The notes under the pieces are model-generated. The model was not told the DNA's origin and made no database searches. It worked only from the letters and a program-made list of their open reading frames with translations. 64,000 nt of DNA from Ignavibacteriae bacterium HGW-Ignavibacteriae-1. GTDB taxonomy: Bacteria > Bacteroidota > Ignavibacteria > Kapaibacteriales > UBA2268. The stretch spans positions 372,001-436,000 of the forward strand of contig PGYU01000001.1 of NCBI GenBank assembly GCA_002839825.1, written 5' to 3'. A program made the translations under genes and the position numbers. The first letter of the stretch is position 1. Each line of letters opens with the position of its first letter. Below, piece after piece: positions 1-64,000 of the stretch.

Positions 1-1
1 A

Positions 2-685
2 AATTTGTATGAAAATGCTATCAATTTGGCTGATAAACAGGCTGATTCTGTACGGGTGCTGTCTCTCGTGTATCGGGCATTTTCCAATTCTCTTTCGTCT
101 GATTTTTTAATAACTCAGTTTGGGCGCTATTATCGAGCAGAAAATCGGGAGATGGTATTAGATTCTTTGCAAAATATTGGCAGATTGAAACGCTATAATA
201 AATATAAAATTGAAATGTTGGCACAAGCTCGCCCAAGTACTTTATTCTTAACTGCTTACGACGGACGGCTCATTAATTTGGATGATTTGAACGGGAAGAT
301 TTTTATATTATCATTTTGGTCAACTTGGTGCGGACCTTGCCATGCAACTATTCCGGCTCTCGAAGAAATCAACGCATTTTATACCGAAGACGATGGCGTA
401 GAAGTTGCTCTCGTGAGCATTTGGGAAAAAACTAAAGATAAAAAAGAAGCTATCAATACTTATTTTAAAAATGATTTCCCGAACGTTCCACTTGTTTGGG
501 ACGAACTCGATGTAATTCCAATGAGTTTGGGAATTACCGGACTTCCGGTTACGTATATTTTCGATTCAAATGGAATATGCAGATTTACAATTACCGGATT
601 TTCGAGTGCCAAAGCATTTATTGATGAAGTAATTGACAAAACTAACTTTTTGATTCATTTAGAAGGACAAAATGGACAAAATTAG
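2..685 (+). CDS. TlpA/ResA-like thioredoxin-fold protein, 5' end cut by window
   Basis: The C-terminal half is a thioredoxin fold of the TlpA/ResA type. A WCGPC redox motif lies at DNA 326-340, followed about 85 residues later by the conserved cis-proline segment GLPVTYIF. Such proteins are normally exported and reduce disulfides or mature cytochrome c. The frame is open to the left edge and the first in-frame start is only a TTG at 5, so the real N terminus with any signal peptide is probably outside the window. The roughly 75 residues before the thioredoxin domain are helical and unassigned, as in Bacteroidota TlpA proteins with an N-terminal DUF4369-like part. The 3' end overlaps tag by 14 bp. 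Confidence 0.85.
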   Translation, partial: NLYENAINLADKQADSVRVLSLVYRAFSNSLSSDFLITQFGRYYRAENREMVLDSLQNIGRLKRYNKYKIEMLAQARPSTLFLTAYDGRLINLDDLNGKIFILSFWSTWCGPCHATIPALEEINAFYTEDDGVEVALVSIWEKTKDKKEAINTYFKNDFPNVPLVWDELDVIPMSLGITGLPVTYIFDSNGICRFTITGFSSAKAFIDEVIDKTNFLIHLEGQNGQN

Positions 686-1241
686 ATGCGAGTGGTGCGT
701 CAACTCAGAACTCGAAATGCAATATCACGATACTGAATGGGGAGTGCCACTACATGACGACAGAAAATTATTTGAATTTATGGTGCTGGATGCATTCCAA
801 GCCGGACTTAGTTGGAAAACTATTTTGAACAAACGCGAAAATTTCCGAGTTGCATTCGATTCATTCGACCCCGTAATAATTTCAGCTTATAAGCAAGACA
901 AAATTGAATCGCTAATGCAGGAAGTCGGAATAATTCGTAATAGGTCTAAAATTCAAACCACAGTTACAAATGCACAATTATTTCTGGAAATTCAATCAAA
1001 ATACGGCACATTCGATGCATTCATTTGGCAATTTACAGGTGGAAAAACGATTCAAAATTCTATCGAAAATATGTCCGATGTTAAAGCTACAAGCCCGGAA
1101 TCCGACGCAATGTCCAAAGAATTAAAACGTTTAGGATTCAAATTCGTCGGTAGTACAATATGTTATGCCTTCATGCAAGCCGCCGGAATGGTCAACGATC
1201 ACAAGAAAACTTGTTTCCGATACAATGAATTGAATCCTTAA
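672..1241 (+). CDS. tag: DNA-3-methyladenine glycosylase I (Tag)
   Basis: This base-excision repair enzyme removes 3-methyladenine from alkylated DNA. At 189 residues it has the usual family length. The zinc site of the E. coli enzyme (Cys4, His17, His175, Cys179) is present with a +2 shift as C6, H19, H177 and C181. The family segments RCEWC, YHDTEWGVP, LDAFQAGLSW and a GMVNDHKKTC-type end are all readable. The ATG lies inside the end of the thioredoxin-like gene (14 bp overlap), so translation is probably coupled to it, although the two functions are unrelated. Confidence 0.97.
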   Translation: MDKIRCEWCVNSELEMQYHDTEWGVPLHDDRKLFEFMVLDAFQAGLSWKTILNKRENFRVAFDSFDPVIISAYKQDKIESLMQEVGIIRNRSKIQTTVTNAQLFLEIQSKYGTFDAFIWQFTGGKTIQNSIENMSDVKATSPESDAMSKELKRLGFKFVGSTICYAFMQAAGMVNDHKKTCFRYNELNP

Positions 1242-1286
1242 ACATATCATTTATTCTTAATTCATCACAGTTTAACATTCAAATTA

Positions 1287-1294
1287 TATATTTG
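1287..1294 (+). promoter_or_regulatory. Possible -7 element for the alkaline phosphatase gene
   Basis: TATATTTG fits the Bacteroidota -7 consensus TAnnTTTG and lies 28 bp before the ATG at 1323. No good TTTG was found at the expected -33 distance, so this is a half-match only. Confidence 0.35.
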
Positions 1295-1322
1295 CTAAAA
1301 TTTCTCAATCAAAGGTCTAAAA

Positions 1323-2750
1323 ATGAAATCCAATAGATTTAAGTTTCTGTCGCTCACGCTTTTTGTGTTTGCGATTTTTCAATTTCAAGCCGCATCACAA
1401 GGCAATTACAAAGCACCTAAAAATGTCATCATAATGATTGCAGACGGTTGGTCAGAATCAAGTATTGATGCAGCTGAGTATTTCAATAATGGCGAAAAGG
1501 GCACATCTGTATATCGCGATTTCGATATTAAGTTGTTTATGTCAACTTATCCTGCCAAAATTTCAGATAAGGATATTCCCCAAAATTGGAGCGTCGGATA
1601 TAACTCCTATCTTACCTGGTCTGATTTCGAGCACCCTAAAAATGGTGCAACCGGTTCAGGCGCAGCAGGTACTGCTTTAGCAACGGGTGTAAAAACTTAT
1701 AATGGAGCCATTGGAATGGATTTGTCTAAGAATCCTTTGCCAAATATGACAGAAAAATTTAAATCTATAGGCCGCTCTGCCGGAGTGATTACATCAGTTT
1801 ATTTTTCCCATGCAACTCCTGCTACTTTTGTTGCGCATAATGTTCATAGGGATAATTATTCGGAAATCGCTCTTTCTATGCTACTCGATAGTAGGGTAGA
1901 TGTAATAATGGGTGCAGGGCATCCCTATTACGCCAAATCAGGAATGAAAGCTAAAGAAAGCGACTACAATTATAAGCTCGTTGGCGGTAAAGATGCCTGG
2001 AATGATTTGAAAGCAGGCAAAACAACATTCACGACTTCATCACTTTCCGGTAATAGCTCAGTCCAAGATATTGACGGCGACGGAAAAGCTGACGAATGGA
2101 CTTTAATCGAATCTCGTGAACAGTTCCAAAAATTAATGTCGGGGGAGACTCCTAAACGAGTTGTCGGTGTGCCAAAGGTTTTGGAAACATTACAATTAAA
2201 TAGGACAGAGGAGAATTACACTAAAGCGTTTGAAATTCCATTAAATAATGATGTTCCTACACTTGTGGAAATGACAAAAGCCGCGATAAACGTATTGGAT
2301 AATAACGAAAAGGGATTCTTCTTAATGATTGAGGGCGGAGCAGTTGATTGGGCTAATCACGCAAATAACCCTCCACGTATGATTGAAGAGATGACTGATT
2401 TCAATTTATCGGTTAAAGCGGTTGTGGATTGGGTAGAAAGCAACAGCTCATGGGACGAAACATTAGTAATCGTAACCGGAGACCATGATTGTGGCTATAT
2501 CACCGGACCTATAGAAAACAACAACAACCCAAACACAAACCCAATCATCAATAACGGCAAAGGCAATATGCCCGGCTTGAGATATAATCATACAAACCAC
2601 ACGAATATTTTGATTCCATTTTTCGCAAAAGGCGCCGGCAGCGACATGTACAATCGTTTAGCAAACAATTCGGACATGATTCGCGGACGATATATAGATT
2701 TGACCGATGTTCCCAATGCAATCTTCATGCTATTGGAAGTCGGGAAGTAG
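1323..2750 (+). CDS. Secreted alkaline phosphatase, PhoA superfamily
   Basis: This is a metal-dependent phosphomonoesterase with an N-terminal signal peptide (about residues 1-26, ending near QAASQ), so it acts in the periplasm or outside the cell. The nucleophile is S112 in the TGSGAAGTALATGVKTYNG segment. R176 matches E. coli Arg166, D342 and H346 match the Asp327/His331 zinc ligands, and D387-H388 match Asp369/His370. The E. coli D153/K328 pair is replaced by H163 and W343, as known for the Vibrio and TAB5 enzymes. The residue before the nucleophile, normally Asp, is Gly111. A calcium-loop-like DIDGDGKADEW lies at 249-259. No Pho regulon genes are adjacent. Confidence 0.95.
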   Translation: MKSNRFKFLSLTLFVFAIFQFQAASQGNYKAPKNVIIMIADGWSESSIDAAEYFNNGEKGTSVYRDFDIKLFMSTYPAKISDKDIPQNWSVGYNSYLTWSDFEHPKNGATGSGAAGTALATGVKTYNGAIGMDLSKNPLPNMTEKFKSIGRSAGVITSVYFSHATPATFVAHNVHRDNYSEIALSMLLDSRVDVIMGAGHPYYAKSGMKAKESDYNYKLVGGKDAWNDLKAGKTTFTTSSLSGNSSVQDIDGDGKADEWTLIESREQFQKLMSGETPKRVVGVPKVLETLQLNRTEENYTKAFEIPLNNDVPTLVEMTKAAINVLDNNEKGFFLMIEGGAVDWANHANNPPRMIEEMTDFNLSVKAVVDWVESNSSWDETLVIVTGDHDCGYITGPIENNNNPNTNPIINNGKGNMPGLRYNHTNHTNILIPFFAKGAGSDMYNRLANNSDMIRGRYIDLTDVPNAIFMLLEVGK

Positions 2751-2760
2751 GAAGAAACGA

Positions 2761-2800
2761 AAAAACCCCCTTAATCCCCATTTGCCAAAGGGGGAAAGCG
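2761..2800 (+). repeat. C-rich hairpin repeat, copy 1
   Basis: The order is an ACCCCCTTAATCCCC block, a short T-rich link, then GGGGGAAAG. It aligns with the reverse complement of the element at 2860-2900 over about 35 bp with few differences, so the two copies face each other. Confidence 0.6.
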
Positions 2801-2859
2801 AGCTTGCGAGCAGGGGGATTTGTATCTTTAATCCTAAAATTAATTGACACCCGATTGTC

Positions 2860-2900
2860 TTTTTCCCCCTCTATCAAGAGGGGGTTAGGGGGTGTGTTGT
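2860..2900 (-). repeat. C-rich hairpin repeat, copy 2 (inverted)
   Basis: On the minus strand it reads ACCCCCTAACCCCCTCTTG then an AGAGGGGGAAAAA end, matching copy 1. Inside it, 2865-2871 (ccccctc) and 2878-2884 (gaggggg) form a perfect 7-bp stem with a 6-base loop. Confidence 0.6.
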
Positions 2901-2934
2901 CAATTTATATTAGGGCGATTTAATACAATTTAAC

Positions 2935-2970
2935 CGCAAAGTTCGCAAAGAATCCGCAAAGAACACAAAG
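2935..2970. repeat. Four cgcaaag-type tandem units
   Basis: Heptamers cgcaaag occur at 2935-2941, 2944-2950 and 2955-2961, and a variant cacaaag at 2964-2970, spaced by 2-4 bases. This is too short and irregular for a CRISPR array. Confidence 0.6.
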
Positions 2971-2978
2971 AGTTTATA

Positions 2979-2999
2979 GGACAGAACGCTGTTCTGTCC
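2979..2999. repeat. Perfect palindrome, 9-bp arms
   Basis: ggacagaac (2979-2987) and gttctgtcc (2991-2999) are exact reverse complements around gct. No T-tract follows, so it is more likely a repeat element than a terminator. Confidence 0.65.
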
Positions 3000-3040
3000 C
3001 TACAATATTTGGGTATGTGTGATGTGATTTTAAATCCTAA

Positions 3041-3060
3041 CCCACGAATAAATTCGTGGG
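3041..3060. repeat. Perfect palindrome, 9-bp arms
   Basis: cccacgaat (3041-3049) and attcgtggg (3052-3060) are exact reverse complements with a 2-base centre. Confidence 0.65.
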
Positions 3061-3081
3061 TGAAGTTTGTAAGCCCTTTCC

Positions 3082-3110
3082 GTCCTGTCAGTTGTTGCAA
3101 CTGACAGGAC
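3082..3110. repeat. Perfect palindrome, 13-bp arms
   Basis: gtcctgtcagttg (3082-3094) and its exact reverse complement (3098-3110) flank a 3-base loop, 9 bp past the end of the minus-strand rseC gene. It is the strongest hairpin in the patch and could stop rnf operon transcription, but it lacks a T-run. Confidence 0.65.
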
Positions 3111-3118
3111 ATAATTCC

Positions 3119-3532
3119 CTACTCACTCTCCACAATCTGTGGTATTTGTGATTGCTGTTTTGATAGAAGTCCGGTGAAAAAGACTATCAAATAATGGACG
3201 CCGAGCACTGCTAATGCTAAGCCGAATGAATAGAGCTCCGATAAACCGAGCGCATATATCCCTACATAAATCGCAATTGTCAGCAATATCATTGGCACTA
3301 CATAAAGCACCATCGTTGCCGCAACAAGCGTTTTGCCGCGAATTGAAATCGTGACGCTATCTCCGACTTTTGTATCGGCTTTGGTTCTGGCAGTGAGTAT
3401 GTTGTCGCCTTTTTCGTTTATGCCACAGAAGACACTGCTACATTCGCCGCATTTCTCCTTCGTATGTAACCTGACTTGGGCTACGCCGTTTTCTATTGAG
3501 AGAACCGTACCGGTTTCGAGTAACTCTTCCAT
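3119..3532 (-). CDS. rseC: RseC/SoxR-reducing-system family membrane protein
   Basis: The 137 residues match the RseC family in layout. A small N-terminal beta domain holds a cysteine cluster (KCGECSSVFCG, about residues 27-37), followed by two membrane helices (about 70-92 and 95-118) and a short hydrophilic tail. In E. coli, RseC works with the Rsx/Rnf complex that keeps SoxR reduced. Here it is the last gene of the rnf operon, 1 bp after rnfB, which supports a job tied to this complex. What it reduces in this organism is not known. Confidence 0.88.
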   Translation of the reverse strand: MEELLETGTVLSIENGVAQVRLHTKEKCGECSSVFCGINEKGDNILTARTKADTKVGDSVTISIRGKTLVAATMVLYVVPMILLTIAIYVGIYALGLSELYSFGLALAVLGVHYLIVFFTGLLSKQQSQIPQIVESE

Positions 3533-3533
3533 T

Positions 3534-4370
3534 TTAATTTTTCTTCATTTTGATTCCAAGGTCTAACTCAAGGTCAATCTTTTGGATTGCACCGGTTTTA
3601 CACTTTTCGAATGGAATTTTTGTGTCGTCGAGCAATGAATAATTAATCACCCCAACGTTGTTTATTATTTCAATGCCACCGTCAGATTTGCGAGCACAGA
3701 TACCACAAGCTATACAAGCGACGTTGCAAACTTCTTTGGCTGTGCGCGGGTCATCTTGATTTTTGCAAAATACGAAAACTGTTTGGTCAATCGGGTGCAT
3801 TTCAATTATATCTCTTGGGCACGATTTGACGCAAATCCCGCAACTTGTACACAAATCCGGCACTACTTCGGGGATTCCGTTTTCGTTCATTACGAGTGCA
3901 TCGAATGGGCAAGCATCTACACAATCTCCGGCACCGAGGCAACCGTAAAGGCATTGCTTTTCGCCACCTGAAACGATTTCCATAGCCGAGCAGCTCAATG
4001 GACCGTAGTAATCCACCATTTTGTTGACAGCTTCGCTATTTCCACCTTTGCAAAGGATTCTCGGGATTGTCTTTATTTCCGAATCTGCGGCTTCGACGCC
4101 CATTATCATTGCAATTTCTTTGGCAGTATCAGAGCCGCCAACAGGACAACCCGTTACGGAAGCTGTGCCTTCTGCTACATTTACTGCGAAATCATAACAC
4201 CCAGCTTTGCCGCAAGCACCACAATTGACGCCCGGCAACGCTTCATTTATTTTAACTACAAATGGATTGTCTTCTACTGCTAATTTTTTGTCGGCGATAG
4301 CTAAGCCAGCCGCAAAAAATAATCCCAAACCACCCATAGTTGCAATTGCTAATATTAAAGTCGGTTCCAT
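3534..4370 (-). CDS. rnfB: Rnf complex iron-sulfur subunit RnfB
   Basis: RnfB is the likely ferredoxin-facing subunit of the Rnf ferredoxin:NAD oxidoreductase. It has an N-terminal membrane anchor (about 3-27). A 4Fe-4S domain follows with C50, C53, C58 and C75. Next comes a ferredoxin-like part with two Cys groups (C140, C144, C150, C154 and C174, C177, C180, C184). A last Cys-rich stretch lies at 202-225 (C202, C215, C219, C222, C225). The many cysteines suggest several clusters, as in RnfB proteins of anaerobes and Bacteroidota. It follows apbE directly (stop and start adjacent) and is followed by rseC. Confidence 0.95.
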   Translation of the reverse strand: MEPTLILAIATMGGLGLFFAAGLAIADKKLAVEDNPFVVKINEALPGVNCGACGKAGCYDFAVNVAEGTASVTGCPVGGSDTAKEIAMIMGVEAADSEIKTIPRILCKGGNSEAVNKMVDYYGPLSCSAMEIVSGGEKQCLYGCLGAGDCVDACPFDALVMNENGIPEVVPDLCTSCGICVKSCPRDIIEMHPIDQTVFVFCKNQDDPRTAKEVCNVACIACGICARKSDGGIEIINNVGVINYSLLDDTKIPFEKCKTGAIQKIDLELDLGIKMKKN

Positions 4371-5351
4371 TTAATTACTCCTAAAATATTTATCAAATCC
4401 TGATGACATGAATGTTGTTCCGGCTGAATCAATTATCATTCCCTCGATTTCGGGGATAGATTCGATTATTTCCATGCCTTTTTTCGCACCCATGACAAAA
4501 ACTCCGGTAGCTAACGCGTCAGCATCAGTCATATCGCTGGCGATAATTGTGACGCTCATACATTCGTCAGCGGGATAACCGTTTACCGGATTGATTATAT
4601 GATTATATCGTTTATTATCTTTTTTGAAAAAACGTTCGTAATCGCCTGAAGTTGCCGAACCGATTTGGTTCAGATTTAGCACTCCAAGCAATTCATTTTG
4701 GATTCTCGGATGTTGAATCCCGACAGTCCAGTTATCTCCTTTAGCAATGACTTCACCGCCAAAGTTAATCAAAAAGTTGCTGATACCATGTGATTCCATA
4801 ATATGGTATAACCTGTAAACTGCGTACCCTTTGGCTATGCCGCCAAAATTCAACTTGATATGCGACTTCTTTTTGATTACATTACTATCCAATAGCTCGA
4901 CATGCTTCCAACCAACTTCATTCAAAACACTGTCAATTTCATGTTGAGAGGGTAGGTGAGGGCTGCCATTTTCAAACCCCAGCAAATCTATTAAATTACC
5001 AACGGCAGGGTCGAACCCACCTAGAGTTAGTTTATGAACTTTCTCACATCGCTCTAGCAATATGTATGTTTCATCATCAACTTTGATAATTTCATCATTG
5101 ACTGAATTGAGCCAAGCCATGTAATTATCATTTTTATATGTAGAAAATTTCTGATCAATTCGTTGGGCTTCTTCAATTGCTAAATTTGTAATTACAGTTG
5201 CCGAATCTTCGTCGAAATCGAGAACTTTGATTTCTAACGAAGTACCCATACAAATTGTTGACCTGACAAAAGGTTCTTTTCCAACATCATTTGATTTATC
5301 GCATGAAGTCGAAAATAGAACAATCAATATTATGATTGAAATTTTCTTCAT
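4371..5351 (-). CDS. apbE: FAD:protein FMN transferase ApbE, lipoprotein
   Basis: ApbE attaches FMN covalently to threonine in RnfG and RnfD. A lipoprotein signal ends at C17 (FSTSC), placing the enzyme on the outer face of the inner membrane where the targets are exposed. Family segments are readable: KLNFGGIAKGYA, the NHIINPVNGYPAD block (HIINP-type motif) and TDADALATGVFVMG near the end. The length of 326 residues is typical. It lies inside the rnf operon between rnfA and rnfB, 2 bp after rnfA. Both flavinylation targets are in the same operon, so function and location agree. Confidence 0.95.
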   Translation of the reverse strand: MKKISIIILIVLFSTSCDKSNDVGKEPFVRSTICMGTSLEIKVLDFDEDSATVITNLAIEEAQRIDQKFSTYKNDNYMAWLNSVNDEIIKVDDETYILLERCEKVHKLTLGGFDPAVGNLIDLLGFENGSPHLPSQHEIDSVLNEVGWKHVELLDSNVIKKKSHIKLNFGGIAKGYAVYRLYHIMESHGISNFLINFGGEVIAKGDNWTVGIQHPRIQNELLGVLNLNQIGSATSGDYERFFKKDNKRYNHIINPVNGYPADECMSVTIIASDMTDADALATGVFVMGAKKGMEIIESIPEIEGMIIDSAGTTFMSSGFDKYFRSN

Positions 5352-5353
5352 AA

Positions 5354-5932
5354 TTATACTGAAATCATTCCTGCAAATCCCATAAAGGCAAGTGCTAAAA
5401 TACCTGCAATAATCATAGTTATCGGTGCACCGCGAAATGCTTTTGGCACATCTGCCAACTCGATTTCCTCACGGATGCCCGCCATAATTGAAATTGCCAT
5501 CGTAAAGCCAACACCTGCGCCAATACCGTAGAATATACCTTCGATAAAACTATATTCTTTCAATACTATGAACAATGCCAAACCCAATATAGCACAATTT
5601 GTTGTTATTAGTGGCAGAAAGATTCCCAATGCTCTGTAAAGTGGTTGGCTTACCTTTTTGACAAACATCTCCACAAATTGCACAAGCGAAGCAATTACAA
5701 GGATAAATGACACATATTGCAGGAATTCCAAATTATATGGTACCAATATCAAATTGTAAATTAACCAAGTAACAATTGCTGTTATTACCATGACGAATGT
5801 AGTTGCCATTCCCATCGAAAATGCAGACGATAATTTGCTTGATACACCAACAAATGGACAAATACCAAGAAAATATGCAAGAACAAAGTTATTGACTATT
5901 GCTGATGATAAGAATATTAAGATTATTTCCAT
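5354..5932 (-). CDS. rnfA: Rnf complex membrane subunit RnfA
   Basis: This 192-residue protein has six predicted membrane helices and the RnfA/NqrE signatures, such as NNFVLAYFLGICPFVGVS near the N terminus and TTNCAILGLALF in the middle. RnfA and RnfE form the antiparallel membrane core that moves ions and holds an intramembrane Fe-S site; a Cys is present in each of the two segments quoted. It lies 12 bp after rnfE in the same direction. Confidence 0.96.
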   Translation of the reverse strand: MEIILIFLSSAIVNNFVLAYFLGICPFVGVSSKLSSAFSMGMATTFVMVITAIVTWLIYNLILVPYNLEFLQYVSFILVIASLVQFVEMFVKKVSQPLYRALGIFLPLITTNCAILGLALFIVLKEYSFIEGIFYGIGAGVGFTMAISIMAGIREEIELADVPKAFRGAPITMIIAGILALAFMGFAGMISV

Positions 5933-5944
5933 TTTTGTATCCTG

Positions 5945-6715
5945 TTATTGTTGGTTATCATTATCTATAGGCTTGTCGTCGCTTTTCTCTTTAGCTTTCA
6001 TTTTCGCTTCGAGAGCCGCCTTTTCTTGAGCCAGAACTTCAGTTCTATGTGTTGCCAATCTTTGAGATTTGCTTGATAAGTATGTATCAATAATTTCTTT
6101 GTGAGTTTTTTCTTTTTTGTGCATTGCATAGTAATTGGAAAAACCTAACATAAATCCTAATGTTATAAATGCTCCGGCAGGTAATATCATGACTAACCAA
6201 GGTTCGAACATGTCGGGTAAAACTTGAAATCCGAGTAATGTACGAGCGCTCAAAATTTCCCTTATTCCACCCAACACAAAAAGTACGATTAAGAAGCCTG
6301 TTCCCATTCCGAGTGAATCTATCAAAGATCTACCCGGAGTATTTTTAGACGAAAAGGCTTCTTGACGACCCAAAATCAAGCAATTCACAACGATTAAGGG
6401 AATATATGGTCCCAATGATTTACTTAATTCCGGGAATTGCGCCTTCATGACTAAGTCAACAATTGTAACAAATGTTGCAATGATGACGATAAAAGATGCG
6501 ATTCTGACTTGGTTTGGTATCAATTTTCTAATTAATGAAATTATAAGGCTCGAAAAAACCAAGACGAAAGTTGTTGCCAAAGCCATCGCAATACCGTTGA
6601 CTGCCGATACTGTTACAGCAAGAGTCGGGCATAATCCCAATGCTTGTTTTAGTACCGGATTTTGGTCCCAAACACCTTTCATGAATTCTTTTGATAATGT
6701 AAGTTCTTTTGTCAT
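5945..6715 (-). CDS. rnfE: Rnf complex membrane subunit RnfE with charged C-terminal extension
   Basis: RnfE/NqrD-type subunit with six membrane helices. The segments PVLKQALGLCPTLAVT and IPLIVVNCLILGRQEAF each carry one of the conserved cysteines. The N-terminal 200 residues are ordinary. After the last helix comes a tail of roughly 55 residues, rich in Lys, Glu, Asp and Ala (from about HKKEKTHKEI to DNDNQQ) and probably a charged helix. Typical RnfE proteins end soon after the last helix. The start overlaps the end of rnfG by 4 bp. Confidence 0.95.
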   Translation of the reverse strand: MTKELTLSKEFMKGVWDQNPVLKQALGLCPTLAVTVSAVNGIAMALATTFVLVFSSLIISLIRKLIPNQVRIASFIVIIATFVTIVDLVMKAQFPELSKSLGPYIPLIVVNCLILGRQEAFSSKNTPGRSLIDSLGMGTGFLIVLFVLGGIREILSARTLLGFQVLPDMFEPWLVMILPAGAFITLGFMLGFSNYYAMHKKEKTHKEIIDTYLSSKSQRLATHRTEVLAQEKAALEAKMKAKEKSDDKPIDNDNQQ

Positions 6716-7278
6716 GATTTCGCTCCCGATTTTTTGTATTTACGTAATGATTCAAGCCCATCATTCATAATTTTAACCACTGCCACAGATGAAATTGTAG
6801 CGCCGGTGATAGATTGGATTTGGTTATCCTTGCTTGGTGGTGCACCTTTGACTGATTCGATGTTGGGATTGCAGTTCAAATCTATAAATTGCTTAGTAAA
6901 TGGTTCTTCCGTTATTTTCGTACCAAGCCCCGGAGTTTCGACTTGTTCCAAAACTTCGATAGCTAAAATTTTTGTGATTTCAGGGTCAATACCTATCATG
7001 ATTCTGACTTTACCTTGGAAACCATTACCCTCGTAAGGAAGTGCGTAACCAATCATATTGCCTTGCTCATCGGCAACGGTATATAATTCAAATGGTGCGT
7101 CTTCGATTTTATCGTAAGATTTAGCATCTTTTTGAACCAAGAAAATCGCTTTTTCTGTGTCACGTTTTCTGTGTTCGGCTATTTTCGGTTCAGCCCAGTT
7201 GCTGATTTCCGATAATGATGCACCGGAAATAATCCCAACTATAGCAAGAGTGAGCAGCATTTTTACTACTGTGTTCAT
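6712..7278 (-). CDS. rnfG: Rnf complex FMN-carrying subunit RnfG
   Basis: RnfG is anchored by an N-terminal helix (about 5-25) and carries a periplasmic FMN-binding domain. The flavinylation motif is S156-I-T-G-A-T161, where T161 should take FMN from ApbE. The length of 188 residues is normal. It overlaps rnfD and rnfE by 4 bp each, which implies translational coupling through the membrane subunits. Confidence 0.95.
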   Translation of the reverse strand: MNTVVKMLLTLAIVGIISGASLSEISNWAEPKIAEHRKRDTEKAIFLVQKDAKSYDKIEDAPFELYTVADEQGNMIGYALPYEGNGFQGKVRIMIGIDPEITKILAIEVLEQVETPGLGTKITEEPFTKQFIDLNCNPNIESVKGAPPSKDNQIQSITGATISSVAVVKIMNDGLESLRKYKKSGAKS

Positions 7279-8240
7279 TTTTTTGCTCCGAAAATTGTTG
7301 GTTGTGTGTATCTATTTATCAATGGCACCCAAGCGTTCATAAACAATATTGCATACATAACGCCTTCCGGAATACCGCCAAAAACTCTAATTATTACAAT
7401 GATAAGTGAAATTCCTAAACCGAATATCCACATTCCTTTGGCTGTAATAGGCGAGGATACCCAATCTGAAGCCATAAAGAAAGCTCCAAACAAGAAGCCG
7501 CCACCCACAAGGTGATAGAGCGGATTCATATACGCTTCGGGATTGATCAACCATATCAGAGTCCCGAAAATTAATATCCCAATTATCATCGAAACGGGGA
7601 CTCTCCAATTTACAATTCCCAGCGCAATCAAAAAGATTCCGCCAATAAGAATTGCAAGTGCAGAGGTTTCGCCCAACGAACCACCTGTATTTCCTAAGAA
7701 CATGGAACTCAAATCTGCGGCAACGCCATCAAATTTGAATCCGCCTAATGGAGTTGCAGAAGTAACTGCATCAACGTTGAAGTTTGTCTTAGTCCAAGTT
7801 GTCATCTGTACCGGGAACGCAGCTTGCAAAAAGGCACGACCGACAAGTGCAGGATTGAATATATTATAACCAATACCGCCAAAAATTTCTTTCCCGATAG
7901 CGATTGATACAAAGGCACCCAATCCTGTGAATACCAGACTGAAATTTGGAGGCAGGATTAATGCCAATAAAAGTCCGGTGAGTAAGGCACTTCCGTCGCT
8001 TAGGGTATTTGCTTGATTACGTATTCGTTTGATAGCATATTCAGTACCCATGGCAATACCAATACTGACCAAGAAAATCAGCAGTTGATATATTCCGAAA
8101 TAAACCACTGCCGATAAAACGCATGGCAGTAATGCTAAAATCACCATTTGCATAGCCCGCTCAGTTGATAACTTTGTATGAACATGAGGGGAGCTTGCAA
8201 GTTCCAATTTTGTGTTAATTATTTGTTTCAAATCAGTCAT
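7275..8240 (-). CDS. rnfD: Rnf complex membrane subunit RnfD
   Basis: RnfD/NqrB-type protein of 321 residues with about nine membrane helices. The flavin attachment motif is T160-S-A-T163 followed by PLGG, so T163 is the likely FMN site. The N-terminal segment SSPHVHTKLSTERAM is typical of RnfD. It lies 50 bp downstream of rnfC and overlaps rnfG by 4 bp. Confidence 0.96.
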   Translation of the reverse strand: MTDLKQIINTKLELASSPHVHTKLSTERAMQMVILALLPCVLSAVVYFGIYQLLIFLVSIGIAMGTEYAIKRIRNQANTLSDGSALLTGLLLALILPPNFSLVFTGLGAFVSIAIGKEIFGGIGYNIFNPALVGRAFLQAAFPVQMTTWTKTNFNVDAVTSATPLGGFKFDGVAADLSSMFLGNTGGSLGETSALAILIGGIFLIALGIVNWRVPVSMIIGILIFGTLIWLINPEAYMNPLYHLVGGGFLFGAFFMASDWVSSPITAKGMWIFGLGISLIIVIIRVFGGIPEGVMYAILFMNAWVPLINRYTQPTIFGAKK

Positions 8241-8290
8241 ATTGTTTACTTATTGTTGTTATCAAATTGTTCTCAAATTGTCTCAAAAAT

Positions 8291-9631
8291 CTAACTGACA
8301 TTTTGTTTGCTTCTTTGTATATTTATTACTCTTTGTTTACCTAATCTAATCCATTGAACTAAAGGAATATTTGCCGGACAATTGTATGAACAAGTTCCAC
8401 ATTCCATACAAACGGTTACGCCTAATGCTTCGGCTTCGTCCCATTTTCCTGCTTTAGAGAATTTTGCTAAATCCTTGGGAATTAAATTCAAAGCACAAAC
8501 ATCTACACAAGCGCCGCAACGTAAGCAATTAGTTTCCTGACTGTGCTTCATTTCCGGTTCGGTGAGTACAAGTAATCCGGAAGTTGCTTTTTGAATCGGA
8601 GCACTCATATCGTATTGAGCAACACCCATCATTGGTCCACCCACAATCACTTTGCGAGCATCTTCATTTGTGCCGCCGCAATAATCCAGCACTTGTTGAA
8701 CTGTAGTTCCTACTCGAACGATTAAATTCTTGGGAGTTTTGATGCCAAATCCTGACACAGTAAGCGCAGCTGTAATTTGGGGTTCGCCTTTAACCACAGC
8801 ATCAAACACTGATATAGCAGTACGAATATTTTGAATCACAACGCCAACGTCTAATGGCAATTTACCGGGAGGTACTTCCTTATTGACTGCTACTTTAATA
8901 AGCATTTTCTCGGCACCTTGGGGATATTTCGTTTTGAGGACTTCAACCTTGATTTCCGAATTTTGGCTTGTAGCCTCTTTCAGCATTTTGATTGCTTCCG
9001 GTTTATTGTCTTCAATCCCAATGATGCCTCTTTTGACACCCAAAGCTCTCATAATCAATTTGATACCAACGATTAAATCTTGGGTTCTTTCCACCATGTA
9101 TCTATAATCGCGAGTCAAATAAGGTTCACATTCAGCACCATTGATGATGATACATTCTATGTTCTTATCTTTTGGTGGCATCAATTTGACATAAGTCGGG
9201 AAGGCTGCACCACCTTGTCCTACAATACCTGCTTCTTTCACTCTTTCGATAATCATTTCCGGAGAGATTGAATCAGCATCCAAAGGCTCCATGAATACAA
9301 CTTCATCTTCACCTTCTGCAACGATTGTTACGGCTTCTTGGGGTCTGCCGCCTACACTTGCTGTTTTGCCGATGTCTTTGATTTTACCGGTTATAGGGCT
9401 ATGGATAATTGAGGAAATAAAACCATCCGGCTCTGCAATAACTTGCCCGGATTTTACTAAATCTCGTTTTTTGACTAAAACTTTCGAGGGTTTGCCAATA
9501 TGTTGAGACAAAGGCAATACCACTTCCGCTGGATAGGGCATTAGTTCAAATGCCGAATTTTCAGTGAGGTCTTTATGTTCATCAGGATGAACACCGCCTT
9601 TGAACGATTTATTGATTGAAAAAAAACTCAT
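8291..9631 (-). CDS. rnfC: Rnf complex NADH-site subunit RnfC
   Basis: RnfC is the peripheral subunit expected to hold FMN and NAD(H) and two 4Fe-4S clusters. A glycine-rich GQGGAAFPT segment, akin to the NuoF nucleotide site, lies at about 135-145. Two ferredoxin-type motifs follow, CLRCGACVDVC near 367 and CMECGTCSYNC near 407. The 446 residues match the family without long C-terminal repeats. It is the first gene of the operon rnfC-D-G-E-A-apbE-rnfB-rseC. A weak promoter-like pair (CAAA at 9789-9792, CAAATATT at 9764-9771, minus strand) lies about 130 bp upstream. Confidence 0.96.
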   Translation of the reverse strand: MSFFSINKSFKGGVHPDEHKDLTENSAFELMPYPAEVVLPLSQHIGKPSKVLVKKRDLVKSGQVIAEPDGFISSIIHSPITGKIKDIGKTASVGGRPQEAVTIVAEGEDEVVFMEPLDADSISPEMIIERVKEAGIVGQGGAAFPTYVKLMPPKDKNIECIIINGAECEPYLTRDYRYMVERTQDLIVGIKLIMRALGVKRGIIGIEDNKPEAIKMLKEATSQNSEIKVEVLKTKYPQGAEKMLIKVAVNKEVPPGKLPLDVGVVIQNIRTAISVFDAVVKGEPQITAALTVSGFGIKTPKNLIVRVGTTVQQVLDYCGGTNEDARKVIVGGPMMGVAQYDMSAPIQKATSGLLVLTEPEMKHSQETNCLRCGACVDVCALNLIPKDLAKFSKAGKWDEAEALGVTVCMECGTCSYNCPANIPLVQWIRLGKQRVINIQRSKQNVS

Positions 9632-9940
9632 GTTCCCTGCCGATATATTTTATAAAAACTTTTTCTTAATGAACGCTTTATGTACATGCAATTTAAGACC
9701 TTTTTGGCATATTTTAATACCATTTTGGTGACTTTGTAGCCATAATGTATTCGACTAGACTAACAAATATTTTTAGTAACTGCAGATGCAAAAAACCAAA
9801 TTACGATATTTTGATATAATATGCAAAAATCAATAAACTTTATCGCAAAAAAGCTGAAATGAAACTTTATAAATACTTTTTGCGTATTAACGATAAGTTA
9901 AAAAATGATTTAAAGTAAAATGAATTGAAAGGTAATTGAA
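9632..9940. other. Divergent intergenic region between rnfC and pspC-like gene
   Basis: This is 309 bp of very AT-rich DNA with no credible gene. It should hold promoters for both directions. The only minus-strand candidate seen is TTTG (9792-9789), 17 bp, AATATTTG (9771-9764), with one mismatch in the -7 box. On the plus strand no clean TTTG/TAnnTTTG pair was found. A small palindrome, accattttggt, lies at 9719-9729. Confidence 0.5.
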
Positions 9941-10390
9941 ATGGGAAGAAAGCTATATAAGTCAAGAAGAAGTAAAATGATTGGAGGAGTTGCGGGTGGA
10001 CTTGGAGATTATTTTGATATAGACCCCGTGATAATTAGAGTTTTGTTTATTATGACTGCTTTTGCTTGGGGCGTCAGTGTGATTGCGTATATTCTTTTAT
10101 GGATAGTGTTGCCCGAAAACCCGGACGAGGTAGAAAATTTTTATGATTTTGTTAATGACCCTAATAAGGATATGAATATGGACAATTATGCTGATTTTGA
10201 TGACAGTAAACAAAAGAAAGACCGTAGAGTTATTGCCGGAGCATTCTTAATCATTATAGGTGCAGTGATTTTGCTTGACAAAGTGACTGATTGGCTGACA
10301 TTTGGCTATATTTGGCCTCTTGTTCTTGTTGCTGTCGGCGGATACCTTATTTACAAATCCGTTAGTAAAAATAATTCGGAGGTTTCGTAA
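9941..10390 (+). CDS. PspC-domain membrane protein
   Basis: The first 60 residues are a PspC domain: KLYKSRRSKMIGGVAGGLG followed by a membrane helix ending LLWIVLPENP. A charged linker follows (about 65-92, rich in Asp and Lys), then two more helices (about 95-112 and 117-134). PspC domains are linked to envelope stress and to membrane-associated repression. Its stop overlaps the start of the next gene by 1 bp (taatg), and that gene carries a toastrack-type domain, a pairing common in envelope-stress systems. The direct partner is not visible. Confidence 0.85.
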   Translation: MGRKLYKSRRSKMIGGVAGGLGDYFDIDPVIIRVLFIMTAFAWGVSVIAYILLWIVLPENPDEVENFYDFVNDPNKDMNMDNYADFDDSKQKKDRRVIAGAFLIIIGAVILLDKVTDWLTFGYIWPLVLVAVGGYLIYKSVSKNNSEVS

Positions 10391-11295
10391 TGAAAGCCGG
10401 TACTATTTTCGGAGGTTCATTCCTCATTTTTCTGGGTGTATTCATACTTCTGATCAATTTCGGTGTCGAACTGCCGGCATTCCAAGGCATAATCAAGTAT
10501 TGGCCCGTTTTGCTGATTATTTGGGGTATTGCTTTGCTTAAAATTCACAATGTAGCCAAAATTATTTTAGCAGCATTGTCGGGGATTTTACTCGCTTTGA
10601 TACTAACTTCATTGTATCTTTCTATTGTTGATGGCTTTGGCAATATCAATATTGACAAAAAGTTCGAATTCAAGAATAAATCAGAAGTATTCAGCAATAG
10701 TTACGAAGACCCGATTGATGAAACCATCAAATATGCCGAACTCGATTTTTCGGGTGGTATTGGCAAGTTCAGCTTTGACGTTTCAGATGAATTTGGATTT
10801 GTCGTTCAATCAAAATCGCCGAGTATCGAAATCACCAAATCAATCAAGGACTCAACTGTTAGATATGCTTTTAGTGGAACTGACGGAGATTTTGGCGAAT
10901 CATCACGCTCGATTAACATACTTTTGGGCAAAGCCTATCAATGGGATATAGAATTAAGTACAGGAGCTTCGGAATCAGACATTAACGTCAAAGAGCTACT
11001 CCTTCGCAATTTGAAAATTGATGCCGGAGCTTCTGACTTTAAAATCAATGTTGGTGATTTGACTGACAGCAATATTGAGATTAGCTCAGGTGCTGCAAAT
11101 TTCAAAATCATTCTGCCGCAAAATGCAGGATGTAGGATAAAAACGAAAACATCACTATCATCAACAAATTTCAAAGATTTCATAAGCTCCGAACCCGGAG
11201 TTTTTTATTCTAAGGATTATGATGATTGGGAACGGAAAATCAATATCGAATTGGATGGCGCTTTGTCGAATTTTGAAGTTTCCAAAAAAAAGTAG
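10390..11295 (+). CDS. LiaF-like / toastrack (DUF4097-type) envelope protein
   Basis: Three or four short membrane helices (about 5-85, with LIFLGVFILLINFG and WPVLLIIWGIALL) resemble the LiaF-TM/DUF5668 module. The remaining 200 residues form repeated short beta strands with the Gly-Ala-Ser turns of toastrack or DUF4097 domains (LSTGASESDINV, IDAGASDFKINV, ISSGAANFKI). In LiaF-type systems this sensor part faces away from the cytoplasm and modulates a two-component system, but no kinase or regulator is adjacent here. It is probably translationally coupled to the PspC gene. Function is inferred from architecture only. Confidence 0.75.
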   Translation: MKAGTIFGGSFLIFLGVFILLINFGVELPAFQGIIKYWPVLLIIWGIALLKIHNVAKIILAALSGILLALILTSLYLSIVDGFGNINIDKKFEFKNKSEVFSNSYEDPIDETIKYAELDFSGGIGKFSFDVSDEFGFVVQSKSPSIEITKSIKDSTVRYAFSGTDGDFGESSRSINILLGKAYQWDIELSTGASESDINVKELLLRNLKIDAGASDFKINVGDLTDSNIEISSGAANFKIILPQNAGCRIKTKTSLSSTNFKDFISSEPGVFYSKDYDDWERKINIELDGALSNFEVSKKK

Positions 11296-11298
11296 AAT

Positions 11299-11892
11299 CT
11301 AAAAATATAGTTTCTTCGATTTTACATATTCAAAAACTGCAGGATGCAACATATATCGAAACGCCTCACCTGACTTAGCAGCTTCCCTTATCCGACTTGA
11401 TGATATTTCAATATTTGGAGAATTCAGGAAATTCAAACGCACAGTTGCCCCCAATGAGGGCTTTTTTTCGTTTATTGGGGAATCTGATTTTCTACATGCA
11501 ACACAAAATGTCACCAATTTTGCCAATTTTTCAAATTCATACCATTGGTGCAAATCGGGCAAATTGTCAAATCCTATTAGCAGTGTCAATTCAGATTCCG
11601 TGTATCGAGATTTGATATGTTTGACAGTATTATATGTATATGAAACACATTTTGATTCAATCTCAAAATCGTCAAATTCAAATCTTTCATCGTTATCAGT
11701 TATCAATTTTACCATCGCCAATCTGTCTTCGTCAGCGATTTGTTTGGTTTGATCTTTCTTGAAAGGGGAGATGTAAGTGGGAACGAAAATTACTTTGTCC
11801 AAATTTTGCTGAACAAAAAAATATTCGGCAATAATCAAATGTCCGATATGAATCGGATTGAAACTACCGCCGAATATTCCAATTTTTTTCAA
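11299..11892 (-). CDS. nadD: Nicotinate-nucleotide adenylyltransferase NadD
   Basis: NadD joins nicotinate mononucleotide with ATP to give deamido-NAD in NAD synthesis. The nucleotidyltransferase signatures are both present: GGSFNPIHIGH at residues 8-18 and ISSSRIRE near 170. The 197-residue length is normal. It follows nuoF by 8 bp on the same strand, and its stop faces the toastrack gene stop only 3 bp away. Confidence 0.95.
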   Translation of the reverse strand: MKKIGIFGGSFNPIHIGHLIIAEYFFVQQNLDKVIFVPTYISPFKKDQTKQIADEDRLAMVKLITDNDERFEFDDFEIESKCVSYTYNTVKHIKSRYTESELTLLIGFDNLPDLHQWYEFEKLAKLVTFCVACRKSDSPINEKKPSLGATVRLNFLNSPNIEISSSRIREAAKSGEAFRYMLHPAVFEYVKSKKLYF

Positions 11893-11900
11893 TAAAATGC

Positions 11901-13232
11901 TTAAACTTTAAAGACCAAATCTTTGTGTGATAGACGTTTGCCATGTACAACATTAGGTGCAACAAAAACGCGAGTATCTTTGACTTTTGCCTCGAATTCT
12001 TCTCTGAATTTTTGTATAAAGCCTCTGACGGGCCACGCTGCAGCATCGCCAAGAGCACAAATTGTATTGCCCTCGATGTTGTCGCAAATGGAAAGCAGCA
12101 AATCAACATCTTTTTGCGAACCCTCACCTGCAACCAAACGTTTTAGGATTTTATCCATCCATCCGGTTCCTTCTCTGCAAGGAGTGCACTGACCACAAGA
12201 TTCGTGATGGTAGAAATGTGCAATTCTAAGTGTTACTGCGACGATGTCGGTATCTTCGTCCATCACCATGACGCCGGCGGTGCCGATGTGAGTACCATAT
12301 TTTTTGAGTGATTCTTCGTCCATCAAAACATCTTCAATTTCATCTCCGCGCAAAGGTGGCATTGATGAGCCTCCGGGAATAACCGCTTTAATTTTCTTGT
12401 TACCGGGAACGCCACCGCAAATATCATATATAAGCGTCTTTAGTGGAATGCCTGTGGGTAATTCGTAAACACCGGGTTTATTGACGTGACCGCTAACACC
12501 GAAGAGGATTGTTCCGGGATGTCCGGGCGCACCAATCTTAGCATATTCTACGCCACCCATATTCATAATAGGAGGTATAGTAGCGATAGTTTCAACATTA
12601 TTGACAGTTGTTGGCATTTGCCACAAACCGACTTGTGCAGGGAAAGGAGGTTTGAATCTCGGGTAGCCTCTATCACCTTCGAGCGAATTCATCAGTGAGG
12701 TTTCTTCGCCACAAATATAAGCACCTGCACCTTTGTGAACGTAAATATCCATGCTGAAATTTGTGCCGAAAGTAGATTTCATTTTTTCGCCGACATAGCC
12801 ATTTGCATAAGCCTCATCTACTGCGTCTTGGAATAATTTCACCCATTTGTGATATTCGCCGCGAATATAAACATAAGCAGCTTTCAAATTCATAGAATAT
12901 CCTGCTATTAGGATGCCTTCTATCAATTGATGCGGGTTATGTTCGAAAATTTGCCTGTCTTTGAACGAGCCCGGTTCGGATTCGTCACCATTGACAGCTA
13001 AATATTTGGGCTTGTCGGTAGATTTGGGCATGAAACTCCATTTCAAGCCTGTTGGGAAGCAAGCTCCGCCACGTCCTCGTAATTTAGAAGCCTTGACTTC
13101 GTTGATTACCTCATCTGGTGTCATTTTCAAGGACTTTGCAGCCGCTTGATAGCCGTTATGAGCTTTGTAAACTTCAATTTTGTGCAAATCCGGAATGTCC
13201 GGTAATACTATTCGTGGATATTCAGTCATCAT
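11901..13232 (-). CDS. nuoF: NADH-quinone oxidoreductase subunit F (NuoF-type)
   Basis: This is the NADH/FMN/4Fe-4S subunit of complex I. Visible parts are the FMN and NADH glycine-rich segment GRGGACFPTGLKW (53-65), the GAGAYICGEETSLM segment near 180, and the cluster motif SCGQCTPCREG near 345 with its fourth Cys in NTICALGD near 395. At 443 residues it is a plain NuoF without the extra N- or C-terminal Fe-S domains of bifurcating hydrogenase HydB subunits. No nuoE, nuoG or membrane nuo genes lie in this window; the only partner is nadD. It could therefore also serve a different NADH-linked complex. Confidence 0.88.
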   Translation of the reverse strand: MMTEYPRIVLPDIPDLHKIEVYKAHNGYQAAAKSLKMTPDEVINEVKASKLRGRGGACFPTGLKWSFMPKSTDKPKYLAVNGDESEPGSFKDRQIFEHNPHQLIEGILIAGYSMNLKAAYVYIRGEYHKWVKLFQDAVDEAYANGYVGEKMKSTFGTNFSMDIYVHKGAGAYICGEETSLMNSLEGDRGYPRFKPPFPAQVGLWQMPTTVNNVETIATIPPIMNMGGVEYAKIGAPGHPGTILFGVSGHVNKPGVYELPTGIPLKTLIYDICGGVPGNKKIKAVIPGGSSMPPLRGDEIEDVLMDEESLKKYGTHIGTAGVMVMDEDTDIVAVTLRIAHFYHHESCGQCTPCREGTGWMDKILKRLVAGEGSQKDVDLLLSICDNIEGNTICALGDAAAWPVRGFIQKFREEFEAKVKDTRVFVAPNVVHGKRLSHKDLVFKV

Positions 13233-13273
13233 ATTTTTAATCTAACTCATTCGTTTTTGAATTCTAAACGTTA

Positions 13274-13281
13274 CAAATATA
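13274..13281 (-). promoter_or_regulatory. Possible -7 element for nuoF-nadD
   Basis: On the minus strand it reads TATATTTG, a full match to TAnnTTTG, 41 bp before the nuoF ATG. No matching TTTG lies 17-23 bp further upstream, so only half of the promoter is recognisable. Confidence 0.4.
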
Positions 13282-13387
13282 AATGATTCATCATTAATAT
13301 AATAATCTTGTTTGAAATTTGTATAAATTTGCACTATCATTTTAAATACCGTACTTTTGAACTTTGATATAATCAACATTGGAAATT

Positions 13388-13984
13388 ATGAATTTGACTG
13401 ATATTTTTGGTTCTTTTACGACAGTTTGGGTAATCATACCCTTGCTAATTTTATTGGCACGCATTCTTGATGTCAGTATTGGTACAGTTAGGATAATATT
13501 AATAGGGAAAGGATATACAAAAATTGCTCCGGCGCTTGGATTCATTGAGTCATTCGTATGGATAATTGCAGTTAGCCAAATCATGCAGAACCTGAATAAT
13601 ATTTACTACTATGTAGCATATGCAGGTGGATTTGCACTTGGTACATATCTTGGAATGATTATAGAAGAAAAGCTTTCTCTTGGCTATGTAATCATTCGGG
13701 TTATTACTCATAAAGACGCAACGCAACTCGTTGCAAGTTTCAGAGAAAAAAATTATCCCTTAACTATTCTAGATGCTGAAGGGATTAATGGTAAAGTGAG
13801 CGTATTATTTCTTGTAATTCAACGCAATCTCACGGAAAGCATCATTAATTTTATTAAAGAATACAATCCGAATGCATTCTATTCAATCGAAGATGTTCGA
13901 TTTGTGAGCGGTGGAGTAATGCCACATCTTGCAGACCCTTCGATTCGCAAAAACCGATGGCATCTGTTTTCAAAAAGAAAATGA
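13388..13984 (+). CDS. UPF0316 family membrane protein (DUF5698 + DUF2179)
   Basis: Three membrane helices make up the first 100 residues, with the segment LARILDVSIGTVRIILIGKGY typical of the DUF5698 part. A soluble DUF2179-type domain follows (about 105-180). Its biochemical role is not established; DUF2179 domains are found in membrane proteins thought to sense small ligands. The ATG at 13388 was chosen over an in-frame TTG at 13379 because nothing upstream favours the TTG. Its stop abuts the stop of the convergent FAD dehydrogenase gene without a gap. Confidence 0.8.
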   Translation: MNLTDIFGSFTTVWVIIPLLILLARILDVSIGTVRIILIGKGYTKIAPALGFIESFVWIIAVSQIMQNLNNIYYYVAYAGGFALGTYLGMIIEEKLSLGYVIIRVITHKDATQLVASFREKNYPLTILDAEGINGKVSVLFLVIQRNLTESIINFIKEYNPNAFYSIEDVRFVSGGVMPHLADPSIRKNRWHLFSKRK

Positions 13985-15523
13985 TTACAATAAGCTATTG
14001 TGTATGATATCCATTGCACATTTAATACCGTCAGCGCCCGAACTTACTATACCGCCGGACAATCCTGAGCCTTCACCGGCAACGTATAAGTTATCAAATC
14101 CGGCGCATCTCATTTCGTCACGTACAAGTTGAATTGGCGAAGATGTGCGACTTTCAAGTCCCATCAAAACGCCTTCTTCAAAACCATATATTTTGCGTGT
14201 GAAATCTTTGAGTGCATACATCATTGATGTTGTAACTTCCTTAGGGAATAAATCTCGGAATTCTGCTGTAACTAATGGAAATGGATAGCTTGATGGTCCG
14301 AAAGATGGCGTCGTACTGAAACGTAAAAAGTCTTGGACTTTAACAGCAGGTGCATTGTAACTATTTGAAAAATCGTAGAATTTTCTTTCTAAATTTAGTA
14401 CCCATTCCAATGCTTCTTCCGGCACTAATTCTCTGCCCAATAGGGTTTGGAGGTCTATTCCGGCAACAATAGCAGAGTTGGCAAAAGGATAATTACGTTT
14501 GTAGTTACTCATTCCGTTTACTATATTCAATCCGCGTTCCGGTGGGGCAGGAACAACCATACCGCCGGGACACATACAGAATGAATATACTGTCATCGCA
14601 TCGTTAAAATTGTATGTCAATGCATAATCTGCAGCTTTGACACCCGGCAATTCGGAAACTTTCCATTTTGCTTGGTTGATTAGTTCTTGCGGATGCTCTA
14701 CACGAGTACCGATTGCAAAATTCTTTAAATTAAATTTTACGCCTTTGGATAGCAATAGGCGATAGGTTTCGTATGATGAATGACCTACTGCAAAAACAAA
14801 ATGGTCACCTTTGATTTTGCCCTGTTCAGTTTCAATGCTCTTGACTGTTGTACCTTTGACAGTGAAATTAGTCATTTTGTTGTTGAAAATGATTTTTCCA
14901 CCGCGGTCAATGAAGTCTTCTCGTAAAGTACGAACAATTTTTGTAAGCAAATTGCTGCCAACGTGCGGCTTTGCCAAGTATTTTATTTCCTCGGGTGCAC
15001 CGGCTTGGACATAACTATCAAAAATAAATTTCTTTTCGCGCAAAATAGATTTTGTTCGAGAAGTGAGCTTACCATCCGAAAAAGTACCTGCACCGCCTTC
15101 TCCGAAAGCGTAATTACTACGTTCGTTCAATTCGCCCGTTTTCTCGAAGTGCTTTACATCCTTTGTCCGAGTATAAACTTCGGGACCCTGTTCAATCATC
15201 GTAACCATATATCCGGCTTGAATGAGCACAAAGGCTGCAAAAAATCCGGCTGGACCGTTACCGACGACTACAACGTGCTCGTTGCGTTTACGGAAAGGAA
15301 TTAGCAAATTATCAATTTCAGGTTCCAAATCATTTTGGATTTCGATTGATTGTACACCAACGCGCACAACCCAATGAATGTCCTTAACGTTTCGCCCGTC
15401 AAGACTTTGCTTTTCGATACTATAAGTGAATTCACTTATTCGTAGGATTTTCCTGATTACGTCGTCTAATTCCTCGACTGTGTAATCAGTTCTCATTTTT
15501 AGTTCTAGTACTTTGTATCCCAT
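13985..15523 (-). CDS. FAD-dependent dehydrogenase, COG2509 type
   Basis: The flavoprotein has an N-terminal domain of about 90 residues (NHVVV preceded by a small alpha-beta part) and then the dinucleotide motif VVVVGNGPAGFFAAFVL. Conserved segments of the family follow: AFGEGGAGTFSDGKLTSR, FAIGTRVEHPQE, CMCPGGMVVPA, and at the end YVAGEGSGLSGGIVSSGADG, which contacts FAD. At 512 residues it matches the uncharacterised NAD(FAD)-utilising dehydrogenase family. The substrate is unknown. It has its own promoter (15597-15628), back to back with the promoter of the polysaccharide export gene. Confidence 0.88.
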   Translation of the reverse strand: MGYKVLELKMRTDYTVEELDDVIRKILRISEFTYSIEKQSLDGRNVKDIHWVVRVGVQSIEIQNDLEPEIDNLLIPFRKRNEHVVVVGNGPAGFFAAFVLIQAGYMVTMIEQGPEVYTRTKDVKHFEKTGELNERSNYAFGEGGAGTFSDGKLTSRTKSILREKKFIFDSYVQAGAPEEIKYLAKPHVGSNLLTKIVRTLREDFIDRGGKIIFNNKMTNFTVKGTTVKSIETEQGKIKGDHFVFAVGHSSYETYRLLLSKGVKFNLKNFAIGTRVEHPQELINQAKWKVSELPGVKAADYALTYNFNDAMTVYSFCMCPGGMVVPAPPERGLNIVNGMSNYKRNYPFANSAIVAGIDLQTLLGRELVPEEALEWVLNLERKFYDFSNSYNAPAVKVQDFLRFSTTPSFGPSSYPFPLVTAEFRDLFPKEVTTSMMYALKDFTRKIYGFEEGVLMGLESRTSSPIQLVRDEMRCAGFDNLYVAGEGSGLSGGIVSSGADGIKCAMDIIHNSLL

Positions 15524-15596
15524 AATTCGAAGATTAATTTTTATTTAATGAATTCTAAAATTTAAATTTACGAATATTTTTTAAGATATGCAACCA

Positions 15597-15628
15597 CAAA
15601 AATAAAAGTAATAAAATTCTTATGCAAA
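15597..15628 (-). promoter_or_regulatory. Bacteroidota-type promoter for the FAD dehydrogenase gene
   Basis: Minus strand: TTTG (15628-15625), 20 bp, TATTTTTG (15604-15597), 73 bp before the ATG at 15523. Both boxes match the -33/-7 consensus exactly. Confidence 0.65.
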
Positions 15629-15633
15629 TTAAC

Positions 15634-15664
15634 TTTGTCAGGTTCGTATTTTTTTCTATATTTG
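15634..15664 (+). promoter_or_regulatory. Bacteroidota-type promoter for the polysaccharide export operon
   Basis: TTTG (15634-15637), 19 bp, TATATTTG (15657-15664), 25 bp before the ATG at 15690. Its -33 box is only 5 bp from the -33 box of the divergent promoter, so the two polymerase sites probably exclude each other. Confidence 0.7.
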
Positions 15665-15689
15665 TTTTTTTTTTAATGAAAAACTTAGA

Positions 15690-17327
15690 ATGACAATATT
15701 ACGCTTAGTAATTCTCAGCTTCTTGATTTCCACATCACTCTTTGCCCAAAAGATTGAAAAAGGAAGGCTTTCAGGGGCAACAAAAAATTCCATTGACACT
15801 TTAGCTGCTCAAAATGTGCTGAACCTTTTGAAAGAGAGCAAGGGATTACTTGAAAGAGAAGTTGACCCCAATACATATTTGGTCGGTCCGGGAGATGAAT
15901 TCTCTATATCTATCATCTCAAATGAGATTTTCGAGGACAGAACCAAAATCACACCCGAAGGAAAGATAATAATCAAAGGAGCGGGTACTGTTGATGTCCG
16001 AAACAAAACCTTATTCGAAGTAAGAGAAATTGTAAAGAAGCAAATTCAAAAATATATTCGCACCGACAATATTGATGTCGCTTTAACCGAATTACGCGAA
16101 TTTAAGGTTATAGTCAGTGGTACTGTTCCTAAACCTGTTTCTGTTGCTGCAACAGCAGCAGACCGAGTATCTGAGATAATTGATAAAGCATCGGGATTGC
16201 AATTCGAATCGTCTGAAAGATTGATAAAATTACACCGATATGATACTGATGAAATCATCAACGTTGACTTGATGAAGTTTTTTATGTATGGCGACCAAGC
16301 TTCGAACCCAACAGTATTAGGCGGTGATTTGATTCGCGTTCCGCCAATCAATAAAAGTGACATGATTGAAATCCACGGTGAGGTCTTCGCTCCAGGACAG
16401 TTCGAATATGTCGAAGGCGATTCGCTTTCTACATTAATAAAATTCGGACAAGGCTTCAATAATTCTTCGCTACTTGATTCGGTAGAATTTGTTAGAATAG
16501 GGACAGATGATGAATTAATAAAAAAAATCATAGACCTTAGTTCTTGGAATGACATTTTATTTAGCTCAAGCCAACTTGAAGGTGATTTCCCGCTTTTACC
16601 CGGTGATAGAGTGTATGTACGGAAAAAACACGGATGGAAAGAACGTGATTATGTTGTTGTGGGTGGCGAAGTCAAATATCCCGGCAAATATGCCATAAAT
16701 ACAGACGTTGACAAAGTTCGTGATGTAATTATTCGTGCAGGTGGATTTACACGTGACGCTTCTATCGAAAATACTGAGTTCATCCGCCAAAGAGACCTTG
16801 AAATAATTGACACTGAATTGGAACGCTTGAGAACCCTTGTACCCTCGGAAATGTCTAAATCAGAGTTGAGATATTTCCAAGCAAAAATCAATGAAAAAAA
16901 AGGTGTTATTTCAGTCAATTTTGCTGCAGTTTTGGAGGATGAAAATTCTCCTGAAAATGTTTTGGTCGTATCACGTGATTCGATTGTTGTACCCGAAAAA
17001 AACGAATTTATAAATGTCCAAGGTAGAGTAAATAATCCCGGGAAAGTTAAGTACAACCCTGGTTATACTTATCTTGACTACATTATGTTAGCAGGTGGGT
17101 ATGGATATAGAGCCGACATAGATGAGACTTTGGTCAATAAACCCAAGGGCGGGCAATTCTTAGCTGATGAAGTAAAACTTTACAGAATTGAACCGGGTGA
17201 TGTTATCCTCGTACCGACAGAAATTGAAACAACATTTATGGAAGTTTTCACAACAACTTTGACAATCGTGACTCAACTTGTAACTATTGCCGGTGTCGTC
17301 ATCGCTATAACCAATATCAATAAATAA
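15690..17327 (+). CDS. Outer-membrane polysaccharide export protein (OPX, Wza-like)
   Basis: A signal peptide (about 1-19) is followed by a polysaccharide export domain (about 62-140, starting LVGPGDEFSISI) and several SLBB beta-grasp domains. Three clear repeats begin near IEIHGEVFAPGQFEY, YVVVGGEVKYPGKY and INVQGRVNNPGKVKY. A hydrophobic C-terminal helix (about 520-540) may cross a membrane. No lipobox is seen, unlike classical Wza. Such proteins form the outer channel for capsule or exopolysaccharide. The next gene encodes the inner-membrane Wzz-like partner with no intergenic base. No polymerase or sugar transferase genes lie next to the pair. Confidence 0.88.
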   Translation: MTILRLVILSFLISTSLFAQKIEKGRLSGATKNSIDTLAAQNVLNLLKESKGLLEREVDPNTYLVGPGDEFSISIISNEIFEDRTKITPEGKIIIKGAGTVDVRNKTLFEVREIVKKQIQKYIRTDNIDVALTELREFKVIVSGTVPKPVSVAATAADRVSEIIDKASGLQFESSERLIKLHRYDTDEIINVDLMKFFMYGDQASNPTVLGGDLIRVPPINKSDMIEIHGEVFAPGQFEYVEGDSLSTLIKFGQGFNNSSLLDSVEFVRIGTDDELIKKIIDLSSWNDILFSSSQLEGDFPLLPGDRVYVRKKHGWKERDYVVVGGEVKYPGKYAINTDVDKVRDVIIRAGGFTRDASIENTEFIRQRDLEIIDTELERLRTLVPSEMSKSELRYFQAKINEKKGVISVNFAAVLEDENSPENVLVVSRDSIVVPEKNEFINVQGRVNNPGKVKYNPGYTYLDYIMLAGGYGYRADIDETLVNKPKGGQFLADEVKLYRIEPGDVILVPTEIETTFMEVFTTTLTIVTQLVTIAGVVIAITNINK

Positions 17328-18515
17328 ATGAAATTATTACCCGAAAAAGAAGAAATGTCATTTTTTGCAATTTTTAAATTGCTTAGGTTCAACATAATTA
17401 AGCTGCTCACTTGGGTTATTGGGATTACTATTGTTGTAATCATTTATTCATTTATAATGCCCAATACCTACACGGCACATTCGAGTGTACTTCCGCCTTC
17501 CAAGGAAGGTCAATCCGGAGGATTGTCTAGTTTTATACAGAGCTTTGCCGGCGGACTCAGCATCCCGGGAGTTTCCCAATCTGACCAATCTAAACTATTT
17601 GGCGAAATTTTGTACAGCCGTACCGTTGTTGACTACATTATCGAAAAATTGTCTCTTAGAGAATTACCAAAATTCAAGGATATTCCACGAGAAGATTTGC
17701 AAAATTTCATTTCTCGTTCCATAGAAGTAGAAGTTGACAAAACCGGAATAATATATGTTGGTGCAAAATATGAAACAGATTTTTTTCCAAGCCAAGCTGA
17801 CAAGCAAAAAGCGGCTGAAATGTCATCCGGAATGGTGAATTATGCTGTTGAAGGTTTAGACCACGTTATCAAGAATCGTACTATGACCAATGCACGAAAA
17901 TCCAGAGAATACATTCAATCTGAATTGATTGGTTACAAGTCCGACTTGGATTCGATTGCTACTTTGATTGAAAAGTTTCAGATTGAAAACAAAGTTATTG
18001 CGATTGATGAACAAACTCAAGCTATCGTAACTCAAGCTATCGAAGTTGGTACATTGATTGTCCAAGCAGAGCTTGAACTAAACTTAGCAAGATTGCAATA
18101 TAACACGGCTTCTCCGCAAGTATCTTTTCATGAAAATCAATTGAAATTGCTTAAAGACCAATATTCTAAGATTCAATATGGTGGGTTGACGCCGACTGAT
18201 GCCTTTTCCATTTCGCTGGATAAAGTACCGACTTTGATTAAAGAATATACCGAATTGTTTCGCGAACGAAAAATCATGGAGCAAGTTATTGTGTATTTGG
18301 AAACTCAGAAACACCAAGAAGCAATCCAAGAAAACAGAGATGTCCCGGTAATAGAAGTGTTGGATTTAGCAATACCTGCGGAAAAGAAAACATCGCCACA
18401 ACGTTCATTAATGGTGGTGCTTTCACTATTTTTATCCGGCTTGTTTGTTACGATTGCAATAGTGATTTCAGCTTACCGTAAAGGCAATCTGTATTTGATT
18501 AGTAATCAGGACTAA
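17328..18515 (+). CDS. Wzz-family chain-length / polysaccharide co-polymerase
   Basis: The protein has the Wzz layout: a first membrane helix (about 22-44), a long periplasmic part of about 320 residues with predicted coiled coils (DSIATLIEKFQIENKV and following), and a second helix near the C terminus. The second helix is preceded by a Pro-containing AIPAEKKTSPQRS motif typical of the family. It lacks a cytoplasmic tyrosine kinase domain. It would set polymer length or bridge to the OPX channel encoded by the gene just before it. The stop abuts the stop of the convergent HD-domain gene. Confidence 0.88.
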   Translation: MKLLPEKEEMSFFAIFKLLRFNIIKLLTWVIGITIVVIIYSFIMPNTYTAHSSVLPPSKEGQSGGLSSFIQSFAGGLSIPGVSQSDQSKLFGEILYSRTVVDYIIEKLSLRELPKFKDIPREDLQNFISRSIEVEVDKTGIIYVGAKYETDFFPSQADKQKAAEMSSGMVNYAVEGLDHVIKNRTMTNARKSREYIQSELIGYKSDLDSIATLIEKFQIENKVIAIDEQTQAIVTQAIEVGTLIVQAELELNLARLQYNTASPQVSFHENQLKLLKDQYSKIQYGGLTPTDAFSISLDKVPTLIKEYTELFRERKIMEQVIVYLETQKHQEAIQENRDVPVIEVLDLAIPAEKKTSPQRSLMVVLSLFLSGLFVTIAIVISAYRKGNLYLISNQD

Positions 18516-19112
18516 TCAGCCTAATATTTTGTTTCGCTCTTTTTTCAATTCTGTGATAAGGTACTTGATAGCAACATTGTCGCTATTTTTTGACTGTGCA
18601 ATCAGTGTTTGAGTTATATTTAGGATGTAATTCACGGGGCTAAAGTTCGGTGTGATTTCCAAACATCGGAAATTATCCAAATGTTCGCTCAACCATAATA
18701 TCAGATAATCATCAACCGGAATGCGAACTACTTCATTTTCTCCGAAGGTGAAAGGTTTGCTTTTGATGTATTTCAAATCATGTTTCAAAATTTCCATCAA
18801 ATAGGCTATGTAAGGACCGAAATTGTAGATAATGATTTCGGGGGTTATTTCTTCAATTTTTTGGTAAACATCATGTAATAGAGCCGAAATCAGCATCTCG
18901 GGGTCATAGATGTTTAATTCGTTTATCAATATCTTACAGACTCTTGTGACATGAAAAAAATACATCGAACCATCTAAAGTTTTTTTATCACCATAAGCCC
19001 AATCAGCCATATCATAGGCACTGATGATTCTGTTCAATTCCAGAGGGTCAATCTTGTACTGTAAGATATGTTCTAACTCTTCTTTTGTTAAAAATGTATG
19101 ACTATACATCAT
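18516..19112 (-). CDS. Small HD-domain protein related to (p)ppGpp hydrolases
   Basis: The 198 residues contain the HD motif in SALLHDVYQ (about 82-90), an upstream His in FFHVTRV, and a downstream EHLDNFRCLE block that resembles the LADRLHNMRTL motif of the RelA/SpoT hydrolase domain. The second Asp of the metal site could come from this block. No synthetase or regulatory domain is attached, so a small alarmone hydrolase is one possibility, but the substrate is not shown by the sequence. It directly follows recN on the same strand with no gap. Confidence 0.6.
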   Translation of the reverse strand: MMYSHTFLTKEELEHILQYKIDPLELNRIISAYDMADWAYGDKKTLDGSMYFFHVTRVCKILINELNIYDPEMLISALLHDVYQKIEEITPEIIIYNFGPYIAYLMEILKHDLKYIKSKPFTFGENEVVRIPVDDYLILWLSEHLDNFRCLEITPNFSPVNYILNITQTLIAQSKNSDNVAIKYLITELKKERNKILG

Positions 19113-20825
19113 CTACACCGATTTATTTATCAATATTTTTGCACTTTCAATTGCTGCTTCCGTCAATTCTTCGCCGCTTAACATTTTCGCGATTTCATGA
19201 ATTTTTTCTTCATACGAAAGTAATTTTGTTTCAACAAATGTGCGCTTATCATTTTCCTGTTTGCGAACTAAGACCATGTTGTCGCCCATAGCTGCGATTT
19301 GTGGCAAATGCGTAATAGCTAAAATTTGGTGATATGTAGCAAGCTCTTTCATCACTAATCCTACTTTTTGAGCTATTCGTCCACTTATTCCTGTATCAAT
19401 TTCATCAAATACCATTATCGGTATCATATCATTTCCGGCTAAAATGCTCTTTAGAGCGAGCATAATTCTCGACACTTCGCCACCCGATGCTACATCTGCC
19501 AATGGAGTGGTTTTCTCGCCTTTGTTTGTCGAAATATGAAATTCCAATTCATCATACCCATTATCGAAAACTTTGAAGCTTTTCTTATCTAAATCAATTG
19601 AGAGCAAATCGCCGTTTGATGCTTCTTTATGCTTAATAACAACCTGAAACTCGGCATTTGCAATTCCCATTTGATTCAGCTTTTCTTCAAGTTTGGCAGA
19701 GAATGTCTTAGCATCTGTCTTCCGACGATTGCTAATTTGTTTGCCAATTTGAGCTAAATCCGCTCTCAATGAATGTATTTGCTTCAACAAATCTTTTGTT
19801 AAAAAGTCAAAGTTCTCAGATTCAGCTATTTCAGCCAAAATACTATCACGAAGTTCTAAAACTTCTGCCAAAGTTCCGTACTTTCGACATAAGGTCTTTA
19901 TATTGTATAAACGAGTTCTGATTTGTTCTATTTTTTCAGGATTATAATCTAATTTTTCAATATAATCTATCAAAAAAGCAGAGCTTTCTTTGGAGATGAT
20001 TTCTGCGGAATATATCTCGTTTGCATATTGTTCAAATGCCGAATCAAACTTTGCCAAGTTTTGCATTGTCTTATTCACTCGAGACAATAAGGATTGAACA
20101 CCCGTTTCCGATTCGAATAAAAGATTATAGCTTTCATTGCATTGAATGATGATTTGTTCTGCATTTTCCAAAACGACAAGTTCGGTTTCGAGTTTGCTGT
20201 CTTCATCAGCTTGTGGGTCAACTTGCTGAATTTCGTCCAATTTATATAAAAGATTTTCCCTTTGCGACTTCAAATCATGTTCTTTTTTTGTCAATGTTTT
20301 GTATTCATCAATTTTGTTACTTAACTGATTTTTCAACTCGACAAATTGAGCGATTAAGTCATCTTTCTTGTTAATTGTATCAAAAATTTGAATATGATTT
20401 TCGGATTTGAGTAAGGATTGATGGTCATGTTGACCGTGGAAGTCAATTAACAATTCACCGATTGATTTGAGCAAGTTGAGTGTAGTTGGTGTGTCATTTA
20501 CAAAGTTTCTACTCGAACCTTTTACCGAAATTTCCCGACGAAGTATCAAAGTATCTTCGATTACGTAGTCAATGTCGTTGCTTTCCAACAATGCTGCAAT
20601 TCCGGCTTTACCGCCGATTTCGATTTCAGCTTCAATGATTGCTTTATTTTCGCCTGTCCGAACAAAATCAGACGATGCCCTATCTCCGAACAACAAAATG
20701 AGCGAATCAACTATCATAGATTTGCCCGAACCCGTTTCGCCAATAATAACATTCAGTCCCGAATTGAAGTTCACTTCGAGGTCATCTATCAAGGCAAAAT
20801 TACGGATTCGTAAATGTTTAATCAT
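19113..20825 (-). CDS. recN: DNA repair ATPase RecN
   Basis: RecN is an SMC-like ATPase acting in double-strand break repair. The Walker A motif GETGSGKS lies at 29-36, in the usual context of RIRNFALIDDLEVNF. A long coiled-coil middle (about 150-370) separates it from the ABC signature ASGGEVSRIMLALK and the Walker B segment PIMVFDEIDTGISG. The 570 residues match the family. It lies 26 bp after ftsK in what looks like one transcript, comB-ftsK-recN-HD. Confidence 0.97.
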   Translation of the reverse strand: MIKHLRIRNFALIDDLEVNFNSGLNVIIGETGSGKSMIVDSLILLFGDRASSDFVRTGENKAIIEAEIEIGGKAGIAALLESNDIDYVIEDTLILRREISVKGSSRNFVNDTPTTLNLLKSIGELLIDFHGQHDHQSLLKSENHIQIFDTINKKDDLIAQFVELKNQLSNKIDEYKTLTKKEHDLKSQRENLLYKLDEIQQVDPQADEDSKLETELVVLENAEQIIIQCNESYNLLFESETGVQSLLSRVNKTMQNLAKFDSAFEQYANEIYSAEIISKESSAFLIDYIEKLDYNPEKIEQIRTRLYNIKTLCRKYGTLAEVLELRDSILAEIAESENFDFLTKDLLKQIHSLRADLAQIGKQISNRRKTDAKTFSAKLEEKLNQMGIANAEFQVVIKHKEASNGDLLSIDLDKKSFKVFDNGYDELEFHISTNKGEKTTPLADVASGGEVSRIMLALKSILAGNDMIPIMVFDEIDTGISGRIAQKVGLVMKELATYHQILAITHLPQIAAMGDNMVLVRKQENDKRTFVETKLLSYEEKIHEIAKMLSGEELTEAAIESAKILINKSV

Positions 20826-20851
20826 ATTGTTTAATTCAACTCAATAAGGGT

Positions 20852-23752
20852 TTATAAAATTGCTTCCAATTCACTTTCAGAGTCAATCAAGACTTGTCTT
20901 GCCTTGCTTCCGTCAAATGAACCGACAACACCGGCAGATTCGAGTTCATCTACAATTCTTCCGGCACGCGCATAGCCAACTTTTAGGCGTCGCTGAAGGA
21001 GCGAAACCGAGCCCTGTTGATGGCGGACGATTAACCGAGCAGCTTCTTCAAATAATGGGTCTCTGTCGCTCGGATCAATCATTTTCTTGTCGCTTTTTTC
21101 GATAATACTTGGCAACATGTATGGCGAAGAATAACCCTTTTGATGAGTGATAAATTCACAAATATTCTCAACTTCATCTGTAGTAATGAATGAATTTTGC
21201 ACTCTGATGGGTTGCGATTTACCCGGTTGCAAGCATAACATATCGCCCATTCCGAGCAATTTCTCGGCTCCTTGCATATCCAAAATCGTCCGAGAGTCAA
21301 TCTTACTTGCAACCAAATAAGCTATCCGAGCAGGGAAATTCGCCTTGATAAGCCCTGTGATAACATCAACTGAAGGTCTTTGAGTTGCCAGAACAAGGTG
21401 AATACCAACGGCACGAGCCATCTGAGCCAATCTGGTAATCGGTTCTTCGATTTCTTTAGATGCAGTTAGCATCAAATCCGCCAATTCGTCAATAATCACC
21501 ACAATGTAAGGCATCTTTCTGTGTTTGACTTCTTTCGTGCTTTTGATTTTCTGAGATAGAATTTTTTCGTTGTAATCAATAATATTTTTTTGCCCAACTG
21601 AAGCTAAAATATCGTATCTGATTTCCATTTCGAGAACTGTTGATTTAAGCACGCTCACGGCATCATCAGGCTTTGTAATTATAATATCCTGTATGTCAGG
21701 TGACATGGCGATGTAATGCTTCTTAAGCATGGAATATTGCTGCAATTCAACCTTCTTAGGGTCTATGATTACAAATTTCAGTTCTGATGGATGTCTCTTG
21801 TAAAGTAGAGAACTGATAATGGTATTAATCCCAACTGATTTCCCTGAACCGGTTGAACCGGCAATAAGAAGGTGAGGCATTTTTGCCAAATCAACAATGA
21901 ACACTTCCCCCGAGATATTTTTGCCGAGGCATAAGGGCAGCGATGCTGTGCTTTGAGCAAATTTTGAACTTCTAATTGTATCGCAAAAGGTTACCATCGA
22001 AGGGTTGGAGTTTGGAATTTCCACTCCAACTGTGCCCTTGCCCGGAATTGGTGCGATGATTCTGATACCTTTGGCTTTGAGAGCCATTGCAAGGTCATCG
22101 GCATAGCTTTCGATTTTGCTGATTTTAATTCCCGGAGCAGGAACAAACTCGTATTGAGTCACTACGGGTCCGGGAGTTACGGTCAAATTCTCTATATAAA
22201 TTTTGAATGTTTCGAGCTTTTCTTGCAGAATTTGTGCATTCACTCTTAGCTCGTCTTCAGAAACATTTGAAACGATGACTTCGTTATTCAGCAAATCAGT
22301 TCCCGGAGTGATGAAATTAATTTCCTCATCGTGTATTGCAGTGCTGATTAACTCTCCTTCCTCCAAATCATCGTCAAAATCATTGATTGAAATACTCACT
22401 TTGCGTTGAGTTTCAGGCTGAATGTAAGTCGTAGGTGTCGGAACAGGCTTAGGCCTTTCCTCAATCACCTTCTCTTCTTCCATACTTTCGTTTTCAATGA
22501 AGCTATCATCTTCGTTAAAATATTTTGTTCGGTCAGTGTAATCGTTGCCATCTTCAGTATTATCATCAATGATTTCATTGTCTGAATAATCATCATTGCT
22601 TTCAAATTCATCGTTTTCTTCTATTCCGGTATAAACAGGCTCTTCAATATTATCTAAAGTCGGTTTGAATTGTTCCTCTATTACTATTGGTTTTTCATCC
22701 GAATTGACTTTAGGGTGATTCGTTTCAGCTATAGGTTTTGCATTTTCAATTGGCTCAGGTGCCGGAGCAACGGTGCGATTTGACCTTTCAATATCCATCA
22801 CACGTGGAGGAGGCTGCGTAACTTTGTCGGCAAAACCCAATTTCTTGAATGGATTTGGCGATTCGACCGGATTTGAATCTATTTCCGGTTTCGGAGTGTT
22901 TATCTTAAGTATCGGCTCTCGTTTAATGACGGTTTGGCTATCGAAATCATCCATTTCTGGGATTCCAATTTCCTCAATATCAGCTTCGTTTGTTTCAACT
23001 TTTGCTTCCTCATTTTCATGCTTTTTGCCGAATTCTTGAGTTTTCATGAAATCTTTGACTTTGTCGGAACTTTCGTAAGATTTCTCATTGACAATTTTTA
23101 GCAATCGCAAAGTGTAATCCCAAATGCCAATTCCAAAGCGTTTTAAAATTTCGAAGAAATTTGTAAAATATTTGTTGAAATCGAATTCAGTACCATAATA
23201 AAAAGCTATTAGCATTATAAGTGAGAAGAATACAGTTGAGCCGATTGGACCTGCGAATCCAACAACTACGGAGGCGAGGTATTTGCCAATATTGCCGCTC
23301 CACTCCTTAGGAATTCCTTCAAATACTGCAAAACTTTGCAATGAACCGACCACAGATGCGAAACCGATTGAGGCTATAAAAAAAAGAATCGTGAATCGAA
23401 TCAACTTCTTATGTATTTCGCCGCCTGAAAATAATCTCTCCGACCATACTATAAGCAAAAAAGGGAGGAAGATGATTATATAGCCCAATGTGCTATTATA
23501 TAGGAAGTCGGACAAGAAGGCACCCGTGAGCCCGAGCCAATTTTGAGTTGTTGATGCCTTAGCGGCAATAATCTCATCATTACCAAATAGTTTGAACAAA
23601 TCTCCAAATTTGATATTGATGTTAGATTCATCTTCGGCTGTATAAGATATGAGGGCAAGCATAAGCAACAATGAAAATATCGCTATCAAAACTGCCATCA
23701 ACTTAAAATGCTTATCGTATTTTCGTTTTATCTTTCCCAATTTATCTTTCAA
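20852..23752 (-). CDS. ftsK: DNA translocase FtsK/SpoIIIE
   Basis: FtsK pumps chromosomal DNA at the division septum. Four membrane helices occupy about residues 15-190. They are followed by an acidic, low-complexity linker (about 240-470, rich in Glu, Asp, Asn and Pro). Next comes the motor with Walker A AGSTGSGKSVG near 639, Walker B VVIIDELADLM near 750 and the LATQRPSVDVITGLIKANFP segment. The C-terminal gamma domain (LLQRRLKVGYARAGRIVDEL) should read polar KOPS-like DNA sites. All parts are intact at 966 residues. It lies 19 bp after comB. Confidence 0.97.
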   Translation of the reverse strand: MKDKLGKIKRKYDKHFKLMAVLIAIFSLLLMLALISYTAEDESNINIKFGDLFKLFGNDEIIAAKASTTQNWLGLTGAFLSDFLYNSTLGYIIIFLPFLLIVWSERLFSGGEIHKKLIRFTILFFIASIGFASVVGSLQSFAVFEGIPKEWSGNIGKYLASVVVGFAGPIGSTVFFSLIMLIAFYYGTEFDFNKYFTNFFEILKRFGIGIWDYTLRLLKIVNEKSYESSDKVKDFMKTQEFGKKHENEEAKVETNEADIEEIGIPEMDDFDSQTVIKREPILKINTPKPEIDSNPVESPNPFKKLGFADKVTQPPPRVMDIERSNRTVAPAPEPIENAKPIAETNHPKVNSDEKPIVIEEQFKPTLDNIEEPVYTGIEENDEFESNDDYSDNEIIDDNTEDGNDYTDRTKYFNEDDSFIENESMEEEKVIEERPKPVPTPTTYIQPETQRKVSISINDFDDDLEEGELISTAIHDEEINFITPGTDLLNNEVIVSNVSEDELRVNAQILQEKLETFKIYIENLTVTPGPVVTQYEFVPAPGIKISKIESYADDLAMALKAKGIRIIAPIPGKGTVGVEIPNSNPSMVTFCDTIRSSKFAQSTASLPLCLGKNISGEVFIVDLAKMPHLLIAGSTGSGKSVGINTIISSLLYKRHPSELKFVIIDPKKVELQQYSMLKKHYIAMSPDIQDIIITKPDDAVSVLKSTVLEMEIRYDILASVGQKNIIDYNEKILSQKIKSTKEVKHRKMPYIVVIIDELADLMLTASKEIEEPITRLAQMARAVGIHLVLATQRPSVDVITGLIKANFPARIAYLVASKIDSRTILDMQGAEKLLGMGDMLCLQPGKSQPIRVQNSFITTDEVENICEFITHQKGYSSPYMLPSIIEKSDKKMIDPSDRDPLFEEAARLIVRHQQGSVSLLQRRLKVGYARAGRIVDELESAGVVGSFDGSKARQVLIDSESELEAIL

Positions 23753-23771
23753 TTATAATTCAACAAAATTT

Positions 23772-24521
23772 TTAAATATCCAATGCTCTTATAGTGTTCG
23801 AGCCTACAATCGGAATCACAGGAAGTGTGTTCATCGTCAGGCAAAATTCAATATCTTTTTCAAATCCTTTAGCTGCTAAAATTTTTGCATGGTCACTTTT
23901 CATCAGAAAATTTTTCATATCATTTGCATTAAAAGCATAGAGATTACGTGCTGCATCTGCGGTGTCGGTAATCGTGCAGTCAGTATAAATTTGCGAAATT
24001 TCATGAATGATTATACCTGCACATAATACGTCTTCGTAGCTCATACGACCGTTGGTACCTGCACACAGAAAAACCAACTTCGCATCACCTGAATCATACT
24101 CACTCAACAAAATTTTGATATACTCAGTAATGACGGCATTATTCGCAAAAGCAGCAACAACTTTATGCTTTGCATTTTTCGCCTTCTGAAAAGTTTTTGT
24201 GCCATTCGTTGTGGATAGTATCACACTTCGCCCTTTCACTTTTTCAGGGACATATTCAAATGGAGAATTGCCGGCATCAAAGCCCTGTGGCATCAAACCA
24301 TTTCTTTCACCGCCCAGAAAACGAACTTCACGGCTCAAGCTATTATAAATTCTCACAGCTTTATCAAGCGAGTCACTCGGAATTACTTCCTTGGCGCCTG
24401 CGTTCAAAGCGGCACATACCGTAGTGCTTGCTCTGAGTACATCAATCATCACAACAAGCGAATTCTCAAACTGGTTCTCAGTTTCAGGGAAATATGGTGT
24501 CAAAAAAGCATCTATTATCAT
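23772..24521 (-). CDS. comB: 2-phosphosulfolactate phosphatase family (ComB-like)
   Basis: The 249 residues match the ComB family: VVMIDVLRASTTVCAALNAGA with the metal-binding Asp, LGGERNGLMPQGFDAGNSP, SVILSTTNGTK and LVFLCAGTNGR. In methanogens ComB removes phosphate from 2-phosphosulfolactate on the way to coenzyme M. In bacteria without coenzyme M the product sulfolactate may have other uses, and the physiological substrate is uncertain. It is the first gene of the ftsK-recN transcript and has a full Bacteroidota-type promoter 31 bp upstream. Confidence 0.88.
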   Translation of the reverse strand: MIIDAFLTPYFPETENQFENSLVVMIDVLRASTTVCAALNAGAKEVIPSDSLDKAVRIYNSLSREVRFLGGERNGLMPQGFDAGNSPFEYVPEKVKGRSVILSTTNGTKTFQKAKNAKHKVVAAFANNAVITEYIKILLSEYDSGDAKLVFLCAGTNGRMSYEDVLCAGIIIHEISQIYTDCTITDTADAARNLYAFNANDMKNFLMKSDHAKILAAKGFEKDIEFCLTMNTLPVIPIVGSNTIRALDI

Positions 24522-24551
24522 TATTATACTAATGCTGATTATACAAACTCA

Positions 24552-24585
24552 CAAAGATAAAGGGTTTTTTGCTTATAAATGCAAA
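24552..24585 (-). promoter_or_regulatory. Bacteroidota-type promoter for comB-ftsK-recN
   Basis: Minus strand: TTTG (24585-24582), 22 bp, TATCTTTG (24559-24552), 30 bp before the comB ATG. The spacing is at the long end of the known 17-23 bp range. Confidence 0.6.
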
Positions 24586-24716
24586 TTTTGCTGCTTTTAA
24601 ATTTAAACATTTTTTCGTAAATTGGAAAATCATTTTTGAAAATTTCACAACTAATCAATGTAAGTCTGAAAAAAATCACTATTTTTGGTACTGAAAATTC
24701 ATTAAAGGAAGCACAA

Positions 24717-25490
24717 TTGCACAAATTTATTTTAATTGCCGGACCATGTTTAGCCGAGTCAAGCGAAATGTTGGAACAGACAGCCGAATCAATTTTGGAG
24801 TCAACCAAGGATTATGATATAGACCTCATTTTCAAAGCTTCCTACCGCAAGGCAAATCGCACGAGTGGTGAGTCGTTCGAAGGTTTCGGCGATATTAAAG
24901 CTTTGGAGTGGATTGCGCAGATTGGCAAAAAATATAATCTCAGAACCATAACCGATGTTCATAGCATTCAAGATTGCGAAATGGCAGCTCAATATGTTGA
25001 TGCTTTGCAAATTCCTGCTTTTTTGTGCCGACAGACTGATTTGCTCGTAGCTGCGGGCAAAACAGGCAGAACGATTAATATCAAAAAAGGACAATTTCTG
25101 GCAGCAAAGGATATGCAAAAAGCAGCACAGAAAGTAGCTTCAACGGGTAATAACAAAATTATGCTCACCGAGCGCGGTACTTTTTTTGGTTATCATGATT
25201 TAGTTGTGGATTTCCGTAGCTTGCCTATCATGGCGGGCTTTTCTTACCCGATAATTTATGACGCAACGCATTCAGTTCAGCAACCATCACAAGGGGAGCA
25301 GTCAGGTGGCTTGCGACAATTCATCTTGCCTCTGGCAAAAGCTGCTATCGCAGTGGGTGTAAATGGCATCTTCTGCGAAACTCACCCTAATCCCGAAAAA
25401 GCAATGAGCGATGCGGCAACCCAAATAAAGTTGGACGAATTTCCGTCATTCATCAAAACGCTTTTAGATTTGAACCAAGCAATAAAATGA
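24717..25490 (+). CDS. kdsA: 3-deoxy-8-phosphooctulonate synthase KdsA
   Basis: KdsA condenses phosphoenolpyruvate with arabinose-5-phosphate to make KDO-8-phosphate for LPS. Family segments are clear: KFILIAGPCLAESSE at the start, FKASYRKANRTS, ITDVHSIQDCE, LQIPAFLCRQTDLLVAAGKTG and GVNGIFCETHPNPEKAMSDA. The start was set at TTG 24717 because AAAGGAAG sits 5 bp upstream and the protein then begins MHKFILIAGPC, as other KdsA proteins do; no in-frame ATG exists nearby. The frame is open further up to 24636. It overlaps lptC by 4 bp. Confidence 0.93.
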   Translation: MHKFILIAGPCLAESSEMLEQTAESILESTKDYDIDLIFKASYRKANRTSGESFEGFGDIKALEWIAQIGKKYNLRTITDVHSIQDCEMAAQYVDALQIPAFLCRQTDLLVAAGKTGRTINIKKGQFLAAKDMQKAAQKVASTGNNKIMLTERGTFFGYHDLVVDFRSLPIMAGFSYPIIYDATHSVQQPSQGEQSGGLRQFILPLAKAAIAVGVNGIFCETHPNPEKAMSDAATQIKLDEFPSFIKTLLDLNQAIK

Positions 25491-26053
25491 AATTAAACCG
25501 ATACATATTGATATTCGCCTTTTTAAATCTTGCATTGCTATGCTCATCTTGCGATATTGATTTCGAAGGGAAGCAAGAGGAATTTGACAAAAGCAAAGCT
25601 GCTATAATTCATGATAAACCGGACCAAATAGCTTATGACATCGAAGTTTTGTTTGTGGATTCGAGCTTTACGAAAGCAATTTTGAAAGCACGAAAAGCAA
25701 GAATTTACAACGAGAGATATGAGACTTTTCTGGATAGCGGGATGCAAGTAACTTTTTTTGAGCGTAATTCGTCTGAAACGTCCATCTTGACCGCTGATAG
25801 CGCAAGAATTGATGACCGAACAAAAAATATGTTAGCTGAAGGTAATGTTATTGTCGTTGCTGAATCTAAAGGGCGACGGCTCGAAACAGAGCTTTTAGAA
25901 TGGGATAATATGAGACAAAAAATTTATTCAACTGAATTTGTCACAATTACGACGCCGACTGAAATTATTAAAGGGTATGGATTCGAATCTGACCCAAATC
26001 TGAATGAATATGTAATTAATCGTGTAAGTGGAATTCAAAAAAGAGGTAACTGA
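25487..26053 (+). CDS. lptC: LPS export protein LptC
   Basis: LptC is the membrane-anchored periplasmic protein that passes LPS from the LptB2FG transporter toward LptA. The N-terminal hydrophobic segment (about 5-20) ends in CSSC, so the anchor could be a helix or a lipid at C22, although the lipobox is not canonical. The rest is a beta-jellyroll pattern typical of LptC/OstA domains (ILKARKARIYNE, ILTADSARIDDRTKNMLAEGNV). The 188-residue length fits. It overlaps kdsA (4 bp) and tpiA (1 bp), so KDO synthesis and LPS export are co-expressed. Confidence 0.88.
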   Translation: MKLNRYILIFAFLNLALLCSSCDIDFEGKQEEFDKSKAAIIHDKPDQIAYDIEVLFVDSSFTKAILKARKARIYNERYETFLDSGMQVTFFERNSSETSILTADSARIDDRTKNMLAEGNVIVVAESKGRRLETELLEWDNMRQKIYSTEFVTITTPTEIIKGYGFESDPNLNEYVINRVSGIQKRGN

Positions 26054-26823
26054 TGAAAAAATTTTTAATAGCCGGCAACTGGAAAATGTTTACAAATGTA
26101 TTTGAATCCAAAATTTTGGTCGAAACACTCCTTGCAGAAATTAGTAAAAAGGAGATGCATACTACTGTTCTGGTATGTCCGCCATTTACAAGTTTGTGCG
26201 GAGTAGCCGAAATTATCAAAGACACGGATTTGAAGCTTGGAGCTCAAAATTGTCATTTCGAGGAGAAGGGAGCCTTTACAGGCGAAGTTTCACCGCAGAT
26301 GCTTCAATTCTTAGGTTGCGAATACATTATAATAGGTCACTCCGAACGCAGGACTCATTTCAAGGAGGATGATGAAATTATTTCGAAAAAATTATCAGCT
26401 ATTCTTGATTTGGGGCTTACACCGATATTGTGTATTGGTGAAACTTTCGAGCAAAGGATGAATAATCTGACCAATGATATTTTGACCAACCAAATCGAAA
26501 AAGCTTTTGAAAATATTAAAAAAGCTCATATCAAAAAAGTTGTAATAGCATATGAGCCGGTTTGGGCTATCGGTACAGGTATATCAGCCACTTCGGAGCA
26601 AGCGCAAGAAACTCACAGTTGGATAAAGGATTTCATCAGCTCGAAATATGAAGCTAATAGAGAAGACCTGACTGTTTTGTATGGCGGAAGTATGAATGAT
26701 AAAAATTGCCACGAACTGCTATCCTTAGCCGATGTTGACGGCGGCTTGATTGGTGGAGCTTCTCTAAATGCCGAAACTTTTGCAACAATAATTGAAAATG
26801 CGGAAAAAATCAGCAAGATATGA
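26053..26823 (+). CDS. tpiA: Triosephosphate isomerase
   Basis: This glycolytic enzyme interconverts dihydroxyacetone phosphate and glyceraldehyde-3-phosphate. Catalytic residues are present: K11 in AGNWKMF, H96 in IIGHSERR and E168 in AYEPVWAIGTG, followed by the phosphate-binding YGGSM and GGLIGGASL loops. The length is 256 residues. It sits inside an envelope-lipid operon and overlaps lptC by 1 bp and pgsA by 4 bp. Confidence 0.98.
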   Translation: MKKFLIAGNWKMFTNVFESKILVETLLAEISKKEMHTTVLVCPPFTSLCGVAEIIKDTDLKLGAQNCHFEEKGAFTGEVSPQMLQFLGCEYIIIGHSERRTHFKEDDEIISKKLSAILDLGLTPILCIGETFEQRMNNLTNDILTNQIEKAFENIKKAHIKKVVIAYEPVWAIGTGISATSEQAQETHSWIKDFISSKYEANREDLTVLYGGSMNDKNCHELLSLADVDGGLIGGASLNAETFATIIENAEKISKI

Positions 26824-27404
26824 ACCATTTGCCCAATATCTTAAGCATTTTTAGACTTATTTTAGCTCCCTTCTTTTATGTTTGCATTATTTCCGATAAT
26901 AGCCAAACAGTAGTTCTCGGGGTTATATTGTTCATAGTCGGAGCATTGACCGATTATCTCGATGGACTTTTGGCTCGTAAGTATCAAGCAATCTCATCTG
27001 TGGGCAAATTTTTAGACCCTTTGGCGGACAAAGTTCTGACCGGATTTGCTCTTGTGGCATTTTCATCAATGAAAATTATTCCCCTTTGGATGGTGCTTAT
27101 AGTGCTTTTCCGAGATTTGCTTACTACTATGATCAGGACTATTGATACATCAGGAAGACTGAATTTCAAAACTTCCGAAATCGCCAGAATCAAAACATTC
27201 ATTCAGATGGCTTTCATAGCTGCTATACTATTCATCGTATTCCTTTACCATACCGGAATGTTGGAAATCACTCAAGCGGATTACGACAGCTTTCTCAAAT
27301 CCGATTGGATTGATTATACTATGTTATTTATCGTATTGCTCACGCTTTATACATTCGTTGACTATATATTGAAAATTTTTGTTTCATTCAAAAAAAAGAA
27401 ATGA
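26820..27404 (+). CDS. pgsA: CDP-diacylglycerol-glycerol-3-phosphate phosphatidyltransferase PgsA
   Basis: PgsA makes phosphatidylglycerophosphate, the precursor of phosphatidylglycerol. The CDP-alcohol phosphotransferase motif DxxDGxxAR(x8)GxxxDxxxD is complete, from DYLDGLLARKY through GKFLDPLADK. Four to five membrane helices and 194 residues agree with the family. It overlaps tpiA and pgpA by 4 bp each, and pgpA catalyses the next step of the same pathway. Confidence 0.96.
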   Translation: MNHLPNILSIFRLILAPFFYVCIISDNSQTVVLGVILFIVGALTDYLDGLLARKYQAISSVGKFLDPLADKVLTGFALVAFSSMKIIPLWMVLIVLFRDLLTTMIRTIDTSGRLNFKTSEIARIKTFIQMAFIAAILFIVFLYHTGMLEITQADYDSFLKSDWIDYTMLFIVLLTLYTFVDYILKIFVSFKKKK

Positions 27405-27877
27405 ACCAAAAAGTTTATATCAACTTAGCTACTTTGTTCGGAATTGGATACGCTCGATATGCTCCGGGAACAATAGGCAGCATTCCGCCATTGCTATTTT
27501 TATTGCTGCCTGAAGATTATTTCTATCCAATTACCATAGTGATTCTCGCCATTTCGATACTTATCTCATACAAACAAGTAGAAAAAATTGAATCTGATGG
27601 ACATTCTGACCCGGGATTTGTAGTTGTGGATGAATTTGTCGGAATGTCATTTGTGCTTTTGATGCCATTTTTCCCTAAAAGCATATTTTGGGTTTTACTT
27701 TCCTTTACAATTTTCCGATTTTTTGATATTTTCAAACCATTTCCAATAGACAAATTAAATTCCCGCGAAGGAGCTTTTTTCGTTTTTGCCGATGATGTAC
27801 TTGCAGCAATTTTCACAAGCCTAACTATCTATATTCTATATGTATGTAACCAAATATTGGCTATTATTCTACTGTAA
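27401..27877 (+). CDS. pgpA: Phosphatidylglycerophosphatase A
   Basis: PgpA removes phosphate from phosphatidylglycerophosphate to give phosphatidylglycerol. The family segments FGIGYARYAPGTIGS near the start, VVVDEFVGM with its acidic residues in the middle, and RFFDIFKPFPIDKL are readable. There are about four membrane helices in 158 residues. It is the last gene of kdsA-lptC-tpiA-pgsA-pgpA. No clear terminator follows. Confidence 0.95.
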   Translation: MNQKVYINLATLFGIGYARYAPGTIGSIPPLLFLLLPEDYFYPITIVILAISILISYKQVEKIESDGHSDPGFVVVDEFVGMSFVLLMPFFPKSIFWVLLSFTIFRFFDIFKPFPIDKLNSREGAFFVFADDVLAAIFTSLTIYILYVCNQILAIILL

Positions 27878-27988
27878 ATTCAATTATTTGAAAAAATATT
27901 GAAAAAAATGCAAAAATATAGGTGGGAACACGTTAAAATGACATTTTTTTTTTGCGTGTGAATTATTTTTTTATTATCTTGGTATTGT

Positions 27989-27996
27989 TATATTTG
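27989..27996 (+). promoter_or_regulatory. Possible -7 element for the HU gene
   Basis: TATATTTG matches TAnnTTTG in the 237-bp AT-rich gap before the HU gene, 118 bp from its ATG. At the -33 position only TTTT (27967-27970, 18 bp upstream) is present, so the match is partial. Confidence 0.4.
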
Positions 27997-28114
27997 TAAC
28001 ATTGCTCAAAACATTAGTATTCATATACGATTTCAATAAAAAAATGAGTATTTTTTCTCTTTTTTGGGCTTTTTGTAATTAACTGTTTAGTCATAATTGT
28101 TTAAGGGAGTGCTA

Positions 28115-28426
28115 ATGGGCATGAACAAAACTGATCTCATCAATGCAGTTGCCGCAAGCTCGGGTTTGAATAAAGTTCAATCTGAAAAGGCAATCAAAAG
28201 TACACTAGAAGCTCTATCAACTGAATTGTCAGGTGGTGGCAGTGTAACTTTAATCGGATTTGGAACTTTTTCGGTAATGGAAAGACAAGCACGTATGGGT
28301 AAAAATCCCCAAACTGGCGCGTCAATCAGTATTCCGGCAAAGAAAGTTGCCAAATTCAAACCAGGCAAAGCTTTATCAGAAATGGTAAATCCGGTTGCTA
28401 AAACAGCGAAAAAGAAAAAGAAATAA
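28115..28426 (+). CDS. HU-family DNA-binding protein
   Basis: This histone-like protein bends and compacts DNA. The N-terminal MNKTDLINAVAASSGL and the VTLIGFGTFSVMERQARMG-type arm with FKPGKALSEMVN at the end are standard HU. A short Lys-rich tail (KTAKKKKK) extends past the HU core. The ATG at 28115 was chosen because AAGGGAG lies 5 bp upstream; an in-frame TTG at 28097 would precede that site. It is a single gene with a terminator directly after it. Confidence 0.95.
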   Translation: MGMNKTDLINAVAASSGLNKVQSEKAIKSTLEALSTELSGGGSVTLIGFGTFSVMERQARMGKNPQTGASISIPAKKVAKFKPGKALSEMVNPVAKTAKKKKK

Positions 28427-28454
28427 TTCTACTTTTTCGATGTGTTGAAAACTT

Positions 28455-28480
28455 AGCCGTTCTTATGAACGGCTTTTTTT
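28455..28480 (+). terminator. Rho-independent terminator after HU gene
   Basis: An 8-bp stem agccgttc (28455-28462) / gaacggct (28467-28474) with a 4-base loop is followed by a run of T to 28480. Confidence 0.88.
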
Positions 28481-28481
28481 G

Positions 28482-28489
28482 TATTTTTG
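28482..28489 (+). promoter_or_regulatory. Possible -7 element for pyrB
   Basis: TATTTTTG matches TAnnTTTG, 32 bp before the pyrB ATG and directly after the HU terminator. No TTTG lies at the -33 position, so support is weak. Confidence 0.35.
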
Positions 28490-28521
28490 CATGAATTTTT
28501 ATAACAAATCATTCGAATTAT

Positions 28522-29445
28522 ATGGGCGAACTTAAGCTATCAAAACCCTACTTATTACAAGCTTCAGACCTCACGACAGAGGATGTTAAGCTCATTTTCG
28601 ACAAATCCGATTATTTTCTGAAGCACTATAAAAGGGGCGAGAAATTTGATGATTTGAAGGGTGTTACTGTCGCAATGGTGTTTTTTGAACCATCTACTCG
28701 TACTAAACTTTCATTTGATATTGCTGCAAAGCGACTATCAGCCGACACAATTTCTTTCCAATCTGCTACAAGCAGTCTGACCAAAGGCGAATCCCTTATT
28801 GATACTCTCCACACGATTGAAGCTATGGGCGTGCAAATGTATGTTGTACGGCATGGCAAATCCGGTGTTCCTCAATTTTTGCAGGAAAACACGAGTGGTG
28901 TGATTTTGAATGCAGGTGATGGCAAACATGCTCACCCAACTCAAGCACTATTGGATTCATATACCTTATATCGTCATTTTGGAGATGTCAAAGGGCTCAA
29001 AGTTTGCATCGTTGGCGATATTATTCACAGCAGGGTGGCGAGGTCAAACATCGCTTTGCTCAAAACTTTGGGTGCTGAAGTCACTTTATGCGCTCCCGGA
29101 ACTCTTTTACCGCGCAATCGGAACATTTGGGATTGCCCGATAATCGAATCACTTGATGACGCAGTTGAGTGGGCTGATGTAATGTTGGTGCTGAGATTGC
29201 AAAGAGAACGGATGGACTCAGGGATCTTACCTTCAATCACAGAATTTTCGAAATATTATGGTGTGAAATACGAACATTTTACCCGGAAACCGGAATTAGT
29301 CTTGATGCATCCCGGACCTGTAAACTTTGGGATTGAATTAGATTACCGTTTGAGCACATATCCAAATTGCTTGATCCAAACGCAAGTTACTCACGGTGTA
29401 TTCATCAGGATGGCATTGTTATCACTTTTGGGCAGAGACCTATAA
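28522..29445 (+). CDS. pyrB: Aspartate carbamoyltransferase catalytic subunit
   Basis: PyrB joins carbamoyl phosphate and aspartate in pyrimidine synthesis. The carbamoyl-phosphate loop S58-T-R-T61 lies in FFEPSTRTKLSF, the flexible SSLTKGES loop follows near 82-90, and HPTQALLDSYTL is present near 137. Length is 307 residues. No regulatory pyrI subunit gene or other pyr gene is next to it; prmC follows after 3 bp. Confidence 0.97.
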   Translation: MGELKLSKPYLLQASDLTTEDVKLIFDKSDYFLKHYKRGEKFDDLKGVTVAMVFFEPSTRTKLSFDIAAKRLSADTISFQSATSSLTKGESLIDTLHTIEAMGVQMYVVRHGKSGVPQFLQENTSGVILNAGDGKHAHPTQALLDSYTLYRHFGDVKGLKVCIVGDIIHSRVARSNIALLKTLGAEVTLCAPGTLLPRNRNIWDCPIIESLDDAVEWADVMLVLRLQRERMDSGILPSITEFSKYYGVKYEHFTRKPELVLMHPGPVNFGIELDYRLSTYPNCLIQTQVTHGVFIRMALLSLLGRDL

Positions 29446-29448
29446 TAA

Positions 29449-30297
29449 TTGGAAAGCATCTGGACTATAGTCAAATTGATTGATTGGGGTACGGGCTATC
29501 TGAACAATCATAATATTGAATCTGCAAGACTCAATATAGAATTGATGCTTTCAAAAATTCTTAGCTACGACCGAATCAAACTATATTCAAATTTCGACCA
29601 GCCGCTAAGTGCGGAGGAACTCGCTATGCTGAAGGGAATGATTAAGCGCCGAATTGCTTCCGAACCACTTCAATATATTTTGGGCGAAACCTATTTTTAT
29701 GGACTGAAATTCTATTGTCGCCCAGATGTTTTAATACCGCGACCTGAAACAGAGCTAATAATAGAGCATTTCTCGAAAATTACAAAATCACAGGATTTTA
29801 AATTGTTGGATATTGGCACAGGAACGGGTTGTATTGCAATTACACTAGCCAAAATGTACCCCAATGCCTCAATTACAGCCATAGATATATCCGAGCACGC
29901 TATTGCAACTGCCGCTATGAACGCCGAACTTCATAATGTCAAGTTAGATTTGATTCATGCCGATGTTTTTGAATATGAGTTCCCTAATATGTTCGATTAT
30001 ATAGTTTCAAATCCGCCATATATTCCAATGAGCGAAAGTAAAGAACTGCAAGCGGAGATTCTGCTTCATGAGCCGTCAATTGCATACACTGACAGCAATG
30101 ATGGACTTAGTTACTTTAGGCGATTTAACGGCATAATCGAACGATTTATGAACCCAACGGGAAAATTTCTTTTTGAAATAGGAGCAGGTCAAAGTAAAGA
30201 TTTGACTGAAATTTTGTCTGGCAAAGATATAAATGTAGTTTATGACTTATCCGGTCATGACCGATTGATAATTGGTGCTAACAAAGTGTTAATTTAG
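29449..30297 (+). CDS. prmC: Release factor glutamine methyltransferase PrmC
   Basis: PrmC methylates the GGQ glutamine of translation release factors. The SAM-binding motif LLDIGTGTGCIAITLA is followed by the catalytic N188-P-P-Y191 in IVSNPPYIP, and RPETELIIEHF precedes them. The N-terminal 90 residues form the helical substrate-binding part. The start is a TTG at 29449, 3 bp after the pyrB stop; the protein begins MESIWTIVKLIDWG, which suits the family, and no ATG in frame lies close by. Confidence 0.95.
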   Translation: MESIWTIVKLIDWGTGYLNNHNIESARLNIELMLSKILSYDRIKLYSNFDQPLSAEELAMLKGMIKRRIASEPLQYILGETYFYGLKFYCRPDVLIPRPETELIIEHFSKITKSQDFKLLDIGTGTGCIAITLAKMYPNASITAIDISEHAIATAAMNAELHNVKLDLIHADVFEYEFPNMFDYIVSNPPYIPMSESKELQAEILLHEPSIAYTDSNDGLSYFRRFNGIIERFMNPTGKFLFEIGAGQSKDLTEILSGKDINVVYDLSGHDRLIIGANKVLI

Positions 30298-30455
30298 TGT
30301 TAAGATAGAGTGTATTTTGTGTCTAAGCAATAAATAATGGCATTTTTAGTTAATATATTATAATTTTATTCTCTGTCATTCGATAAAAATTTATTAATTT
30401 TGAACTTGTATTTTTGTTGAAAAAGCAATATTAATTTTTAAAATGAGAGGTTATT
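30298..30455. other. AT-rich intergenic region before the STAS gene
   Basis: This gap between prmC and the STAS gene contains a candidate -7 box TATTTTTG at 30409-30416, 39 bp before the ATG, without a matching -33 box. No terminator hairpin for pyrB-prmC was seen. Confidence 0.4.
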
Positions 30456-30800
30456 ATGTCGCAAGTAAAAGTTGAGCAAGAGATTGGTGGTTCAATCCTT
30501 ACATTAAAAGGGCAATTCATAGGTGGAGCAGAGACAGATGAGTTGAGAGACACCTTAATGAGTTTAACCGAAAATCAAGTCAAACATTTGATAATTGACT
30601 TGAACAATGTTACGTATCTAAATTCTACTGCTTTGGGTGTATTGATTTCTTCTCATGCAAATTTTGCAAAGCGTGATGGCAAAATTGTACTTTGCAATGT
30701 AAGCAAATCGCTCGAAAATATTTTTGTTATTACTAAATTGACTCTTGTATTTGCTATAGCTTCAAACGTAGATGAAGCAAGAAAAATGTTAACTAAATAA
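30456..30800 (+). CDS. STAS-domain anti-sigma-factor antagonist-like protein
   Basis: The protein is a single STAS domain of 114 residues, like SpoIIAA and RsbV. The conserved HLIIDLNNVTYLNSTALGVL segment carries S57, the site phosphorylated in this family. Such proteins release an anti-sigma factor or otherwise switch a partner kinase. No anti-sigma factor, kinase or PP2C phosphatase gene is nearby, so the partner must be encoded elsewhere. It lies 38 bp upstream of the exbB gene in the same direction and may share its transcript. Confidence 0.88.
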   Translation: MSQVKVEQEIGGSILTLKGQFIGGAETDELRDTLMSLTENQVKHLIIDLNNVTYLNSTALGVLISSHANFAKRDGKIVLCNVSKSLENIFVITKLTLVFAIASNVDEARKMLTK

Positions 30801-30838
30801 ACAAACTTTTATCAAATCATAACTTTTATGGAGATTTT

Positions 30839-31621
30839 ATGAAGAACTCTTTCAATGCGATAGTAATCGCATTATCGTTGATTACTGCTTATTTGATATT
30901 TTATTTCTATATGGGAAATCCCAATAACTTCAACGACCCTGATACAAAACACGAACCTAAAGCCGGAAACGTACCGGGCATGGTTTATACAGGCGGGCCC
31001 CTTGTCGGTTTACTTATGACTTTCATTCTTATAGCTATAACATTTGTCATCGAACGTTCCTATTCAATAGGTCAAGCGAAAGGAAAAGGCAACCCTGCAG
31101 TATTCATCAAATCCGTAATCACAAAACTTACTCAAGGAGATTTAGACGGAGCCATAGCCGAGTGCGACAAACAGCGGGGCAGTATGGCAAACGTACTTCG
31201 TTCCGCTATCGTAAGGTTCAAAGAAATTGAACACGACCCTGAATTCCCGGGCGAAAAGAAGGTTTCAGAAGTTCAAAGAGCGATTGACGAATCAATGAAC
31301 TTAGAAACTCCATTATTGGAAAAAAATCTTGTAATTTTATCAACTATTGCTTCGGTAGCTGTATTGGTCGGTTTGTTGGGAACAACACTCGGTATGATTA
31401 GAGCATTCCAAGCATTGGCAGTATCCGGTACAGTATCAGCAATTCAGCTTTCTATCGGTATCTCCGAAGCACTTTATAATACCGCCGGCGGTTTGGTTGG
31501 TGCAATCATCGCTATTGTTGCATATAACTATTTTACTACAAAAGTTGATAATTTCGTTTATATGATTGACGAAGCGATTCTAAATATCACACAGATATTT
31601 ACTGTAAGAATAAAGAGCTAA
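30839..31621 (+). CDS. exbB: MotA/TolQ/ExbB proton channel protein
   Basis: This inner-membrane channel protein energises TonB with the proton gradient. It has an N-terminal helix (about 5-25), a second at about 50-75, a cytoplasmic part, and two helices at about 160-185 and 205-230. The family segment LVGLLGTTLGMIRAFQAL and the following ALYNTAGGLVGAI are clear. Length is 260 residues. It starts the block exbB-exbD-exbD-tonB. Confidence 0.93.
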   Translation: MKNSFNAIVIALSLITAYLIFYFYMGNPNNFNDPDTKHEPKAGNVPGMVYTGGPLVGLLMTFILIAITFVIERSYSIGQAKGKGNPAVFIKSVITKLTQGDLDGAIAECDKQRGSMANVLRSAIVRFKEIEHDPEFPGEKKVSEVQRAIDESMNLETPLLEKNLVILSTIASVAVLVGLLGTTLGMIRAFQALAVSGTVSAIQLSIGISEALYNTAGGLVGAIIAIVAYNYFTTKVDNFVYMIDEAILNITQIFTVRIKS

Positions 31622-31648
31622 TTTAAATTTGCACAAAAGGAGTATTCT

Positions 31649-32161
31649 GTGCCTAAAGTAAAGAAAAAGAGGATGGGGTTCGTCATAGATATGACCCCAC
31701 TTGTGGACATCACTTTTTTGCTTCTTACATTTTTCATGTTTACTGCAAAATTTAAGTCAGAAGCCGAAAGTGAACAAAAATTCAGTATTGAACGACCAAA
31801 AGTAACAGCCGATACATCGAAAGTTCCGGATAAGGATTTGGCTATCATTAAAATAGCTATTGATTCGCTTACTTCGGATACTACATATTATTACGAATTG
31901 CTGAACGAAGTGGACCGTGCAGAAGTATGGAAGTTGACAGAATCTGTAACGGAGGAGATGAAAGATAAAGCCCAACTACCCGTTTCGCTTGAATCTTTGG
32001 ATGATCTTGTCCGAAATACTCGTATAATTCGTTCCGAAACAGTGTTTGCTATTGATGCAGACAAGCGTTTGAGGTTCCAATATGTATGGGATGCAATGGA
32101 TATTTTACGAAAAAATCGTGCTACTGTATTTAATTACGTGACCGAGAAAAAAGGTGCATAA
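31649..32161 (+). CDS. exbD: ExbD/TolR biopolymer transport protein, first copy
   Basis: It has one N-terminal membrane helix containing DMTPLVDITFLLLTFFMF, where the Asp in LVDI is the proton-carrying residue of the family. A periplasmic part of about 130 residues follows. The start is GTG at 31649 with AAAAGGAG about 6 bp upstream. Length is 170 residues. The second exbD differs mainly in its periplasmic part and N terminus. Confidence 0.92.
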   Translation: MPKVKKKRMGFVIDMTPLVDITFLLLTFFMFTAKFKSEAESEQKFSIERPKVTADTSKVPDKDLAIIKIAIDSLTSDTTYYYELLNEVDRAEVWKLTESVTEEMKDKAQLPVSLESLDDLVRNTRIIRSETVFAIDADKRLRFQYVWDAMDILRKNRATVFNYVTEKKGA

Positions 32162-32228
32162 AATAATTGTAACTTTTTAGAGATTGGTAACGTCTTTTAT
32201 TTAGAAAACAAAATTAAAGGATTGTAAA

Positions 32229-32795
32229 ATGGCCGGCGGCGGTGCATTAAAAGCTGAAAGATCGAAAAGAGGTAAAGCCTCTAAACGGAAAAAAATGAAA
32301 AGAGTCAGCTATCATCTTGATATGACTCCTTTGGTGGACATCACTTTCTTATTGTTAACATTTTTTATGTTCACAACTACTATGGCTACGCCGCAAGTAA
32401 TGGAAATGTCTATTCCACCCGAAGTTGTTGACCAAGTTGAAGTGAAAGAATCCGAGTTGCTACAATTATTTGTTAGAGATGATAACAAGATTTTCTATGC
32501 AATTGGAAATGAAGACCCACAAGAAATTGAATTGAACAAAATAAGAGCAATGTCGGAAGTTGAAAATTTACGCGAAGGCAAACGAAATCGAATGATTACA
32601 GCTGTTAAGCCTTCAAACGATGCCGATTACGGGACAATTGTCAACATACTTGACGAACTGAACATGGCTGAAATCTTGATTACAGCCGAAATTACCAAAG
32701 AATTTGACGAAGATGGTAACCCCAAGAAACGTGAAAGACGATTTACAATTGCGCAAATGAGCGAAGAAGAATTGGAAAAAATTAAGGAGTTGTAA
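32229..32795 (+). CDS. exbD: ExbD/TolR biopolymer transport protein, second copy
   Basis: This 188-residue protein shares the DMTPLVDITFLLLTFFMFT helix with the first copy, including the key Asp, but has a longer and very basic cytoplasmic N terminus (about 25 residues rich in Lys and Arg). The periplasmic part also differs. It probably forms a mixed ExbD dimer or pentamer partner with the first copy. tonB follows after 1 bp. Confidence 0.92.
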   Translation: MAGGGALKAERSKRGKASKRKKMKRVSYHLDMTPLVDITFLLLTFFMFTTTMATPQVMEMSIPPEVVDQVEVKESELLQLFVRDDNKIFYAIGNEDPQEIELNKIRAMSEVENLREGKRNRMITAVKPSNDADYGTIVNILDELNMAEILITAEITKEFDEDGNPKKRERRFTIAQMSEEELEKIKEL

Positions 32796-32796
32796 G

Positions 32797-33582
32797 ATGT
32801 CGGAATTAACTGCCAAATTGCCAATCGAAATGCCCGAACCATCAGGTTACGGTGCAAAGGAATTGAAAGAGTTCATTAATAAGAACACTTTAAGAGGTTT
32901 TCTTGTTACATTGGGTCTAACAATAATTTTACTACTTATTTATGTATTTGTTGTCCAACCCTCAGATAAGGCTAAAGTTGCTCCTAAAATGGCACCTTTG
33001 GCAAAAGTCAGGTTAGACGACCTTGCTCAACAAAATAATGATGTCATGGAAGCACCTCCACCTGTGCAACAAATTGTAAACACAGGTCCTGCTGCGAGAG
33101 CCGGTAACCCAATTCCGGTGCCCGATGCTCAAATCACAGCAGAAATGAAAGACTTCGCAACTATTGATGTCATGAGTAGGGCTTCCTCGGAAGGTGGTGA
33201 TGGTCTTGACTTAGGTGGGTTTGCGGATAACATTGACATGGGTGAAAGAGTAGTAGTTCAGAAAAGAATAGAAGAACCAGCGCCGGATGCATTTATTCCT
33301 GTAGAAAAGGAACCGGGCGTGGATTTAGCAAAGCTCCAAAAAATCATCAAGTACCCCGAATTAGCTCGTAGAGCCGGTGTTGAAGGAAAAGTAATAATCC
33401 GTGTACTTGTTGACGAAAAGGGCAAAGCTCGCAAACAATTGATTGAATATACTGATAACGAATTGCTTAACCAAGCTGCGATGGATGCCGTGAACGACTA
33501 CGGTACATTTACTCCGGCTATCCAAAATGCACAACCGATTATGTGTTGGGTAAGTATTCCTATCCAATTCAAACTTAGATGA
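32797..33582 (+). CDS. tonB: TonB energy-transducing protein
   Basis: TonB passes energy from ExbBD to outer-membrane receptors. A cytoplasmic N terminus of about 35 residues is followed by a membrane helix (about 36-56), a linker with a short proline group (EAPPPVQQ) and the C-terminal TonB domain (about 180-261, YPELARRAGVEGKVIIRVLVDEKG onward in spirit of the family). The linker is short for a TonB. No receptor gene lies next to the block. Confidence 0.93.
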   Translation: MSELTAKLPIEMPEPSGYGAKELKEFINKNTLRGFLVTLGLTIILLLIYVFVVQPSDKAKVAPKMAPLAKVRLDDLAQQNNDVMEAPPPVQQIVNTGPAARAGNPIPVPDAQITAEMKDFATIDVMSRASSEGGDGLDLGGFADNIDMGERVVVQKRIEEPAPDAFIPVEKEPGVDLAKLQKIIKYPELARRAGVEGKVIIRVLVDEKGKARKQLIEYTDNELLNQAAMDAVNDYGTFTPAIQNAQPIMCWVSIPIQFKLR

Positions 33583-33634
33583 TGATTTTTACATATGTTT
33601 ACCGCTCAGATATTCAGTTAATAGAAGTGCAAAA

Positions 33635-33844
33635 TTGCTATTACAAATTGTAAATTACTCTGTCAGGTCTCTGATAGTTATAATTGGAATACTGATCCTG
33701 AGCGGTATTTTATTGCCCGAATTTGATTCTCACTTTAGAATAGTTTTTGGTTCGGTGTTCGTTATCTTTGGCATATACAGATTGATTATGTTCTATAGTC
33801 AAAATAAAAGATACAGAATGGAGGAGGATTCAGATGATGAATAG
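33635..33844 (+). CDS. Small two-helix membrane protein, unknown
   Basis: The 69 residues hold two hydrophobic helices (about 9-28 and 37-54) and a short acidic tail (MEEDSDDE). It is not recognised as a named family. It lies between tonB and the PstS-like gene and overlaps the latter by 11 bp, so it is probably expressed with them. The overlap and codon pattern support a real gene. Confidence 0.65.
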   Translation: MLLQIVNYSVRSLIVIIGILILSGILLPEFDSHFRIVFGSVFVIFGIYRLIMFYSQNKRYRMEEDSDDE

Positions 33845-34745
33845 ACTTATTTTGTTGACGATAAGCATATTGCTTGTTTTATTGATTTCATGTGACAGTA
33901 AGTTTGAGAAATCGGAAAGTGATTCGATTAATGCAGGCGAATTAACGATTTATTGTGATGAATCTATTGCTAAGGTAATGGATAGTACTTTTAAAATGTA
34001 TCAAAATGCTTACCCCAAAATTAAATTTGATGCCAAAATTGTAGATTCACGTGAAGCTATGAATATGATTCTCTCGGGTCAAGCAGAAGCAGTTATCGTA
34101 TCGAGAAATTATTTACCCGATGAAGATTCTTTGATGGCTGAATTTGATGTCAAACGTACTGAAATGATTGCTGCCGAAGACGCTTTAGTGTTTTATGTTA
34201 ATCGCGATTTTCCTCTTGATACAATCAATCATGAGCAGTTAGTCGAAATTTTAACAACACAAAAATCTTTCAATGAGTTTTATCCTCAAGTCGGATTTGA
34301 ACCTGAATTTGTTTGTAATTCAATTCGCTCTGCAGAATATGCAAACTTTTTGAAATTGGTATTGGGAAATCAAAAGCATACTAAACAGTTGAAATTTTTG
34401 AATGGTGTAGATTCTGTCAAAAATTATATACGCGGTAATAGCAAAGCAATCGGAATAGGATATTTGTCGCATGTTACGCGTAAAGCTGATTGGAAAGTGT
34501 TGAACGTGTCGTATATCAATCAAGACGGCAAACGCGAACCTCCACAAACTGTACATCAAGCGTACATTGTGCAAAATCGTTACCCGTACATAGTTCAATA
34601 TCGCGTTTTAATACAAGAAAGTTCGATGAGCAAAGCATTTTGGTTCGCATCGTTTATCTCGAAAGAATTTATTGTACAGACATATTTCAAAGAATTGGGA
34701 ATTGTCCCCGGATTTGGACAATTCAGGTTAATTAAGCAAGATTGA
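33834..34745 (+). CDS. PstS-like substrate-binding lipoprotein
   Basis: A lipoprotein signal ends at C20 (LLISC). The remainder resembles a type II periplasmic binding protein of the PstS family (GELTIYCDESIAKVMDSTF, LSGQAEAVIVSRN, and an ending with a PPQTVHQAYIVQNRYPY segment). There is no pst permease or ATPase nearby. Its place after exbB-exbD-exbD-tonB and before a TPR gene recalls a gene order common in Bacteroidota, where its role is not settled. Phosphate binding is possible but unproven. Confidence 0.75.
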   Translation: MMNRLILLTISILLVLLISCDSKFEKSESDSINAGELTIYCDESIAKVMDSTFKMYQNAYPKIKFDAKIVDSREAMNMILSGQAEAVIVSRNYLPDEDSLMAEFDVKRTEMIAAEDALVFYVNRDFPLDTINHEQLVEILTTQKSFNEFYPQVGFEPEFVCNSIRSAEYANFLKLVLGNQKHTKQLKFLNGVDSVKNYIRGNSKAIGIGYLSHVTRKADWKVLNVSYINQDGKREPPQTVHQAYIVQNRYPYIVQYRVLIQESSMSKAFWFASFISKEFIVQTYFKELGIVPGFGQFRLIKQD

Positions 34746-34774
34746 TTATTATATAAATAAGGAATCAAAATATA

Positions 34775-36493
34775 ATGAAGTTTTTTAGAATCATAACGAT
34801 ACTCTTATTCATAAGCATAGGGGCTGTTTTAGCCCAAAGTTCCAAAGAGTCATTACGTCTACATATCAATACAGGCGATATGGAAGCTGCACTACAAGAG
34901 ATTCCAAGCGTATTGAATCAAAATCCTGATGATTTTGATGTACTAATGATGGCAGGAGATGTTTATTTGGATTACAATAGATTTGCTGATGCCATAAAAA
35001 TGTACGACCGTGCAAGCCGTGAAAATCGCAAAAGCTCTGAAGCAAGACTCAAATTAGCAAAATCTCAATCACTCTCCGGCGACGTTAAAAATGCCTTAGA
35101 AACAATTAATGATGCCATCAAACGCGATGAAAAGGATTTGTCATTGACATTGGAACTTGCTAATATTTATCTACGCGCAGATTCATTATCACAAGCAGAA
35201 CTTATTATCACTCGTGCACGTGAAATGGACAAAAAGAGTCCGCTGCCATATATAGGTTTAGGCGATTTATATTTCAAACAAAAAGTGTATGAATTAGCAC
35301 GTGTAAATTATGAAGAAGCACTTGCAATCGAACCGAATAATATCGCAGCTCGCGAGAAATTGGCAACATCATATTTTTGGCTTGCAAATCGCGAAATGGA
35401 CGATGAATTATCGTCTGTGCTTTTCACACGTTCTTTAGAAGAGTGGAATAAAGTCACTCAACAAGACCCAAATAATGCAAAAGCGTTCTACGAGCAAGGT
35501 CGCATATTTTACATGGCTAACCAACATAGTAATGCTGCAAATGCATTGAGCAAATTTGTTCAATTGAGACCATCTAATTCAGAAGCACGTTGGTTGCTAG
35601 CACAATCGTTTGAAAAAGTTCAGAGATATGATTCAGCTATGTATCACCTCGAAATAGTTGCCAGAGAAATTGATTCTGTCAAAATTCAAGCTTCAATCTT
35701 ATTAGCACGAGGCTATTTTGATATCAAAGATTATCAAAAGGCGATAACTACTTTTGCGAACATAGACAAAGACACAACTATGGAAGTAGTAGATTTCCAA
35801 AGATGGGGACAAGCCTATTTGTTGCTTCAAGACACGGTGAATGCACTTGCTATTTGGGATAGAACTGCTAAGGCGAATCCGACTGAAAATTGCAAGGTAA
35901 TGGACCAAATGGGATACATTTACCAAAGAATTTTGAAATATCAAGAGGCAATTGACATATTGAAATTAAGATTGAATTATGCAGAATGTAATGATGATAA
36001 AATTAATATCGTGCATTATTTAATCGGTCAAAGTTATTTGCTTTCCGAACGTCCTGCAGAAGCAATTGAGCCATTACGTAAGTCAATCGAACTTGATTCG
36101 ACCTTCTTATTCGCACGTTTGAGCCTTGCTGATGCATTAGCATCCAATAAAGATTTTGATAATGCTGTATTAGAATTTGAAAAATTGATTGAATTAGGAC
36201 GCCAAGACACAGCTAAAAACAACTTTGCTTTGGTGCAGGGCTTCAATAAATTAGCCGGCATGTACATGGAACAAAAGAAATTTAACGAAGTAATCAAAGT
36301 TGGCGAACGATGGGCTTCGGTATTCGAAAATGAAGCATACCCTTATTTATATATTGCAATTGCATATCATAATTTAGGTAATGGAAAATCAGCTTGTACA
36401 AATTACAGGAAAGTTTTGAAAATTGACCCAAAAAATCAATCAGCTTCAAAAAACTTGAAATTGCTCCAAGATTCAGGCTCCTGCGACAATTAA
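34775..36493 (+). CDS. Exported tetratricopeptide-repeat protein
   Basis: A signal peptide (about 1-20, ending GAVLAQ) precedes about twelve to fourteen TPR units that fill the rest of the 572 residues. Typical units read AKAFYEQGRIFYMANQHSNA and APYLYIAIAYHNLGNGKSA-like. TPR proteins act as periplasmic scaffolds. It follows the PstS-like gene by 29 bp and ends at a strong terminator, so it is the last gene of the TonB block. Confidence 0.85.
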   Translation: MKFFRIITILLFISIGAVLAQSSKESLRLHINTGDMEAALQEIPSVLNQNPDDFDVLMMAGDVYLDYNRFADAIKMYDRASRENRKSSEARLKLAKSQSLSGDVKNALETINDAIKRDEKDLSLTLELANIYLRADSLSQAELIITRAREMDKKSPLPYIGLGDLYFKQKVYELARVNYEEALAIEPNNIAAREKLATSYFWLANREMDDELSSVLFTRSLEEWNKVTQQDPNNAKAFYEQGRIFYMANQHSNAANALSKFVQLRPSNSEARWLLAQSFEKVQRYDSAMYHLEIVAREIDSVKIQASILLARGYFDIKDYQKAITTFANIDKDTTMEVVDFQRWGQAYLLLQDTVNALAIWDRTAKANPTENCKVMDQMGYIYQRILKYQEAIDILKLRLNYAECNDDKINIVHYLIGQSYLLSERPAEAIEPLRKSIELDSTFLFARLSLADALASNKDFDNAVLEFEKLIELGRQDTAKNNFALVQGFNKLAGMYMEQKKFNEVIKVGERWASVFENEAYPYLYIAIAYHNLGNGKSACTNYRKVLKIDPKNQSASKNLKLLQDSGSCDN

Positions 36494-36509
36494 GAGCTTT
36501 TTTATCTTT

Positions 36510-36543
36510 AAAAGAGACTGTTTTTTTTGAACAGTCTCTTTTT
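36510..36543 (+). terminator. Rho-independent terminator after TPR gene
   Basis: A 13-bp perfect stem (36510-36522 with 36530-36542), a 7-base T-rich loop and a T-run at its 3' end. It directly precedes the promoter of the fatty-acid operon. Confidence 0.88.
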
Positions 36544-36546
36544 CAT

Positions 36547-36578
36547 TTTGGAAAAAGGCAGAATAGTTCTTAAATTTG
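36547..36578 (+). promoter_or_regulatory. Bacteroidota-type promoter for the yceD-rpmF-fab operon
   Basis: TTTG (36547-36550), 20 bp, TAAATTTG (36571-36578), 29 bp before the yceD ATG. It starts only 4 bp after the terminator of the previous transcript. Confidence 0.68.
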
Positions 36579-36607
36579 TAAGATTGTTTTGATACGAAAT
36601 TAAAAAA

Positions 36608-37123
36608 ATGTTAAAATTAGATATATCGGGAATGGCTGATGGCGAATATGAGTTCACACTTGTCGAGCCGGTATCTAAATTGAATAGCCCTTTTGAGGAG
36701 TTTGTCGGTGATGTACATTTTGAGGGGACTGTTCGCAAATTGGGTCATCGTTACAATTTGAAAGCGGAGCTGAAAGGCACTGCGAGACTCATTTGCGACC
36801 GCTCACTAATCGAATTTGACGAGCTGATTGAATCTGAGCTTTTTATGTCTTTCATAGCAGATACGAAAGCATTTTTGGAATTGACGGGTCAAGAACATAA
36901 GCATAACGAAGTAATCATTCGCGAAGATTACAAATACATAGATGTTTCGCCTTACGTAATGGAAAGCCTTGCATTGGAGTTGCCGTTGAAAAGGATAGCT
37001 CCTGAATTTAGAGACAAGGAACTGAAAGAAATTTTCCCCGAAGTTGCAGATAAACTTCGTGAGGAAAATGAAAATGATATAGATGATAGATGGTCGAAGT
37101 TAAAAAACATAAAAATAAACTAA
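36608..37123 (+). CDS. yceD: YceD family protein (DUF177)
   Basis: YceD/DUF177 proteins are needed for normal 23S rRNA levels in some organisms and are encoded before rpmF in many bacteria, as here. The middle segment GTARLICDRSLIEFDE corresponds to the conserved Cys-containing strand. An acidic C-terminal half follows. Length is 171 residues. It has its own promoter and leads the operon. Confidence 0.85.
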   Translation: MLKLDISGMADGEYEFTLVEPVSKLNSPFEEFVGDVHFEGTVRKLGHRYNLKAELKGTARLICDRSLIEFDELIESELFMSFIADTKAFLELTGQEHKHNEVIIREDYKYIDVSPYVMESLALELPLKRIAPEFRDKELKEIFPEVADKLREENENDIDDRWSKLKNIKIN

Positions 37124-37142
37124 TTTTTTTTTGGAGTAAAAA

Positions 37143-37319
37143 ATGCCAAATCCTAAACGGAAACACTCGAAATCGAGAAGAGACAAAAGACGTACTCATT
37201 ACAAGGCAACGTCAATGCAAACTGCAGTTTGCCCCCAATGTGCCGCTGTAAAATTATCCCACGCCGCTTGCCCGGAATGTGGGTATTACAATGGTAGAAA
37301 GGCTTTAGCTTCTCTTTAA
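37143..37319 (+). CDS. rpmF: 50S ribosomal protein L32
   Basis: The 58-codon gene translates to a protein starting MPNPKRKHSKSRRDKRR, typical of L32. A zinc ribbon follows, with C30-x2-C33 and C43-x2-C46, and the end reads GYYNGRKAL. A good ribosome binding site, GGAG at 37133-37136, lies 6 bp before the ATG. It lies between yceD and plsX, its usual place. Confidence 0.97.
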   Translation: MPNPKRKHSKSRRDKRRTHYKATSMQTAVCPQCAAVKLSHAACPECGYYNGRKALASL

Positions 37320-37343
37320 TGATTTTATTCTTAATGATTTCAT

Positions 37344-38363
37344 ATGCCTGTTAACAAACTAAAGATTGTATTGGACGCTATGGGTGGCGATTTCGCTCCC
37401 GATAATGAACTTCAAGGTGCTGTAGAGTTTATGAACAACCCTCAAAACCATGATGTCCAAATAATCCTTACAGGTGATGAATCATTATTGAAGGAAAGAA
37501 TCAAAGCTTTGAATATATCGCATGATTTCGAAATCGTAAATTGTAAGGATAAAGTTACAATGGATGATGAACCTACTGATATAATCAAACGCAAAAGAGA
37601 TTCATCGCTTTACAGAGGGATTGAACTTGTCAAAGATGCAAAAGCTGATGCTTTTGTTTCTTCAGGTAATACGGGTGCAGTTCATTCTACTTCTACTTTA
37701 GTATTGGGGCGTATTGCAGGGGTGAGCAGGCCGACTATCGGTACTTTTTTCCCGTCTGTAACAGATAATCCTGTACTATTGTTGGATGTCGGAGCTAATG
37801 TTGATGCCAAACCATCGTATATTTTTCAATTTGCGGTAATGGGAAGCATCTATTCTTCACAAATCCTGGGGATTAAAAATCCCAAGATTGGTTTGTTGAA
37901 TATTGGCGAAGAAGAGACCAAAGGCACTAACGACGTGCGTGAAACTTACAAACTACTGAAAGACAGTCCTTTGAATTTCATCGGAAATATCGAAGGACGT
38001 GATATTTTTTCGGCTCAGGCTGATGTTGTAGTTTGTGATGGCTTTATCGGAAATATCGTTCTAAAGTTTGCCGAAAGTTTCTTAGGAATTTTAAAATCGA
38101 AAATTAAAAGTTACTCTGAAGAGAGTATCATCAAAAAAATCAAAGTGGGTCTGATGGTTCCGGTTTTGAAAGATATTTTGCAACAGTTTGATTACCAAAA
38201 GTACGGCGGAGTACCTTTGCTTGGCGTCAACGGTGCTGTAATTATCGGTCATGGCAAATCATCGCCCGAAGCAGTAAAAAACATGTTAGTCAGAGCCAAA
38301 GAAATGGTTCAGAAAGAAGTTAACAAATCAATAGAATCTACACTTAAAGAATTAATAAACTAA
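37344..38363 (+). CDS. plsX: Phosphate acyltransferase PlsX
   Basis: PlsX converts acyl-ACP to acyl-phosphate for phospholipid synthesis. The start KIVLDAMGGDFAPDNELQGA, the SSGNTGAVHSTSTLVLGRI segment and VVCDGFIGNIVLKFAES are family signatures. Length is 339 residues. It lies between rpmF and fabH, linking membrane lipid and fatty acid synthesis. Confidence 0.97.
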   Translation: MPVNKLKIVLDAMGGDFAPDNELQGAVEFMNNPQNHDVQIILTGDESLLKERIKALNISHDFEIVNCKDKVTMDDEPTDIIKRKRDSSLYRGIELVKDAKADAFVSSGNTGAVHSTSTLVLGRIAGVSRPTIGTFFPSVTDNPVLLLDVGANVDAKPSYIFQFAVMGSIYSSQILGIKNPKIGLLNIGEEETKGTNDVRETYKLLKDSPLNFIGNIEGRDIFSAQADVVVCDGFIGNIVLKFAESFLGILKSKIKSYSEESIIKKIKVGLMVPVLKDILQQFDYQKYGGVPLLGVNGAVIIGHGKSSPEAVKNMLVRAKEMVQKEVNKSIESTLKELIN

Positions 38364-38378
38364 TTAAAGTCACTCAAA

Positions 38379-39368
38379 ATGTCAGCAACAATTACATCAA
38401 TTGCACATTACTTACCTCCCGAAATTTACACAAACGAATATTTTGAAAAGTATCTCGAAACTACACACGATTGGATTATGGCACGTACCGGAATTGCGGA
38501 AAGAAGATTTGCAAAATCCGGTGGAACATCAGATTTGATAGTACCCGCAGCTTTGGAATGTATTGAAAAACGTGGAATAGACAAAAACGAAATTGATTGT
38601 ATCTTGGTGGCAACGGTTACTCCCGACCACTTTTTCCCGTCAACAGCAGCATTAGTCCAACACAAACTCGATATTAAGAATTGCTGGGGTTTTGATATTT
38701 CAGCAGCTTGTTCGGGGTTTGTATTTGCAATTTCAACTGCAAAAAGTTTAGTGGAATCCGGTATGGCGAAAAAAGTACTCTTATGTGGTGCTGATAAAAT
38801 GAGCTCGATTGTCAATTTCAACGACCGTGCTCAAGCAGTACTTTTTGGCGATGGCGCCGGAGTATGTATAATTGAAAAATCTAATGACGAAAATCTGGGT
38901 ATCCTCGACCAAATCTTACGAATTGACGGATTAGGTGGTCAGTATCTTCACCAAAAAGCCGGTGGAAGTGCGAAACCATCATCTGCCGCAACAGTCGCAG
39001 CGGAAGAACATTATATTTATCAAGATGGTCAAGCTGTATTCAAACATGCCGTAAAAGGTATGGCAGATGTTTCTGTAGATATAATGAAAAAGAACAATCT
39101 CACAAGTGATGATATTTCATGGTTAGTACCGCATCAAGCAAATTTGCGAATTATTGCAGCAACAGCAAATAGAATGGAACTTGACCCCGAAAAAGTCATG
39201 ATAAATATCGAAAAATATGGCAACACTACGGCTGCCACAATTCCTATTTGTCTTTCCGAGTGGTACCAAAACGGAAAAATCAACAAAGGTGATAATTTGA
39301 TATTGTCAAGCTTTGGTGCAGGTTTTACTTGGGGTGCAGTTTATTTGAAATGGAATATGAACGACTAA
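38379..39368 (+). CDS. fabH: Beta-ketoacyl-ACP synthase III FabH
   Basis: FabH starts fatty acid synthesis by condensing acetyl-CoA with malonyl-ACP. The triad is C111 (SAACSGFVFA), H252 (VPHQANLRI) and N282 (YGNTTAATIP). Length is 329 residues. The gene follows plsX by 15 bp. Confidence 0.97.
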   Translation: MSATITSIAHYLPPEIYTNEYFEKYLETTHDWIMARTGIAERRFAKSGGTSDLIVPAALECIEKRGIDKNEIDCILVATVTPDHFFPSTAALVQHKLDIKNCWGFDISAACSGFVFAISTAKSLVESGMAKKVLLCGADKMSSIVNFNDRAQAVLFGDGAGVCIIEKSNDENLGILDQILRIDGLGGQYLHQKAGGSAKPSSAATVAAEEHYIYQDGQAVFKHAVKGMADVSVDIMKKNNLTSDDISWLVPHQANLRIIAATANRMELDPEKVMINIEKYGNTTAATIPICLSEWYQNGKINKGDNLILSSFGAGFTWGAVYLKWNMND

Positions 39369-39381
39369 GCAGGATTGGGAA

Positions 39382-40305
39382 ATGAAAACAGCACTATTAT
39401 TTTCAGGACAAGGCTCGCAATATGTCGGCATGTTGAAAGATGTTTACGAAAATTCATCGTTTGCTAAGGATTTAATCAACCATGCAAATGAAGTTGTCGG
39501 ATTCAATCTTTCGGAAATTTGTTTTGATGGACCGTTAGAAACTTTGAAAGAAACTCGATATACTCAGCCGGCAATATTTTTGCACTCGGCAGTGGCATTT
39601 AGTCTAATTGGTGAAAAACTTGATTTCTTGGGAGTGGCAGGGCATTCGGTTGGCGAATATGCAGCTTTGTATGCAGCAGGTGTATTGAGATTCGATGATG
39701 CAATAAGGCTTGTTGCGAAAAGAGGAAAACTGATGTTCGAAGCAGGAACGCATTTGCCGGGTACAATGTTTGCAGTTATCAATCTTGATGACGAAAAGCT
39801 CATTGATGTTTGCCGCGAATTAACCGAAAAAGGCGATGGAAATGTCGTTGTTCCAGCTAACTTTAATTCTCCCGGTCAGATTGTCGTATCGGGTTCGGCG
39901 GATTACTTGCGTCAAAATGTGGAAGCATTCAAAGCAGCAGGAGCAAGAATGGTGAAAGAACTCGTCGTAAGCGGTGCTTTTCATTCGCCTCTTATGGAAC
40001 CTGCGAAATTGGAACTTGAAGCAGAGATTAATTCGATTGAGTTCAACGATGCAAAAGTTCCTGTTTATGCAAATGTGACAGCAGCACCTGTTACTGATGC
40101 AACGCAAATTAAGCAATTGCTTATCAACCAGCTGATTTCACCTGTTCTATGGACGAAAACGATGGAGAATATGAATAAGCAAGGTTTTGAGGCGGTAATT
40201 GAAATTGGACCGGGCAATGTTTTGCAAGGTTTAGCAAAAAGAACAGTATCAGAATTTTCAATCGAAGGCATAGATAATTTTAAAGATTTGCAAAAATATT
40301 TATAA
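39382..40305 (+). CDS. fabD: Malonyl-CoA:ACP transacylase FabD
   Basis: FabD loads malonate onto acyl carrier protein. The nucleophile is S89 in GHSVGEYAAL, the partner His is H201 in GAFHSPLM, and FSGQGSQYVGM starts the protein. Length is 307 residues. fabH lies 13 bp upstream. Confidence 0.97.
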   Translation: MKTALLFSGQGSQYVGMLKDVYENSSFAKDLINHANEVVGFNLSEICFDGPLETLKETRYTQPAIFLHSAVAFSLIGEKLDFLGVAGHSVGEYAALYAAGVLRFDDAIRLVAKRGKLMFEAGTHLPGTMFAVINLDDEKLIDVCRELTEKGDGNVVVPANFNSPGQIVVSGSADYLRQNVEAFKAAGARMVKELVVSGAFHSPLMEPAKLELEAEINSIEFNDAKVPVYANVTAAPVTDATQIKQLLINQLISPVLWTKTMENMNKQGFEAVIEIGPGNVLQGLAKRTVSEFSIEGIDNFKDLQKYL

Positions 40306-40353
40306 TTGACAAAGATTTTCATTAATTTTATATTTTATAATTTTACAAATTTC

Positions 40354-41091
40354 ATGAAAGAAAAAATAGTAATAGTAACAGGCGGCAATAAAGGCATCGG
40401 TAGGGCAATTTCACACAAATTCGCCCAAATGGGTGCCAAAGTGAAAGTTTTTGCACGTACAATTCCTGACGATTTGGCAGGATTTGTTGATGGCAATTCA
40501 GAATTGCTGAACAATATCGAATTTTTTGCGGTAGATGTCTCAGATTTTGACTCTGTTGCCGAATCAGTTAACCAAATTGTCAAATCCGAAGGTAAAATTG
40601 ACGTACTTGTCAATAACGCCGGAGTGACTAAAGACAATTTGTTGATGCGTATGTCACCTGAAGATTGGGATTTCGTAATGGATATAAATCTTAAGGGTGC
40701 ATTCAATTGCTCTAAAGCGGTAATTAGGACTATGATGGGGCAGCGATATGGCAGAATCATCAATATCGGTTCGATTGTCGGCACAATTGGCAACCCCGGG
40801 CAAATCAATTATTCGGCGTCAAAAGCAGGATTAGTTGGATTGACAAAGTCTATGGCAAAAGAATTAGCATCACGCAATATATTAGTGAATTTGATTGCAC
40901 CCGGATATGTTGAAACCAACATGACCGATGCACTTAACGAAGAGCAAAAGGCAAAATTAGTCGAGAATATCCCATTGAGAAGAGTTGCAAACCCTTCTGA
41001 AATTGCAGATGTTGTTGCTTTTTTCGCCCAAGACGATTCGAAATACATCACAGGGCAAGTTTTGCATGTTGATGGTGGATTAGCAATTTAA
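40354..41091 (+). CDS. fabG: 3-oxoacyl-ACP reductase FabG
   Basis: FabG is the NADPH-dependent reductase of the fatty acid cycle. The cofactor motif TGGNKGIG is near the N terminus, LVNNAG follows, and the catalytic set is S140, Y153 and K157. The ATG at 40354 gives 245 residues, the normal FabG length. The frame is open upstream to a TTG at 40306, but this would add 16 hydrophobic residues with no homology, so it was not used. Confidence 0.96.
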   Translation: MKEKIVIVTGGNKGIGRAISHKFAQMGAKVKVFARTIPDDLAGFVDGNSELLNNIEFFAVDVSDFDSVAESVNQIVKSEGKIDVLVNNAGVTKDNLLMRMSPEDWDFVMDINLKGAFNCSKAVIRTMMGQRYGRIINIGSIVGTIGNPGQINYSASKAGLVGLTKSMAKELASRNILVNLIAPGYVETNMTDALNEEQKAKLVENIPLRRVANPSEIADVVAFFAQDDSKYITGQVLHVDGGLAI

Positions 41092-41138
41092 AAAATACAT
41101 TTTTAGATAATTTTTAATAACATATTTTGAGGTTCAAA

Positions 41139-41375
41139 ATGTCAGAGGATTTAAAATCAAAAGTAATTGATATCATTGTGAAAAAACTTGGAGTGGAACG
41201 CTCACAAGTTACAGAAGACGCTTCATTCACAAAAGATCTTGGGGCTGATTCGTTAGATACAGTGGAGTTAATTATGGAATTTGAAAAAGAGTTTGATATA
41301 ACAATCGAAGATAGTGACGCCGAAAGAATTCAGACTGTTGGCAATGTAATCAACTATCTAAACGAACGCAATTAA
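41139..41375 (+). CDS. acpP: Acyl carrier protein
   Basis: This 78-residue acidic carrier holds growing acyl chains on 4'-phosphopantetheine attached to S38 in the [10 protein letters not shown] motif. The ATG at 41139 is preferred over the in-frame TTG at 41127 since ACPs begin at MSE-type sequences. It sits between fabG and fabF as in many bacteria. Confidence 0.97.
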
Positions 41376-41397
41376 TTATAAATTAAGCGAGTAGCTT

Positions 41398-42657
41398 ATG
41401 TCAAAATATAATTTTCCTAAGGTAGTAGTTACCGGAATGGGCGCGGTTTCACCTATTGGCAATACACTCCAAGATTACTGGAGTGGTTTATTGTCAGGCA
41501 AAAGTGGAGCTGCACCTATTACAAAGTTCGATGCTACAGAATATAAAACGCAGTTTGCATGTGAAGTCAAAAATTATGAAGCGACTTTACACATTAGTGC
41601 CAAAGAAACCCAAAGAATGGACTTATTTACCCAATATGCCCTTTCCTCGGCTGCTATGGCAGTAGAAGATGCAAAAATCAATTTCGATAACTTGGACAGA
41701 AACCGAATCGGTGTTATCATCGGCTCGGGAATTGGCGGCATGTGGACATATCACCATCAACAACAAAATCTGTACGAACGTGATGGTAAGCCCGATAGAA
41801 TTTCCCCATTTTTTGTTCCGATGTTAATTTCGGATATTGCTGCCGGACACGTAGCAATCAGATGGGGCTTGAAAGGACCAAATTATGCAACCGTTTCCGC
41901 ATGTGCCACCTCATCGCATTCTATTGCAGATGCTTTGATGTTGATTCAAAGAGGCGATGCAGACATGATGGTTGTCGGTGGTAGCGAAGCTGTCGTTTGT
42001 CCGATGGGTGTTGGTGGCTTTAATGCCATGAAAGCCTTGTCAACTCGAAATGACGACCCTGCGACTGCAAGCCGACCTTTCGACAAAGACCGTGATGGCT
42101 TTGTGATTGGCGAAGGTTCAGGTATTTTAATTCTGGAAACATTGGAACATGCTCTCAACCGTGGTGCCGATATTTATTGCGAAATAGCAGGAATCGGGCT
42201 GACTGATGATGCTTTTCACATTACTCAACCGGCTCCGGGTGGTGAAGGTGCTGTTCGTTCTATGTCATTATGTATTAAAGATGCGGGATTAGTTCCGGAG
42301 GACATTGATTATATCAATGCTCACGGTACTTCGACTCCATTTAATGACAGAAATGAAACAGCTGCGATTAAAACTGTTTTCGGCGACCATGCCTATAAAT
42401 TGGTTGTAAGCTCCACGAAGTCCATGACTGGGCATTTGTTGGGTGCTGCAGGTGCTATCGAAGCTATCGCTACTGTGATGGCAATCAAAAATTCGAAGAT
42501 TCCACCTACAATCAATTATAATACGCCTGACCCCGATTGCGATTTGAATTACGCTCCAAACAAATTTGTCGAACGTGAAATTAAAGCTGCAGTCAGCAAT
42601 ACTTTCGGGTTTGGCGGGCACAATGCTTCTTTATGTTTCAAAGCATACGAACAATAA
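41398..42657 (+). CDS. fabF: Beta-ketoacyl-ACP synthase II FabF
   Basis: FabF elongates acyl-ACP. The Cys-His-His triad is C169 (SACATSSHS), H309 (NAHGTSTPFND) and H346 (KSMTGHLLGAAG). The start VVVTGMGAVSPIGN and the end NTFGFGGHNASL are typical. Length is 419 residues. rnc begins shortly after its stop. Confidence 0.97.
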   Translation: MSKYNFPKVVVTGMGAVSPIGNTLQDYWSGLLSGKSGAAPITKFDATEYKTQFACEVKNYEATLHISAKETQRMDLFTQYALSSAAMAVEDAKINFDNLDRNRIGVIIGSGIGGMWTYHHQQQNLYERDGKPDRISPFFVPMLISDIAAGHVAIRWGLKGPNYATVSACATSSHSIADALMLIQRGDADMMVVGGSEAVVCPMGVGGFNAMKALSTRNDDPATASRPFDKDRDGFVIGEGSGILILETLEHALNRGADIYCEIAGIGLTDDAFHITQPAPGGEGAVRSMSLCIKDAGLVPEDIDYINAHGTSTPFNDRNETAAIKTVFGDHAYKLVVSSTKSMTGHLLGAAGAIEAIATVMAIKNSKIPPTINYNTPDPDCDLNYAPNKFVEREIKAAVSNTFGFGGHNASLCFKAYEQ

Positions 42658-42667
42658 TGTGAATGAC

Positions 42668-43465
42668 ATGAAAAGTGAATTCCCTGATATTAAAAGTTCG
42701 CAAAACTTTAATATGGGAAGTTCAGATATTATTAAATCCGAACTCAAGGATAAATTCCCTGAGCTCGGGTTTTTAATAGGTGAAGTCCGAGAAAGTTTTG
42801 CTGAGATGCTTGGCGTTGAAATCGGCAGAATAGGCATATACGAAGAAGCTTTGACGCATCGTTCGTACCCTGTGCAAACTGAGTCTAAGTCTCCATCTTC
42901 TAATGAAAGATTGGAATTTCTCGGTGATGCAATTTTGGATATGATTGTAGCAGAGTATCTTTTTGTTTATTACAATATTGATAGCGAGGGAACTTTAACC
43001 AAGCTACGTTCAAGATTGGTGAACAAGCATTCATTAGCTATCTGTGGCAAGAAAATGAACATTGAAAGATTTTTGCGTATTAGCCACAGTGCTGCCAAAA
43101 CAGTTCAAGCAGGAAATGAAACAATCCTTGCTGACGCTATGGAAGCTATTATTGCAGCTATCTATCTTGATTTGGGTCTTGATGAAGCACGAAAATTCAT
43201 TATAAACAAAATGTTTCCTTTGATAATACAAGAAACATTACTTGACGATAACAATTACAAAAGCAGATTGTTGGAATTAGTCCAAGCCGAAGGCAAGAAA
43301 TCACCTGAATACATTGTTCTTGATGAAGATGGACCGCCTCACAATAAAAACTATACGGTTGCTGTCGTAATCGAAGGAATTCAGAGCGGCGTTGGTAAAG
43401 GTAAAAGTAAGAAAGATGCCGAACAAATTGCCGCAAAAAGAGCATTAATAAGTCATTATTTATAG
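42668..43465 (+). CDS. rnc: Ribonuclease III
   Basis: RNase III cuts double-stranded RNA in rRNA and mRNA processing. The signature NERLEFLGDAILD and the later acidic LADAMEAIIAAIYLD segment form the metal site. A double-stranded RNA-binding domain fills the last 70 residues. The ATG at 42668, 10 bp after the fabF stop, is preferred to an upstream start at 42566 that would overlap fabF by 92 bp. A GTG at 42659 is also possible. The 265 residues include a short N-terminal addition of about 45 residues before the catalytic domain. Confidence 0.95.
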   Translation: MKSEFPDIKSSQNFNMGSSDIIKSELKDKFPELGFLIGEVRESFAEMLGVEIGRIGIYEEALTHRSYPVQTESKSPSSNERLEFLGDAILDMIVAEYLFVYYNIDSEGTLTKLRSRLVNKHSLAICGKKMNIERFLRISHSAAKTVQAGNETILADAMEAIIAAIYLDLGLDEARKFIINKMFPLIIQETLLDDNNYKSRLLELVQAEGKKSPEYIVLDEDGPPHNKNYTVAVVIEGIQSGVGKGKSKKDAEQIAAKRALISHYL

Positions 43466-43487
43466 AATTATTTTAACAAAATAAAAA

Positions 43488-44927
43488 ATGGAAAAGATAA
43501 TAATTGAAAAAAGCAGACCCGGAAGACGAGGGTATTCTTTGCCAAAGCTTGATGTCGGAACTTCCGATATGCAAAGTTCCATTCCGGAAACGTTTTTACG
43601 CAAGGAAGCCGCAAAGTTGCCCGAGATTGCTGAAATTGAAGTAGCTCGTCATTTTGGTCGTTTGAGCCATTTAAACTACAACATCGAACAAGGTTTATAC
43701 CCCTTGGGTTCTTGTACGATGAAGTATAATCCTAAAATCAACGAAACTGTTGCATCTATGAGCGGATTTGCAGATTTACATCCCAATTCGACTGACGAGA
43801 TGTCTCAAGGTGCATTGGAAGTAATGTATAAATTAGGTGAAGTACTCAAGGAAATCTCAGGTATGCAAGGTGTTTCTTTGCAACCTGCTGCAGGCTCGCA
43901 AGGCGAATTAACTGGTATATTAATGTTTAGAGCTTATCACAAACATCGTAACGATACTAAAAGAACCAAAATCCTCATCCCAAATGCTGCACACGGCACA
44001 AACCCTGCTTCTGCGGCAATTGCAGGATTTGAAATCGTAGAAATTAATTCAAATGCCGAAGGTATGGTTGACATTGAGGATTTGCGCTCCAAAATTGGTG
44101 ATGATGTTGCCGGTTTCATGCTTACAAACCCGAACACTGTGGGTATTTTTGAAAAGGAAATCGAAACAATCGCAGAACTAATCAGAGGTTGCGGTGGTTT
44201 GATGTATATGGATGGTGCAAATTTGAATGCACTTTTGGGTATAGCACGTCCGGGAGATATGGGATTTGATTGCGTTCATATCAATTTGCACAAGACATTT
44301 TCCACTCCGCATGGTGGTGGTGGTCCCGGTTCAGGACCGGTTTGTGTAAGTGAACGATTAATTCCTTATTTGCCGATTCCACAAATATCAAAAAATAATG
44401 ATAAATACAAATTAGATTTCGGTAAAGAGCACTCAATTGGTCGCGTTCATACTTTCTTCGGAAACTTCGGAATGTTTATCAGAGCATATACATATATCAG
44501 TATGCATGGTAATGAAGCATTGAGGCAAATATCTGAAAATGCTATAATTAACTCGAATTACTTAAGAGCACTTATTAAGGATAATTATAAAATTCCATAT
44601 ACCGAATTCGGTATGCACGAATTTGTGATTTCTGCAGATTACCAAAAGGAAATGGGAGTAAGTGCCAAAGATATAGCCAAAAGATTGTTGGATTACGGTT
44701 TTCATGCCCCAACGATATATTTCCCGCTTATAGTTCACGAATGTATGTTGATAGAACCTACTGAAACTGAATCAAAGGAAAATATCGAGCAGTTTGCCGA
44801 TGTTATGAATAAAATAGCTCAGGAAGCAAGAGAAAACCCTGAATTAATAACTTCTGCTCCATTGAACACTCCAATCAGAAGAGTTGATGATGCACTTGCT
44901 GCCAGAAAATTGAATATTCGTTGGTAG
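43488..44927 (+). CDS. gcvPB: Glycine dehydrogenase (decarboxylating) subunit 2
   Basis: GcvPB is the C-terminal half of the P protein of the glycine cleavage system in organisms with a split enzyme. The pyridoxal phosphate lysine is in the INLHKTFSTPHGGGGPGSGP segment, and the N terminus KSRPGRRGYSLPKLDV is typical. Length is 479 residues, normal for a split subunit. The partner gcvPA and the H, T and L genes are not in this window. It is the last gene of the operon and ends at a terminator. Confidence 0.95.
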   Translation: MEKIIIEKSRPGRRGYSLPKLDVGTSDMQSSIPETFLRKEAAKLPEIAEIEVARHFGRLSHLNYNIEQGLYPLGSCTMKYNPKINETVASMSGFADLHPNSTDEMSQGALEVMYKLGEVLKEISGMQGVSLQPAAGSQGELTGILMFRAYHKHRNDTKRTKILIPNAAHGTNPASAAIAGFEIVEINSNAEGMVDIEDLRSKIGDDVAGFMLTNPNTVGIFEKEIETIAELIRGCGGLMYMDGANLNALLGIARPGDMGFDCVHINLHKTFSTPHGGGGPGSGPVCVSERLIPYLPIPQISKNNDKYKLDFGKEHSIGRVHTFFGNFGMFIRAYTYISMHGNEALRQISENAIINSNYLRALIKDNYKIPYTEFGMHEFVISADYQKEMGVSAKDIAKRLLDYGFHAPTIYFPLIVHECMLIEPTETESKENIEQFADVMNKIAQEARENPELITSAPLNTPIRRVDDALAARKLNIRW

Positions 44928-44956
44928 TTTTTTGGTTAAAATACTGTTTATTTATT

Positions 44957-44985
44957 AAAAGCGTCCATTGTGACGCTTTTTTTTT
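44957..44985 (+). terminator. Rho-independent terminator after gcvPB
   Basis: A 9-bp stem (44957-44965 with 44972-44980), a 6-base loop and a run of T to 44985 lie about 30 bp after the stop codon. Confidence 0.88.
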
Positions 44986-45074
44986 AACTTAAAATCGTTT
45001 TTTTCCGTCATTACTTGAAACCTTTTAGACATTCATGTGTCTATTAGAATAGATGATTTTTAACCGGAGAGACA

Positions 45075-48000
45075 ATGTCGAATTTAGTTCGTAGCATAAA
45101 ATATTTGATTCTTATATTAATATCTTTAAATTTTGTGGATGCAAATTCACAATTAATGACTGCACAACAATTTGGTAAGAATAAAGTTCAATATAGAAAT
45201 TTCAATTGGAAATACATCCAATCTGCAAATTTTGATGTTTATTATGATGAAGGTCATAAATACATTGCCGAATTTACTGCGTTATCAGCCGAGAAAGCGG
45301 TTGCATCTATCCAAAGCACTGTTAACTTCAGATTGACAGGTAGAGTTTCCATAGTGGTCTATGCGGCTCATAATGAATTCCAACAAACAAATGTGATAAG
45401 TAGCTTTATGCCTGAAGGAGTCGGCGGTGTTACGGAGTTATTCAAAAATCGTGTTGTAGTGCCATTCCAAGGAGATTATGCCCAACTTGACCACGTTATC
45501 CATCACGAGCTTGTTCATGCTGTGCTTAATGATATGTTTTACGGTGGCACTTTCCAATCTGCAATTACTTCGAGTTCGGGTTTCATGATTCCATTATGGC
45601 TGAATGAAGGTCTTGCAGAATGGGAAAGTTTAAGCGGAATGAATACCGAAACAGATATGTTTATGCGTGATTTGCTTTTGAGCGAAAAACTTCCGCCATT
45701 AGAAAGGTTGAACGGGTTTTTGGCTTATCGAGGCGGTCAAACATTTTATTGGTATGTAGCAGACAAATATGGCAAGGAAAAAGTCGGTGATTTTGTTAAT
45801 AAGTTGAAAATTCACAGAAATCTTGATATTGCATTCGAAAGTGCATTCCAGATGGATATGGAAAGCTTTTCCGAAAAATGGGAAAGGGATTTGAAGAGGT
45901 ACTATTGGCCTGATTTAGAATTATTTACCGATTTGAAAGATTTTGCAACTCAAGTGACAGACCATTTCAAAGAAAGATCTTACTACAATTCGTCTCCTGC
46001 GATTTCGCCCGACGGCGAAAAAATTGCTTTTATATCTGCACCCGGAGGGACTTTTGGAATATTTGTCCGAAATATTGATGATAAAGAATCAACTCGCGAA
46101 TTGGTTAGCAGTTTTAGGAAACAAGATTTTGAAGACTTGAATATGTTGACACCCGGCATTTCTTGGGACCCAACAGGGAAAAAGATTGCTATATCAGCGA
46201 AATCCGGTAGGGAAGATGCAATATTCATAATTGATGCCGAATCCGGCGATTATGATAAAATTACTCCCGGAATTATTTCAATTTCATCTGTTGATTGGTC
46301 AAATAGTGGGAATAAATTAGCTTTCATAGGTACTGAAATTAACAGAAGTGATATTTTCATTTACGATTTGAAGACAAAAAACCTCACCAATATTACTAAC
46401 GACATCTTTTCCGATAAATTCTTAAGATGGTCCGGTGATGATTCAAAGATATTTTTCGGTTCGGATAGGACAACCAATCTCTCTCCAATATTAGAATCAT
46501 TCAAAATGTGGAATTATGATGTTTATCAAACTGATTTATACGAATTGACAATAGCTGATGCTTCTATCAGAAGATTAACCTTTGATTCCGATAATGACAA
46601 GTCATCAGTGACTCCTGTTGCCGGTCAGGATAAAATCCTATACAGTTCGGATAAAAATGGCATCAGCAACGTTTATGTGCTTGATTTGAACACTTTAGAA
46701 TCAAGACCTATAACAAATTCAATCAATGCAATTACTCAAATAGCTTTGTCGAAAGATGCCTCAAAATTATTATTTACAACTCAGGTCAACGGTGGCTATG
46801 ATATTTACATGATGAGATATCCTCTTGAGAAAAAATTAGATTTTGACGAGTTGCCACTTACAAAGTTCAAGCAAAGCGAAAGCGACAAACAGAAGTTAAT
46901 TGATAATATTACAAGCGAGAATAGAAAATCGGAAGAAGAAAAGCTAGTTGGTTATGGTGATTTTGAAATAGGATTTGAACAGCAAAAATTAGTTTCTCCC
47001 AACATTGATGCTATGTTGAAACGTGATGAAATTATTAATAACGAAACTGAAGTAGAAATTTCGGATTTTAAAGAAAACGATTACAAAGTAGCTTTTTCTA
47101 CCGATTTAGTAATGGGAAACCCGGGATATAGTACATATTATGGAATGCAAGGCGTAACTCAAATGCTATTTAGTGATGTATTAGGCGACCATCAAATTTT
47201 TTTCCAAGCAAACATTTTGATGGATTTGCGAAACAGTCAGTTTTACTTCGCATATAACTACTTGCCTAAAGTGATTGATTATCAGATTAGTGCATATCAT
47301 ACTTCAGCATATGAGTTTAGGTTAGCTAATTTTTTCCGTAATTTCGGTACGGGTGTGAAAGCATCATACCCTATTACAATGTTTCAACGATTTGAAGTAG
47401 GTACAACTTTTATGTACTTATCGAGAGAGAATGTATTTGACCCGCAAAATATTCCGTCTGCTGAACGTTTACTTTTGGTACCTAATGTTCGTTTTACTTA
47501 TGATAATACATTATGGGGCTATTATGGTCCGCGGGACGGCTCGAGATTTTTTGTAGATGTCACTGCATCGCCTAAACTATCTGAGAACACAGGTGTAGGA
47601 TTTTTGACTTTTTCCGCAGATTATAGAATCTATTTCCCACTTGGCGAATGGATTAGTATTGCTGCAAGAACAGCCGGTGCTGCAAGTTTTGGTCCTGACC
47701 CGATTAATTTTTATATGGGTGGCACCGATAATTGGATAAATAGTAGATTCAAGAATGGGCGATTGCCTTTTAATGAGCCACAAGATTTTGCATTCATGGC
47801 TTTCCAGACTCCTCTGAGAGGGTGGCAAGTTGCCGAATTAACAGGTAATAAATATTTCCTTTCAAATTTTGAATTGCGATTTCCATTGCTGACTGCATTA
47901 GTAGCAGGTCCTTTGCCAATTCTCATATCAGGAATTAACGGTGCACTATTTTTCGATGTTGGCGGAGCGTGGAATAATGATTTTGTTTATGCCCAAAAAG

Positions 48001-48164
48001 ATGAAAACGGAAATTTACAACCTGCTAATCTTCTTATGAGTACTGGTGTTGGCATCCGAAGTTATTTCTTGGGAATACCATGGAAAGTTGATATTGCATG
48101 GCGAAATAATTATACGGTTTGGTCGGAACCATATTATTTGATTTCTATGGGCTTAGACTTTTAG
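45075..48164 (+). CDS. Peptidase MA-like / TolB-like propeller / Omp85-type barrel fusion
   Basis: A signal peptide (about 1-25) is followed by three parts. Residues about 30-270 form a gluzincin-type metallopeptidase with H144-E-L-V-H148 and the third ligand E178 in WLNEGLAEWE. About 300-610 are WD40/TolB-like propeller blades (YNSSPAISPDGEKIAFIS and similar repeats). About 680-1029 is a beta barrel ending in LDF, with FYMGGTDNWINSR resembling the Omp85 strand motif and repeated BamA-like strands. No POTRA domain is visible. The zinc site looks intact. The likely place is the outer membrane with the peptidase in the periplasm; the substrate is unknown. Confidence 0.82.
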   Translation: MSNLVRSIKYLILILISLNFVDANSQLMTAQQFGKNKVQYRNFNWKYIQSANFDVYYDEGHKYIAEFTALSAEKAVASIQSTVNFRLTGRVSIVVYAAHNEFQQTNVISSFMPEGVGGVTELFKNRVVVPFQGDYAQLDHVIHHELVHAVLNDMFYGGTFQSAITSSSGFMIPLWLNEGLAEWESLSGMNTETDMFMRDLLLSEKLPPLERLNGFLAYRGGQTFYWYVADKYGKEKVGDFVNKLKIHRNLDIAFESAFQMDMESFSEKWERDLKRYYWPDLELFTDLKDFATQVTDHFKERSYYNSSPAISPDGEKIAFISAPGGTFGIFVRNIDDKESTRELVSSFRKQDFEDLNMLTPGISWDPTGKKIAISAKSGREDAIFIIDAESGDYDKITPGIISISSVDWSNSGNKLAFIGTEINRSDIFIYDLKTKNLTNITNDIFSDKFLRWSGDDSKIFFGSDRTTNLSPILESFKMWNYDVYQTDLYELTIADASIRRLTFDSDNDKSSVTPVAGQDKILYSSDKNGISNVYVLDLNTLESRPITNSINAITQIALSKDASKLLFTTQVNGGYDIYMMRYPLEKKLDFDELPLTKFKQSESDKQKLIDNITSENRKSEEEKLVGYGDFEIGFEQQKLVSPNIDAMLKRDEIINNETEVEISDFKENDYKVAFSTDLVMGNPGYSTYYGMQGVTQMLFSDVLGDHQIFFQANILMDLRNSQFYFAYNYLPKVIDYQISAYHTSAYEFRLANFFRNFGTGVKASYPITMFQRFEVGTTFMYLSRENVFDPQNIPSAERLLLVPNVRFTYDNTLWGYYGPRDGSRFFVDVTASPKLSENTGVGFLTFSADYRIYFPLGEWISIAARTAGAASFGPDPINFYMGGTDNWINSRFKNGRLPFNEPQDFAFMAFQTPLRGWQVAELTGNKYFLSNFELRFPLLTALVAGPLPILISGINGALFFDVGGAWNNDFVYAQKDENGNLQPANLLMSTGVGIRSYFLGIPWKVDIAWRNNYTVWSEPYYLISMGLDF

Positions 48165-48205
48165 AGACTACGCTTTTTTACATGAAAATTCCCGTGTATA
48201 GAGTC

Positions 48206-48229
48206 AGACGGAGTTCTACGGCTCTGTCT
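48206..48229. repeat. Imperfect hairpin between convergent genes
   Basis: agacggag (48206-48213) and ctctgtct (48222-48229) pair with one mismatch, just after the TPR lipoprotein stop on the minus strand. It could serve as a weak terminator, although no T-run is clear. Confidence 0.35.
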
Positions 48230-49864
48230 TTACTTTATTTTCTCTGCTAAATCTAACAATTTTTTGTCTTCAGGAAACAATTCTAAACCAATCTTCAGAT
48301 ATTTTTTTGCATTTTCTATGTCATTCAACTTCAAATATACCTCAACAAGATGCATACAAATCTCAGCAGATACAGTTTCAGTTTTTTCGTAGGATTTTAA
48401 CAAATACTCAAGAGCCTTATCATATTTCCCCATTTTGAACATTATCCAACCATATGTGTCGAGATAAGAGGCATTCTCGGGGTCTTCCTTCAAAGAAAAT
48501 TCTGACATTTTCAGAGCATTTTGCAAATCAATATTCTGCTCTGAAAGCGTATAAGCATAATTATTATTCAATAAAGCATTATCAGGCATAATCATCATTG
48601 CCTTTTTGTAATATTGATTCGATTTATCATAATCGTCCAACTCATGATAAATAAAGCCAAGATTAGACAATATATCGGCATTATCGCTATCTAACTTTGA
48701 TGCTTGTAACATTAAGTTTTCCGCAGTTTGATAATCATCAGTTTGCATATAAGCAATTCCGAGAAAATAATGATATCGCATATCATCTTCGCCGCCATCA
48801 AAATCTTTCAAAATTTCGATGACTCTGTTCCATCTTCCGGAAAACACATAAATTTGAGCAATTTCTACGGCATTGAATGATTCATTTTCAGCATTTTTAA
48901 GTAAAAAATCTAAGAACTTATCAGCTTTGACAGTATCGCCTATTTGTTGATTAACAGCTCCGCCCACAAATTGCATGAATTCTTCAAATTGGAATCTGTT
49001 ATCAATCTTATCTGCAAACCTTCTTGCTTGAGTGGTGTCAGTTTCGAAAGAATTCATCAAAAAATATGCACCGACTCGGGAATACATTGTTTTCACATCA
49101 TCAAAGTTCCACTTTTTCTCCGATGAAAATACCAAATCTATCGCACTCTCTATGTTCTTGTTCTCCAAATAAAAATCAAGCAGTACACTGTGTGGATTGA
49201 AATTATCAGGTGCTTTTGCAATCATTTTCATTAGAGTATTTTTTTGGCTTACAGTGTCTTTCAATGACTTGGAAATTTCCGATATTCGGTACAAAGTGAA
49301 CAAGTCTAATTTATCTTCGGGCACTTTAGAAAAGTACTCAAGTGCTTTGCGTTTGTCTGTATATTCATAGACACTAGCGATATAAATCAACAGTTCATCT
49401 TTGCCGAATTTTTCGTAACTATGCTCAAGAACTTGAATAGCTTCATCGTATCTTCTCAACGGAATGAGAATTTCAACTAATAATAAGTAAGCAGGTTCAA
49501 ATTCAGGGTCTAATTCAATTGCATTGCTGATTGCTTCATGGGCTAATTCAAATTTGTACAAATTTCTGTATGAATTGGCTAATGCAAGATAAATCCCCGG
49601 GCTTTGGTCGTATCGTAATGCTTCTTGAAATTCAATTGCCGAAAGAGCAAATTCGCTCTGATTTTGGAGTGTTGACCCACGGACGACGTGACTAATTGCA
49701 GCCTTTTGCAATTGGGTGGTGTCAACCTGCATTATGAAACCTTTGGCTAAAATATTCGATATGTCGTATTTAGTGGTTTTGGGTGAGCTTGAACAAGCAC
49801 CTAATAATACAAGTAAAGAAATCGAGAAGATGTTTAGGAATGTCAGTCTTTCAATATATTTCAT
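48230..49864 (-). CDS. TPR-repeat lipoprotein
   Basis: A canonical lipobox (LLGAC) places the lipid at C24. The remaining 520 residues are about ten to twelve TPR units (for instance AYLLLVEILIPLRRYDEAI and ADILSNLGFIYHELDDYDKS). Such proteins commonly act as scaffolds in the periplasm or on the outer membrane. It begins 49 bp after the end of the RHS gene on the same strand, with no promoter motif visible in that gap, so the two may share a transcript. Confidence 0.82.
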   Translation of the reverse strand: MKYIERLTFLNIFSISLLVLLGACSSSPKTTKYDISNILAKGFIMQVDTTQLQKAAISHVVRGSTLQNQSEFALSAIEFQEALRYDQSPGIYLALANSYRNLYKFELAHEAISNAIELDPEFEPAYLLLVEILIPLRRYDEAIQVLEHSYEKFGKDELLIYIASVYEYTDKRKALEYFSKVPEDKLDLFTLYRISEISKSLKDTVSQKNTLMKMIAKAPDNFNPHSVLLDFYLENKNIESAIDLVFSSEKKWNFDDVKTMYSRVGAYFLMNSFETDTTQARRFADKIDNRFQFEEFMQFVGGAVNQQIGDTVKADKFLDFLLKNAENESFNAVEIAQIYVFSGRWNRVIEILKDFDGGEDDMRYHYFLGIAYMQTDDYQTAENLMLQASKLDSDNADILSNLGFIYHELDDYDKSNQYYKKAMMIMPDNALLNNNYAYTLSEQNIDLQNALKMSEFSLKEDPENASYLDTYGWIMFKMGKYDKALEYLLKSYEKTETVSAEICMHLVEVYLKLNDIENAKKYLKIGLELFPEDKKLLDLAEKIK

Positions 49865-49913
49865 TTATGTTTGCGTCTTTTGGAATTTTAATAAAAGTTT
49901 ATGTAATAATAGA

Positions 49914-52900
49914 TTAACGTAGAAAACGAAAATAATTTTGATAAATGGGGCTAATATTTCTTAAATTCAAATCATCAAGTGTGTCGAATCTATATGGAAG
50001 TTCAATTTTGCTATCGTATTTCCATCTTGTGTCTAACTTATCATTGTAGTCTAAGCGCAACATTTTGGACATTACATTTGCAATGTTTTCATCCATCAAT
50101 CTTAAGAAATCATAAAAAACTTTAGGTACATGATTGATGCCTTTCGGTACATTGATATTTGGCTTGTACAGTTTAAATCCCGGGTTGAATATGTTTACTT
50201 GATGATGTGTGTTTGTTTCGTTTTCCAAAACTTCCTGCTGAAACATTTCAAAATTTTCTTGCAAACTATTCAAGGATTCTTTCCACTGGTCAATAGGTTC
50301 AGAAGCATCAACTACAAAATGAACATAATCATTTTGATGCATGATAGAGTCCATCATCACAAAATCAATGCAAATAGGAGAGATGTCTGTAACATTTGAT
50401 GGTAATTCATATTGCCCGCTTGATAATTGCGTGTTTATCAAATTGAGGATTCGTACAAATTGGTCTTCATCAAATTCTAAGAATTTCATCAAACTTAAAA
50501 TATTCTCGATTCGGTTGCTTGTGGTACGAGGAATCTTATGATAATCATAAATAATCGGCGACATATATGCTTTTTTGAATATGGAATCGCTAAGTTGCTC
50601 CATTCCGGTTGGAATGATTGCAAAAACAGGTTTTGTGTGGCTTGATGCTTTAACAATCAAATCAGTATCAATATCTTTCGGACTCAAGAAATTTAATTTC
50701 GTCGAATATTGGTTGAAATCGCTTCTTACTTTATAAGTCTTAAAATGATTATACTGTAGATTTAACTCCTCGTCAATCATTTCGCCAATCAAGTTGTCCC
50801 TTTTGATTTGCTCCACTATTTTACTATGCTTGTCAGCACCTCCAATTATCAATTTGGAATCAACATAATATTTGATTATGTCGCTCAAATTTGGTTTTGT
50901 TTCCATGTTTTTGAGAGGAGGCAGAAAAGATGAAACCCGTTCTAATCGCTTATTACGAGTGATGAAGATTTTGAAATCTCTATGGTAGAAATCCACTCCG
51001 TCGTAATACAAGCCTGTTTCGGGAATTGAAACAAAGTTTCTGAATTTATATAGTTGATTTGGAGATTTCGATTCATCAACCACGTCATAAGTGAAATATT
51101 CGCTATAAATAATTGAATCAGCGGATGAATAAGCGAGCAAATTTCCAAATGCATCTTTTATCAAATTATTGGGATTGCCTAATGAATCGAATGAAAACAA
51201 GAGTTCATGGTTTTCGAAAAGTTTGTAAAAATAGTTGCTTACTTGCAAACCATCACTATTCTTGGTCAGAGCGAAGAAATTTGGGGATTGACTTTCGATA
51301 GGTATATCAAAATAGTGGCTCGTATCTTTACCTATTGATTTGGACAAGATGCCTTTATTGTTATAACGGAATGTGATGAAATCACCGTTTGGCGCCGAAT
51401 AACCGATTAATTGGTCTTCGTTATTGTAAAAAAATCCGTATTGCTCATCGCCGTTAGCAATTGAACTAACATTTTCCGATTCATTAGTATAGAAAAACGC
51501 ATCGCCAATCTTATGTGGAATATTGCTGTTTGACCCATATTCGTATTTCAAATCTCCGTTGTCGATTCTTGATATAATTCTGCCCGTATTATCGTGATTG
51601 TATATCGTCGTCACATCTTTAGTCGCTACTTTAGTATATTCCGACCATTCGTTATAAGTTAAAGCAAGTAGCGAGGTATCTGTGTTACTCGAAATTTTCA
51701 GCAATCTGTCAGCATAGTCATAGTTGTAATTGTAAGATTTGCTCAGAACTCCTGAAGAGTAAATACTTAGGTTTGAGAGCCTGTTTTTCGAATCATAATC
51801 ATATCTAACTTCAAAATCTTCATCGTATTGAATACGGAATGGCAAATCGCTTTTGTTCTTATGGACAATGATTGTTTGATTAGCACCAAATCTTACAGTA
51901 TCAATAATAAAGTTTGTTGCTTTGTTGATATGAATCAGACTCTCGTCATTTACTGATAATGATTTCAAGTTATCAAGATTATCATATTGGTATGTAATAA
52001 TATTTTCATGACCATTTGAAAGTTTCTTTAAGCGATGCAACCTATCGGCTCTGTCATATTCATATGTTATGAGTTCTAACTCGGGATTTGTTCGTGAAAT
52101 AGTTTTGGTTTGCCCAATGTCAGTATAAGTATAATCAAATTCGTTGCCTGCTTGGTCAAATCGCAATTTCAATCGGTTCCATTCATCATATTCAAAAGAG
52201 TTCTCAAATCCTGTCGGGTAATCCTTAATAATCAAATTCGAGTTCCCATCATAAAAGTAGGAGAATTTTTTACCGGCTTTTTCGATGCTTTGCAAATTGA
52301 TTTTTGTATCGTAGGAGAAATCGTATTTCAATGAATTATAATCAAAAGACTCAAATTCGCCGATAGGTGAATTTTCAAAATTGATTACGTTTTTGTTTGA
52401 ATGACTGATTCGTGTCAAATTATGGTTTGCATCATAAAAATAATTATAAGTGCCGATTGTAGGAATTGAAACTGAAGTAACATTTTGATTCAAGTTGAAA
52501 TTGACTGTTGATTGGAGCACATTGTTTACACGTGTTTCGAATAAATTATTGCTTGAGATGATTGCAAATTCTACCCCATCAGACTTAATTGAACTCGGTT
52601 TCAACTGCTTTCCGTTGTAATTATACAAATACGTTAATGAACTGTTTTTGTAGTTGCTTATCCTGCCATACTTATCTTCGCGATAAAAATAATTTGTATC
52701 GCCGTTTTGAGTGGTGCTTATCCTATTGCCAATATTGTCATATTTTGAATTGCCGGTTCGTCCGATTCTGTCAGTTTTGCTTATAATTCTATAATAATTA
52801 TCCAATCGAAATGTTGTAGTATCCCCGGTTTTATCGTACATTTTGAAGTCGTTAGCTTGTTTGTTGTATCGGAAGTTAAGTTGGTAATCGTTTGGAGAAA

Positions 52901-55900
52901 TTATCGAAGTAAGGTTGCCTAATGCATTATATTGAAATTCGAAACTGTTTCCCATTGGTTCAGCAATACTTATGATTTCTCCAACTGAATTGTAGCCGAA
53001 TTGCAAAGAATCAAATCTATTGACCACGTATGTAATTGGTCGCCTTGCCTTATCATAACGAACCAAAAATTCCGCGTTAGTCCTATCAATAAAACTTGAA
53101 ATATCGCCGCTATTTTTATATGAATACAGTTCCGAAGTGCCATCGTGAAAGTTTTGTCTTAAAATTCTACCATTTTTATCTCGGAAATATTGGATTGAAT
53201 TATTATTGAAATCTGTTTTTTGGTTTGGCAATCCTATATGGTTATTGCTGAAATTGATTTTATAATCATTCAGGTATGCGTATGAACTCACAAACCCGAA
53301 ATTATCATAAGTCATTCTTGAAAAAGGTGTCCCATTCAAATCTACCGAAACAAGATTTCCGTTCAGATAGTTTGCCGATAAGTCAAAGTCATACATCTGA
53401 ACGCTCTTAATTCGATTATTGTTATTCGTAATCTTCAGCGTATCATGCAATTCATTTACAATTTGTGCCAAATTCAAATCACTATCATACGAAAAGTGCT
53501 TTGAGCTATTTGCATCATAGATTTTCGACAAAAGACCAAAAGAATTATATTCAAAATTTGTTGCAAATCCTCTTTCCGTTATTTTTTGGACTTTCTGCCC
53601 ATACTGATTATAAATATATCGAATGGAATCGCCACCGGAGAAACTAATTTTTGACAGTAAATCATTTTCATATTGAAGCGCGATGGATCTATTTTCGTTA
53701 TCTACAAAATTTGAAATATTGCCATATTCATTATACAATATTCCGGTCGAATTCATATTTGGGTTAATGATTGAAATCAAATTACCAATCGGGCTGTAAT
53801 TCAAAGCGTATCTGTTATTATCGCCATTTGTATATGAACTGATTAATGAGGAATTGGCATATGTTAGTCCAAATTTTAACCCATCAGCAAAAATTTCGCT
53901 CAATCTCTCCGCATCATCATAGTATATTCTTAACTCGTCGTTTGCGCCATTTGTCGCAGATATAAGTTTATAAAAGCCATTGAAATTATATGTATAATTG
54001 AAGTTGTTGTAGTAACTGATTGACATACTTCCGGGTGATGTCAACAATTTATGCGTATTGCCATATTGAGTGATTTGCTTTAATGAACCTAATGAATTAT
54101 AATCATAAGTTGTTTTTTGTTGTTCTTGATTTACAATTTCACTGACTTTGCCTAACTGGTTATATGAATAAGCTAAGAGATTTTGATTGTCTTTTTTGAT
54201 TTCTGAAAGCCTATTCATTTTATCATAAGTGAATGCCAATACATTCAGCCCCTTGTCAATACTTGATAATTTTCTGATGGAATTGTATTTATACTCTATT
54301 GGTGTGCCATTGTTGATTGATATAGATTCGGCAAGTCCATTCAAGTTATTGCCAAAACCAATATGAACTTGTCCCTGCTTGGTTAAAGCGATTAGATTTC
54401 CAAATAAGTCATAGTTGAAAGTAGCAATAGTTTGTGAATTGCGTATAACAGATTCGAGATTGTTTAAAATGCCATACTGAAAAACATATTGAACATTGGA
54501 TGGAGAGATATAGTTAGTCAGATTGGAAAAGGCATCATATTGGAATAGCTTTGTACCATTTGGGTTTGAATATGAGATAAGTCTTGATAATTTATCATAA
54601 GCAAACTTTTCTTGGAATCCTAAAACTGTTCTTTCGGTCATTTCATTATTCAGATTGTAAGTCAGGCTCGAAACTAAGCTATTACCATTATATTCTCTTA
54701 TCAAATTGTCTCTATCGTCATACTCGTATTTGTATTCTATATTATTGAAGTCAAGCAATGAGGCAAGTTTTCGATTTTTTTCATAGACTAATTGGGCTTG
54801 TGTAGCAATTGGAGTTTTGAAAATAATTGTATCGAAACTCATATAATCAACAATGAACTCGGGTAGGTTGCCGATTTTGAGTGATTTTGGTCTCATTGCC
54901 GAATCATATAAAAAACTGACTTCGATCCCATCATTAAATACGACTTTAGATAAATTCGAGCCATTGACATATTCAAATAGCTTTGAACTATTATTTGGGT
55001 AAGCAATTTTGGTGAACAATCCTTTGAAATTATTCTCGAACATATAAATAATCCTGTCCGGTTGGGTAAAAGAGGAAAAATTTCCGAATTGGTCATATCG
55101 GAAATCATACAAAATATCGTCCGAAAAGTAAATTCGAGTCGGATTTCCTCTGCTATCGTTATCAAATCTAATGAGTAGGTCATCAATTTCAAAACTTTTC
55201 AAGATGCCTTTGCTGTCGAAGTCAAAATCAAAACTTCTATTGCCACTCGTAATCGTATAGATTATGCCTGTTTGATTTCGCGTAAATTTCCATTGATTGG
55301 TTTCAGCATCTGTAAATTCCAATAAATTTCCAAAAGAATCATATGAGTACAGGGCTTGCCTATTCAGAGGATTGATTGACATTGTCAGTAAACCTAAATC
55401 GTTATAGAAAAATCTGCTTGTGGATTCGCCGGGATTTTCAATTGCTGTCAGTTCGTATTTATCATTGTAGCTATACAAAACTGTGGAACTGTTTGCTTTA
55501 GTGATTCGAGTAGTCCTGAAAAGGGTATCTGAATCAAATTTGTAAAAGCTGCCATTCGGCAAAATTACTTTAAACGCTCCTTTGGGTTTATTGCTTTCAA
55601 AGCTGTAATTTTCATTGTTGCCGATTGTTATATTTTTCACTGAAAGGTCTGATTCATATTCAACATTGATGCTGTTTCCGGCAGGATAAGTTATTTTGCT
55701 TAACAAGTTGCAATCATCGTACTCATACCTGTAAATCGAAGCATCAGGATAAGTGACTTTTATCAGATTATCTGCCTCATCATACTCATATCTTATCTCA
55801 AGAGTATCGCCAAATCTAAGTTTTGACAATTTTTCATTTGTGTAACTCAATGTCAGTTTGTTGCCCGATGGAAATAGAACTTGAGTCAATCTGTTTTGTT

Positions 55901-56525
55901 CGTATTGCAATTTGATTTCATTTCCGAAATTATCAACTATATTGCTGACATAATGATTTTCAGGCTCATTGAAGTGAAAATAGCAGGGTCCCGAATTTTT
56001 AATTTCATCGCGCAAAATACTTGAATATGAAAACTTACCATTGTCGAATTTGAGTTTGCCGGTAGCACCGTAAATAGGGTGGAAGGTAGAATCTACTTTT
56101 TGGAATAATTCAGTTTTGTCGTCCGAAAGCACGATCAAAACATTCTTATTGACATTGTTCGTGCTATATCTGATATTGTAGGAAAACTGCCATTTTGCTC
56201 CAAATCTACCATTGAAAGAACTAAGACTATTATAGGTGAATTTTGCATTTATCGGAAAGCCAATGTCATTACTTCTGAAATCGGTTCGTGAGTAAAGTAA
56301 ATTACCCGTCACAGTATTAACCAAAAGTTGCTCATGCTCTTTGTCAAGACTCGGTGCAGGGCTTACAAAGTGCTGAAAATGATACTTACCTCTTGTCATA
56401 GAGCCAATTTGTGGGTCAGAAATAATCGCATCACCATGATTAATGATAAAATTATCCTGCGACAAAAGTGCCTTATGTGCAAACAGGAAACTTAACAAAA
56501 ATAATATGGTATTCAACTTCATCAT
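49914..56525 (-). CDS. Secreted giant RHS/YD-repeat protein with unassigned C-terminal domain
   Basis: The protein has about 2,200 residues. A signal peptide (MMKLNTILFLLSFLFAHKALL) is followed by an RHS leader segment (VNTVTGNLLYSRTDF). Next come about 1,700 residues of YD repeats of the YDxxGNLxxI type, expected to form a beta-cocoon. The RHS core motif is degenerate (SIPETGLYYDGVDFYHR near DNA 51,000) and lacks the usual DPxG ending. The last 340 residues (DNA 49914-50935) match no family known to me and contain no obvious nuclease motif. The promoter at 56571-56600 excludes the upstream start at 56612. No immunity-like small gene follows. Confidence 0.85.
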   Translation of the reverse strand: MMKLNTILFLLSFLFAHKALLSQDNFIINHGDAIISDPQIGSMTRGKYHFQHFVSPAPSLDKEHEQLLVNTVTGNLLYSRTDFRSNDIGFPINAKFTYNSLSSFNGRFGAKWQFSYNIRYSTNNVNKNVLIVLSDDKTELFQKVDSTFHPIYGATGKLKFDNGKFSYSSILRDEIKNSGPCYFHFNEPENHYVSNIVDNFGNEIKLQYEQNRLTQVLFPSGNKLTLSYTNEKLSKLRFGDTLEIRYEYDEADNLIKVTYPDASIYRYEYDDCNLLSKITYPAGNSINVEYESDLSVKNITIGNNENYSFESNKPKGAFKVILPNGSFYKFDSDTLFRTTRITKANSSTVLYSYNDKYELTAIENPGESTSRFFYNDLGLLTMSINPLNRQALYSYDSFGNLLEFTDAETNQWKFTRNQTGIIYTITSGNRSFDFDFDSKGILKSFEIDDLLIRFDNDSRGNPTRIYFSDDILYDFRYDQFGNFSSFTQPDRIIYMFENNFKGLFTKIAYPNNSSKLFEYVNGSNLSKVVFNDGIEVSFLYDSAMRPKSLKIGNLPEFIVDYMSFDTIIFKTPIATQAQLVYEKNRKLASLLDFNNIEYKYEYDDRDNLIREYNGNSLVSSLTYNLNNEMTERTVLGFQEKFAYDKLSRLISYSNPNGTKLFQYDAFSNLTNYISPSNVQYVFQYGILNNLESVIRNSQTIATFNYDLFGNLIALTKQGQVHIGFGNNLNGLAESISINNGTPIEYKYNSIRKLSSIDKGLNVLAFTYDKMNRLSEIKKDNQNLLAYSYNQLGKVSEIVNQEQQKTTYDYNSLGSLKQITQYGNTHKLLTSPGSMSISYYNNFNYTYNFNGFYKLISATNGANDELRIYYDDAERLSEIFADGLKFGLTYANSSLISSYTNGDNNRYALNYSPIGNLISIINPNMNSTGILYNEYGNISNFVDNENRSIALQYENDLLSKISFSGGDSIRYIYNQYGQKVQKITERGFATNFEYNSFGLLSKIYDANSSKHFSYDSDLNLAQIVNELHDTLKITNNNNRIKSVQMYDFDLSANYLNGNLVSVDLNGTPFSRMTYDNFGFVSSYAYLNDYKINFSNNHIGLPNQKTDFNNNSIQYFRDKNGRILRQNFHDGTSELYSYKNSGDISSFIDRTNAEFLVRYDKARRPITYVVNRFDSLQFGYNSVGEIISIAEPMGNSFEFQYNALGNLTSIISPNDYQLNFRYNKQANDFKMYDKTGDTTTFRLDNYYRIISKTDRIGRTGNSKYDNIGNRISTTQNGDTNYFYREDKYGRISNYKNSSLTYLYNYNGKQLKPSSIKSDGVEFAIISSNNLFETRVNNVLQSTVNFNLNQNVTSVSIPTIGTYNYFYDANHNLTRISHSNKNVINFENSPIGEFESFDYNSLKYDFSYDTKINLQSIEKAGKKFSYFYDGNSNLIIKDYPTGFENSFEYDEWNRLKLRFDQAGNEFDYTYTDIGQTKTISRTNPELELITYEYDRADRLHRLKKLSNGHENIITYQYDNLDNLKSLSVNDESLIHINKATNFIIDTVRFGANQTIIVHKNKSDLPFRIQYDEDFEVRYDYDSKNRLSNLSIYSSGVLSKSYNYNYDYADRLLKISSNTDTSLLALTYNEWSEYTKVATKDVTTIYNHDNTGRIISRIDNGDLKYEYGSNSNIPHKIGDAFFYTNESENVSSIANGDEQYGFFYNNEDQLIGYSAPNGDFITFRYNNKGILSKSIGKDTSHYFDIPIESQSPNFFALTKNSDGLQVSNYFYKLFENHELLFSFDSLGNPNNLIKDAFGNLLAYSSADSIIYSEYFTYDVVDESKSPNQLYKFRNFVSIPETGLYYDGVDFYHRDFKIFITRNKRLERVSSFLPPLKNMETKPNLSDIIKYYVDSKLIIGGADKHSKIVEQIKRDNLIGEMIDEELNLQYNHFKTYKVRSDFNQYSTKLNFLSPKDIDTDLIVKASSHTKPVFAIIPTGMEQLSDSIFKKAYMSPIIYDYHKIPRTTSNRIENILSLMKFLEFDEDQFVRILNLINTQLSSGQYELPSNVTDISPICIDFVMMDSIMHQNDYVHFVVDASEPIDQWKESLNSLQENFEMFQQEVLENETNTHHQVNIFNPGFKLYKPNINVPKGINHVPKVFYDFLRLMDENIANVMSKMLRLDYNDKLDTRWKYDSKIELPYRFDTLDDLNLRNISPIYQNYFRFLR

Positions 56526-56570
56526 AAATAATAGACACAGACTGCTTTTAAATGTTTCATAATCAAAATT

Positions 56571-56600
56571 CAAATATAAATATAAAATTTTAGGTGCAAA
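56571..56600 (-). promoter_or_regulatory. Bacteroidota-type promoter for the RHS gene
   Basis: Minus strand: TTTG (56600-56597), 18 bp, TATATTTG (56578-56571), 45 bp before the ATG at 56525. It shows that the start lies at 56525 or 56522 rather than at 56612. Confidence 0.66.
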
Positions 56601-56631
56601 GCATCGTGACATAATATTTCATAAGAGCAAA

Positions 56632-57393
56632 ATGAGTTTAAAAGTTATAACAATTGATTTCTGGAACACTTTATTTGATTCCTCCGGCGGCAAACATCGA
56701 AATGCACTACGCTACCACACGATAATGGAGGAGATTTCACATCTTGGAACTTTGGTAACGGATGAAAATTTAGATTTAGCTTTAAAGGCATCATGGGAAT
56801 TTTTCAATAATATTTGGATTAATCAACAAAGAACTCCAAAACCAGTAGAAACTATCGAATTTTTCTGGAGCTTTTTAAAATTACCATATTCAAAGACTTC
56901 AATTGACAAAGTTACACAGGTTTTTTCTGATTCAATTCTGAACTATCCACCCAAAATGTTGATTAACGTTGGCGAAGTACTGCCTATTTTGGCATCGAAA
57001 TATAAGTTAGGAATTGTCTCCGATACAGGTTTTACACCGGGAACTACGCTTCAAAAACTTATGCAAGACAATGGAATACTCCAATATTTCACATCTTTCA
57101 GCTTTAGTGATGAAACAGGTGTTTCCAAACCACATCCTAAAGCTTTTCATAGAGTTTTAAATGAATTTGGTGTAAAGGCTTCGGAAGCATTGCATATTGG
57201 AGACATTGAAAAAACAGATATAAAGGGTGCTAAAGAATTAGCTATGATGGCAATCAAATTTTCAGGCGACCCTACCACTACACATCGTGATGCAGATAAC
57301 CTGATAACTATAGCCGATGCGGAGGTTTTTGATTGGATAGACATTCCTCATTGTATCGAATTGCTTGAAAAAAAGAAAGGGTTGCCTGTATAG
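56632..57393 (+). CDS. HAD-superfamily hydrolase
   Basis: Haloacid-dehalogenase fold phosphatase of 253 residues. Motif I is IDFWNTLFD, where the first Asp is the nucleophile and the second usual Asp is Trp. Motif II is IVSDTG, motif III lies in VSKPHPKAF and motif IV in HIGDIEKTDIKGA. The cap of about 90 residues sits between motifs I and II. The substrate is unknown. Its stop codon lies inside the terminator hairpin shared with the flavodoxin gene. Confidence 0.85.
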   Translation: MSLKVITIDFWNTLFDSSGGKHRNALRYHTIMEEISHLGTLVTDENLDLALKASWEFFNNIWINQQRTPKPVETIEFFWSFLKLPYSKTSIDKVTQVFSDSILNYPPKMLINVGEVLPILASKYKLGIVSDTGFTPGTTLQKLMQDNGILQYFTSFSFSDETGVSKPHPKAFHRVLNEFGVKASEALHIGDIEKTDIKGAKELAMMAIKFSGDPTTTHRDADNLITIADAEVFDWIDIPHCIELLEKKKGLPV

Positions 57394-57406
57394 GACAACC
57401 CTTTTT
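57378..57406. terminator. Bidirectional terminator between HAD gene and flavodoxin gene
   Basis: agggttg (57378-57384) pairs with caaccct (57396-57402); T-runs lie on both sides when each strand is read. The HAD stop codon (57391-57393) lies in the loop. Confidence 0.8.
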
Positions 57407-57427
57407 AATAAATTACTCGAGTCGAAA

Positions 57428-57943
57428 TTACGCTCCGAGTTCGCCTTTGATTTGAGCCACCCAAGATTTGATTCTATCTTCGGTTTGGTCTTCTTGGTTG
57501 TCTTGGTCAATTCCAAGTCCAAAGAATTTGCCATTTTCTGCCAAGCCGGCAGAAGTTGTAAATTCATAGCCGTCAGTGGGCCAATATCCGATGATTGAAC
57601 CACCGTTTTTGAGAACCGGTTTGCCGAGAATGCCAATAGCATCGAGGAAGTTGTCTGGATAACCGTCTTGGTCGCCAAGGCCAACAAATCCAACTTTCTT
57701 GCCCGAGAAGTCAAATGATTCATATTCGCCGAATACAGCATCAAAATCATCTTGCAATTCGCCATCATTCCATGTTGGCACTGCAATGATGAATTGGTCG
57801 TATTTTGCCATATCATCTACTGAAGCGCTTGACATATCATGAACGTCAACTTCAAATCCATTTCCTTTCAACTCTTTTTCGAGTATTTCAACAACTGTTT
57901 CTGTATTACCGGTGTTAGTACCGAAAAAAACGCCTATCAACAT
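57428..57943 (-). CDS. fldA: Flavodoxin
   Basis: This small FMN electron carrier has 171 residues. The phosphate loop GTNTGNTETV lies at about 9-18, PTWNDGELQDDFD and the FVGLGDQDGYPDNFLDAIG segment contact the flavin, and the family end is present. It is a long-chain flavodoxin. A role as alternative to ferredoxin for the Rnf or other reductases is inference. It has its own promoter at 58006-58036 and a bidirectional terminator at its end. Confidence 0.96.
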   Translation of the reverse strand: MLIGVFFGTNTGNTETVVEILEKELKGNGFEVDVHDMSSASVDDMAKYDQFIIAVPTWNDGELQDDFDAVFGEYESFDFSGKKVGFVGLGDQDGYPDNFLDAIGILGKPVLKNGGSIIGYWPTDGYEFTTSAGLAENGKFFGLGIDQDNQEDQTEDRIKSWVAQIKGELGA

Positions 57944-58005
57944 AATAAATCTCCGTTTTGTGAATTAACAAATAATGTTTTTCAAAATTAGTAAAAATCT
58001 AATCA

Positions 58006-58036
58006 CAAATATAGTTTACGTGACAACAATAGCAAA
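58006..58036 (-). promoter_or_regulatory. Bacteroidota-type promoter for flavodoxin
   Basis: Minus strand: TTTG (58036-58033), 19 bp, TATATTTG (58013-58006), 62 bp before the flavodoxin ATG. The -33 box lies in the T-run of the rpmB terminator. Confidence 0.66.
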
Positions 58037-58064
58037 AAAAAACGCAACCAAATTGGTTGCGTTT
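58034..58064 (-). terminator. Rho-independent terminator after rpmB
   Basis: An 11-bp perfect stem (58040-58050 with 58054-58064), a 3-base loop and, on the minus strand, a run of T lie 18 bp after the rpmB stop. Confidence 0.86.
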
Positions 58065-58082
58065 TGTAAATATTTTTTTCAA

Positions 58083-58307
58083 CTATTTGTTTTCCAAATC
58101 TTTCAGCATTTGATATAAGCCCTTTTTGTCAAGAGTTTTGATTGCTTTAGCAGTAGCTTTTATAGTAATCCAGCGCTTTTCTTCGGGCAACCAGATACGC
58201 TTTTTCTGAAGATTTGGCAAAAATCTTCTGCGTGTCTTATTATGAGCGTGTGATACGTTATTACCCGATATTGGTTTTGTACCTGTTAATTGACATATTC
58301 GTGCCAT
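58083..58307 (-). CDS. rpmB: 50S ribosomal protein L28
   Basis: The 74-residue protein starts [24 protein letters not shown]-style and continues with [19 protein letters not shown], the standard L28 sequence. The zinc-binding cysteine pairs of some L28 proteins are absent. The frame is open further upstream, but the family start is at 58307. It is followed by a terminator and probably is a single transcript or the end of the glycosyltransferase operon. Confidence 0.96.
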
Positions 58308-58383
58308 GACTAATCCCCATTTATGTTGTTTATTATTACCAAAGATTACAAAAATACACAGAAAGTTTAAGATAAAAAAACTA

Positions 58384-59580
58384 TTATGCTTGAAATTTCT
58401 TATAAATTTCAAAAATCTTAGAGATATTATGCTCCCAATCGAAATTCTCCTCTGCAAATTTCCTTGCTACAAGCCCCAATCTTCTTGCTTCATCAGGCTT
58501 GTCCAGAAGATGTCGGATAGCTGCAACAAAATCGCTTTTGTTATCTGCAATTATAATTCCGTTTTCTTTTGTTGCCGGAATGCCCTCGGCAGCTACAGAA
58601 GTCGCAATTACAGGCAATTCCATTGCTAAGGCTTCGAGAATTTTGATTCTGATGCCGCTGCCCACAAACAAAGGAGCCACAAAAAAAGATGCACTGTTCA
58701 TGTATTGGTTAATGTCCTCGACATAGCCTAAAAATTCACTCCGATTTATTGTTCTTTTTTCATACTGTCTGGGAGTACCTTTGCCAATAATGTTGAATTT
58801 CACTTCGGGATGTGAACTTACAATTTCAGGCATAACATCATCTATCAACCATGTAATTGCATTGACGTTATGAATCCATCGGAAGTATGCAATATGAACA
58901 AATTCATTGATATTTCTTTCGCTTGAACTGTTTTGTGTGAACTTATCAAAATCAACACCAGGGTAAATTGTCATATAATTTCCCGTAGGAGCGATTGATT
59001 GAGCCAACTTTTTATCTTCATTCGTAATCGTAAAACACATGTCAAATTGGGGGAACATCTTAGCTTCTTGTGACTTGAGTAATTTTGCTTGTCGAGCTAC
59101 ATAAAACTTTTTGGGGTCGAATGGGTTTAAGAATTCACCATATCGTTCCCAAATTCGATGTTCAATATTTTGCAACCTTAAGAAAGCCGGGATTTTCAAC
59201 AAATCTTTCAAATACAAAGCAAGTGGCGCCATACTTGAGTGTTCGGCATGAATCACATCAAATTGCTTTTCTGAAACGATTTTGTTCAAATTTTCTTTAA
59301 GAAAATCGTTAATGTGTTTTCTTAAGTAAATCGGGTAAGTGTCTAATAATGATTTGAATATGCGGATTGGAGTATTGCGTGTAGAGTATTCAATTACATG
59401 AACATCTGCATATTTTTTAAAGTGTTCTAAATGATTTTGAGGGATTGGATTTTGCGAAAAAGTAACAAAAGTGACATCGCATCCTAAGGATCTCAATGTT
59501 TTTGTCGTATTGTATATGCTGATTTTGCCACCGTCATCTGCCGGAAAAACAAATTGAGGCGATAATTGTAAAACTCTCAT
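58384..59580 (-). CDS. Glycosyltransferase, family 4 (GT-B)
   Basis: A retaining GT-B glycosyltransferase of 398 residues. The N-terminal half starts [20 protein letters not shown], and the C-terminal nucleotide-sugar site shows [29 protein letters not shown] with the EALA-type motif common to family 4. The sugar and acceptor are not evident. It overlaps the preceding GT2 gene by 4 bp, so the two probably act in the same glycan, perhaps LPS or exopolysaccharide. Confidence 0.9.
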
Positions 59581-60548
59581 TTTTTCTTAAAGTATTTGTT
59601 GAATTTGAGAACAAAAAATGATTTGATATAAATATAAACTTTGCGGGACTCGCTAACGCCAAGAGTGACATCGTAATATTTGTCTTTCGGAATCGGCGTG
59701 TATTCGTCGCGTCTCGTTGATAATATAACAGGAATTATACTCAAGTATCCTTCGATAAATGCTCCAATTGTAACTCTCATACGAAGAGCATCGAAAAATT
59801 GATGAAATATCAACACAAAAGTCCTGCCCAGAGCATCGAAAAATCTGAAATATTTCCAAGTATATCTTATTATTTGCTTGAACATTTTTATCCAACGAGT
59901 TGGTCGGACACGGCCTCCCATCGAAGCATAATGTAATGCTCTGATGTTGGGGAAATATCGTACATTGAAACCTGCCAAAATTGCGCGGGCACAAAAATCC
60001 ATCTCTTCATGACCCCATTCCCAAAAACCGCCGATTTTATCATAAACTCTACGTCTGATAGCTGCTCCAACACCGATAAAAAAGTTTGCTTTATAGCCAT
60101 CTGAAGGAACATTGCTTTTATCATGCTCAAAGGGATACCAATTCCATACACCAAAGTTATCGTTTACATTGATGCATTCGCATGATATAATATCAACGCT
60201 GTCGTGCTTTTGGAAAATTTCGACAACTTTTGCAAATTCATCATCACTTTCAGGGCTTGAATCATCGTCAGTTCGCCAAATAATATCGCCATCGGACATT
60301 TCAATTCCAATGTTTATCCCTTTGATATCAATGTTGTCAGGCAATCTCAAGTATTTTATCTCCGGGAAGTTTTCTTTCATCATTTCGGTAGTATTGTCTT
60401 CGGAAGCATTATCTATGACGATAATTTCCTTGTTCTCGTAAGTTTGAGCCAAAAAGCGATTGATTGAAAACTTCAAATCTTCGCTTCTATTTCGGGTGAC
60501 AATGACAACACTGATTTTCATTTGCTTTTCGGTTGATTCTTCAAACAT
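59577..60548 (-). CDS. Glycosyltransferase, family 2
   Basis: A GT-A glycosyltransferase of 323 residues. The start ISVVIVTRNRSEDLKFSINRF and the metal-binding TDDDSSPES are clear, as is a GHEEMDFCARA segment for the catalytic acidic residue. The C-terminal 90 residues are hydrophobic and may bind the membrane. M10 (DNA 60521) could be the true start, since the nine residues before it do not match the family. Confidence 0.88.
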   Translation of the reverse strand: MFEESTEKQMKISVVIVTRNRSEDLKFSINRFLAQTYENKEIIVIDNASEDNTTEMMKENFPEIKYLRLPDNIDIKGINIGIEMSDGDIIWRTDDDSSPESDDEFAKVVEIFQKHDSVDIISCECINVNDNFGVWNWYPFEHDKSNVPSDGYKANFFIGVGAAIRRRVYDKIGGFWEWGHEEMDFCARAILAGFNVRYFPNIRALHYASMGGRVRPTRWIKMFKQIIRYTWKYFRFFDALGRTFVLIFHQFFDALRMRVTIGAFIEGYLSIIPVILSTRRDEYTPIPKDKYYDVTLGVSESRKVYIYIKSFFVLKFNKYFKKK

Positions 60549-60613
60549 TCAAAAGTAGTGAAAATATTTTATATCGTATATTATAACTAAACTCGATTTG
60601 ACAATAACATTCG

Positions 60614-61273
60614 TCAAATATGAGCAGAGGGGCATAAATGGGCGATTTCGCATATTGTGCATTTGGGTCTTCTGGCGATACAAGTGTTCCGTCCGTGATT
60701 GATGAAATAATGAGCGAAAATCACCCAAAGTTCCTTCGGAATCAATTTCATCAGTTCATATTCAATTTTTACAGCATCGCTTGTATTTACAAATCCTAAC
60801 AAATTGCTGATGCGGATTACGTGAGTATCAACAACTATTCCCGGAGTATCAAAGCAATGCCCCAAAATTACATTTGCCGTTTTGCGACCAACACCGGGCA
60901 ATTTTAGTAAATTGTCCATAGTTTGAGGAACTTCACCACCAAAATCTTCAATAATCATCTTGCAAGCACCACGAATATTTCTTGCTTTTGCTTTGTAAAA
61001 CCCTGTAGAAAAAATGTCTTGTTCAAGCTCTTCAACATCGACGATTAAGTAATCAGACGGAATCTTATACTTTGCAAACAAATCTTTTGTGACGATATTT
61101 ACTCGCGCATCTGTGCATTGAGCAGATAGGATTGTCGCGACTAAAAGCTCAAATGGGTTTTCGTGCTCTAACTGAATTTTGACATCGGGATATATTTGCG
61201 AAAGGATTGATATTATATCGGCTATTCTGGCTTTCTTGGCTGATAAAGTAGAAGGAAATTTTTGGACAATCAT
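60614..61273 (-). CDS. nth: Endonuclease III
   Basis: Nth removes oxidised pyrimidines and cuts the abasic site. K131 in LPGVGRKTANVIL and D149 in VDTHVIRISNLLGF are the catalytic pair. The 4Fe-4S loop is C198-x6-C205-x2-C208-x5-C214. Length is 219 residues. It is placed between two glycosyltransferase genes and overlaps the upstream one by 4 bp. Confidence 0.97.
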   Translation of the reverse strand: MIVQKFPSTLSAKKARIADIISILSQIYPDVKIQLEHENPFELLVATILSAQCTDARVNIVTKDLFAKYKIPSDYLIVDVEELEQDIFSTGFYKAKARNIRGACKMIIEDFGGEVPQTMDNLLKLPGVGRKTANVILGHCFDTPGIVVDTHVIRISNLLGFVNTSDAVKIEYELMKLIPKELWVIFAHYFINHGRNTCIARRPKCTICEIAHLCPSAHI

Positions 61274-61926
61274 TTTGACTTTTTGATATTATTGCAAATG
61301 GAATCGGGTGAATTCCGATTATAAATATAAGATGAGTAAGCAATTTTCGCAATCACTAAACCTTTTTTGACAGCTCTTTCATAAAATTCAGTATCATCGC
61401 CATATGGTAGCGCCTTGAACCCACCAAGTTCGATAGCTTTTTCCTTACGAATTACAAAAGTCCCGCCAATAATGCAATCTGACAAATGAATCAACTTTGA
61501 AGTATCATTCATGTCCGGAACGTATTTATTGCCATTAATCTTGACACCGCCATGCAACAACTCAACTTGTGGATTTTGGTTTAACACTTTGTGACGAATA
61601 TCGAGATGGTCGTTCCTGTATTCATCATCAGAATCGAGAAAAGTAGCATAAATTCCCGAAGATGCTAATATTCCGGCATTTTTAGAAAGGGCTTGACCGC
61701 GATTTGAATGAAAAATATACTTGAATCTTGGGTCTGCGTCTAAGTATTTTCGGCAAATATTGAATGTTTCATCGGTGCTTCCGTCGTCAACGATGATACA
61801 TTCCCAGTCAAGTTCCACTTGTTTCAGCAAAGAATCGAAGGAGCGATGTAACAAATGTGCACGATTATACGTCGTTACAATGACAGAAAAGTAAGGTATA
61901 ATATTTTTTCTAACGGCAATATACAT
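61270..61926 (-). CDS. Glycosyltransferase, family 2 (short)
   Basis: A GT-A domain of 218 residues with FSVIVTTYNRAHLLHRSFDSL at the start, the IVDDGSTDET segment and the metal-binding FLDSDDEYR motif. No membrane helices or extra domain are present. The sugar is unknown. It starts only 2 bp from the divergent rsmG start, so its promoter must lie within rsmG coding DNA or the gap is leaderless. Confidence 0.88.
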   Translation of the reverse strand: MYIAVRKNIIPYFSVIVTTYNRAHLLHRSFDSLLKQVELDWECIIVDDGSTDETFNICRKYLDADPRFKYIFHSNRGQALSKNAGILASSGIYATFLDSDDEYRNDHLDIRHKVLNQNPQVELLHGGVKINGNKYVPDMNDTSKLIHLSDCIIGGTFVIRKEKAIELGGFKALPYGDDTEFYERAVKKGLVIAKIAYSSYIYNRNSPDSICNNIKKSK

Positions 61927-61928
61927 CT

Positions 61929-62630
61929 ATGGACATTACTCAATTTTGGACAATCTGTTCAGCAAATTCAATAATTCTAACTTTAGAACAACTCAAAAGC
62001 TTCGAACGCTATCGTGATGAGTTGATTTATTGGAATGCAAAAGTAAATTTAATCTCACGCAAAGACGAAGAGAATATTTTTGAAAGACATTTTTTACATA
62101 GCTTGGCTATTTTGAAATACGTCAAGATTCGCTCCAAATCAAAATGTCTTGATATTGGAACCGGTGGCGGCTTTCCGGGATTGCCAATCAAAATCGCAAA
62201 TCCCGAAATCAATATGATGTTGATTGATTCAATCAGGAAAAAGGTCAAACTTACCGAAATGTTTGCCCAACACACAGGATTGAGGAAAATTGAAGTCGCA
62301 ACAATTCGCGCTGAGGACTTAGCAATCGGAACAAAAGAATTTATCCAATTCGATTTCATAATGGCGAGAGCCGTGAGCAGTATTAAGAATATTGTTGATT
62401 GGTCCTACAAATTTTTATCCGATTCCGGGCTGTATGTTTTGCTCAAAGGTGGCGATTTGACTGACGAGATTGCCGAACTTAAACAAGCCTACCCTTCGAT
62501 GAAAGTTCGCGAACATTTGATTGATATGTACGGGTGCGATTCATTCAAAAAAGATGAAAAGAAAATTGTAATCATCGGCAAGAGAAGCCTTGAAATGAAT
62601 GACAAAGTGCTTCGTCAAAATAAAGAGTAG
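61929..62630 (+). CDS. rsmG: 16S rRNA m7G527 methyltransferase RsmG
   Basis: RsmG methylates G527 of 16S rRNA. The N-terminal YRDELIYWNAKVNLISRKDEENIFERHFLHSL and the SAM motif CLDIGTGGGFPGLPIKIANP are diagnostic, and FIMARAVSSI follows. Length is 233 residues. It is divergent from a glycosyltransferase gene with 2 bp between the two start codons. Confidence 0.96.
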   Translation: MDITQFWTICSANSIILTLEQLKSFERYRDELIYWNAKVNLISRKDEENIFERHFLHSLAILKYVKIRSKSKCLDIGTGGGFPGLPIKIANPEINMMLIDSIRKKVKLTEMFAQHTGLRKIEVATIRAEDLAIGTKEFIQFDFIMARAVSSIKNIVDWSYKFLSDSGLYVLLKGGDLTDEIAELKQAYPSMKVREHLIDMYGCDSFKKDEKKIVIIGKRSLEMNDKVLRQNKE

Positions 62631-62649
62631 AATAGACTTTAAGCAGCAA

Positions 62650-63318
62650 ATGAGAAATATAACAAAACTAATAATAATCATGATGATTTTTGTAGCAGCC
62701 GATATGGTAGCACAGCAAATTTCATCATCTTTTAAAATTGCCCGAGTGAAATATTCCGGTGGCGGGGATTGGTACAACGACCCGGCTTCCGAAATTGAGC
62801 TATTGAAGTACGTTCAGAGAAACACGAATCTGAAAGTTGAACCTGTTTACGAATTTGTTGATTTGAGCACCGACAAAATCTTCGATTACCCATTTTTGTT
62901 CCTCACGGGACACGGTAACGTGAACTTTACAGATAGCGAAGTTCGCCGTTTGAGAGCTTATTTGCAAAATGGAGGATTTCTCTACATTGATGACGATTAC
63001 GGTTTAGACCCATTCATTCGTAAAGAAATGAAGAAAGTTTTTCCCGACCAAGAATTTGCAGAATTGCCATTTTCACATGGCATTTTCAATGCACATTTCA
63101 AATTTCCTAATGGAGTGCCAAAAGTAAACGAACATGACGGCAAGAAGCCACAAACCTTTGGGCTATTCTACCGTGGCAGACTTTGCGTAGTATTTACTTA
63201 CGAAACAAACCCAAGCGATGGTTGGGCACCACCCGACATCCACAAAACACCTCCCGATAAGCGGGAACTTGCTTTCAAATTTGGTACTAATCTTATAGTA
63301 TGGGCATTAAGTAATTAA
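62650..63318 (+). CDS. DUF4159 exported protein
   Basis: A signal peptide (about 1-22, MRNITKLIIIMMIFVAADMV then AQQ) precedes a DUF4159 domain: FKIARVKYSGGGDWYNDP, FLFLTGHGNVNFTDSEVRRLRAYLQ-like and GGFLYIDDDYGLDPFIRKEM. DUF4159 has a glutamine-amidotransferase-like fold; its role is unknown but it is linked to MoxR/DUF58-type envelope clusters in Bacteroidota. The ATG at 62650 lies 19 bp after the rsmG stop and gives a proper signal peptide; the frame is open to 62599. Confidence 0.85.
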   Translation: MRNITKLIIIMMIFVAADMVAQQISSSFKIARVKYSGGGDWYNDPASEIELLKYVQRNTNLKVEPVYEFVDLSTDKIFDYPFLFLTGHGNVNFTDSEVRRLRAYLQNGGFLYIDDDYGLDPFIRKEMKKVFPDQEFAELPFSHGIFNAHFKFPNGVPKVNEHDGKKPQTFGLFYRGRLCVVFTYETNPSDGWAPPDIHKTPPDKRELAFKFGTNLIVWALSN

Positions 63319-63327
63319 GGAATTAAA

Positions 63328-64000
63328 ATGAAAACCGATAGAATAAATTTTTCTGAACTTGTTGATAAAGTGAAATCAGTCAGGCGACTTGAAAGCAGTG
63401 TGTTATTGCTTACAGGCTTGTTGAGTACGCTGATAGTTGCTTTTGCCGTGCTTTTTTTGATTACGATTGTAGAATCCATCGCTCACGGTAGCGTTATGTT
63501 CAGAACAGCGCTCGTAACAGTCTTTGTGGGTTTGACAGCTGCTGCGGCATTTTGGTATTTATTCCCGGCGTTGATGAGAGCCTTAGGAATTAGAAATAAT
63601 CCCTCGGAGTACGATATAGCCCTTAGAATCGGAGAATATTATCCCCAAGTTAAAGATAATTTGTGTAACGCAATGCAATTGGTGCCGCTCATAGACAACC
63701 CACGCGGTGCTTCGCCTGAATTGGCTTTAGCAGCGTATTCTAATGTTTCAAACATTGTAAAAGATTTAGATTTTACCGTTATAATCGATAAAAACAAGTT
63801 GAAAAGAGCAGGAATCCTGTTCTTTGCGATTGCATCTGTATTCATCGCATCGCTTACGATTTTCAGCACAACTTTGGGCGAATCCCTATTCAGAATCTCC
63901 AAATTTTCCACTTCATTTTTGCCACCTGTGCCTTTTACAATGGACATCGAACCAAAAGATGATACAATTTTAAGAAGTCAAGCAGTTGAAATCAAGGTAA
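63328..64000 (+). CDS. DUF4175-like membrane protein, 3' end cut by window
   Basis: The open frame begins at ATG 63328, 9 bp after the DUF4159 stop, and runs to the window end (224 codons visible). The N-terminal 35 residues are soluble, then two membrane helices (about 28-53 and 61-84), a soluble stretch and a third helix (about 160-180) ahead of a PPVPFTMDIEPKDDTI segment. The layout resembles the DUF4175 family, which neighbours DUF4159 in related genomes. Start confirmed by spacing; the rest of the protein is outside. Confidence 0.68.
   Translation, partial: MKTDRINFSELVDKVKSVRRLESSVLLLTGLLSTLIVAFAVLFLITIVESIAHGSVMFRTALVTVFVGLTAAAAFWYLFPALMRALGIRNNPSEYDIALRIGEYYPQVKDNLCNAMQLVPLIDNPRGASPELALAAYSNVSNIVKDLDFTVIIDKNKLKRAGILFFAIASVFIASLTIFSTTLGESLFRISKFSTSFLPPVPFTMDIEPKDDTILRSQAVEIKV

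Follow-up and report, generated by a model that had tools for sequence, protein, structure and literature searches.

A predicted zinc peptidase, a TolB-like propeller and an Omp85-type barrel joined in one conserved bacterial chain

The stretch of DNA analyzed here (64,000 nucleotides, henceforth the window) carries at 45075..48164 on the + strand, the strand of all features given below, a gene that was delineated from the open reading frame list and from Pfam matches, and that specifies, from an ATG start, a protein of 1029 amino acids. By its sequence, this protein is a single chain in which three predicted domains are joined, i.e., a peptidase domain with an intact active-site motif, a TolB-like propeller and an Omp85-type barrel. 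It appears to be a member of the Omp85 superfamily in which the POTRA domains are replaced by the propeller and a putative gluzincin peptidase. The most useful new facts to emerge are the order of this gene and tamB in part of the phylum and the existence of two lineages in which the zinc site is replaced. We give roughly even weight, for and against, to the proposal that the protein is an outer-membrane biogenesis and quality-control factor with a periplasmic protease, which would act with or alongside TamB in building the outer membrane.

Domain architecture of the protein

The first 26 residues (45075..45152) read by eye as a likely Sec signal peptide, and since no cysteine occurs in this stretch a lipobox is absent. 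Residues 72-272 (45288..45890) match Peptidase_MA_2 at 41.1 bits, the cut-off of that family being 32.4, and the same family is matched by 26/26 family members at an E-value of 0.001. Within this domain, the HELVH sequence at residues 144-148 (45504..45518) is the predicted zinc-binding and catalytic motif, and Glu 178, located in the NEGLAE sequence at residues 177-182 (45603..45620), is the likely third zinc ligand; slices of the sequence place these residues exactly where the first-pass annotation had put them. His 144, Glu 145, His 148, Glu 178, Gly 179 and Glu 182 show no variation in an alignment of 26 diverse members, which makes the motif more than a chance occurrence, and the last three are likewise invariant in 38 members. 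With an HExxH motif, a distal glutamate and a Peptidase_MA profile match, the domain is a predicted gluzincin (peptidase MA), and the earlier claim of an intact gluzincin-type motif is upheld by Pfam and by the 26-member alignment, which furthermore indicates strong constraint. A search of PDB sequences with the peptidase-domain profile returned no match at E-values up to 1, so that the peptidase fold is assigned by Pfam alone. AlphaFold2 models of the whole protein and of the barrel by itself, built from five sequences each, were both poor (pLDDT 42.5 and 42.4, respectively).

The second domain, at about residues 303-590 (45981..46844), is a TolB-like beta-propeller, as had been proposed for the segment between peptidase and barrel: a PD40 match starts at residue 303 with 42.2 bits against a cut-off of 20.9, and the propeller profile of the family matches TolB structures in the PDB with a best E-value of 2.3e-29. 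Of the propellers whose function is known, TolB comes closest, and in 0/15 genomes was a TolB found above the NCBIfam cut-off, which would fit a reading of the protein as the TolB of these bacteria, i.e., as a barrel-fused component of Tol-Pal. The NCBIfam TolB equivalog score of the protein is, however, 100.2 bits, under the cut-off of 343.15 and thus outside TolB as this model delimits it, while many other proteins of these genomes match TolB equally well or better. We find the identification with TolB barely credible; as no separate TolB above the cut-off was found in the 15 genomes, the case against it rests on the low score. A variable linker (residues 591-665; 46845..47069) follows the propeller.

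The barrel itself occupies about residues 666-1029 (47070..48161). Scanned by itself, the C-terminal third matched PF01103 (Omp85) with 38.5 bits against a cut-off of 24, and a PF01103 search of the proteins of its own genome scored the window protein at 39.8 bits; PF01103 was not among the families listed in the Pfam scan of the whole protein. When the barrels of 26 members were scanned singly at an E-value of 0.001, 15 of them reached PF01103, and no other Pfam family was matched by any of the 26. An hhalign comparison of the 26-barrel family profile with a PF01103 barrel profile, the latter made from the C-terminal 400 residues of 30 PF01103 proteins of related genomes, returned a probability of 99.2% (E-value 2.8e-19, 286 columns), against 0.1% for each of two controls, i.e., one TonB-receptor sequence and the family's own peptidase part. 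The hhalign alignment pairs PLRGW at residues 913-917 (47811..47825), in which Arg 915 and Gly 916 are invariant in 38 members, with SLRGY of BamA-type barrels, and PLRGW is accordingly regarded as the counterpart of the Omp85 (V)RG(F/Y) motif. Alignments also place the conserved family motif GGTDNWIN at residues 882-889 (47718..47741) ahead of a family-specific insert, absent from BamA, which starts with the conserved NWI and separates the GG and RG motifs. The PF01103 match and the (V)RG(F/Y)-type motif together make the protein a predicted member of the Omp85 superfamily.

Of the two outcomes that the first-pass annotation had named as refuting, i.e., a broken zinc site, judged here by its motif, and a barrel of a different family, neither was seen. 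The TonB-receptor type was rejected on the 0.1% obtained with the one control sequence, and the OprD type was rejected indirectly, as no other Pfam family matched the 26 barrels at an E-value of 0.001. Among PDB sequences, the barrel profile matched the POTRA-containing protein 9ccg (E-value 4.1e-10) and, weakly, BamA (E-value 0.19). No POTRA family was listed at E-values up to 1 in the Pfam scans of either the whole protein or the C-terminal third. The window protein thus lacks the one or more POTRA domains which the usual definition of Omp85 includes, according to PMC11116518, as well as those by which TamA and TamL are recognized, and instead shows the arrangement of the WD40-Omp85 type, i.e., a TolB-like propeller N-terminal to the barrel and no POTRA. 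It has this lack in common with the POTRA-less subfamilies of PMC4104836. The first-pass annotation had read the C-terminal part as an Omp85-like barrel devoid of POTRA, which agrees with the PF01103 and hhalign results, and the profile searches it had suggested for each third returned peptidase MA, PD40 and Omp85, respectively. The chain ends in ...MGLDF, with a C-terminal phenylalanine; ends of this kind are frequent in outer-membrane barrels.

Distribution and conservation of the family

Matches to the family were found at an E-value of 1e-20 in 59 of 60 relatives, the exception being a genome (G032) that is 88% complete. At an E-value of 1e-10, and among genomes that were at least 90% complete, matches were obtained in 197 of the 197 genomes sampled from the class and in 192 of the 296 sampled from the phylum, some of these matches being second copies. 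The source genome has a single full-length copy. A tree of 88 members broadly tracks organism groups (FastTree, with long-branch warnings) and, together with the near-universal presence, rules out a chance or recent fusion. Judged by these comparisons, the gene is an old and strongly conserved one, predicted to serve the cell envelope and to have descended broadly along organism groups. One scan of viral contigs returned no relative.

The peptidase is the most conserved third of the protein. Mean pairwise identity among 38 members amounts to 0.52 in the peptidase, 0.43 in the propeller, 0.42 in the barrel and 0.18 in the linker, and within-genus dN/dS, calculated for two pairs, is approximately 0.06 for the whole gene but falls to 0.024-0.025 in its peptidase part, these values being rough as dS is near 1 in one of the two pairs.

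The distribution also bears on the idea that the protein is a protease which its own barrel delivers to the cell surface or beyond, for feeding or attack, in line with the older view of PlpD. Although an HExxH domain that lies N-terminal to an Omp85 barrel recalls the patatin domain in PlpD, the export of which had long been assumed, experiment has located that patatin domain in the periplasm (PMC11116518). Furthermore, single-copy, vertical and near-universal presence is unlike that of an accessory weapon, and the neighbors of the gene are biogenesis genes. We consider secretion through the barrel highly unlikely.

Lineages with a replaced zinc site

All four ligands are kept in 74 of 89 members and replaced in the other 15, which occupy two places in the tree: twelve belong to the clade of a Bacteroidales locus (L026), and three to a family (f7) from the order of the source genome. 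As L026 falls within a clade of members from the surveyed phylum, this phylum is probably Bacteroidota. The clade with the dead site aligns along the full chain (hhalign E-value 2e-135, 1014 columns), while Pfam listed no family for one of the dead-clade members and PD40 only for another. The zinc site has probably been lost twice with retention of the whole chain; as the tree has no outgroup, we infer the direction of change for the 12-row clade. Because two lineages combine a replaced site with a full chain, the family must have a function besides proteolysis, and the same two lineages allow scaffold and enzyme to be compared by a natural experiment.

The same replacements could be taken to mean that the protein is mainly a scaffold, in which barrel and propeller do the work, the peptidase fold acts as a docking domain and catalysis is dispensable. 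Two changes in the tree, affecting 15 of 89 members with the whole chain kept, are what such a protein might be expected to show, but none of the members in the set of 26 departs from the motif and dN/dS is lowest in the peptidase part, and we hold the reading as mainly a scaffold to be decidedly unlikely. A profile of the dead type was also run against 20 of the 104 unmatched phylum genomes and found no member (0/20), a sample that contained no positive genome and therefore shows little.

Gene order with tamB and the RNase R gene

A profile built from 16 TamB proteins found TamB in 80 of 80 genomes; Pfam TamB (PF04357), applied to 60 genomes, found it in 47 and missed the source genome, the TamB of which scores 58.1 bits against Pfam TamB when scanned. 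In 22 of the 80 genomes, representing 11 of 38 families, a tamB gene on the same strand ends 2.1-2.6 kb upstream of the gene, and in one further genome tamB is equally near but divergent. This order also occurs outside the class, in families f40, f41 and f56, and the TamB of one locus (L144) was confirmed by Pfam. All 13 such loci that were read have, between tamB and the gene, an open reading frame of 677-778 amino acids, the size of RNase R; in the one locus scanned (L139) it is RNase R by Pfam, and nine others share its BLAST cluster in the first set of loci. Several of the intergenic gaps are only a few bases long, e.g., 16 in L139 and 4 in L140. Among the 26 genomes of the source order, the source genome included, none has tamB near the gene, and the source tamB lies on the same contig (C40:171320-175867), about 241 kb away.

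Judged by the cluster, the protein may be a partner of TamB or act in the same pathway, and the gene order favors a part in outer-membrane biogenesis over that of a stand-alone protease; a link to TamB is probable on this basis. We know of no part that RNase R plays in outer-membrane assembly, and its presence in the cluster, together with two exceptions, means that membership of the operon may be incidental: in L077 an rnr-type gene adjoins the gene and tamB is absent from the locus, and in L156 (genome G073) TamB precedes an open reading frame of RNase R size and the gene is absent. Two genomes that carry the tamB-side cluster (G087 and G263) have a second TamB directly before or after a POTRA-type Omp85, as assigned by Pfam, and a third (G316), which also carries the cluster, has a second TamB beside such a protein, as judged by coordinates alone. 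One of the two TamB genes of G073 likewise adjoins a POTRA-type Omp85.

These gene orders have to be weighed against a reading in which the protein is a general BepA-like outer-membrane protease and chaperone that is not tied to TamB in any special way, the cluster reflecting shared transcription only. Such a role would be compatible with the retention of the gene in an order where tamB is near it in 0/26 genomes, with an RNase R gene that has no obvious tie to the cluster, and with the peptidase being the most constrained third. It is less easily reconciled with the persistence of the tamB-side order in 11 of 38 families, also beyond the class, and with the retention of the protein by lineages with a dead peptidase. 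We regard a general protease of this kind as a serious but minority possibility, and return below to the role in outer-membrane biogenesis alongside TamB.

Relation to described systems

No description of the three-part protein was found in the openly licensed literature. The combination of propeller and barrel has been described: according to Heinz and Lithgow 2014 (PMC4104836), the WD40-Omp85 subfamily has an N-terminal TolB-like propeller, an Omp85 barrel and no POTRA, as does the window protein, and it is likened to a BamA-BamB fusion. The assertion of the first-pass annotation that the three parts normally act as separate proteins therefore has to be given up, since two of them constitute this described subfamily and all three have long been combined in this order within the phylum. 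The main text of PMC4104836 contains the word "peptidase" 0 times and describes no zinc-peptidase domain in WD40-Omp85 proteins, and its WD40-Omp85 section does not deal with gene order relative to tamB. In addition, PMC4104836 states that, apart from BamA, TamA and the lipoprotein type, the families are not conserved beyond the genus, a view at odds with the occurrence of the window family throughout the class. As far as its predicted domains go, the window protein is a variant, with a peptidase, of an Omp85 subfamily already described.

PF00149 is the family of calcineurin-like phosphoesterases. It is this family, and not an HExxH motif, that defines the 'Metallo' Omp85 subfamily, named for a metalloprotease with an Omp85 barrel (PMC4104836). 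TamA or TamL with TamB (TAM; PMC4494059 and PMC12045153) shares with the window protein the Omp85 barrel; a gene close to tamB is seen for the window family in part of the phylum but in no genome of the source order. Unlike TamA and TamL, the window protein has neither POTRA nor a lipobox cysteine and possesses a peptidase and a propeller. According to PMC12045153, TamL takes the place of TamA in Bacteroidota and is the recognized TamB partner there, and tamL is not in one operon with tamB, so that the place next to tamB could be taken by a different gene. PlpD, as described in PMC11116518, resembles the window protein in that an enzyme domain precedes an Omp85 barrel and differs from it in having another hydrolase fold, one POTRA and no propeller. 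BepA (PMC8423444) is, as is predicted for the window protein, a periplasmic zinc metallopeptidase at the outer membrane, and that the two work alike is a hypothesis.

Proposed function

In the role favored here, i.e., outer-membrane biogenesis and quality control with or alongside TamB, the barrel would be placed in the outer membrane, with propeller and peptidase facing the periplasm. The N-terminal domains of Omp85 barrels lie in the periplasm. The periplasmic location of the PlpD domain (PMC11116518) suggests the same, by analogy, for propeller and peptidase. The propeller would dock partner proteins or clients still unfolded, insertion would be aided by the barrel or by its edge, and clients that fail to assemble would be removed or trimmed by the peptidase, in the manner of E. 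coli BepA at the BAM complex. In the construction of the outer membrane, the whole chain would act together with the TamB bridge or in parallel to it. The scaffold function would be primary and proteolysis an addition, because a chain with a dead peptidase is kept by Bacteroidia-like genomes as well as by one family of the source order, where the scaffold would have survived. An outer-membrane protease tethered by its own barrel, as envisaged in the first-pass annotation, is plausible in these terms.

BepA is an M48 family peptidase and a separate protein, not known to carry a barrel or a propeller. In E. coli, outer-membrane assembly (BamA or TamA) and proteolytic quality control (BepA) are the work of separate proteins; the proposed role, if true, would join assembly and proteolytic quality control in one chain across a whole class. 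A more specific proposal is that the protein represents a third outer-membrane partner of TamB, i.e., a POTRA-less barrel whose propeller would receive TamB cargo and whose protease would clear failed insertions, ancestral in the phylum and existing beside a pair of the TamA/TamL type. This is a tentative and rather unlikely extension. To our knowledge, the outer-membrane partner of TamB outside Proteobacteria is poorly known, and a testable candidate would be gained if the proposal were true. Even without a tie to TamB, a near-universal and strongly conserved envelope protein is identified for which no description of function was found.

The locus and the other Omp85 proteins of the source genome

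In the window, the gene is preceded by a fabD-fabG-acpP-fabF-rnc cluster (39382..43465) and, between rnc and the gene, by gcvPB (43488..44927), as named by NCBIfam. A hairpin scan located terminator-like hairpins between gcvPB and the gene (44957..44980) and 3' of the gene (48206..48229), neither of them above chance, the region holding 3 terminator-like sites against 2.1 (sd 1.4) in shuffled sequences. Given the upstream hairpin, the gene may be transcribed alone here. Among 21 loci read from the source order, BLAST clusters place fabF near the gene in nine and rnc in eight, and the fab neighborhood may be incidental.

The source genome encodes four Omp85 proteins, i.e., a BamA-like protein of 806 amino acids with several POTRA domains, a POTRA-Omp85 of 770 amino acids, a patatin-Omp85 of 898 amino acids and the window protein. 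The 770-amino-acid POTRA-Omp85 is a fair candidate for a TamB partner, which weighs against an exclusive role for the window protein.

Copies, paralogs and zinc-site variants

A copy of the main gene, which encodes the fusion of Peptidase_MA_2, TolB-like propeller and Omp85-type barrel, is present with 89% identity at locus L025 (JAGXRP010000033.1), in a record titled Desulfobulbaceae. This title looks wrong, because the gene lies in the same position as in G001, a genome placed in the genus of the window. A paralog group from other families of the phylum (loci L086-L092) retains an intact HExxH and exhibits a BamA-like (V/M)RG(Y/F/L) motif, while it lacks the NWI insert, i.e., the stretch starting with a conserved NWI between the GG and RG motifs of the main-family barrel. 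In three loci of family f7, within the order of the window (L056, L057 and L058), H144 and H148 are replaced by R/R or R/L, with E145 and E178 being kept.

Among homologs of the dead type, in which zinc ligands are replaced, the gene is adjoined at L162, L165, L168 and L169 by a putative phosphatidylserine synthase, and at L162 also by a PorU-like protein, both likenesses being judged by eye.

Gene neighborhoods and other proteins

A TamB gene immediately adjoins a POTRA-type Omp85 gene at L185, L154 and L155 (genomes G263, G087 and G073, respectively), and in G263 and G087 this pair exists in addition to the cluster of tamB, the RNase R-type gene and the main gene.

The window's own genome encodes a second enzyme-bearing Omp85 besides the main gene's product, a PlpD-like patatin-Omp85 fusion with one POTRA match (contig C41, L182:2347-5040, minus strand). 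A 430-residue repeat protein of this genome (contig C14, L180:24-1316, plus strand) possesses a C-terminal stretch that, by eye, resembles a type IX secretion sorting signal.

Convergent with the main gene, a TPR protein of 544 residues (window 48230-49864, minus strand) has a start resembling that of a lipoprotein (LLGAC, by eye). Two genes downstream of the main gene, a 2232-residue protein (window 49914-56612, minus strand) contains RHS repeats and a DUF6531 match.
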